Part shown: positions 1 to 33,600 of the stretch, in pieces
How positions within the stretch are numbered: position 1 is the stretch's first letter
Layout of the letters: every line of letters begins with the position of its first letter
DNA from: Chlorobiales bacterium
GTDB taxonomy: Bacteria > Bacteroidota > Chlorobiia > Chlorobiales > JACMJS01
DNA length: 33,600 nt
Direction: 5' to 3'
Assembly (NCBI GenBank): GCA_014380515.1
Contig: JACMJS010000116.1
Location: forward strand, 1 to 33,600
Notes under the pieces: model-generated
What the model saw: the letters and a program-made list of their open reading frames with translations, nothing else
Told to the model about the DNA's origin: nothing
The model's database searches: none
Translations under genes and position numbers: made by a program

Positions 1-1214
1 CGCCATAAATCACGACCGCCCGCGCCGAGAAACGCTGCCACCAATAAAATCAACGTGCTATACGGTTGATGAAAGTTGGTGATAAGCCCCGTGCACAGGT
101 GGAAGGCATCATCGGGCGCGATGAGCAAAGCGGTTTCACCCGTCAGCACATTTATCCGGCGTTCCGTCATCCATGCTTGTACCGCGGCTAATGATTCGCT
201 TGCCGACGGCAACGTTGCCGCCGCCAACCGGCGCGAATCCCATTGCTGCACGTTCAATTCGGCGTCTTCCCTTGCCGCTCCGTCGTTGCGCGCGAGCCGC
301 ACACCGAACCAGTACAGCGATTCCAGCGTCCGCAACGACGTTGTGCCAACAGCAACCACCGGCGCAGATGCCTTTGATAAATGTGCGGCAAGGATGTCGA
401 CCGTTTTTCGTGTAACCGCAATGCGCTCGCGGTGCATGAGGTGTGCGCGTAAATCATTTGCCTCGACCGGACGAAACGTACCCAGCCCGACATGCAGTGT
501 AACTTCTTCAATCCGAACTTGCTTTTCTTTCAGCCGCTCAAATATGTTTTCAGTGAAATGTAATCCTGCGGTCGGGGCGGCGACCGAGCCGTCGTGCTGC
601 GCATAGACGGTTTGATAGCGCGTTTTGTCCGCAGTCTCGTCTGCGCGTTTCAGATACGGCGGCAGCGGAATATGCCCGAAAGTACCCAGCACGGCGGCGA
701 ACGGCAAGGTTGCGGGCGTCCAGTCAAAGCGTACGGTCGCGTCCATTCCGTTACGTTCAAGCACCGTCGCCGTTACTGTTTGTGAATCTGTTTGAACCGG
801 CATCGCCGTAAGCACGTCACCCGCGCGAACGCCGCGCCCGCCGATGACGGCCTTCCATATACATGGAGATGGTTTGCCCAATACAAACGCTGCGTTGTCG
901 CTTGGCAGCACCGGCTCAATGCAAAGCACTTCCGCTTTGCCGCCGCCGGATTTCCGCATCATCACGCGAGCTGCGATGACGCGCGTGGCATTTCGTACCA
1001 GCAATGTGCCTGCGGGTAGAAGATCGGGTAAGTCGGTGAACCGGTGATGCGAGATCGATTGCGATGCGGCGTGAACGACAAGCAACTTGCTTTTATCCCG
1101 CTCCGGCAGCGGATACAATGCGATGCGTTCGGCGGGAAGATGATAGGTGTAATCAGCGAGAGCGATGCGGGGTAAATCGTCGGGTGTCAATGGTAGCGGT
1201 GGCATCGGCGGCAT
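1..1214 (-). CDS. queA: S-adenosylmethionine:tRNA ribosyltransferase-isomerase (QueA) family, divergent Bacteroidota-type; C-terminus runs off window start
   Basis: Manual reverse-strand translation from ATG at 1214: MPPMPPLPLTPDDLPRIALADYTYHLPAERIALYPLPERDKSKLLVV...LPDLLPAGTLLVRNATRVIAARV...VEEVTLHVGLGTFRPV...VGTTSLRTLES; typical QueA motifs. Absent from the ORF track because it is open at the window edge. Confidence 0.9.
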   Translation of the reverse strand, partial: MPPMPPLPLTPDDLPRIALADYTYHLPAERIALYPLPERDKSKLLVVHAASQSISHHRFTDLPDLLPAGTLLVRNATRVIAARVMMRKSGGGKAEVLCIEPVLPSDNAAFVLGKPSPCIWKAVIGGRGVRAGDVLTAMPVQTDSQTVTATVLERNGMDATVRFDWTPATLPFAAVLGTFGHIPLPPYLKRADETADKTRYQTVYAQHDGSVAAPTAGLHFTENIFERLKEKQVRIEEVTLHVGLGTFRPVEANDLRAHLMHRERIAVTRKTVDILAAHLSKASAPVVAVGTTSLRTLESLYWFGVRLARNDGAAREDAELNVQQWDSRRLAAATLPSASESLAAVQAWMTERRINVLTGETALLIAPDDAFHLCTGLITNFHQPYSTLILLVAAFLGAGGRDLW

Positions 1215-1258
1215 CAAGGTAAGCGGTAAATTGAGAGCGGCGAATTAAAAATTGCGCT

Positions 1259-1528
1259 CTACCAGTTTTGTTCGAGAATGCGCGGGTCGCGCGAGACCTC
1301 GATCACGTCGCCGCACTTCGTACATTGAAACGTAACCTCGACCGGACGCGCGTTGATGCCCGTCAGCAGCGACAGCCAACCCCAGAAATCATACTTGCGT
1401 TTCGCCTCGACCATATAATGATCCCGCGTATAACCGTCGCGGCAAGTCGCTTTCGGCGGCATCGGTTGCGGCGGGTTCTCCGCCAAAATTTTATGGGCTT
1501 CACCGAGCAAATCAGATTTATCGTCCAT
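1259..1528 (-). CDS. small hypothetical protein with a C-terminal CxxC motif (FQCTKCGD)
   Basis: 89-aa ORF in a run of minus-strand genes; CxxC plus an upstream Cys; no family recognised. Confidence 0.6.
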   Translation of the reverse strand: MDDKSDLLGEAHKILAENPPQPMPPKATCRDGYTRDHYMVEAKRKYDFWGWLSLLTGINARPVEVTFQCTKCGDVIEVSRDPRILEQNW

Positions 1529-1605
1529 CCTATGTTACGTTCAATCAGCGTTGAATCACGGTTTAACTCGGGCTTTTATCCGGTACTTTTCTTGGGTTAC
1601 CAAAA

Positions 1606-1845
1606 TCAGTTCATCAACTTTTTCTCGCCGTCGCCATTGGCTCCATTGGCCGTGAAGGGTTTCGTCAGCCGCTCGGTTGCGGCAAGTTCGGCTGCCCGTC
1701 CCGCCGCAATTCTTTCTTCGCGTTCTTCGCGTTTGGCTTCCTTGATCACATAGACCATCAGCGCGATGACGAGCGACGTACAGGTTAATCCGAATGCGAC
1801 AAGAATGCCGAAGATGAGACCTGAGTTTACCAACAGAACGTGCAT
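1606..1845 (-). CDS. small single-pass membrane protein, hypothetical
   Basis: 79-aa ORF with one N-terminal hydrophobic helix followed by a charged, Glu/Arg-rich tail. Confidence 0.55.
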   Translation of the reverse strand: MHVLLVNSGLIFGILVAFGLTCTSLVIALMVYVIKEAKREEREERIAAGRAAELAATERLTKPFTANGANGDGEKKLMN

Positions 1846-2036
1846 TGCGCGGATATGAGTTGAGTGAGAAGCGACAACTGGATAAATATAATCCGTATTT
1901 AACTTTGCTTTAGCGGTATGTAAGAAATCAAATCGTCATCTTTCGTAACCTTATCTCGATCTCATTTGTTTTTCTCAGCCGTTGTTCAACGCATCTTTTC
2001 AACACTGTTTTTTCAACCTTTAATCACACCTTCGTT

Positions 2037-2816
2037 ATGAAAACCATTTTTCGTTTTTCCGCCGTGCTCATTCTCGCGCTATCGCTCGGTGCCTGCGTTT
2101 CCCTTCAGAAGTACAACGAACTCGAAGCCGAAAAGAATGCCTTGCAACGGCAGGCTGATTCGCTCGGCTTCGGCATCAAACAGCTTTCGGGCGACATTGA
2201 TAGTTTGGGCAGCGACTATCAAAAGTATAAATCAACTTCCTCAAAGGAACTTAAAAACCTTTCCGGCTCGCTCTCCGAACGCGAAAAGCGTTTGAAAGAA
2301 TTGGAGGAAAAATTGGCCGCCCGCGACGCCTCTATGGACAAGCTTCGCCAGACGCTTTCCGATGCGCTGCTCGGTTTTAAAGAGAGCGGATTGACGGTCT
2401 CGGTCAAAGACGGCAAGGTTTATGTTTCGCTTTCCAACCAACTGCTTTTCGCCAGCGGCAAAACGGAGATCAATAAAAAAGGTCAGGAGGCGTTGCTCGA
2501 TGTGTCGAAAGTGCTCGCAAAGCAATCCGACATCAACATCTTGGTCGAAGGCCACACGGATAATGCGCCCGTCGGCAATCTCGGCGCGATTAAAGACAAC
2601 TGGGATTTGAGCGTGCTCCGGTCGACGGAAGTGATTCGCTATTTAACGACCGAAGGTGCTTTGGATGCGAAGCGCATCACCGCTTCCGGCCACGCGGAGT
2701 TCATGCCGCTCACCGGCAACGGCAGCAGTGATGGCCGCGCGAAAAATCGCCGCACCGAACTCGTGCTCACGCCGAAGCTCGATGAACTCTACGACCTGAT
2801 GAAGAAAAACAAGTAA
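2037..2816 (+). CDS. OmpA family lipoprotein (peptidoglycan-binding OmpA C-terminal domain)
   Basis: Lipobox-like LSLGAC, coiled coil, then the OmpA_C pattern ILVEGHTDNAPVGN...NWDLSVLRSTEVIRYL...ASGHAEFMPL...KNRRTELVL. Confidence 0.93.
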   Translation: MKTIFRFSAVLILALSLGACVSLQKYNELEAEKNALQRQADSLGFGIKQLSGDIDSLGSDYQKYKSTSSKELKNLSGSLSEREKRLKELEEKLAARDASMDKLRQTLSDALLGFKESGLTVSVKDGKVYVSLSNQLLFASGKTEINKKGQEALLDVSKVLAKQSDINILVEGHTDNAPVGNLGAIKDNWDLSVLRSTEVIRYLTTEGALDAKRITASGHAEFMPLTGNGSSDGRAKNRRTELVLTPKLDELYDLMKKNK

Positions 2817-2838
2817 GTATTTTTACATCATCAACAAA

Positions 2839-2870
2839 AAAGGGTGAGCCGCGCGGCTTACCCTTTTTAT
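2839..2870 (+). terminator. Rho-independent terminator downstream of the OmpA-family gene
   Basis: AAGGGTgAGCCGCGCGGCTtACCCTT hairpin followed by a T-rich tract (TTTTTATTTT). Confidence 0.8.
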
Positions 2871-2888
2871 TTTCTCACATTTACCGCC

Positions 2889-2940
2889 GTAGGGGCGATA
2901 GCGAGTTAAACGAACTGATGCTCTATCGCCTCGCCTCTAC
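2889..2940. repeat. Imperfect palindromic intergenic repeat (GTAGGGGCGATAG...CTATCGCCTCGCCTCTAC)
   Basis: Terminal inverted repeat GTAGgGGCG / CGCCtCTAC in the 3'-3' convergent spacer. Confidence 0.55.
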
Positions 2941-2963
2941 AGCGTCCGTCAATGTTGATATGA

Positions 2964-5135
2964 TTATTGATACTGCGGGACGACGCCGAGCACTTGAAAG
3001 AGAAAAGCGTAGACATCGGCCATCTCTTCAATTTGCTTGGCGGTAGAACTCGATCCGTGTCCCGACTTGGTTTCAATTCGAATCAATACCGGATTAGAGC
3101 CTTTATGTTTTTCCTGCAAGGCGGCGGCAAACTTGAACGAATGCGCGGGTACAACGCGGTCGTCGTGATCGGCGGTCGTGATGAGCGTTGCCGGATACGC
3201 GGTGCCCGGTTTCAAATTGTGTAGCGGTGAATACGCATACAAGGCTTTGAACTCATCGGCGTTTTCGCTTGAGCCGTAGTCCGGTTTCCAGTTCCAACCG
3301 ATGGTGAATTTGTGGAAGCGCAACATATCCATCACGCCGACGGCGGGCAAGGCTGCTTTGAAAAGTTCGGGTCGCTGCGTCATCACCGCGCCCACGAGCA
3401 AGCCGCCGTTTGATCCGCCTTCGATGGCGAGCTTTTCCGTTGAGGTGTATTTATTGGTCTTCAACCATTCGGCGGCGGCGATGAAATCGTCAAAGACGTT
3501 TTGCTTGTTCAATTTCGTGCCTGCTTCGTGCCACTTCTCGCCGTATTCCCCGCCGCCGCGCAAGTTTGCCATCGCAAATACGCCGCCCTGCTCCAGCCAC
3601 CCGATGCGTAAGGCACTGAAATACGGATTGAGACTGACGTTGAATCCGCCGTAGCCATAGAGCCGTGTCGGGTTTTGTCCGTCCAACTTCAAGCCTTTTT
3701 TGTGCACGATGAACATCGGAATTTTCGTGCCGTCTTTGCTCGGATAAAAAACTTGCTTGGTCTCAAAGTCTTCGGGATTGAATGCGACGTCCGATTTGCG
3801 GAACAACGTCGATGTTTTTGTTTTCAAGTTGTAGCTGTAGATCGCCAAAGGAAATGTGAATGAGGTAAAAGTGTAAAAGACTTCCGCATCGCCGCGCACG
3901 CCGCCGAAACCGCTCACGGTGCCGATGGCGGGCAAGGCGATTTCGTTTTCCCGTTTGCCGGTGTAATCATAGACATCAACGCGGTGGCTGACGTCTTTCA
4001 TGTACGTGATGAAAAGTTTTTTGCCCGCCGTCGCAATGCCATCGATGGGTTCGGACTTCTCCGGCAAAATTTCCGTCCAGTTTTTTTCATCGGGTTTATC
4101 GGGATCGATCTGCACGATGCGGCTGTTGGGCGCGTTGCGGTCGGTTGATGCAATCAGTTTATCGCCGTCGTTATCAACGATGTTGAAATTATCATCGAAG
4201 GTTTCGATGACGGGCTTGAAAGTTTTTTCCTTTTTCTTGGCATCGCGCACATAAACCGCCGTGCCTTTCTTACCCGTACCGCCGTCGTAAATGCTCAGGA
4301 TCGTGAAGCGTTCGTCTTCGGTTACACCGGCGAAGTGAAATCGCTGCGGATGTTGCTTGTCTTCATAGACAAGTTCATCGGTGCGCTGCGCGGTGCCGAC
4401 TTTGTGGTAATAAACTTTATGATTTTCATTCTTCGACGATAGCTCCGTGCCCTGTGCCGGTGCATCATAGCGGCTGTAGTAGAACCCCGCGCCTTGCCAC
4501 GCGAGGCCGGAAACTTTCACCCACTGTAGTTGATCGTCCAAGATTTTCCGCGAGGCGAGGTCCATCACCTTGTATTCCTGCCAGTCCGATCCGCTTTTCG
4601 AAATGCCGTAGCCCGCATACTTCGCATCGGCGGAAACTTCGAAGGCGGCGAGCCGCACGGTGCCGTCGGCACTCCATGAGTTCGGATCAATCAACACTTC
4701 GGGCGCGGCGTTGCCTTTTTGGATATAGAGCACCGATTGATTTTGAAGGCCGTCGTTCTTATAGAAAAACGTGTACTCCTTTTTCTTGAACGGCGCGGAG
4801 TACTTGGCGTAGTTGAAAATTTTCTCGAGCCGCGTTTTGATTTGCTGCCGGTAGGGGATTTTTTCCAAGTAGCCGAAAGTAACTTTATTTTCCTCCTCGA
4901 CCCATTTGGCCGTCGCCGCCGACGTGTCGTCTTCTAACCAGCGATAGGGATCAGCGACCTTCGTGCCGAAGTAATCATCCGTCTGGTCAACTTTTTTTGT
5001 TTGCGGATAAGTGAGCGATGCCGCTGTGGATTGGGGCTGCGAAGGCGAAGTCTGGGAAGCGGCGTCGGGCGTGATGAAAGCGGTGGTGAGTAACATGGAT
5101 AGTAAAATGAGATGAAGCCGGTTGAAGCGTGTCAT
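2964..5135 (-). CDS. Secreted prolyl oligopeptidase family serine peptidase (S9A)
   Basis: N-terminal signal peptide; PYRWLEDDTSAATAKWVEEEN; catalytic GGSNGGLLVG (Ser), ADHDDRVVPAHS (Asp), SGHG (His). ATG at 5135 preferred over the TTG start at 5174 given in the ORF track. Confidence 0.93.
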   Translation of the reverse strand: MTRFNRLHLILLSMLLTTAFITPDAASQTSPSQPQSTAASLTYPQTKKVDQTDDYFGTKVADPYRWLEDDTSAATAKWVEEENKVTFGYLEKIPYRQQIKTRLEKIFNYAKYSAPFKKKEYTFFYKNDGLQNQSVLYIQKGNAAPEVLIDPNSWSADGTVRLAAFEVSADAKYAGYGISKSGSDWQEYKVMDLASRKILDDQLQWVKVSGLAWQGAGFYYSRYDAPAQGTELSSKNENHKVYYHKVGTAQRTDELVYEDKQHPQRFHFAGVTEDERFTILSIYDGGTGKKGTAVYVRDAKKKEKTFKPVIETFDDNFNIVDNDGDKLIASTDRNAPNSRIVQIDPDKPDEKNWTEILPEKSEPIDGIATAGKKLFITYMKDVSHRVDVYDYTGKRENEIALPAIGTVSGFGGVRGDAEVFYTFTSFTFPLAIYSYNLKTKTSTLFRKSDVAFNPEDFETKQVFYPSKDGTKIPMFIVHKKGLKLDGQNPTRLYGYGGFNVSLNPYFSALRIGWLEQGGVFAMANLRGGGEYGEKWHEAGTKLNKQNVFDDFIAAAEWLKTNKYTSTEKLAIEGGSNGGLLVGAVMTQRPELFKAALPAVGVMDMLRFHKFTIGWNWKPDYGSSENADEFKALYAYSPLHNLKPGTAYPATLITTADHDDRVVPAHSFKFAAALQEKHKGSNPVLIRIETKSGHGSSSTAKQIEEMADVYAFLFQVLGVVPQYQ

Positions 5136-5177
5136 GGCTGTAAATGATGGCGGTTGAAGTAAAGTTGCGAGCAAGCA

Positions 5178-5639
5178 TCATGTTTCGGTGCTCACCCGTT
5201 CCCAAGTAATTTCATGGCGGCGGGTTTTGAGACCGCTTTTCAAATCGGCACTCAGAACCAACTGCTCGTTCTTCACCGAAAGAAACCGCACTTGATCGGT
5301 GTGTAAAATCCACGTGTGCAAACTGCCCTCGACATGATGTGTAACCGCCTCGCCGCTTGGCTCAATGCTGAACTTGCCGAAGTAGGCGATGTATCCGTTG
5401 TAAGCCGCCCGAAGTTCGTTCGCGGTTTCTTTGCCCGGCCCTTCGTGCTTCGCTCGGTCGGGGTTCATAATCTGCGCCGACATCATGCCGGACGCATCGT
5501 AGATCAGCAGGCCGACGGGCGACTCGCTATAGGGATGCAAGGTTTCGCCGGAGAGCACGCGCACCGCGTATGAAACCAACTTCCACGCGCCAACGAGTTT
5601 TTCGCGCACGAGTGCCGAGACATCTATTGAATCTAACAT
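5178..5639 (-). CDS. Lipocalin-like domain protein
   Basis: LVGAWKLVSYAVR...G..P.GLLIYDASGMMSAQIM...YFGKFSIEPSGEAVTHHVEGSL pattern of the Lipocalin_5-like family. Confidence 0.8.
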   Translation of the reverse strand: MLDSIDVSALVREKLVGAWKLVSYAVRVLSGETLHPYSESPVGLLIYDASGMMSAQIMNPDRAKHEGPGKETANELRAAYNGYIAYFGKFSIEPSGEAVTHHVEGSLHTWILHTDQVRFLSVKNEQLVLSADLKSGLKTRRHEITWERVSTET

Positions 5640-5739
5640 GACCCTGATGGTAAAGTATGGTGATGATAATGTTTCTTAAAATGTATTGACTTGTTCGCGG
5701 CTCAACGGGGACACACACTCAACCGGAACTCCTCAGAAT

Positions 5740-6705
5740 TTACTCAAACTTTTCAGAGCCGCCCGCGCGGTAGCCTCTTAAAAAATCAGCGGCGGCAAGA
5801 CGCTTTTTGCCTTCGATTTGCATCGACAGGATTTCAATATATCCGTCGCCGCACGCGGCGAAAAGTTTTTCGCCGCTCACGAGCCATGTACCTGCAACTT
5901 CTGACGGCGACGTTCCGCCGGACACCGCAACGAACGGGGTTTCCGCCAAAGCGGTTTGAAAAACTTTTACCGTTTTGCCCGCGAAGGTCGTCCATGCCGC
6001 CGGACGCAGGGCGAGGCCGCGAACGAAGTTGTGCGTGCGAACCGCATCCGCCGTCCAATCAATCTTGGTATTGTCCTTCGAGAGTTTCGGAGCTTTGGTA
6101 GCGAGCGCATTGTTTTGCGTGGTGAGTTGAAAGGTATTACTCTCAATCTGCTGCAAGGTTTCGAGCACCGCTTCGGCGCCGAGCACGGACAGGCGCGCGG
6201 CAAGATCGGTAGCGTTTTCCTGTTCGCCGATGTACATCCGCCTCTGCAAAATGATGTTGCCGGTATCGACTTTCTCCTGCAAAAAAAACGTTGTAACGCC
6301 GGTTTCTTTTTCGCCTTCGATGATCGCCCAATTGATCGGCGCCGCGCCGCGGTATTTCGGCAGGAGCGAGGCGTGCAGATTGAATGTGCCGGTGCGGGCG
6401 AGTGTAAAAATTTCTTGCGGCAAGATTCGAAACGCCACCACCGCAATGACGTCGGGCGATGCGGCTTTGACCGCTTCCAAAAATTCTACCGACTTTAAAT
6501 CTTCAACTTCAAACACCCGTAACCCCAAGTCCATCGCAGCCCGTTTGACGGGCGTCGGTTCGGGATCGCTGTTGCCGCGCGCACGCGGCTTATCGGGACT
6601 GGTTACAACGAGCACAATTTCATAACCCGCCGCTACGATTTTTTTTAGCGACGGCACCGCGAACTCCGGCGTGCCCATAAAAACAATTTTCACAACTGAC
6701 CGCAT
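5740..6705 (-). CDS. fmt: Methionyl-tRNA formyltransferase
   Basis: IVFMGTPEFAVPSL, NLHASLLPKYRGAAPINWAIIEGE..TGVTTF, downstream of def. Confidence 0.96.
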   Translation of the reverse strand: MRSVVKIVFMGTPEFAVPSLKKIVAAGYEIVLVVTSPDKPRARGNSDPEPTPVKRAAMDLGLRVFEVEDLKSVEFLEAVKAASPDVIAVVAFRILPQEIFTLARTGTFNLHASLLPKYRGAAPINWAIIEGEKETGVTTFFLQEKVDTGNIILQRRMYIGEQENATDLAARLSVLGAEAVLETLQQIESNTFQLTTQNNALATKAPKLSKDNTKIDWTADAVRTHNFVRGLALRPAAWTTFAGKTVKVFQTALAETPFVAVSGGTSPSEVAGTWLVSGEKLFAACGDGYIEILSMQIEGKKRLAAADFLRGYRAGGSEKFE

Positions 6706-6770
6706 TTAAAGTGCGCGCGAAGAGCAAAGATATTTCGCCTCGGAACGCCTTGCATGGTGAACTTAATTTT

Positions 6771-7313
6771 TTACTTCTCGGCGAGCACGTATTCGGCTTC
6801 GATGTCGCCGCGTTTGATCGCTTGTAGTTCCTGTTTGATCTCGCGGCGGGTGCGGCTGTCGAGCCGGTCGATGAAAAGTTCACCGTTCAAATGTTCCATC
6901 TCGTGCTGAATGACGCGGGCGTTGAGGCCGTCGAACTTTTCCGTGTGTTCCTTAAAATTTTCGTCGCGGTATTTGAGCGTGATGATCGCAGGCCGTGTAA
7001 CCGTTTCGCGGATACCGGGCAACGAAAGACAGCCTTCTTCCATCGTCCGTTCGCCTTCCGTTTCCAGAATCATCGGGTTGATAATGACGAGCGGCGATTC
7101 ATCTTCGTAGTCGTCGATGACGGAAATATCAACGACGATCAGTCGCAACGAGACGCCCACTTGCGGCGCGGCAAGGCCGATGCCCGACGCTTGGTGCATC
7201 GTCTCGAACATATCTTCAACGAGCGTCTTCAACGCCGCATCCGATTGTTTGATGGGCTTGGCGACTTTGCTGAGGACTTCGTGTCCGTAAGTATAAATAG
7301 GAAGAATAGCCAT
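6771..7313 (-). CDS. def: Peptide deformylase
   Basis: GIGLAAPQVG, EGCLSLPG, QHEMEHLNG motifs. Start MAILPIYTYG at 7313 preferred over the extended ORF start at 7391. Confidence 0.95.
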   Translation of the reverse strand: MAILPIYTYGHEVLSKVAKPIKQSDAALKTLVEDMFETMHQASGIGLAAPQVGVSLRLIVVDISVIDDYEDESPLVIINPMILETEGERTMEEGCLSLPGIRETVTRPAIITLKYRDENFKEHTEKFDGLNARVIQHEMEHLNGELFIDRLDSRTRREIKQELQAIKRGDIEAEYVLAEK

Positions 7314-7439
7314 GGCGCGTAAGGTTGCGGTTATGAATAATAATTTTCGTTGCGGTGAGACTTTCAGATTGTTTCGAAGCCATCCGTCCAAACGAGCGGC
7401 CTTGTTTATTTCGTTCTTACTTTTTTTCGCTCCCGCTTT

Positions 7440-9986
7440 TCATTTGCGCGGCCTTTGTGCGGCCTTTGCGGATTTTGCGGTGAAGGCTCTGAGGCTGACG
7501 AGATCAACGGTATCCTGACGCGAGTTCGCCACCGCCAGCACCGTCTCCCCACCGGCTTCTACAAGCAGTGCGTCTTCCGCGTCTACATCGCCGAGCACTT
7601 TTACGGGCGGTTCAAAACTGGGTGTGCCCAAGCCTTCTGCGGATTTAATCCACACGGAAAGCGTGCCGTCGCGCCGGTTGCCGGTAAGCATATCGGGAAG
7701 GCCGTCGCCGTTGACGTCCAAAGCACCGAAGTAATCGGTTTTCGTGAGCGGCGTGAAATTATTTATTTCCTCGCTCGTGTCCAAGCGGCGCGACATCACA
7801 ACCGTTGCTCCCGATGCGGAAGCGGCGATGTAATCCGGCTTTCCGTCGCCATCGAAGTCGGCGCAGAGCAACCGGTGCGGCGGACGGTGCGGCACGGTGC
7901 GGCGGCGGAGCGGGATTTTTTTCGCCGCCACAAGTGCAAGTCCCGCATCCCCCGCCGCGCCAACTTGAAACGGCTGCACAACTTCACGGCCCGGCTCGGT
8001 GCCCGCCGTCCAAAGACTTAAAAAATACGTCGGCTCTTGCACATTTTTCAGAACGCTTCTCGGAAGGTTTTTCGGGAATGAAACGGCCAAAGATTTTTCA
8101 GGCGAAAGCATTGCGGAAGCGAGCAGCGGTTCGAGTTTGAAATTGGTTTTTGAATCCGTTTTCACTTCGGCGGTGAGATTGAAAAAGAGGTATTGCGGTT
8201 GCACTTGCAGATCGCCCGCGTCGTGCAGCATCAGGAGCGGTGCGGCTTGCGGCGGCTCGATGAGCGACGCACCCGTCAAATCGGTTACGAGCAACTTCGC
8301 CTCTGCTTGACGCTCCGGCACGGCGGCGGATTGCGTCAATTTAACCAGCATCATTTTTTCGCGCGTCCGGCTGACGAGCAGCAATTGCGTTTCAGGTTTC
8401 TCTCCCCATTTTTTTGCGGCATTGCCTAAACTTTTGTCGGTGATTTTTTCAGCCGGTGATTTTTGCAGCAGCCACATCCAGCGGGTTTCCATCGGCAAAG
8501 ACACGATGCGGCGGTGCATCCATAAAGACTCGAATCCAAACACCGAAAGCGATCTCGACTTTTCCGCACAGGCGTAGAGCGAAAACATTCGTCCTTCTGG
8601 CCGTCCTTCTGAAAGTTGCAGCGACTTGGGTTTCGATCCGGCGACAAGCCGCACGGCGTCCGTCAGCATGGTTTCAGCGGACGTCGTTGCATTGGGCTTC
8701 GGCGGCGTTGCAGTGTAAATGCAAAGTGTGTTGGATTGCGCATCGGAAAAAATCAGTTCGGGAAAACGGTCGTCGTCTATGTTTTCCACCGCAAAATCCA
8801 AAGCCGTGCCGCCCGTGCCAAGCGGGATGCGGCCTGTGAAACCGCCGTCATCTTTGCCCAAGAAAATCGAGACCGTCTGTTCCTCACCATCGAGGACGGC
8901 GATGTCCGGGAAGCCGTCCAGATTGAAATCGCGCAAAAGATTTTTGGCGGGCGCGGGTCCTGCGGCGAGCACGAGCGGCTCGATACCGGTGCCGACGCCG
9001 ACATCGAAAAGCACGACGAGTTGCCCCGCTTCCGGCTCATTTTCCGAGGCGATCTTTGATCCCGCGAGCGACAGCACGACTTCCGGTACGGTGTTTTGAT
9101 TGAGATCGGCGGCGGAGATGGCGGTGATCTCTGCACCGAAAGTAAACTTGACCGGCTCGGCAAGCGCGACGATGCGTTCGTTGCGAATGAAGAATAATTC
9201 TTTTGCGGTCGCGTCGGTGAGCACGAAATCCAAACCTTGTTCGCTGTCGGTGAAGTTGCCGAGCAAGAGGTTGCTAAAAGCCGATTGCGAAAAGCGTTTG
9301 ACTTCGCGCCGCAGACGCACGCGATCTTTCTGACGTTCGAGTTGCCGGAAACCTTGCACACCGCCCGCATCTCCGACGGCGAAGAGTTCCATTCTTCCGT
9401 CGGCGGCGGCATCATTGAGCCACATTTTTTTTGTGCCGGTTTCAACTTCAATCTCACCGCCTTGCGTGAGCCGCTCCGATTTGCCGCCGAGGCCGCCAAG
9501 GAAGAACCGGATTTTGGATGGCTTTGAAAAAAGCACGGCAAGATCATTGATGCGGTCGCCGTTGAAATCGGCAGCGGCGAGTTCGATGGCTTCCGAGCGC
9601 AGATCGATCTGGCGGGCGTCGCTGAACATCAGGTTGCCGAGGCCGTAGAGCACGGCGAGTTTCGTGGAGCGATCTTCGAGACCGGCGATGTCCGAGAGGC
9701 CGTCGCCGTTGAAATCCGCCACGACGATTTTCCTCAGCGGTTTCTGCAGCGCGAGGCTATGGCGATAGAAGACCGGCAGAAGATCGGAAGATTTATTTTT
9801 TTTGGGGTCGGTCGTTCTGAGCGAAGCGGATTTCACTTTCGGCAGTGTCGCCAAGGTTGGGTGTAATGCGGAGGCGAGACGGGTCGATGGCGGCGGGAAA
9901 GCGTCAGCAGGTGATGTCCAGCAGAGTTGCATCTGAAGCACCAAGGCGAAGCCGGAGTAAAGTATGCGGGAGTGAAGGCCGTCCAT
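7440..9986 (-). CDS. Secreted FG-GAP/VCBS repeat protein
   Basis: Repeated D.NGDG..D motifs (VADFNGDGLSDIAGLE, AADFNGDRINDLAVL, LRDFNLDGFPDIAVLDG, CADFDGDGKPDYIA, ALDVNGDGLPDMLTG); signal peptide from ATG at 9986. Confidence 0.88.
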   Translation of the reverse strand: MDGLHSRILYSGFALVLQMQLCWTSPADAFPPPSTRLASALHPTLATLPKVKSASLRTTDPKKNKSSDLLPVFYRHSLALQKPLRKIVVADFNGDGLSDIAGLEDRSTKLAVLYGLGNLMFSDARQIDLRSEAIELAAADFNGDRINDLAVLFSKPSKIRFFLGGLGGKSERLTQGGEIEVETGTKKMWLNDAAADGRMELFAVGDAGGVQGFRQLERQKDRVRLRREVKRFSQSAFSNLLLGNFTDSEQGLDFVLTDATAKELFFIRNERIVALAEPVKFTFGAEITAISAADLNQNTVPEVVLSLAGSKIASENEPEAGQLVVLFDVGVGTGIEPLVLAAGPAPAKNLLRDFNLDGFPDIAVLDGEEQTVSIFLGKDDGGFTGRIPLGTGGTALDFAVENIDDDRFPELIFSDAQSNTLCIYTATPPKPNATTSAETMLTDAVRLVAGSKPKSLQLSEGRPEGRMFSLYACAEKSRSLSVFGFESLWMHRRIVSLPMETRWMWLLQKSPAEKITDKSLGNAAKKWGEKPETQLLLVSRTREKMMLVKLTQSAAVPERQAEAKLLVTDLTGASLIEPPQAAPLLMLHDAGDLQVQPQYLFFNLTAEVKTDSKTNFKLEPLLASAMLSPEKSLAVSFPKNLPRSVLKNVQEPTYFLSLWTAGTEPGREVVQPFQVGAAGDAGLALVAAKKIPLRRRTVPHRPPHRLLCADFDGDGKPDYIAASASGATVVMSRRLDTSEEINNFTPLTKTDYFGALDVNGDGLPDMLTGNRRDGTLSVWIKSAEGLGTPSFEPPVKVLGDVDAEDALLVEAGGETVLAVANSRQDTVDLVSLRAFTAKSAKAAQRPRK

Positions 9987-10026
9987 AAAAATTTTTCCGG
10001 CCAAGATACGCCTTTCGCTCCGGCGT

Positions 10027-10058
10027 AAAAAAAGCGAGATGCTATATCCCGCTTTTTT
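10027..10058 (-). terminator. Rho-independent terminator downstream of the cyclase/ATPase gene
   Basis: On minus strand AAAAAAGCGGGAT-ATAGC-ATCTCGCTTTTTTT; stem fully paired with one G-U, followed by a T run. Confidence 0.8.
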
Positions 10059-10134
10059 AATGATGACTTAACGCCAAGTTTGCCGCTCCGAAAACCTCAA
10101 TCGCTTTCGCGGTTATCTGAAATCTCCTGCGCCC

Positions 10135-13100
10135 TCAAACTTTCGCGTACTTTTTTTTTGACTCGTGCTTGGGTTGCTTGGATTCGCGTCCGGCTTTACG
10201 CTTCTCGCGCCATGTTTTGTAGGTCTCCGAGATTTCCTTGTTCTCCGGCTTGCTCAAAAAACCTTTCTTGAACTTCGGATCGCCGAAGTTTTTGCTTGTT
10301 TCCAGCAAGGCTTTGCGGGCGAGGTTCAAGTACATCTCGGCTTTCTTTTCGTCCTTACGGTGAATGGATTTGAAGATGCGAAAGTAAAACGCCTGCATAT
10401 CGAACTTCGTCGTTAGTTTTACCAGCAACTTTTCCAAACGCGGCATCATCGCCATTGCGTCATCGGTGTTCTGGAGGCAAATCATTTTGCGAACGAGAAC
10501 GCCGATGAGAAAATAAAAATCCGCCGGATCGTCATCCGACATGTTATCAAGGTACGTTTGTACGTACGGCAACGCTTCCAGATACCGGTTCTGATCGATC
10601 AGGAAATCGCAGATACCGTTGTAGTAGTACGGCCACAAGGTTGGGTCGTTGGTCGCAGTAGCGATGGCGTGCGCCTTCTCGAGATACAGACGCGCTTCGT
10701 CGAACCGTTTGAGTTCAAGTAAGACGCCGAAGAACCTGAAGTAGACAAAGAAACGTGTTCGATTTTCTTCCGAAACTTTGTTCTCGTTGATGAGATTCGT
10801 ATACAAGGTCTCGGCGGATTTGAAGTCGCCGATGGTGATATAAATATCAGCAAGGTTATTAATCGCGCTGCTCAGTTGGCTACGGTCGCCGATGAGTTCG
10901 GCCAACTCGTACAGCTGCATGTAGACTTCGTAGGCTTCCTTATAGAGCGTGTTCTGAATGTAAATCTGCCCCAAGTTCGTCAGCACTTTCAAGCGAAACA
11001 GTTTATCGCCGCTCCGGTCGGTGATCGCCAAAACATCTTTGTAAACTGTTGCAGCCTGCTCTTGCTGCCCCGTCCATGAAAGTGCCACACCGACGCCGCG
11101 CAAGCCTTTGGCTTCACTAACCAAGTCGCCGATTTCCTTGGCGCGGTCATACATGCGTTGAAAAAAGATTTTCACATCGTCCCAATTCTGCGCGTAAAAA
11201 TTGGCGGAAGCGATGTTCTCGCACGCTTTGATTTCGATCTGTGGGTCGTTTAGTTCTTCGTTGAGTACGAGAACTTCGCGGCCAATGCCGTCGGCTTGTT
11301 CGAGGGCACTGACGGTAACAAGTTGCCAGCCTTTCACATTCTTCGCTTCGGCAATCATCCGCTTGTCGTTGCGGCGTTCGGCAATCGCAAGAAGTTCATC
11401 AACGACTGCTGTATGCTGCTCTTTCGGACCCTGCAAGAGCAATACCTTTTCGAAATTTTTCAGCGTCTCAAACCGCGTGGGTTCAAGTTCGGCTTTGTCT
11501 TTCGTCAATGCCAACAGGTCTTCGGAGACATCGCGGACGCTGCGGAAATCGAACAACTTGTTCGCCCGTCCGACGGCCAGCACGCCGTATTTCAACGCCG
11601 CCTGTTCTTGCTCCGCTTTGCGGTGATGATAGTAAAGATCAAAACTGTAATCGTAAAGGTCTTGTCCGAAGTTTTGCTCGATGGCTTCGGCGACGGCTTT
11701 GTGGAGCGTCTTGCGGTTGTCGCGCAACAGACTTGAATAAACCGCTTCCTGCATCGCAGTATGTTTGAAGCCGAGAATGTCCTGCTTCTCGTAAATAAAT
11801 CCTTTCTCCGACGCTTCTCTGACAATCACCGGAATTTCTCCGGCGGCGATCCTAGCGAAACTGCTGCCCGCTTCTTCGGTTACTTTTTGCTCGACGCTTA
11901 CGGCCAAGTTTCGAACGAATTCTTTGCCCATCACTGCGCCGCACGCCAGAAAATCTTTCGCCGGTTTCGCAAGCAAATCGTAGCGCGTAATCACGAGCGC
12001 ATTAATTGTGGCGGGCAACTGAAAATTTTCTACGCGTACGAACGCGAGCCGTCCGTCCTTTTCCGCAATGACGCCCTGCGCCTGCATCGATTCGATCAGT
12101 TCCTCGATATAAAACGGATTGCCTTCCGACTTCTTGAAAATTTCATCCAACACATCCGCCGGAAACGCCAGGTTCACAATCGCGCGAACGAGTTGCTCGG
12201 TTTCTTGCCGCGTGAACGGTTTCAAATCAACCCGCGAGTAATCGGCACCTTGTTGCACGCGAGCGGGCATCGTGTAATCGAGCCTATGCAGCCCGAAGAT
12301 GAGCACGGGATATTTGGTCGTGAGGTTTTCGGCAAGGAAAATAAGTGCCTCTTCCGAGACGTCATCGATCCAGTGCATATCCTCGAACTGAATGAACAAG
12401 ATTCGCTTCAGTTTTTTGTTCGAGTATTCCGCGAGCGCGGTGAGGAATTGCCGCAGCGCGACATTGACGTCGGTTTTGAACGCATTGAAATCCGTCGTTC
12501 GCAACCGTTCGTCATCATACTCGGCGCCGACCAAGTTGCCGATGATCGGTTTATAGATCGAGAGATCGACCGACGTCTGGCCGTAGAGCGATTCGTACCG
12601 CTCTTCAAAAATTTTCTTGATCGTTTCTTTATTGCGTTCGCCTTCAACTTTGAAGTATCGCTTCAGCATCGTGGAGAACATCGCATAAGGCGGCTGGGAG
12701 AACGAGAGCGTGTGGCCTTTCAGAAAAATACCGCTCGAAACTTTTTCACCGTTGCGCCGCAAGAACTCGTAAATGATGCGCGATTTGCCGTAGCCTGCCG
12801 GGCCGGTGATGGAAATAAATTTCATCTTGCCCTGCGACTGCTTGAAGCGCGAGTAGATTTGCTCGAGGTTCGAGAGTTCCTCTTCTCTACCAATGTAGAC
12901 GGCGTCTTTCCGCGAGGCTTTTTCGCGTTCCCACCGCTCTTCGCGTTTGGTGTTAATACCGGTAACTTCGTAGGCTTCGAACTTTTCCGCTTTGCCTTTG
13001 AGCGCGAGCAGCATCGGCTCGGAATAGGAATAGTTGCCGCCCGCCTGCAAGCGCACTTCGTTGCTGACGAGAAAACTATCGTGATGCGCATTGACTTCCA

Positions 13101-14202
13101 GCCGCGCGGCGGTATTGACCACATCGCCCATCGCGGTAACGTTGCCCTTCTGATCGGGGGCGATGGTTACTTCGCCGACGTTGATGCCCATCCGCACGCT
13201 CGCTTTCACATCATATTCTTTCAGCATCGCGTTCATCGCAGGTACGTTCTCGATGATTTCCATCGCCGAAAGAATCGCGCGTTCGCAATCGGCTTCCGAC
13301 GCCTCGACGCCGAAGAGCACCATCATCGAATTGCCCTGATATTTATCGATGTAAGCGTTGTATTTCTTGACCACATCCGTCGAAAGTTCAAACACCGCAT
13401 CGGCGACGGCGGCATAAAGATCGGCGGAGAGTTTATCGCCGTTGGAGTGCTCCGCGCCCAGTTCCATGAAGAACACGGTTACAACGCGGCGTTCGCCCTC
13501 TTTCAATTGCGCGGTGGCCGTGAGTTGATTGCGGAACTGGGTTTCGTTGAACGGGTGATACGGCTTGCGTACGTCGTCGTTCGCAAAGTCTTCAATCGCC
13601 GTGCCGGGCAATTCCAAACCGTCTTTGACTTTGACGGGAATCGTCTCGCCCAGCCGGAACTTGCCCTGCGGGAGTTTTTCCAAAACTTCTTTGCTCACAC
13701 ACAGTCCCAACCGCGGAGCGAAGGCTTGGAAACGTTCGGCGAAAATCGGGACGTCGCCCGTGGCGGTCAGGTTGCCTTTTTGATCGGGCGCGATGTCGAC
13801 ATGCCCGACATGAATGCCGATACGCGCGGCAATCTCAACGCCGCGTTTCGCCAGTTCTTCGTTGATGGGATTAAACTGATCCAGCACCTCTAAGGCCGCC
13901 ATGACGTTGGATTCGCAGTCGCCGTCTTCGGTGTCGCTGCCGAGGCCGAAGATCGCCGTCATCGCGTCGCCTTGGTATCGGTCGACATATGCGCCGTAGC
14001 GTTTGACGACATCGGTGAAACTCGTGAAGCACGCCGCGATGACGTTCTTGACGGCTTCGGGGTCGCCCAATTTTTCCGACATGGTGGTAAAGCCGACGAT
14101 ATCGAGCGAGAAGATGCTCACATAGCGGTCTTTCGCCTCGCGCAGTTTGACAGCCGAAGCGAGGGTGCGGCTGAACTTATCAAGGTCTACGGTTTGAGCC
14201 AT
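10135..14202 (-). CDS. Tandem class III adenylate/guanylate cyclase domains + STAND/AAA-type ATPase + TPR-like C-terminus (sAC-like architecture)
   Basis: CHD1 SIFSLDIVGFTTMS...YGAYVDRYQGDAMTAIFG; CHD2 YIDKYQGNSMMVLFG...GNVTAMGDVVNTAARLE; Walker A SITGPAGYGKSR; Walker B-like RILFIQFEDMHWIDD; long helical repeat region to the C-terminus. Confidence 0.93.
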   Translation of the reverse strand: MAQTVDLDKFSRTLASAVKLREAKDRYVSIFSLDIVGFTTMSEKLGDPEAVKNVIAACFTSFTDVVKRYGAYVDRYQGDAMTAIFGLGSDTEDGDCESNVMAALEVLDQFNPINEELAKRGVEIAARIGIHVGHVDIAPDQKGNLTATGDVPIFAERFQAFAPRLGLCVSKEVLEKLPQGKFRLGETIPVKVKDGLELPGTAIEDFANDDVRKPYHPFNETQFRNQLTATAQLKEGERRVVTVFFMELGAEHSNGDKLSADLYAAVADAVFELSTDVVKKYNAYIDKYQGNSMMVLFGVEASEADCERAILSAMEIIENVPAMNAMLKEYDVKASVRMGINVGEVTIAPDQKGNVTAMGDVVNTAARLEVNAHHDSFLVSNEVRLQAGGNYSYSEPMLLALKGKAEKFEAYEVTGINTKREERWEREKASRKDAVYIGREEELSNLEQIYSRFKQSQGKMKFISITGPAGYGKSRIIYEFLRRNGEKVSSGIFLKGHTLSFSQPPYAMFSTMLKRYFKVEGERNKETIKKIFEERYESLYGQTSVDLSIYKPIIGNLVGAEYDDERLRTTDFNAFKTDVNVALRQFLTALAEYSNKKLKRILFIQFEDMHWIDDVSEEALIFLAENLTTKYPVLIFGLHRLDYTMPARVQQGADYSRVDLKPFTRQETEQLVRAIVNLAFPADVLDEIFKKSEGNPFYIEELIESMQAQGVIAEKDGRLAFVRVENFQLPATINALVITRYDLLAKPAKDFLACGAVMGKEFVRNLAVSVEQKVTEEAGSSFARIAAGEIPVIVREASEKGFIYEKQDILGFKHTAMQEAVYSSLLRDNRKTLHKAVAEAIEQNFGQDLYDYSFDLYYHHRKAEQEQAALKYGVLAVGRANKLFDFRSVRDVSEDLLALTKDKAELEPTRFETLKNFEKVLLLQGPKEQHTAVVDELLAIAERRNDKRMIAEAKNVKGWQLVTVSALEQADGIGREVLVLNEELNDPQIEIKACENIASANFYAQNWDDVKIFFQRMYDRAKEIGDLVSEAKGLRGVGVALSWTGQQEQAATVYKDVLAITDRSGDKLFRLKVLTNLGQIYIQNTLYKEAYEVYMQLYELAELIGDRSQLSSAINNLADIYITIGDFKSAETLYTNLINENKVSEENRTRFFVYFRFFGVLLELKRFDEARLYLEKAHAIATATNDPTLWPYYYNGICDFLIDQNRYLEALPYVQTYLDNMSDDDPADFYFLIGVLVRKMICLQNTDDAMAMMPRLEKLLVKLTTKFDMQAFYFRIFKSIHRKDEKKAEMYLNLARKALLETSKNFGDPKFKKGFLSKPENKEISETYKTWREKRKAGRESKQPKHESKKKYAKV

Positions 14203-14352
14203 AATGCGTCGCGGTCAGGATAGGTTGATGAATACGCCAAGTACGGTGCCCGCAGCAGCAAAGCAGGACATGCGCGGTGCTTGCGGTGAAGTTAAGCATT
14301 GAGCAAAAGATATGAAACACCTTGACATTATTTAACGTCCGAACCGATGCCG

Positions 14353-14367
14353 TCCCGCGAGGCGGGA
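14353..14367. repeat. Short perfect hairpin TCCCGC-GAG-GCGGGA in the spacer
   Basis: 6-bp perfect stem; similar core (GTCCCGCTTCGGCGGGAC) recurs inside the element at 19285-19421. Confidence 0.45.
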
Positions 14368-14417
14368 TGACGTTTCCGTTACTAACCGGGACGCGCCAGC
14401 AAAGCCGGAAGGGTTTG

Positions 14418-14852
14418 TTACCTCACAAGCATCACAAAAATTGCAAGCAAAATTCCTAAGCCATCGGCGAGCAAATCCTTCGGGCTGAAAATGTTCGCGG
14501 GATTCAGATCGTCCGCTACTTCCTTCGCAAAGCCGAGCATCGCCGCCGTGCCGATAGCGGCTGCGGTAGAAGCATCTTCGTCGAGATTTATTTTCGCTGC
14601 GAGATATTTCGCCGCGAGCGCGATCAGGAACGACGCTCCGAAATGCTTCACTTTATCTTCGCCCAGCCACGCATCGTTTTGCCACGCCGCCATTTTGCCC
14701 GATGTGTTTGGTAGCGTTGAATCGGAGAAGGAGTTCGGTGATTGGGACGGTGAAAAAGTTTCGAGCGTTACTTCACGGCTGAAAAACTTTTGCTGTGCGT
14801 GAAGCGAACCTGCTGGCAACAGGCAAAACATGGTCAGGACGCAAATTGCCAT
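14418..14852 (-). CDS. YfiM/DUF2279-like exported or membrane protein
   Basis: MAICVLTMFCLLPAGSLHAQ signal; DKVKHFGASFLIALAAKY...GFAKEVADDLNP..IFSPKDLLADGLGILLAI. ATG at 14852; the upstream extension in the ORF track crosses a repeat and the hemolysin gene, so is rejected. Confidence 0.75.
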   Translation of the reverse strand: MAICVLTMFCLLPAGSLHAQQKFFSREVTLETFSPSQSPNSFSDSTLPNTSGKMAAWQNDAWLGEDKVKHFGASFLIALAAKYLAAKINLDEDASTAAAIGTAAMLGFAKEVADDLNPANIFSPKDLLADGLGILLAIFVMLVR

Positions 14853-14876
14853 GAACGATTGCAAATCTTTTTTTTT

Positions 14877-14987
14877 GTCATTCCCGCCATGCTGCTCCAA
14901 AGTTCCGCGTTTGCTGCAAGTCCCGCCATTGAAGCGGGATCGGGAATATTTCTTCGCAAAGAGAGATTCCGGGCGAGCCGGAATGAC
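14877..14987. repeat. Palindromic intergenic element with GTCATTCC...GGAATGAC termini
   Basis: GTCATTCCCG at 14877-14886 and CCGGAATGAC at 14978-14987 with an internal CCCGCCattgaaGCGGG hairpin. Confidence 0.65.
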
Positions 14988-15000
14988 ACCTGTAAAGAAT

Positions 15001-16311
15001 TCACTCTTGCGACTCGGGTTGCTGCGGTTGGGGCGAGCGGGTAATGAGCACGCTCGTAATGCGGTTGCCTTCGCGCCGGTCGATTTCGATGTCGAGGTTT
15101 TCATATTTGATGTGCTCTTTTTCATCGGGGATATCTTCGGTGAGGCTGAGAATAAATCCGCCGAGCGTGTCGTAGCCGTTGCCTGTAAGCCGCAAGGGCT
15201 TGCCGAGAATCTCCGAAACTTCATCGATGCCCATTGAAGCATCAAACCAATCGGTGTGATCGTTTACTTTTTTGTGCATCACTTCGCTCGCGGTGGCGGC
15301 GTCCTGCACCTCGCCGATGATTTCCTCGATGACGTCTTCGAGCGTTACCAATCCCGACGTGCCGCCGAACTCATCAACGACGATGGCGATGTGCATTCGC
15401 CGGTGCTGGAAGTCGCGCAGAAGGTCGTCCAACTTTTTGCTTTCCGGCACGAAGATCGGCTGTCGGGCAATTGATTTCCAATCGAACTTTCCGGGCTTCT
15501 TGCGGCCTTGGATAAACTTGACCAAATCTTTCGCATAAATAATGCCGACGATGGTATCCAAGTCGCCGTCGTAGAGCGGGATGCGGGAATGGCTTTCTTC
15601 GAGCACGAGTTTGACCGCATCCTGAAACACGGCGTCGGTGCTGATGGCGTTCATGTCGGTACGCGGCGTCATTACTTCGCGGACGGTTTTTTCGCGGAAG
15701 TCCAAGACGCTATCGATGAGTTCTTTTTCGGAACTCTCCAAGCTGCCGCTCTGCAAACTGACTTCGGCGATGGCTTTGATGTCGTCGTCGGAAAGGTCTT
15801 GCGTCGGAAACAGGCGTCCGCCTTTGATGCGGCGGATGAGGGTCTCCAAAAACTTCGTCAGTTGGAAGATGGCTTCGGAGACGGGATAAAGCAGCGTTTC
15901 AATGACGGCGATGACGCCGCAGACGGCGAGGCTGAAGCGTTCGGCATTTTTGGCGGCGAAAATTTTCGGCGTGATTTCTCCGAAGATGAGCAGCAAAAAA
16001 GTTACCGCCGCGATGTCAAGGGTATATGCGCCGACTTTTTCGAAGTTGTAGCGCAGGATCAGGCGTTCGGTAATGACGGCGGCGACGATGGCGGCGAAGG
16101 CGTTGGCGGTGAGGTTGCCGATGAGAATCGTGATGAGCAGCCGCTTGGGTTTTTCAAGCACGGCGACGAGGCGCAGGTAGCCGGAATGCTGTTCCGACTT
16201 TTCTTTCATCGCCGGAAGACTGAGCGAAAAGAAGGCGACTTCCGTGCCGGAAAAAAATGCGGAACAAACAAGAAGCAGCACGAAGATGCCGATGAGGTGG
16301 CCGTGCTCCAA
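15001..16311 (-). CDS. CNNM/CorC (hemolysin C-like) family transporter: DUF21 + CBS pair + CorC_HlyC domain
   Basis: N-terminal TM domain (VCSAFFSGTEVAFFSLS), VREVMTPRTDMNAIS, RMHIAIVVDEFGGTSGLVTLEDVIEEIIGEVQD. TTG start. Confidence 0.93.
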   Translation of the reverse strand: MEHGHLIGIFVLLLVCSAFFSGTEVAFFSLSLPAMKEKSEQHSGYLRLVAVLEKPKRLLITILIGNLTANAFAAIVAAVITERLILRYNFEKVGAYTLDIAAVTFLLLIFGEITPKIFAAKNAERFSLAVCGVIAVIETLLYPVSEAIFQLTKFLETLIRRIKGGRLFPTQDLSDDDIKAIAEVSLQSGSLESSEKELIDSVLDFREKTVREVMTPRTDMNAISTDAVFQDAVKLVLEESHSRIPLYDGDLDTIVGIIYAKDLVKFIQGRKKPGKFDWKSIARQPIFVPESKKLDDLLRDFQHRRMHIAIVVDEFGGTSGLVTLEDVIEEIIGEVQDAATASEVMHKKVNDHTDWFDASMGIDEVSEILGKPLRLTGNGYDTLGGFILSLTEDIPDEKEHIKYENLDIEIDRREGNRITSVLITRSPQPQQPESQE

Positions 16312-16479
16312 CAGATTTCCGGTCAGGCTCTCGATACGTTATCCGCTCCTTCTGCAACGGCCTTTGAGGTGCGCAGGATGCGACAACCGGTATGACAGGC
16401 GGTGCAATGATTCATCTGAGGTTCAAGTGATAGAGAAGGCTTCCGGCGGCAGGAAACACCGGCGGAAGCAACGGCAAAA

Positions 16480-17004
16480 TCAAAAAGGCAAATCATCTTT
16501 CTTTGGATCGGCTGTCGTGGCCGTAGCGGCTTCGACCGCTTTGGCGTCGATCGGTTTCGGCTTCGGCGCGGCAAATGCGGCAGGCGATGAGGCGGGTTTG
16601 GGACGGCTCGGACGTTCGTAATCGGACGACGCAGATTCATCGGCGTAGCTGCCGTTGGATGAACCGCCTTCGCGGTTGCCGAGCATTTGCATATCGGCGC
16701 AGACGACTTCGGTCGAGTAATGCTTTTTCTGTTCGGCGTCTTCCCAACTGCGCGTTTGCAACTTGCCTTCGATATAAACTTGGCGGCCTTTCTTCAAGTA
16801 TTGCTTACAGATTTCGGCGAGCTTGCCCCACACGACGATTTTATGCCACTCGGTTTTTTCGACCAAGTTGCCTTCGTTGTCTTTGTAACTTTCGCTGGTG
16901 GCGATGCTGAAGTTGGCGACCGGCTGGCCGCTTTGCGTGTAGCGCAGTTCAGGATCGCTGCCTAAGTTCCCGATGAGCATTACCTTGTTGAGTCCTTTTG
17001 CCAT
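16480..17004 (-). CDS. ssb: Single-stranded DNA-binding protein
   Basis: OB-fold [38 protein letters not shown]...[36 protein letters not shown]; acidic C-terminal tip DDLPF. Confidence 0.97.
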
Positions 17005-17217
17005 TTCTCTGATCGGTTATCGTTGTGAAGTATCTGGTTCAGATTTTTTCGTATCGCTGCCGTCTTGCGATGTCCTTAGTGAATGTTGCGGCCTGCGGCA
17101 ATTTCTGCCGTCGCTGTGGGTGCACAATGTTTTACGGGTGAGTGCGGAGGTGTGCGGGCAAATCTACGAAACTAATTTTAAAATTCAATTCGAAGCGCGG
17201 CGACTTGATAAAATAAA

Positions 17218-17243
17218 AAAGGACTTTTGCGCGAAAGTCCTTT
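17218..17243 (-). terminator. Rho-independent terminator downstream of the FN3 lipoprotein gene
   Basis: Perfect AAAGGACTTT-N6-AAAGTCCTTT hairpin; minus strand continues into a T-rich tail (TTTTTTATTTTA). Confidence 0.82.
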
Positions 17244-17269
17244 ATGCTCAGATGAGAACCCGAGCGAGT

Positions 17270-17316
17270 GTCATTTCCGCCCGCGACGTGCAAGTCTATA
17301 GTTTGACGGAAATGAC
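17270..17316. repeat. Short palindromic intergenic element GTCATTTCCG...CGGAAATGAC
   Basis: Perfect 10-bp terminal inverted repeats, related to the GTCATTCC family. Confidence 0.6.
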
Positions 17317-17355
17317 AAAAAAGAAAAATGCGATTACATCGTTCGAGATGCGGCT

Positions 17356-18264
17356 TTACTTTTTTGAGGACGGCGCGCTTTTACCGCGAACAGCGACGCC
17401 GCTCGGCAAGCCGCTTTCCGGCATCTTCGGACGCGCTGCGCTGCGCAAGGCCGTGTTTCCGGTTTGGGTTTGATATGCCCAATCGAACGTGATGTTGTTA
17501 GCGGCTATCGATCTGATCCGAAGTTTCGCATAGCAATTGTCGTTCAATAGGAACACGTACGTGTGCCCGACAATCGCTTCGGCTTCTCCGATCTCCGACC
17601 AGCCCGTGTTGTTCGGGGCTTGAAAAATATCATCGAACGTATTCGTGTAGCCCATATCCTGAATGTCGGTGTCGGGGTTGCCGTTCATATCAAAGCGGTA
17701 GACTTTCAGAAATGGAATCGTCGCCGCACCGAAGATCTTGCGAACGAGATAAACATCCGCACCCGCCGTCGGGCTTAGATAATCCGCGCGCGTTGCCGTT
17801 TGAAAATCGAACGCATTTTGCAGGCTGCCCGAACCGATGTCAAAAATCTGCACGTTGAAACCTTCGGGACGCGGCGTCGCGGTGGCTTCGGCGATGGAAA
17901 GATCGCCCTCGTTGCCCGCCGCATCAAACGCGGCGACGGCATAGAAAACCGTTGCGCCGTTCGGGATGCCGGTGTGTAGAAAGATGTTTGAATTCGCCGT
18001 ATTGACGTTCGTTTGTCCAATGCGCGTGTATTGGCCGTCGTAACTCGAGCTTCGATAGACATAGTAACCGGCGAGATCGAATTCGGTGTTCGGATTCCAA
18101 TACAGTTCGGCGGATTGATTGAGGCTGTAGGCATAAAGCCCCGTCGGCGCGCCGGGCGCGGTGTTGTCAACGATTGGCTGGGGATCGGCAACGGTGTTGG
18201 AGTTGCAGGCTTGGAGAGAAAGCAAAGCAGCAAAGCAGAGTGCGGAGATGAAAATGTTTTTCAT
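17356..18264 (-). CDS. Lipoprotein with fibronectin type III-like domain
   Basis: MKNIFISALCFAALLSLQAC lipobox; NTAPGAPTGLYAYSLNQSAELYWNPNTEFDLAGYYVYRS...FYAVAAFDAAGNEGDLS FN3 pattern. ATG at 18264 chosen. Confidence 0.85.
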   Translation of the reverse strand: MKNIFISALCFAALLSLQACNSNTVADPQPIVDNTAPGAPTGLYAYSLNQSAELYWNPNTEFDLAGYYVYRSSSYDGQYTRIGQTNVNTANSNIFLHTGIPNGATVFYAVAAFDAAGNEGDLSIAEATATPRPEGFNVQIFDIGSGSLQNAFDFQTATRADYLSPTAGADVYLVRKIFGAATIPFLKVYRFDMNGNPDTDIQDMGYTNTFDDIFQAPNNTGWSEIGEAEAIVGHTYVFLLNDNCYAKLRIRSIAANNITFDWAYQTQTGNTALRSAARPKMPESGLPSGVAVRGKSAPSSKK

Positions 18265-18487
18265 AACAGGGTTCGTTTTGGTTAGTGCGTCGCGTCGCGT
18301 CATGGATATTCGCCCTCGCAACCTTTCATGCTGGCAAGGAAGATGCCAATAGTTGCATTGCGTTTGCATTGGGTTAAGCCAGTTGCGACGGAAATCGTTT
18401 GGACTTTGCCACATCCGAAGTCAAGATCATCGCAATGAAAACAGGACAGAGTTGTTTGGATTTGACTGCGCAGGGGAACGGGCAACT

Positions 18488-19252
18488 TCACACCGCAAGT
18501 CTATTGTGTTGCTTTCTGTGGGCGAGCCGGAGCCGGATGCGGATGGCGACGAACAGAATCACGAGCGACAGCGCAATCCATAGCACCGACCAAAATACGG
18601 GCGGCAGAAAAAACAGTTGTGCCACCGCATCCGCATCCGAGTGCCCCAAACTGTAGGTGCTTCGCTGTGCGCCAAGCGATAAACGCAGCAGCGTGATCAC
18701 ATCCGAGAGCGCGTTGAGGCCGGATTGCGCCGCCAGAAAATTCACGGTAAAAATATTCAGGGGTGCGCTTCCCTTCGCGCCGATCCAACCGATTACCGCG
18801 GCCAGCCCGAAGCAAACGGCGAACGAGAACACGTCGCGGATATAGAAAATCAAAACGAGCATCGCGCCCGATGCAATGACGATTAGCACCGTTCGCGCCG
18901 CCGTCCGAAACACGCTGAGCACAAGAAGAAGTCCGCCGAAAAACGCCGCACCCAAATAACCCGCGCTGCTGATCGCGCCGCGCAGCAATACATTCTCCAC
19001 GCCCTGATACTGCATGTATCCGCTCGCATCGGGATTGATGACGATGTGCATCACGCTGCCGCCCAGAAGCACGCTTGCCGCCGCGTGTCCCAGCTCGTGC
19101 ACGAAGGTGGTAAAAAAGCGAAACGGTAAGAGCGCATAATTTCCGTAGGGCACGAACACGAGCAGCATCGACGCGAGCGCCATTGACGCAACGAACCAGC
19201 CGCTCGTCAATACGCTTGGCGAATCCGGCGATGAGGTGATTGACTCTTTCAT
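18488..19252 (-). CDS. M50B-like membrane metalloprotease family protein
   Basis: Hydrophobic protein with FFTTFVHELGHAAASVLLGG (HExxH) and several TM segments. Confidence 0.8.
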   Translation of the reverse strand: MKESITSSPDSPSVLTSGWFVASMALASMLLVFVPYGNYALLPFRFFTTFVHELGHAAASVLLGGSVMHIVINPDASGYMQYQGVENVLLRGAISSAGYLGAAFFGGLLLVLSVFRTAARTVLIVIASGAMLVLIFYIRDVFSFAVCFGLAAVIGWIGAKGSAPLNIFTVNFLAAQSGLNALSDVITLLRLSLGAQRSTYSLGHSDADAVAQLFFLPPVFWSVLWIALSLVILFVAIRIRLRLAHRKQHNRLAV

Positions 19253-19284
19253 CGAACTTGTAGCGATGATTCAAAACAAAACCG

Positions 19285-19421
19285 AACCCCTGTCCCGCTT
19301 CGGCGGGACGTCCCCTTTACCAAAGGGGACATTGATAAATACGTTCGATTACTCGGTTGCATTTCAAATCCTTTGCATTTTAAACACTCTCCCCTGTTAT
19401 AAAGGGGAGCGCAGAGGGGTT
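19285..19421. repeat. MITE-like paired-hairpin element at the 3' end of mcr
   Basis: Outer inverted repeats AACCCCT...AGGGGTT; left hairpins GTCCCGCTTCGGCGGGAC and TCCCCTTTACCAAAGGGGA; right hairpin CTCCCCTGTTATAAAGGGGAG. Overlaps the mcr stop codon. Confidence 0.7.
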
Positions 19422-22400
19422 ACACGGTAATGGCATTGCCACGATAGATGCGCGAGCGGTAGCGCGAATCGTCGGGCGAAGGCAGCGGCGCCGAGGTCAG
19501 CAAGCACGCGATCACAAAGCGGTCGAGTTCCTCCGCAATTTCTTCCGGCGTCTGCGGCTTTTCGGATTTGGCGCGCCGTGTAAGATCGACTTGGTTCACC
19601 GCCGAGTGATGCACGCACCGCTCGTTCTCAACGCCGAGCGTAGCCGTCAAACTGTGCAGCGCAGTCTTGATAAAATTGGCGAGCGCGAATTCTTCGGCGG
19701 TCGATTGCTGCGACGTCTTCGGTGTAACCAGCACAAGTTGCAATTCGCCCAAGAGCGAACATTTCCGCGCGATTCGAAAATGATACGTCAGTTGATTTTC
19801 AACCAAGTCTTCGAAATCTTTTTCGTTGAACACGTTTTCCCAACTGCCGTTTTTCGTTGCCACGATTTGCTTGATTACAATCGGCTCGAAGGGCATCGAG
19901 ATCACCGCTTCCGGCCTGCCGAAATTTTTTACCGCTTCATCAATCGCTTCTTCAAGTTGCATTCCAATCGCTTTGACATGCAACCGGGCGGCCTTGACAT
20001 ACTCGCCGAACTTGCGCTGCAGTTGCTCGGCGGCGTAAGTGCTTTTCGTCAGCACCACGATTTGCAACACTCTGTACTCACCGATGTAAGCCGATACAAG
20101 CGCCGATATTTCATCGATCAAGTAATCGCCGAAGATGAAAATCGTTTTGCCTTCGAAGGCCGCGAGCCGTTCGGGTTTCGGCTTGCCGAACAGTTCGCCT
20201 TCCGGCACCGTGCGGTCGAAGCGCAAGCCGCCCGACGGATGAAAGGTCTCGCCGGAAATGTTGTCCGTCGCCAAGTAATGCACCGTCGAAAGCGCGACGT
20301 CCGATTCCGTCGGCATTCGCTTCAGGTAGAGCATCGAGAGAATTCCGTCGTTGATTTTTTTGGCTTCGCGCCGCAACTGATCGTAGGTAAAAAACGGTTC
20401 GGGCGGCAGCGGTAGGTTTTCGAGAAAAGATTCCGCGATGCCTGCGCCTTCAAGGTAGCAGCCCGTCCGCAGGCGGAGAATTAGTTTTTCGGCGATGCTC
20501 CGATCCATCAGGTGCGTGTAAGAATGGCTGAGGCTGTCCGCCGTTTTGTGAATGTGATGGGCGAGATTGGTGATGCGCTGATGGACTGTCGCCGCATTTA
20601 AAATTTCATCGATGCTGTTGTGCTGCATCGCAGCGAGAATGTCCGAAACCCGCGCGCCTTCGTCCATCGCTTTGATGGCGGAAGCGTACAGATCATTGAG
20701 CCGCTTCGTCGCCAGAATCAATCTGCCGCGGCGGTCGAACAAGCCCGGACGCTCCGCGGTGCCCTGCAAGCGAATGCCGTCGACGGGACCCGGCGCGATG
20801 GCGTTGATCAAAATTTCCGGTCCTAAAAACTTGGCGAAGGATTCGGCCATCGCGCGTTGCCCCGCCTTGCTGACGGCGTAATCGGCGCGGTTCGGATACG
20901 GCACGGCCACGTATTTTTCGCCGCCGAAATAGGAACTGATGTTGAGAATATGTCCGAAGCCTTGCTTCTTCATTGAGGGCAACACTTTTCGCATCAACGA
21001 AAAATTTGAAATCATGTTCGATTGCAATGTGTGCCGCCAATCCTTCACGCTCATATCAACGACCATCTGTTCGGCGCCCGAGATGCCCGCGTTGTTGATC
21101 AGGTAATCGATGCGCCCGAAGTTTTTCAAACTGAACTCGGTCAGTTTGCCGAGCGACGATTCATCGGCGACATCGATGCCGTCTAAAATCACGACCCGCT
21201 CTTCGGGACGCGAATATCCGATGCGCCGCAAGTCAATCAGAATCTGGTTTCGCTTTTCCTCCAATTCCGATTTGCGCCGCGCCGAAAGTACGACCCGTGC
21301 TCCCGCCGCCGCCAGCATCCGTCCGATTTCCCCGCCGATGCCTTGCGAACCGCCGGTGATGACGGCGACTTTGCCCAAGTGCATTCCATAGAGCGAATCG
21401 ATCAGGCCGGTCTTGGCGGGCTGCTCCAGATGCGCGGGCAGATACACGTTGATCGCCTCTAATTGTTTCGAAGTGTTGAGCACTTCCAAAACAAATCCGC
21501 TGGCGAGATCGAAATTATTTTCATCGCGGTTGGAATACCGGAGCAGTTGATGGGCGACGAGACCGAACTTGCGTTCGCCGTTGCGCTGCGCCGTTTCCGA
21601 TTCATCGCGCCAGATTCGAATCAGCTCTTCATTGGCCGAGCGCAAAATATCGTGATAGACCGACAAGCCGTAGGCGGGTGCGGAAACGAAAACCACGCGC
21701 GGGGTTTCGCGGAGTTTATGTTCCGTCGCCGCAAAAAATTTCGAGAGCGCGGAAGCGATGGAGATTGTGCCGGTGATTTCCTGATCTAAAAATTTCGTCG
21801 CGAGGTCGTCGCTGGTATCGAGCACGTAGGCATTCTGAAAATTTTTCTCGCAGCGCGGCAAGATCAGCACGTTCTCAACCGGTTGCGGCTCGCTGGCAAG
21901 CGTCGCAAAGAAAGATGCTTTCGAGACTTCATCGGCGGCGGAAAAATGACGGATGTCCAAGTGCGGATAATTTTCTTTGGCGCGCTCATAAAACACCGGA
22001 TGTTGAAAAACGAGAATTACACTCGACTTCGTTTCGATGAATCGGTTTGCAAAGGCAATGGCGTCCGAAATCTGATCGCCCGCGATGATGAGCGTGCGTT
22101 TGTCCGTGCCGTCGGAGATGCGGAGGCGCGGGCGGCTGGTCAGCGTCGTGCGGCTCTCGGCGTCGATCTGCATGCCGTTCGTAACCGCGAAGCCGTGCCC
22201 CGCGAAGGCTTTCGAGTCGTCGCTCGCCAAAAACAAAATCGTCCCGACGACATCTTCCGGCTTCGGAAATTGCTTGACGGCAACAGCGTCGCTATCGATC
22301 CCGGCTTCACCGCCGGGTTCATCGCGGCGGTTTAAAATCATGGTGTCAAAAAAATGTTGGGCGGTTGCACCGGCGGGTTGCGACTTCAATTTATCCATCG

Positions 22401-23115
22401 CGCCGAAAACGTTTCGAATCCGCTCGCTGTCGATGGGACCCGGAAAAACGGTGTTGAGCCGGATGGCTTTTTTCGATGTGCCCAGTTCGCGTGCCAGATG
22501 CAGCGAGAGACTGTTGAGCGCGGACTTCGGTACGCTGTAAGCGGTTCTGCCGAAATACGGCGTGCGTGAAAAAATCGTCGAGACGTTGATGATGCTGCCG
22601 CCGTGCTTCATCATGCCGAAGGCCGCGCGCGTCATCAGCCATGAAATGCCGAGCAGGTTTTGAACCGCATCCGAAACCGTTTCGGTATCGGCGACGCCTT
22701 GCGCACGCAACGCTTCCAACTGCTCCGCGGCGAAAGGCAGATTCGGCAAGATTTGTTTCGGCCCGACGCTGCCCGCGTTGTTGACGAGCACATCCAACTC
22801 ACCGAATTCTTTTTGTAAATCAGCGACGGCAAGATGCACGTCTTCGGGCTTCGACCCATCGAAGGCGCGGGTGTGAAGTGCAGCGGTCAGGTGCGACAGG
22901 CCGTTGGAAAGCAGCGATGATTTAAAGGTTTCGAGTTTCTCTTTGTTGCGTCCGGTGATGATGCAAGTTGCACCTTCGGCGAGAAACCGGCGTGTGAGGT
23001 GCGCGCCGATGTTGCCCGCGCCGCCGGTGATCAAGCAGCGTTTGCCCGCCAGCCGTCCGCCGCCAGCCGCTTCGGGCGTTTCAGGTTGAACCGATGTATT
23101 TTTTTTGCTCGCCAT
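19420..23115 (-). CDS. mcr: Bifunctional malonyl-CoA reductase (tandem short-chain dehydrogenase/reductase), Chloroflexus-type
   Basis: 1231 aa. N-half: RLAGKRCLITGGAGNIGAHLTRRFLAEGA...INVSTIFSRTPYFGRTAYSVPKSALN...FPGPIDSERIR. C-half: LGKVAVITGGSQGIGGEIGRMLA...LNISSYFGGEKYVAVPYPNRADYAVSKAGQRAMAESFAKFLGPEILINAIAPGPVDGIRLQGTAERPGLFDRRGRLIL...MLYLKRMPTESDVALSTVHYLATDNISGETFHPSGGLRFDRT...ALANFIKTALHSLTATLGVENER...NQVDLTRRAKSEKPQTPEE...TSAPLPSPDDSRYRSRIYRGNAITV. Closely resembles C. aurantiacus Mcr as recalled. Confidence 0.92.
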   Translation of the reverse strand: MASKKNTSVQPETPEAAGGGRLAGKRCLITGGAGNIGAHLTRRFLAEGATCIITGRNKEKLETFKSSLLSNGLSHLTAALHTRAFDGSKPEDVHLAVADLQKEFGELDVLVNNAGSVGPKQILPNLPFAAEQLEALRAQGVADTETVSDAVQNLLGISWLMTRAAFGMMKHGGSIINVSTIFSRTPYFGRTAYSVPKSALNSLSLHLARELGTSKKAIRLNTVFPGPIDSERIRNVFGAMDKLKSQPAGATAQHFFDTMILNRRDEPGGEAGIDSDAVAVKQFPKPEDVVGTILFLASDDSKAFAGHGFAVTNGMQIDAESRTTLTSRPRLRISDGTDKRTLIIAGDQISDAIAFANRFIETKSSVILVFQHPVFYERAKENYPHLDIRHFSAADEVSKASFFATLASEPQPVENVLILPRCEKNFQNAYVLDTSDDLATKFLDQEITGTISIASALSKFFAATEHKLRETPRVVFVSAPAYGLSVYHDILRSANEELIRIWRDESETAQRNGERKFGLVAHQLLRYSNRDENNFDLASGFVLEVLNTSKQLEAINVYLPAHLEQPAKTGLIDSLYGMHLGKVAVITGGSQGIGGEIGRMLAAAGARVVLSARRKSELEEKRNQILIDLRRIGYSRPEERVVILDGIDVADESSLGKLTEFSLKNFGRIDYLINNAGISGAEQMVVDMSVKDWRHTLQSNMISNFSLMRKVLPSMKKQGFGHILNISSYFGGEKYVAVPYPNRADYAVSKAGQRAMAESFAKFLGPEILINAIAPGPVDGIRLQGTAERPGLFDRRGRLILATKRLNDLYASAIKAMDEGARVSDILAAMQHNSIDEILNAATVHQRITNLAHHIHKTADSLSHSYTHLMDRSIAEKLILRLRTGCYLEGAGIAESFLENLPLPPEPFFTYDQLRREAKKINDGILSMLYLKRMPTESDVALSTVHYLATDNISGETFHPSGGLRFDRTVPEGELFGKPKPERLAAFEGKTIFIFGDYLIDEISALVSAYIGEYRVLQIVVLTKSTYAAEQLQRKFGEYVKAARLHVKAIGMQLEEAIDEAVKNFGRPEAVISMPFEPIVIKQIVATKNGSWENVFNEKDFEDLVENQLTYHFRIARKCSLLGELQLVLVTPKTSQQSTAEEFALANFIKTALHSLTATLGVENERCVHHSAVNQVDLTRRAKSEKPQTPEEIAEELDRFVIACLLTSAPLPSPDDSRYRSRIYRGNAITV

Positions 23116-23229
23116 AAAATTCTCTCCGCCGCTGTTGCCCTTATATTATTTAATGCTGTTGAAAATTTTTCACAGCCGAAGAAGTTACAGAATAGATGTC
23201 TTTCCTAATGGTCAAGACGGTTATTTTTT

Positions 23230-23296
23230 GTCATTCCTGCGAAAGCCGGAATCTCAAATTTCGCTTTCGAAGATTCCCCACTTTCGCGGGAATGAC
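23230..23296. repeat. Palindromic intergenic element GTCATTCCTGCGAAAG...CTTTCGCGGGAATGAC
   Basis: About 16-bp imperfect terminal inverted repeats; a partial copy of the end (GGGAATGACGTAAGATTC) follows. Confidence 0.65.
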
Positions 23297-23375
23297 ATAA
23301 GACGGGAATGACGTAAGATTCTGGAAAAGATGTCCAACGACTTGTGATTTCAAAATCAAAACCAATCTCGCCCGA

Positions 23376-24047
23376 ATGCAAAAACGATTTTATTTTTTCA
23401 GTGTGATTTTGTTGCTGCTCGCAAGTGCAGCGGATGCTCAATCACAATCGAAGCCATCGCAGTCGAACGTCTTTTCGGAAACGCGGCTGCGTTCGCAGCA
23501 AACAGCGATGACGGTGCTCGGTGTGTGGGCGGGTATAAGTCTTGCGTCGGGTCTGGCACTGTCGCTACAGCAATCCAACACGGAGTTGCAATATGCGGGG
23601 TATCAAAATATCGGGTGGGGGGCGGTCAATGGCGCGATTGCCGTCTTTGCGCTCGTCGGCATCTCGCGCGATCTCGCCCTCGTTGGCGCGGCGGGCGGCA
23701 GCGAGCAACTTTTGCTGTTGAAAGAATTTTCGGAGGAGCAAACCTTCTCGAAGATTTTGCTCATCAACACGGGTTTAGACGTCGCTTACATGACGGCGGG
23801 CGGCTTGCTGATGTATGCAGCACGCAACGGACTGCAGCAGGGTGAAAAACTTTACGGCACGGGCGCGGGGATTTTACTTCAAGGCGCGTTCCTGTTCGTG
23901 TTCGATCTGGTGCAAGTCATTCTTTCCGGCAACCGGATCGGCACGGTGGAAGCCTATCTAACGCCGATGCTGGGAAATATACCATCGATCCCGTCCGGTT
24001 CCGTCGCCGCCACGACTATCGGCGCGATGCTGACAATCTCATTTTGA
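23376..24047 (+). CDS. Membrane protein with signal peptide, hypothetical (possibly DUF6992-like)
   Basis: Signal peptide MQKRFYFFSVILLLLASAADAQ; several TM segments (TVLGVWAGISLASGLALS, INTGLDVAYMTAGGLLMYAA). Confidence 0.7.
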   Translation: MQKRFYFFSVILLLLASAADAQSQSKPSQSNVFSETRLRSQQTAMTVLGVWAGISLASGLALSLQQSNTELQYAGYQNIGWGAVNGAIAVFALVGISRDLALVGAAGGSEQLLLLKEFSEEQTFSKILLINTGLDVAYMTAGGLLMYAARNGLQQGEKLYGTGAGILLQGAFLFVFDLVQVILSGNRIGTVEAYLTPMLGNIPSIPSGSVAATTIGAMLTISF

Positions 24048-24082
24048 CCCGTGTCTAAAAATCAAATCTTCGAACGTCTGAA

Positions 24083-25042
24083 ATGAAACGCAAAGTATTC
24101 GTCTCGTATCCGATTGCGCCTGCGGGCTTGGATTTATTGCAGCAGCACAACATTGAAATCACGATGCACGCCGATCACGTGCCGCTGACGCAGCCGGAGT
24201 TTATCAGGCAATTTCAGAATCACGATGCGGTCATTATGACGCTCGGCGAACAGGTTCACTCCGATGTGATCGAACTGGCGCTGCGCGGCAATCCGCCGAC
24301 GAAAATATTTTCCAACTACGGCGTCGGTTACAACAACATCGATGTTGCCTATGCGAAATCGAATCACATTTTCATCACCAACACGCCCGATGTTCTCACC
24401 GACGCCACCGCCGACGCTGCGTTGCTCTTGATGCTCGCCGTCGCCCGAAGATTTCGCACGGCGGAACATTTGATACGCGCGGGCAAGTTTCAAGGGTGGT
24501 CGACTTTGAAACAACTCGGCGTCGATTTGAACGGCAAGACGCTCGGCATCGTCGGCTTCGGGCGTATCGGACAGGCGGTTGCGTTTCGCGCGAAGGCGTT
24601 CGGCATGGAAATCATTTATACGAAACGCACGCCGCTTGAACTGCGCATCGGCAAGCAAGTCAGTTTCGAAACGCTGCTCAGGACGAGCGACGTCGTTTCC
24701 GTTCATACGCCGCTTACCGGCGAGACAGTGCATCTTTTTAGCCGTCGGGAATTTGAGATGATGAAGCCGAATGCAATTCTGATCAACACTTCGCGCGGGG
24801 CGGTGATCGATGAAAAAGCATTGGTAGTTGCGCTTCGGGAAGGAAAGTTTTTCGGTGTGGGTCTGGATGTATATGAACAGGAGCCGCACGTCTCGCCAGA
24901 ACTTTTCACATTTGAGAACGTGGTACTCTTGCCGCATATCGGCGCGGCTACGACCGAGACGCGAAACCGCATGTCGCTCATCTGTGCCGAAAACATTTTG
25001 GATTGCTTCAACAGCAGAACGCCGCGCAACTTGGTTTACTGA
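24083..25042 (+). CDS. D-isomer specific 2-hydroxyacid dehydrogenase (glyoxylate/hydroxypyruvate reductase or PGDH-like)
   Basis: NTPDVLTDATADAALLLMLAVARR, LGIVGFGRIGQAVAFRAKAFGM, NTSRGAVIDEKAL (Arg), DVYEQEP (Glu), LPHIGAATTETR (His). Confidence 0.93.
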   Translation: MKRKVFVSYPIAPAGLDLLQQHNIEITMHADHVPLTQPEFIRQFQNHDAVIMTLGEQVHSDVIELALRGNPPTKIFSNYGVGYNNIDVAYAKSNHIFITNTPDVLTDATADAALLLMLAVARRFRTAEHLIRAGKFQGWSTLKQLGVDLNGKTLGIVGFGRIGQAVAFRAKAFGMEIIYTKRTPLELRIGKQVSFETLLRTSDVVSVHTPLTGETVHLFSRREFEMMKPNAILINTSRGAVIDEKALVVALREGKFFGVGLDVYEQEPHVSPELFTFENVVLLPHIGAATTETRNRMSLICAENILDCFNSRTPRNLVY

Positions 25043-25054
25043 AGTTCGAAGAAG

Positions 25055-25318
25055 TCAGTTTTTTTGGGGCGATAGTTTCGCAGTTGGCTCTTTGATGTCG
25101 TGATAGAGCACGATGAGTTTGTCCGGCTTTACAGCAATCATCGCATATGTTTGTCCGTCGTTGTCCGAAAACTCGACTTCAAAGGCTTCACCGTTTTTGT
25201 AGACTTCCACTACCGTTCCCACTTGCCCGCGCCGGAGTAAAATGGTTTTGTCTTCCGCAAAATGTTTGACCGTCATGGCTTCAGCCAGTGCGATGACATC
25301 TAATTCATTAATCATCAC
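25055..25318 (-). CDS. DUF4926-like protein
   Basis: LDVIALAEAM...LRRGQVGTVVEVYKNGEAFEVEFSDNDGQTYAMIAVKPDKLIVL pattern; GTG start overlapping the upstream stop by 4 nt. Confidence 0.8.
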   Translation of the reverse strand: MMINELDVIALAEAMTVKHFAEDKTILLRRGQVGTVVEVYKNGEAFEVEFSDNDGQTYAMIAVKPDKLIVLYHDIKEPTAKLSPQKN

Positions 25319-25668
25319 GGCCTCTCTTTTTTCATTTCTTTAATAAAAGTCGAAGTCAATCTCGGCGTGTCTGAACCCTTGTCAAGGATCCACGCACTGC
25401 GAACGGTTGCTGAACCTTTTTCAGTCGTCATTTCAAAATCAATGATGTATTTATCGTCGAACGCTGTAGTTTCTTCGAACTGTGCATCTGAATTGCGTGC
25501 GGCGGAATGCAGGGCGGCATGTAACACCGCCGCATTTTCAATCGTTATGTCCAGAGCCGCTTTAAAAACCCTCGCCTTATGCTTTCCTTTTTCGTGCTTA
25601 AAGTTGAGTGCGTACCCTTCGATTTTCGCGGTCGGCACAAGAGCCTTATCGCCATTCGGCAATTTCAT
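25315..25668 (-). CDS. DUF6883-like protein
   Basis: MKLPNGDKALVPTAKIEGYALNFKHEKGKHKARVFKAAL... followed by DUF4926. Confidence 0.72.
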   Translation of the reverse strand: MKLPNGDKALVPTAKIEGYALNFKHEKGKHKARVFKAALDITIENAAVLHAALHSAARNSDAQFEETTAFDDKYIIDFEMTTEKGSATVRSAWILDKGSDTPRLTSTFIKEMKKERP

Positions 25669-25828
25669 TTTCAGTCAGCGTTTCAACATAGAATTCAACC
25701 GCTTCTTTGATGTTCGTCATCACTTCTTCGAACGTACGACCTTCGGTTTGACATCCATCTGGCTCCGGTGAATAAGCGTAGTAACCGTGTTCATCTTTTT
25801 CGATGACAATGCTGGCTTTGTAATTCAC
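25646..25828 (-). CDS. HicB-like antitoxin-family protein
   Basis: 60 aa, YKASIVIEKDEHGYYAYSPEPDGCQTEGRTFEEVMTNIKEAVEFYVETL typical of the HicB partial RNase H fold; overlaps the next gene by 23 nt. Confidence 0.82.
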   Translation of the reverse strand: MNYKASIVIEKDEHGYYAYSPEPDGCQTEGRTFEEVMTNIKEAVEFYVETLTENEIAEWR

Positions 25829-25843
25829 TTTGCGGCTCCATTT

Positions 25844-26593
25844 TTACACGTGGCCTTTGATGGCGTTGTAATCTTTCATGACGGTTTCCAAAAACATTTT
25901 CGGCGGCATTTCGCTGCTGATGTTCATCTTGTGGCTGATGGCGGTCTTGGCTTTGAGGAGCAACAATTCTCCCTGATCGAATCCGTCGGCGCGGGCGGTG
26001 GTGAGTACTTCTTTGATGACGCTGAGATCACCGTCGGAAAGTTCGCCTGCCGCACTGAAGACGGGCGTGTAGGAATCATTGAGCCGCGCGAGAATCGTAT
26101 CATCGAGCGAGATGCGCGAGCGCAGTTTGATGACCGCCGTGCCCGCGGCAATGTCGCCCAGCCGTTGCCCTTTGCCGTTGATGACGACGACGAGAATCGC
26201 CACCGCCGGTGAGAACAAACCCGAATCAACGATCTTCAACATCCACCGCAGCAAATACGCGATGAACGACGGTTGCGAGCCGTCCAACTTCACCACTTTG
26301 ATTTGCCGGATTTTCTTGCCGAAACTTTGGCCGTCTAAAAAAATCTCGCAGAGCAAGTCGTAGAAAAATACCGGCATGTACAGCGCGAATACCACCACGC
26401 CGCCGATGTCGCTTTGGGTGAAATCACGGACGGCATCGTTGAAGAAAAGCAGGCTGATGCCGATGATGTAACCGGCAAGAATGAAGTAATCGAAGAGCGT
26501 GGCAACGACGCGGTCCCACACGCTTGCAATCTCATAGTCAATCTCTATATTTTGTGCGGTCTGAATCCCGATACTTTCCCTGACGCTTTCCAT
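25844..26593 (-). CDS. RDD family membrane protein
   Basis: ASVWDRVVATLFDYFILAGYIIG...DGQSFGKKIRQIKVVKLDG...RWMLKIVDSG...GQRLGDIAAGTAVIK. Confidence 0.9.
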   Translation of the reverse strand: MESVRESIGIQTAQNIEIDYEIASVWDRVVATLFDYFILAGYIIGISLLFFNDAVRDFTQSDIGGVVVFALYMPVFFYDLLCEIFLDGQSFGKKIRQIKVVKLDGSQPSFIAYLLRWMLKIVDSGLFSPAVAILVVVINGKGQRLGDIAAGTAVIKLRSRISLDDTILARLNDSYTPVFSAAGELSDGDLSVIKEVLTTARADGFDQGELLLLKAKTAISHKMNISSEMPPKMFLETVMKDYNAIKGHV

Positions 26594-26678
26594 TATTCCC
26601 CGGCTACTTTTTTATTGAAGTTGAAATTGCCTCCAAGATAAGTCCGCTGATACTCAACTTGACTACCGCAAACCGCTG

Positions 26679-27755
26679 ATGCGCGAAGTTGCTTTCCTCA
26701 AACAAAACGCCCAGAAGTGGAAGTCCTTCGAGGCGATGCTTCAAAGCAAAAACGCATCCTCGCCCGATGCGCTCGCCGCTCTGTTTATCGAACTGACCGA
26801 CGATTTGAGTTACGCGCGGACGCACTATCCGAAAACCAAAACGACGGCGTATCTCAATACGCTTACCGCCCGCGTTCATCAAGCGATTTACCGCAGCAAG
26901 AAAGAACCGCGCGGTCGGCTGGCACGGTTTTATCTCTTCGAACTGCCGCGCCTGTTTCGCAACTCGCACAAAGAACTGCTGTATTCATTCATCATTTTCG
27001 CGCTGGCGGTTTTGATCGGCGTCGTTTCGGCGCTCAATGATTCGACGTTCGTGCGATTGATTCTCGGCGATAGTTACGTGAACATGACGCAGAACAACAT
27101 TGCCAAAGGCGATCCGCTCGGCGTTTACAAAGGCGGCAGCGAGCTGGAGATGTTCATCGCCATCACGTTCAATAACATTCGCGTTTCATTTTTCGCCTTC
27201 GCGGCGGGACTTTGCTTTTCCGTCGGCACGGCGATGTTGCTCTTCTACAACGGCGTGATGCTGGGCGCGTTTCAAACGTTTTTTTATCAAAAGAAACTGC
27301 TCGTCACGTCGTTGCTCACGATTTGGATTCACGGGACTTTGGAAATTTCCGCCATCGTCGTCGCGGGCGCGGCGGGCCTCGCCATGGGCAACAGCATTCT
27401 CTTTCCCGAAACGTTTTCGCGCTCGGAATCTTTCCGGCGCGGGGCGACGCAAGGCGTTAAAATCATTATCGGACTGTTGCCGCTTTTTATCACCGCCGGA
27501 TTTTTAGAGAGTTTCATCACGCGCCACTACGCCGAATTGCCGCTCGCCGTCAGCCTTTTCATTATTTTCGGATCGCTCGCGTTCATCGCTTTTTATTTCA
27601 TCATCTATCCGATTCAACTCGAAACACAAGCCAGCCGCGCATCTGCATCTCCGGCGGCGGAAACCTTGCCGCGAGCAAAGCCGAAACCGGCGGTATCGCT
27701 GCAAGCCAGCGAAGTTCCGGCAACCGCCAGTGCGGCGTTGGGCATCAATCCTTAG
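26679..27755 (+). CDS. Stage II sporulation protein M (SpoIIM/DUF95) family membrane protein
   Basis: N-terminal helical region then multi-TM (NNIRVSFFAFAAGLCFSVGTAMLLFYNGVMLGAFQTFF, IWIHGTLEISAIVVAGAAGLAMG), divergent from RDD. Confidence 0.88.
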   Translation: MREVAFLKQNAQKWKSFEAMLQSKNASSPDALAALFIELTDDLSYARTHYPKTKTTAYLNTLTARVHQAIYRSKKEPRGRLARFYLFELPRLFRNSHKELLYSFIIFALAVLIGVVSALNDSTFVRLILGDSYVNMTQNNIAKGDPLGVYKGGSELEMFIAITFNNIRVSFFAFAAGLCFSVGTAMLLFYNGVMLGAFQTFFYQKKLLVTSLLTIWIHGTLEISAIVVAGAAGLAMGNSILFPETFSRSESFRRGATQGVKIIIGLLPLFITAGFLESFITRHYAELPLAVSLFIIFGSLAFIAFYFIIYPIQLETQASRASASPAAETLPRAKPKPAVSLQASEVPATASAALGINP

Positions 27756-27817
27756 AATCAGCATTTGAAATATTCGACGATATTTGAAATTTCCGGTTCA
27801 CTCAATCAACACACATC

Positions 27818-28747
27818 ATGGACGCATCCGAATTGCAATCCGCCTCGCGCACCGAAAGCCCGCGCATCGAGTTCCGCAAAACGCGCAACCTCGGCGACAT
27901 TATCAACATCACGCTGCTGTTCATGCGGCAGAATTTTAAACCGCTCGCCACGGCGATTGTTTATATCGCCGGGCCGTTCGCTTTGTTGACGGGCGTCGCC
28001 GCAGGTATCTATCAAGCCAACGTCCGCGATCTCGCCATCGGCGCGGGCGGCGGAAGTGCCGACCCCTTTGCTGCGTTCTCTCAACTTTTCAGCGTCGAGT
28101 ATTTTCTCATTATTCTTTTTTCCGTCCTTGAATCCACCGCACTTATCGCCATCGTCTATACCTACATCAATCTCTACATCGACCGACCGGATACCGAGCC
28201 GCAGGTGCAAGACATCTGGCAGGGCGTGCAGCAACATTTTCTAAAAGTCTTTTCCGCGTCGCTGCTCGCGGGCTTGCTGCTCATTCTCGGCATTGTGCTG
28301 CTGGTCATTCCGGGCATTTACATCAGTGTGCCGATTTCGTTTATCTACGTCATCATGCTGCGGGAAAACCGCAGCGTCGGCGAGGCGATCTCACGCGGCT
28401 TTGCGCTGGTGAGAGGCCACTGGTGGCAATCGCTCGGCGTGCTGGTCGTGGTCGGATTGCTCGGTTATATCGTCTCGTTCGTGTTCAGTCTTCCGGCGGG
28501 CGTGATCGGATTTGTCTCGGCGTTCAACAGCGTCCGCGAAGGCAGCGGCACCGGCGCAACGCTTTTTGAGCGTGCCCTCTATGTGCTGACGTCGATTATC
28601 TCGTCGTTCGGCACACTCATTTTTTACGGCATCGTTTATATCGCCACCGCATTTCAGTATTTCAATCTGGCCGAACGCAAAGAAGCGACCGGCCTGATGA
28701 ACAAACTTCAGGGCATTGATACGCCGCCCGCACCCAACACGTTTTGA
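27818..28747 (+). CDS. Multi-pass membrane protein, hypothetical
   Basis: 309 aa with several TM segments, positioned between SpoIIM-like and DUF4129 genes. Confidence 0.8.
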   Translation: MDASELQSASRTESPRIEFRKTRNLGDIINITLLFMRQNFKPLATAIVYIAGPFALLTGVAAGIYQANVRDLAIGAGGGSADPFAAFSQLFSVEYFLIILFSVLESTALIAIVYTYINLYIDRPDTEPQVQDIWQGVQQHFLKVFSASLLAGLLLILGIVLLVIPGIYISVPISFIYVIMLRENRSVGEAISRGFALVRGHWWQSLGVLVVVGLLGYIVSFVFSLPAGVIGFVSAFNSVREGSGTGATLFERALYVLTSIISSFGTLIFYGIVYIATAFQYFNLAERKEATGLMNKLQGIDTPPAPNTF

Positions 28748-28751
28748 GAAC

Positions 28752-29675
28752 ATGCCTGTTTTTTCCTTTGAGATTTCCGCGATCCCCCTTCTCAAAAAAG
28801 GTTGGGTAGCGTTGATTGTCGCCGGGGTGCTGTGGCTTCCGCCGCAACCGGCGCCAGCCGCCGTGCCCGATTCCGCGTTCAAACCCGGCATCGCCGCGGA
28901 CTCCGCACAGGCATCTAAATCCGATTCCCTCGGCAGCCACGGTGAGCATGATTTGTTTTATTCCAACCCGGTCTACAATCGCTTCGATACCACAACGCTC
29001 ATTTTGCGGGCGGGCGACCCGCAGGTTCGAAAAGATTCCGCGGCCATCGCGCTGCGCCGTCCCGATGCGGCCAAACTTGAAGCGTTCCTCAACGACGGGA
29101 CCTTTCATTACGACCGTCAGCCGCCGCCGACCGCGACCTTCTGGCAACTCGTCCGCTACTGGCTATGGCAAACGTTTTTCGATCTCAGCCAGAATCAATA
29201 CTGGAGTCCGTTTTGGCGCATCGTCAGTTACCTCATCTTCGGTGCCGCCGCCGTGTTCGTCATTCTCAAACTCACGCAAACCGATTTGAAAGGGTTGTTC
29301 TACGGCGGCAAAGGCGGCTCGCTCGATTTCCAAACCATCGTGGAAGATATTCACGGCCTCGATCTTGACGCCCTCATTGACGAAGCGATCCAAAACAAAC
29401 AGTACCGCCGGGCGGTGCGTTATTGTTACCTGCGCGCGTTGAAATTGCTGAGCAATCAAAATCTGATTGTGTGGCGCGCCGATAAAACCAACCGCGACTA
29501 CATTTCGGAACTGCGCCAAAGCGACTTGCGCCCCGCGCTCGCCGATTTGACAAACCAGTTCGAGCATGTCTGGTACGGCGATTTCCCGATTGATGAACCG
29601 CGATTCCTGCGGGTGCGGGCACAGTTTGATGCCTTCACCAAAACCCTCGCGTCCGATCACCTTTCGCCCCGATGA
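28752..29675 (+). CDS. DUF4129 domain-containing protein
   Basis: C-terminal YRRAVRYCYLRALKLLSNQNLIVWRADKTNRDYISELRQ...FEHVWYGDFPIDEPRFLRV; start MPVFSFEISAIPLL at 28752. Confidence 0.87.
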   Translation: MPVFSFEISAIPLLKKGWVALIVAGVLWLPPQPAPAAVPDSAFKPGIAADSAQASKSDSLGSHGEHDLFYSNPVYNRFDTTTLILRAGDPQVRKDSAAIALRRPDAAKLEAFLNDGTFHYDRQPPPTATFWQLVRYWLWQTFFDLSQNQYWSPFWRIVSYLIFGAAAVFVILKLTQTDLKGLFYGGKGGSLDFQTIVEDIHGLDLDALIDEAIQNKQYRRAVRYCYLRALKLLSNQNLIVWRADKTNRDYISELRQSDLRPALADLTNQFEHVWYGDFPIDEPRFLRVRAQFDAFTKTLASDHLSPR

Positions 29676-29679
29676 ACCG

Positions 29680-31089
29680 ATGCTGAAAGGCCAACTCAAA
29701 TATATTCTTGTGCTTTTGCTGGCGATGGTGTTGCTGGTGGTCGTACAACTTTCCACGCCGCCGCCGCTGGATTGGTCGCCGTCGTTTTCGCGCGAAGATA
29801 AAATTCCCTACGGCAATTTTATTCTGTTCGCCTTACTTCCCGACGTCTTTCCCCGCACGGCGGTCAGCATTGTGCAAGATCCGATCTACACCGTGCTTAC
29901 CGGCGACACGATTGATGCCGAAGCCCGTCTGAACCGCAACTACGCGAGCGGTTCAGACGACGCTGACGACGCTTACGATGATTACCGCGATGCTGAACCG
30001 GATTCCGCAGCGACGTTTGATTCCGCTTCAACTCGCAGTTTGTTCCGCAGTAAATCAGCGATTACGCAACGCTCGACGACTTACATGTTTATCGGCGGCA
30101 ATTACGTCGGGAGTTTTCTGCCCGATAAACTTGATGTGGAATATCTCTTGCAGTTTGTCAGCGAAGGCAACACGGTCTTCATCGCCGCCCAGCGGTTTGA
30201 CGCGTCGTTTCTCGATACGCTGAGGCTGCGCGTCGGCAATTATTATGAAGTGGCCAATCTCGGCGTGAAGACGGATAATGCGGAAACGGGCGGAGGACTT
30301 TCACTCGAAAGCAAATTGGATTCGCTCGGCATTAATTTTATCAATCCTGCGCTGCGTGCGAAGAGCGATTACCGCACGCGGCGCACCGACGGCTCGCACG
30401 CCTATTTCACGCGGTTCGATTCGCTCAAAGCCGAAGCCCTCGGCATGAACAGCAAAGGCTATGTGAACTACTTGCGGCTGCGGTTCGGCAAAGGTTTTTT
30501 TTATCTCAACACCGTGCCCTACGCCTTCACAAATTATAACTTGATGATGGCACCGAACAGCGAATACGTCTTCAAAGCCTTGTCCTACTTGCCGGTGCAG
30601 CCCGTCTTGTGGGACGAATTTTATAAAGTCGGGCGGCGCGAATCACGAACGCCGCTGCGATATATTCTCTCGAACGAAGCCTTGCGGTGGGCATATTATC
30701 TGACGATTGCAAGTGCGTTGCTGTTCATCACGTTTGAAAGCAAGCGGCGACAGCGCATCATTCCCGTCGTTGCGCCGCCGCCGAATATGGCGGTGGAGTT
30801 CGTCGAAACCGTCGGGCGGTTGTATTATCAGAACGGCGATCACAAAGATTTGGCGACCAAGAAAATCACATTCTTTCTCGATGACTTACGTTCAAGTTAC
30901 ATGGTACGCACCACCGCTTTTGATGCAGAGTTTTATGAAACGCTGGCGCGCAAATCGGGCATCGCTGAAAGCGATCTCAAAACACTTTTCACGTTTATCA
31001 CGCAACAGGGTATGCGATCATCCGTCTCCGAAATTGATTTGAAACAACTGAGCGCGATGATCGATAATTTTTACAAAAAGTCGAATTGA
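29680..31089 (+). CDS. DUF4350-like membrane protein
   Basis: N-terminal TM, LDWSPSFSREDKIPYGNFILFALLPDVFP, later TM ALRWAYYLTIASALLFITFESKRRQRIIP; ATG at 29680 chosen over the upstream extension. Confidence 0.85.
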   Translation: MLKGQLKYILVLLLAMVLLVVVQLSTPPPLDWSPSFSREDKIPYGNFILFALLPDVFPRTAVSIVQDPIYTVLTGDTIDAEARLNRNYASGSDDADDAYDDYRDAEPDSAATFDSASTRSLFRSKSAITQRSTTYMFIGGNYVGSFLPDKLDVEYLLQFVSEGNTVFIAAQRFDASFLDTLRLRVGNYYEVANLGVKTDNAETGGGLSLESKLDSLGINFINPALRAKSDYRTRRTDGSHAYFTRFDSLKAEALGMNSKGYVNYLRLRFGKGFFYLNTVPYAFTNYNLMMAPNSEYVFKALSYLPVQPVLWDEFYKVGRRESRTPLRYILSNEALRWAYYLTIASALLFITFESKRRQRIIPVVAPPPNMAVEFVETVGRLYYQNGDHKDLATKKITFFLDDLRSSYMVRTTAFDAEFYETLARKSGIAESDLKTLFTFITQQGMRSSVSEIDLKQLSAMIDNFYKKSN

Positions 31090-31198
31090 TAATCCCCCCA
31101 GCCCCCTTTAACAAGGGGGAGTTTGAATAGCGCGAGCATCGAATGGCACGCACATCGAACAATCGTTCCCCCCTTGTCAAAGGGGGTTAGGGGGATTA
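31090..31198. repeat. MITE-like paired-hairpin element between DUF4350 and moxR
   Basis: TAATCCCCCCAGCCCCCTTTAACAAGGGGGAG at left and CCCCCCTTGTCAAAGGGGGTTAGGGGGATTA at right: about 31-bp near-perfect terminal inverted repeats, each end itself a hairpin. Confidence 0.8.
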
Positions 31199-31226
31199 AA
31201 AATCTTATCACATAATCAACGTACCA

Positions 31227-32273
31227 ATGGACGCATCTACGCCGCAACCCGCCGAAACGCAACCTTCATCACCTCAAATAGAATCGCAACCGCAATCGCC
31301 AACAACGACGTTTGAAACGCGCACCGACCTTGCAGCCTTGCGGGACGCGGTGTTGCGGGTGCGGCAGGAGCTGCGCAAGATCGTCGTCGGGCAGGAGAAG
31401 ATGGCGGATTTGCTCATCGCCGCCGTGCTCTCGAACGGACACGTTTTGATTGAAGGCGTGCCGGGCGTCGCCAAAACGCTCACGGCCAAACTCATCGCCC
31501 GCACGCTCTCGATTGATTTTTCGCGTATTCAGTTCACGCCCGATCTCATGCCCAGCGACGTGCTCGGCACGGCGGTTTTCAATCCGAAGACGGCGGAGTT
31601 TTTGTTCAACAAAGGTCCCATTTTTTCGAACCTCGTGCTCATCGATGAAATCAACCGCGCTCCGGCCAAAACGCAGTCATCGCTGTTTGAGGTGATGGAA
31701 GAACGTCAAATCACGATTGACGGCACGACCTATCCGATGGCGCCGCCGTTTCTCGTCATCGCTACGCAAAACCCGATTGAGCAAGAAGGCACGTACCGTT
31801 TGCCCGAAGCGCAATTGGATCGTTTCCTTTTCAAAATCGAAGTCGGCTATCCGACGCCGGAAGAAGAAGCCGTGATCCTTGCCGAGTTTCACGGGCGCAA
31901 AAGTTTGAACCGGTTGGAATCAGTTGAAGCGGTTTTGTCGGCGTCGCAAATTGCGGCGTACCAATCGCAAGTGCGCGGGCTGCACATCGATGCGAACCTG
32001 ATTGGGTACATCGCGCAAATCGTTTCGAGCACGCGCAAGCACGGCGATATTTTTCTGGGCGCATCGCCCCGTGCGTCGCTCGCCATTATGACCGCATCGA
32101 AGGCACTCGCGGCGATGCGCGGACGTGATTTCGTTACGCCCGAAGATATTCAAGAGGCGGCCTATCCCGTGCTTCGACACCGCATCGCGCTCACGCCCGA
32201 AAAGGAAATGGAAGGCGCGAGCACCGAAGAAGTCATCGCCCAGTTGATTAAAAAAATCGATGTGCCGCGGTAA
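31227..32273 (+). CDS. MoxR family AAA+ ATPase
   Basis: LIEGVPGVAKTLTAKLIA (Walker A), NLVLIDEINRAPAKTQSSLFEVMEERQITIDG, FLVIATQNPIEQEGTYRLPEAQLDRFLFK. Confidence 0.97.
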   Translation: MDASTPQPAETQPSSPQIESQPQSPTTTFETRTDLAALRDAVLRVRQELRKIVVGQEKMADLLIAAVLSNGHVLIEGVPGVAKTLTAKLIARTLSIDFSRIQFTPDLMPSDVLGTAVFNPKTAEFLFNKGPIFSNLVLIDEINRAPAKTQSSLFEVMEERQITIDGTTYPMAPPFLVIATQNPIEQEGTYRLPEAQLDRFLFKIEVGYPTPEEEAVILAEFHGRKSLNRLESVEAVLSASQIAAYQSQVRGLHIDANLIGYIAQIVSSTRKHGDIFLGASPRASLAIMTASKALAAMRGRDFVTPEDIQEAAYPVLRHRIALTPEKEMEGASTEEVIAQLIKKIDVPR

Positions 32274-32417
32274 CCCCTCTGTCTCTCTGGGACATCTCCC
32301 CTTTATAAAAGGGGAGAGTGAAAAAGAGAATCCTGAAGAATCTTGAAACATCTTCGCATTTAAAATCTTCGCACTTAAACCACTCTCCCCTTTTATAAAG
32401 GGGAGCGCAGAGGGGTT
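32272..32417. repeat. MITE-like paired-hairpin element between moxR and the DUF58 gene
   Basis: AACCCCTCTG...CTCCCCTTTATAAAAGGGGAGAGTG at left; CACTCTCCCCTTTTATAAAGGGGAGcgCAGAGGGGTT at right (25-nt core exactly inverted). Overlaps the moxR stop codon. Confidence 0.8.
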
Positions 32418-32431
32418 CACATCCTCAACCG

Positions 32432-33600
32432 ATGAAAGCATTTTTCAAAAGTCTTTACCTGACGCCGCGCCTCTTTGCCGCGCTCGGTCTCACCGTGTTT
32501 CTGTTCGTGCTCGGATTTTTTTTCAGCCTCGTCATCGCCCTCGCACAGGCCTCGCTCATCTTCATCGTGCTGCTCTTCATCATCGATCTGCTGCTGCTCT
32601 ACCGCACCGCCGACGGCATCTTCGCCCGCAGACACACACCGCAGCGGCTCTCGAACGGCGACGATAATCCCATCTATCTCGATCTCGAAAATTTTTACAC
32701 TTTTCCCGTTCGACTTGCGATTGTAGATGAAGTGCCGTTTCAGTTTCAACTGCGCAACGTGAATTTCAAACTTGAAATGCTCGCGCGAAGCAAGAAATCG
32801 ATTGCCTACAGCGTGCGACCGGTGCAGCGCGGCGAGTATAGTTTCGGCGCGGTGAATGTGTATGCAGAAAGTCCCGTCGGGTTGATTAGCAAGCGATACC
32901 GGATGGCGGAAGAGCGGCTCGTGCCGGTATATCCCTCGTATCTACAAATGCGGAAGTATGAACTGCTCGCGTTCTCGAAGCGGCTGACCGAAGGCGGCAT
33001 CAAGAAAGTGCGGCGGCTGGGACACACGATGGAGTTCGAACAAATCCGCGAGTATGTCAAGGGCGATGATTTTCGGACGGTGAATTGGAAAGCGACCGCG
33101 CGCTCGGGCGACGTGATGGTCAATCAATACCAAGATGAAAAGTCGCAGCCGGTCTATTCGGTGATCGATATGGGGCGGGCGATGAAGATGCCGTTTGAAG
33201 GTTTGAGTTTGCTCGACTATGCGGTCAATTCCAGTCTCGTGATTTCAAACATCGCGCTGCGCAAGTCGGATAAGGCGGGGCTGATTACGTTTTCAAATAC
33301 GATTGGCAGCCTCTTGCCCGCCGCGCGAAGCGGGACGCAGCTTTACCGGATCATGGAACTGCTCTACAATCAATCGACGCGGTTTTTGGAATCGGATTAT
33401 GAGATGCTTTATGCAACGCTCCGGCGGCAGGTGCATCAACGCAGTTTGCTGTTGCTCTTTACGAACTTTGAATCGCTCACCTCGATGAAGCGGCAGTTAC
33501 CGTTTCTCAAAAAGATTGCGCGAAGCCATTTGTTGGTAACGATTTTTTTTGAGAACACCGAACTGGGCAAGTTGCTCGGGCGCGCGGGGGCGGGCACGAC
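32432..33600 (+). CDS. DUF58 domain-containing protein, C-terminus truncated by window end
   Basis: Manual translation from ATG 32432: MKAFFKSLYLTPRLFAALGLTVFLFVLGFFFSL...GIKKVRRLGHTMEFEQIREYVKGDDFRTVNWKATARSGDVMVNQYQDEKSQPVYSVIDMGRAM; downstream of moxR. Confidence 0.93.
   Translation, partial: MKAFFKSLYLTPRLFAALGLTVFLFVLGFFFSLVIALAQASLIFIVLLFIIDLLLLYRTADGIFARRHTPQRLSNGDDNPIYLDLENFYTFPVRLAIVDEVPFQFQLRNVNFKLEMLARSKKSIAYSVRPVQRGEYSFGAVNVYAESPVGLISKRYRMAEERLVPVYPSYLQMRKYELLAFSKRLTEGGIKKVRRLGHTMEFEQIREYVKGDDFRTVNWKATARSGDVMVNQYQDEKSQPVYSVIDMGRAMKMPFEGLSLLDYAVNSSLVISNIALRKSDKAGLITFSNTIGSLLPAARSGTQLYRIMELLYNQSTRFLESDYEMLYATLRRQVHQRSLLLLFTNFESLTSMKRQLPFLKKIARSHLLVTIFFENTELGKLLGRAGAGT

Follow-up and report, generated by a model that had tools for sequence, protein, structure and literature searches.

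A predicted full-length bifunctional malonyl-CoA reductase in an uncultured Chlorobiales bacterium, with a split propionyl-CoA synthase elsewhere in the genome

Judged by its sequence, the product of a 1231-aa open reading frame in an uncultured Chlorobiales genome is a full-length bifunctional malonyl-CoA reductase (Mcr). It is probably functional, and together with propionyl-CoA synthase (Pcs), a carboxylase and a mutase it would turn acetyl-CoA and two CO2 into succinyl-CoA in an anaplerotic or co-assimilating role. The textbook example of CO2 fixation through the reductive TCA cycle is that of the green sulfur bacteria, whose aerobic relatives are termed photoheterotrophs. Mcr is best known from the green non-sulfur bacteria, which are unrelated to the green sulfur bacteria, and is well documented in Proteobacteria. 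The present protein is a further member of this known family, from a lineage in which Mcr seems to have drawn little attention.

The window, i.e. the whole stretch of 33,600 nucleotides that was analysed, is contig C169 of a metagenome-assembled genome (MAG) of 3.57 Mb in 420 contigs (97.3% complete, 2.1% contamination). The genome encodes an FMO protein (656 bits) and BchX (418 bits, above the curated cut-off), and therefore the host is by gene content a Chlorobiales chlorophototroph, of the same order as Chlorobiaceae and Chloroherpeton. The initial annotation was thus right in placing the gene outside Chloroflexota. Mcr of the same kind was found in only 7 of 297 genomes of the phylum, all of the same order and in two families, that of the host (f1) and another (f4) which includes GBChlB (G134; contig JPGV01000032) and SKYG21 (G288; contig JANWWM010000080). 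As a separate observation, recorded at G000:C179:5429-6817 (L166) for the host and also for G079, G134, G240 and G288, bchL, the gene for the dark protochlorophyllide reductase, was not found in these five FMO-bearing genomes, and a search for a light-dependent protochlorophyllide reductase, which might account for the missing BchL, gave no matches above the cut-off. The window also carries a gene for a 1355-aa protein with two N-terminal adenylate/guanylate cyclase regions, an AAA_16 ATPase and TPR repeats (10135-14202), and a cluster encoding RDD, SpoIIM, DUF4129, DUF4350 and a MoxR-type ATPase (25844-32273).

The mcr reading frame has exactly the coordinates first annotated, and its strand, which had not been given, is minus; it starts with an ATG at 23115 and runs without internal stops to the stop codon at 19420-19422 (Table 1). 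In a phmmer search against the PDB, residues 21-1231 aligned to 8hi4 (1144 bits, E = 0), which from the entry and its numbering we take to be Roseiflexus Mcr, and a full-length match was obtained to 8hjw (1082 bits). The protein is therefore a single chain of about 1200 residues that can be aligned with characterised Mcr from one end to the other, and its identity to the enzymes with solved structures is about 46-48% over the aligned stretches. No Mcr-specific model was among the matches listed in NCBIfam and Pfam, and the top matches were generic SDR families. Motifs listed in the initial annotation were present: TGGAGNIG (residues 30-37), NVSTIFSR (177-184), Y193-x3-K197, TGGSQGIG (587-594), NISSYFGGEK (725-734), Y746-x3-K750 and the C-terminal RGNAITV. 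Its two SDR modules were also there, but each of them is a pair of SDR domains, so that the chain consists of four SDR domains and one extra domain.

Table 1. Predicted features of the mcr region, in window coordinates.
Feature	Positions	Strand	Description and basis
mcr, predicted bifunctional malonyl-CoA reductase / malonate semialdehyde reductase	19420..23115	-	1231 aa, ATG start; translation, PDB match, tree, residue alignment
SDR1 (residues 1-318)	22162..23115	-	Predicted malonate-semialdehyde reductase site T180-Y193-K197 with Y187, R190, R232; Roseiflexus Mcr boundaries (PMC10470521) transferred by alignment
SDR2 (residues 319-569)	21409..22161	-	Predicted non-catalytic auxiliary domain; alignment to Roseiflexus Mcr
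SDR3 (residues 570-779)	20779..21408	-	Predicted malonyl-CoA reductase site S728, Y740, R743, Y746, K750; alignment, Pfam SDR match at residues 582-779
Extra domain (residues 780-933)	20317..20778	-	Predicted CoA-binding R782, L792, R796, K804, K920; residue alignment
SDR3 final strand/helix (residues 934-963)	20227..20316	-	Alignment to Roseiflexus Mcr
SDR4 (residues 964-1231)	19423..20226	-	R1166 (= Roseiflexus R1164, CoA pyrophosphate); alignment
Intergenic region of the divergent mcr / DUF6992 gene pair	23116..23375	.	Likely holds both promoters (predicted from position); coordinates
DUF6992 membrane protein gene, divergent neighbour of mcr	23376..24047	+	Same arrangement in GBChlB (52% identity); profile match, comparison with GBChlB

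Key residues of the Roseiflexus castenholzii Mcr have been probed by structure, mutation or simulation (PMC10470521). All 22 catalytic, cofactor-binding and substrate-binding residues that we checked were conserved in the host protein (21 in one alignment to the Roseiflexus enzyme, plus Arg1164). In the N-terminal half these are R56, D86, T180, Y187, R190, Y193, K197 and R232, and they include a Thr-Tyr-Lys set with the YxxRxxY motif. In the C-terminal half they are S590, R613, D648, S728, Y740, R743, Y746, K750, R782, L792, R796, K804, K920 and R1166, and they include a Ser-Tyr-Lys set with a second YxxRxxY and the CoA-binding Arg and Lys residues of the extra domain and SDR4. Ser179, named before for the N-terminal half, is present, but the Roseiflexus structure places the catalytic hydroxyl on the adjacent Thr180 (Thr165 in Roseiflexus; PMC10470521). 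The host enzyme thus shares its length, its four SDR domains with one extra domain and all tested residues with the enzymes of Chloroflexus aurantiacus and Roseiflexus castenholzii (8hjw, 8hi4), whereas it differs from them in sequence, in belonging to a separate, well-supported Chlorobiales clade, and in being encoded outside any operon with pcs or acc. As proposed at the outset, it is by PDB alignment, tree and conserved residues a Chloroflexus-type bifunctional Mcr over its full length.

We infer the activity, substrate, flux direction and physiology of the route from the identity of the enzyme, its conserved residues and the presence or absence of genes. Two successive reductions, each using one NADPH, are predicted: malonyl-CoA to malonate semialdehyde in the C-terminal half (SDR3, extra domain and SDR4), then malonate semialdehyde to 3-hydroxypropionate (3-HP) in the N-terminal half (SDR1). 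In an aerobic-type Chlorobiales chlorophototroph, Mcr would then act with a two-polypeptide Pcs, an acyl-CoA carboxylase and methylmalonyl-CoA mutase, the net conversion being acetyl-CoA plus two CO2 to propionyl-CoA and on to succinyl-CoA. The succinyl-CoA may refill the TCA cycle on acetate-like substrates, and the route would use up reductant, in a genome where isocitrate lyase and ATP-citrate lyase were undetected.

The partner genes were searched for across the host genome, as the initial annotation had suggested. Pcs was found as two ORFs on another contig (G000:C203), unlinked to mcr, and contig C72 carries a gene for a biotin-dependent carboxyltransferase that resembles the propionyl/methylmalonyl type but scores below the curated cut-off of the nearest NCBIfam model. 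Two large-subunit-type genes for methylmalonyl-CoA mutase are present; the B12-binding subunit was not seen on the examined stretches of the host genome. The counterpart searches for malyl-CoA lyase and mesaconyl-CoA genes came back empty: no HpcH/HpaI-family lyase (malyl-, methylmalyl- or citramalyl-CoA lyase) matched in the host genome, and the mesaconyl-CoA isomerase Mct (TIGR04253) had no match in the 10 genomes searched. In outline, then, the host encodes the first half of the 3-hydroxypropionate bi-cycle, without the glyoxylate half. The gene set is best read, in line with the earlier suggestion, as making 3-HP for co-assimilation of carbon. In the purple-bacterial literature, the segment from acetyl-CoA to succinyl-CoA is treated as TCA-replenishing (PMC8307300). 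Isocitrate lyase and ATP-citrate lyase (PF16114) were not found in the host genome. PF16114 is present in Chlorobiaceae-like and Chloroherpeton-like genomes and also in some mcr-bearing relatives (G079, G276 and G288), so loss of this enzyme alone does not explain mcr. Since the host genome is a 420-contig MAG of 97% completeness, these absences are provisional.

An alternative is that the cell excretes 3-HP or builds it into a polymer, so that 3-HP is a final product or a precursor and not an intermediate to succinyl-CoA. The host mcr does not lie beside pcs, and two relatives, G240 and G276, have mcr but no detected pcs; however, both of these are fragmented MAGs, a highly conserved Pcs is encoded in the same genome as the host mcr, and the tree of Pcs matches that of Mcr, which makes this alternative unlikely. 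In most Proteobacteria and in Roseiflexus, mcr adjoins pcs. The Mcr-Pcs pairs of Proteobacteria, both aerobic anoxygenic phototrophs and others (Erythrobacter, Porphyrobacter, Novosphingobium), represent the same first half of the bi-cycle, but theirs are adjacent genes, whereas those of the host are unlinked and its pcs is split. The mcr of G276, a Thermochlorobacter-type MAG, appears as two overlapping ORFs that join at about residue 510-517 (L014/L015, G276:C12:71343-74994), through either a frameshift error or a genuine break in the gene.

The presence of Mcr, Pcs, mutase and carboxylase homologues could also point to a complete autotrophic bi-cycle in the host. This is very improbable, given that Mct was found in none of the genomes searched and that the HpcH/HpaI matches in relatives are weak and partial rather than clear lyases; moreover, PMC12214013, citing Liu 2012, describes no autotrophic fixation of bicarbonate by Ca. 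Thermochlorobacter aerophilum. In a protein-SIP study of Mushroom Spring mats, Thermochlorobacter peptides carried a low share of the 13C supplied as bicarbonate, acetate and propionate (PMC12542760), which is compatible with a co-assimilation route but not specific to it.

The two host pcs ORFs deserve description in their own right. The first (L165 5341-8472, 1044 aa) ends just past GYGGTQRLPRLL in the hydratase domain, and the second (L165 9180-11564, 795 aa) has LKQALEIMLSGR near its start. They match residues 29-1047 and 1054-1840 of 6eqo, one after the other and over almost its whole length. The latter entry is presumably the Pcs of Erythrobacter sp. NAP1, which is one chain of 1850 aa instead of two ORFs with an intervening antisense gene. 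That gene, on the opposite strand between the pieces, encodes a CxxCH-containing lipoprotein whose match to cytochrome P460 is weak (30.3 bits, cut-off 27). The same interruption was observed in the host (L165:5341-11564, G000:C203) and in G079 (L171:3519-9770, G079:C11), which belong to different families, and the two antisense genes are homologous (49% identity). That the split recurs in two MAGs assembled independently speaks against an assembly error. Divergence of both pieces was biased to the third codon position (19/14/48% and 25/20/52% at positions 1/2/3), suggesting that both are functional. Pcs is unbroken at the split point in G134 and in the Chloroherpeton-like G005 and G087. The latter two have an intact Pcs and no Mcr, so either their 3-HP or acrylate must have another source or their Pcs is used otherwise.

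A tree of 31 Mcr proteins was built with the divergent L057 as outgroup, so that its rooting rests on one very long branch. The Chlorobiales enzymes formed one clade with support of 100, and those of Chloroflexales and Proteobacteria fell on the other side. The clade unites the host Mcr with its counterparts in Ca. Thermochlorobacter aerophilum, GBChlB and SKYG21 (69-72% identity). That the protein is an SDR fusion acting on some other acyl-CoA or aldehyde is highly improbable: its identity to characterised Mcr is modest, but every malonate- and CoA-contact residue of the Roseiflexus enzyme is kept, and the protein falls inside the Mcr family, apart from the single-domain SDRs of the host, which also answers the concern that its closest homologues might lie outside the Mcr clade. 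The Pcs tree, again with L057 as outgroup, had the same shape, with one Chlorobiales clade that also took in G005 and G087. The outgroup comes from a gammaproteobacterial MAG in which a very divergent Mcr (34% identity) is directly followed by a Pcs-like gene (L057:6124-14984).

The DUF6992 gene is the only conserved neighbour of mcr and is shared with GBChlB, in which a homologue of another window gene (5178-5639) lies about 10 kb from mcr. The host and the three Mcr relatives nevertheless differ in family (f1 against f4), and their remaining flanks are unlike. Between the host and G079, mcr differed by 26/17/57% at codon positions 1/2/3, a pattern of purifying selection. The Chlorobiales clades of Mcr and Pcs and the neighbours shared with GBChlB favour descent within the order over a recent solitary transfer. 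The initial annotation had described the gene as horizontally mobile or solitary, and this was not supported, given the Pcs on another host contig, the matching trees and the shared DUF6992 gene. That the contig is a contaminant of this MAG, in view of its 2.1% contamination, or that mcr is a very recent arrival, is scarcely credible, since GC is even along the window, mcr branches inside the Chlorobiales clade and homologues of two window genes (DUF6992 and 5178-5639) lie no more than about 10 kb from the GBChlB mcr.

The bi-cycle has been reported beyond Chloroflexota in Proteobacteria and Gemmatimonadota (PMC9802188). The marker of that survey was mesaconyl-CoA isomerase, so the Mcr-Pcs half route would be missed by design. 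In the literature searched, Liu 2012 on Ca. T. aerophilum excepted, we found neither Mcr nor Pcs reported from Chlorobiales. Rooted on L057, the two trees put the Chlorobiales enzymes outside the group of Chloroflexota and Proteobacteria, which bears on how the genes of the 3-HP route spread. We tentatively suggest that Mcr and Pcs may be an ancient 'half 3-HP' carboxylation route, passed down vertically in aerobic Chlorobiales, as deep as the Chloroflexota lineage and retained by members that were losing the reductive TCA cycle, with Pcs in some members possibly made as two cooperating proteins split inside one catalytic domain. Mcr and Pcs together would let aerobic Chlorobiales add two CO2 to acetate, which would explain mixotrophic uptake of bicarbonate.
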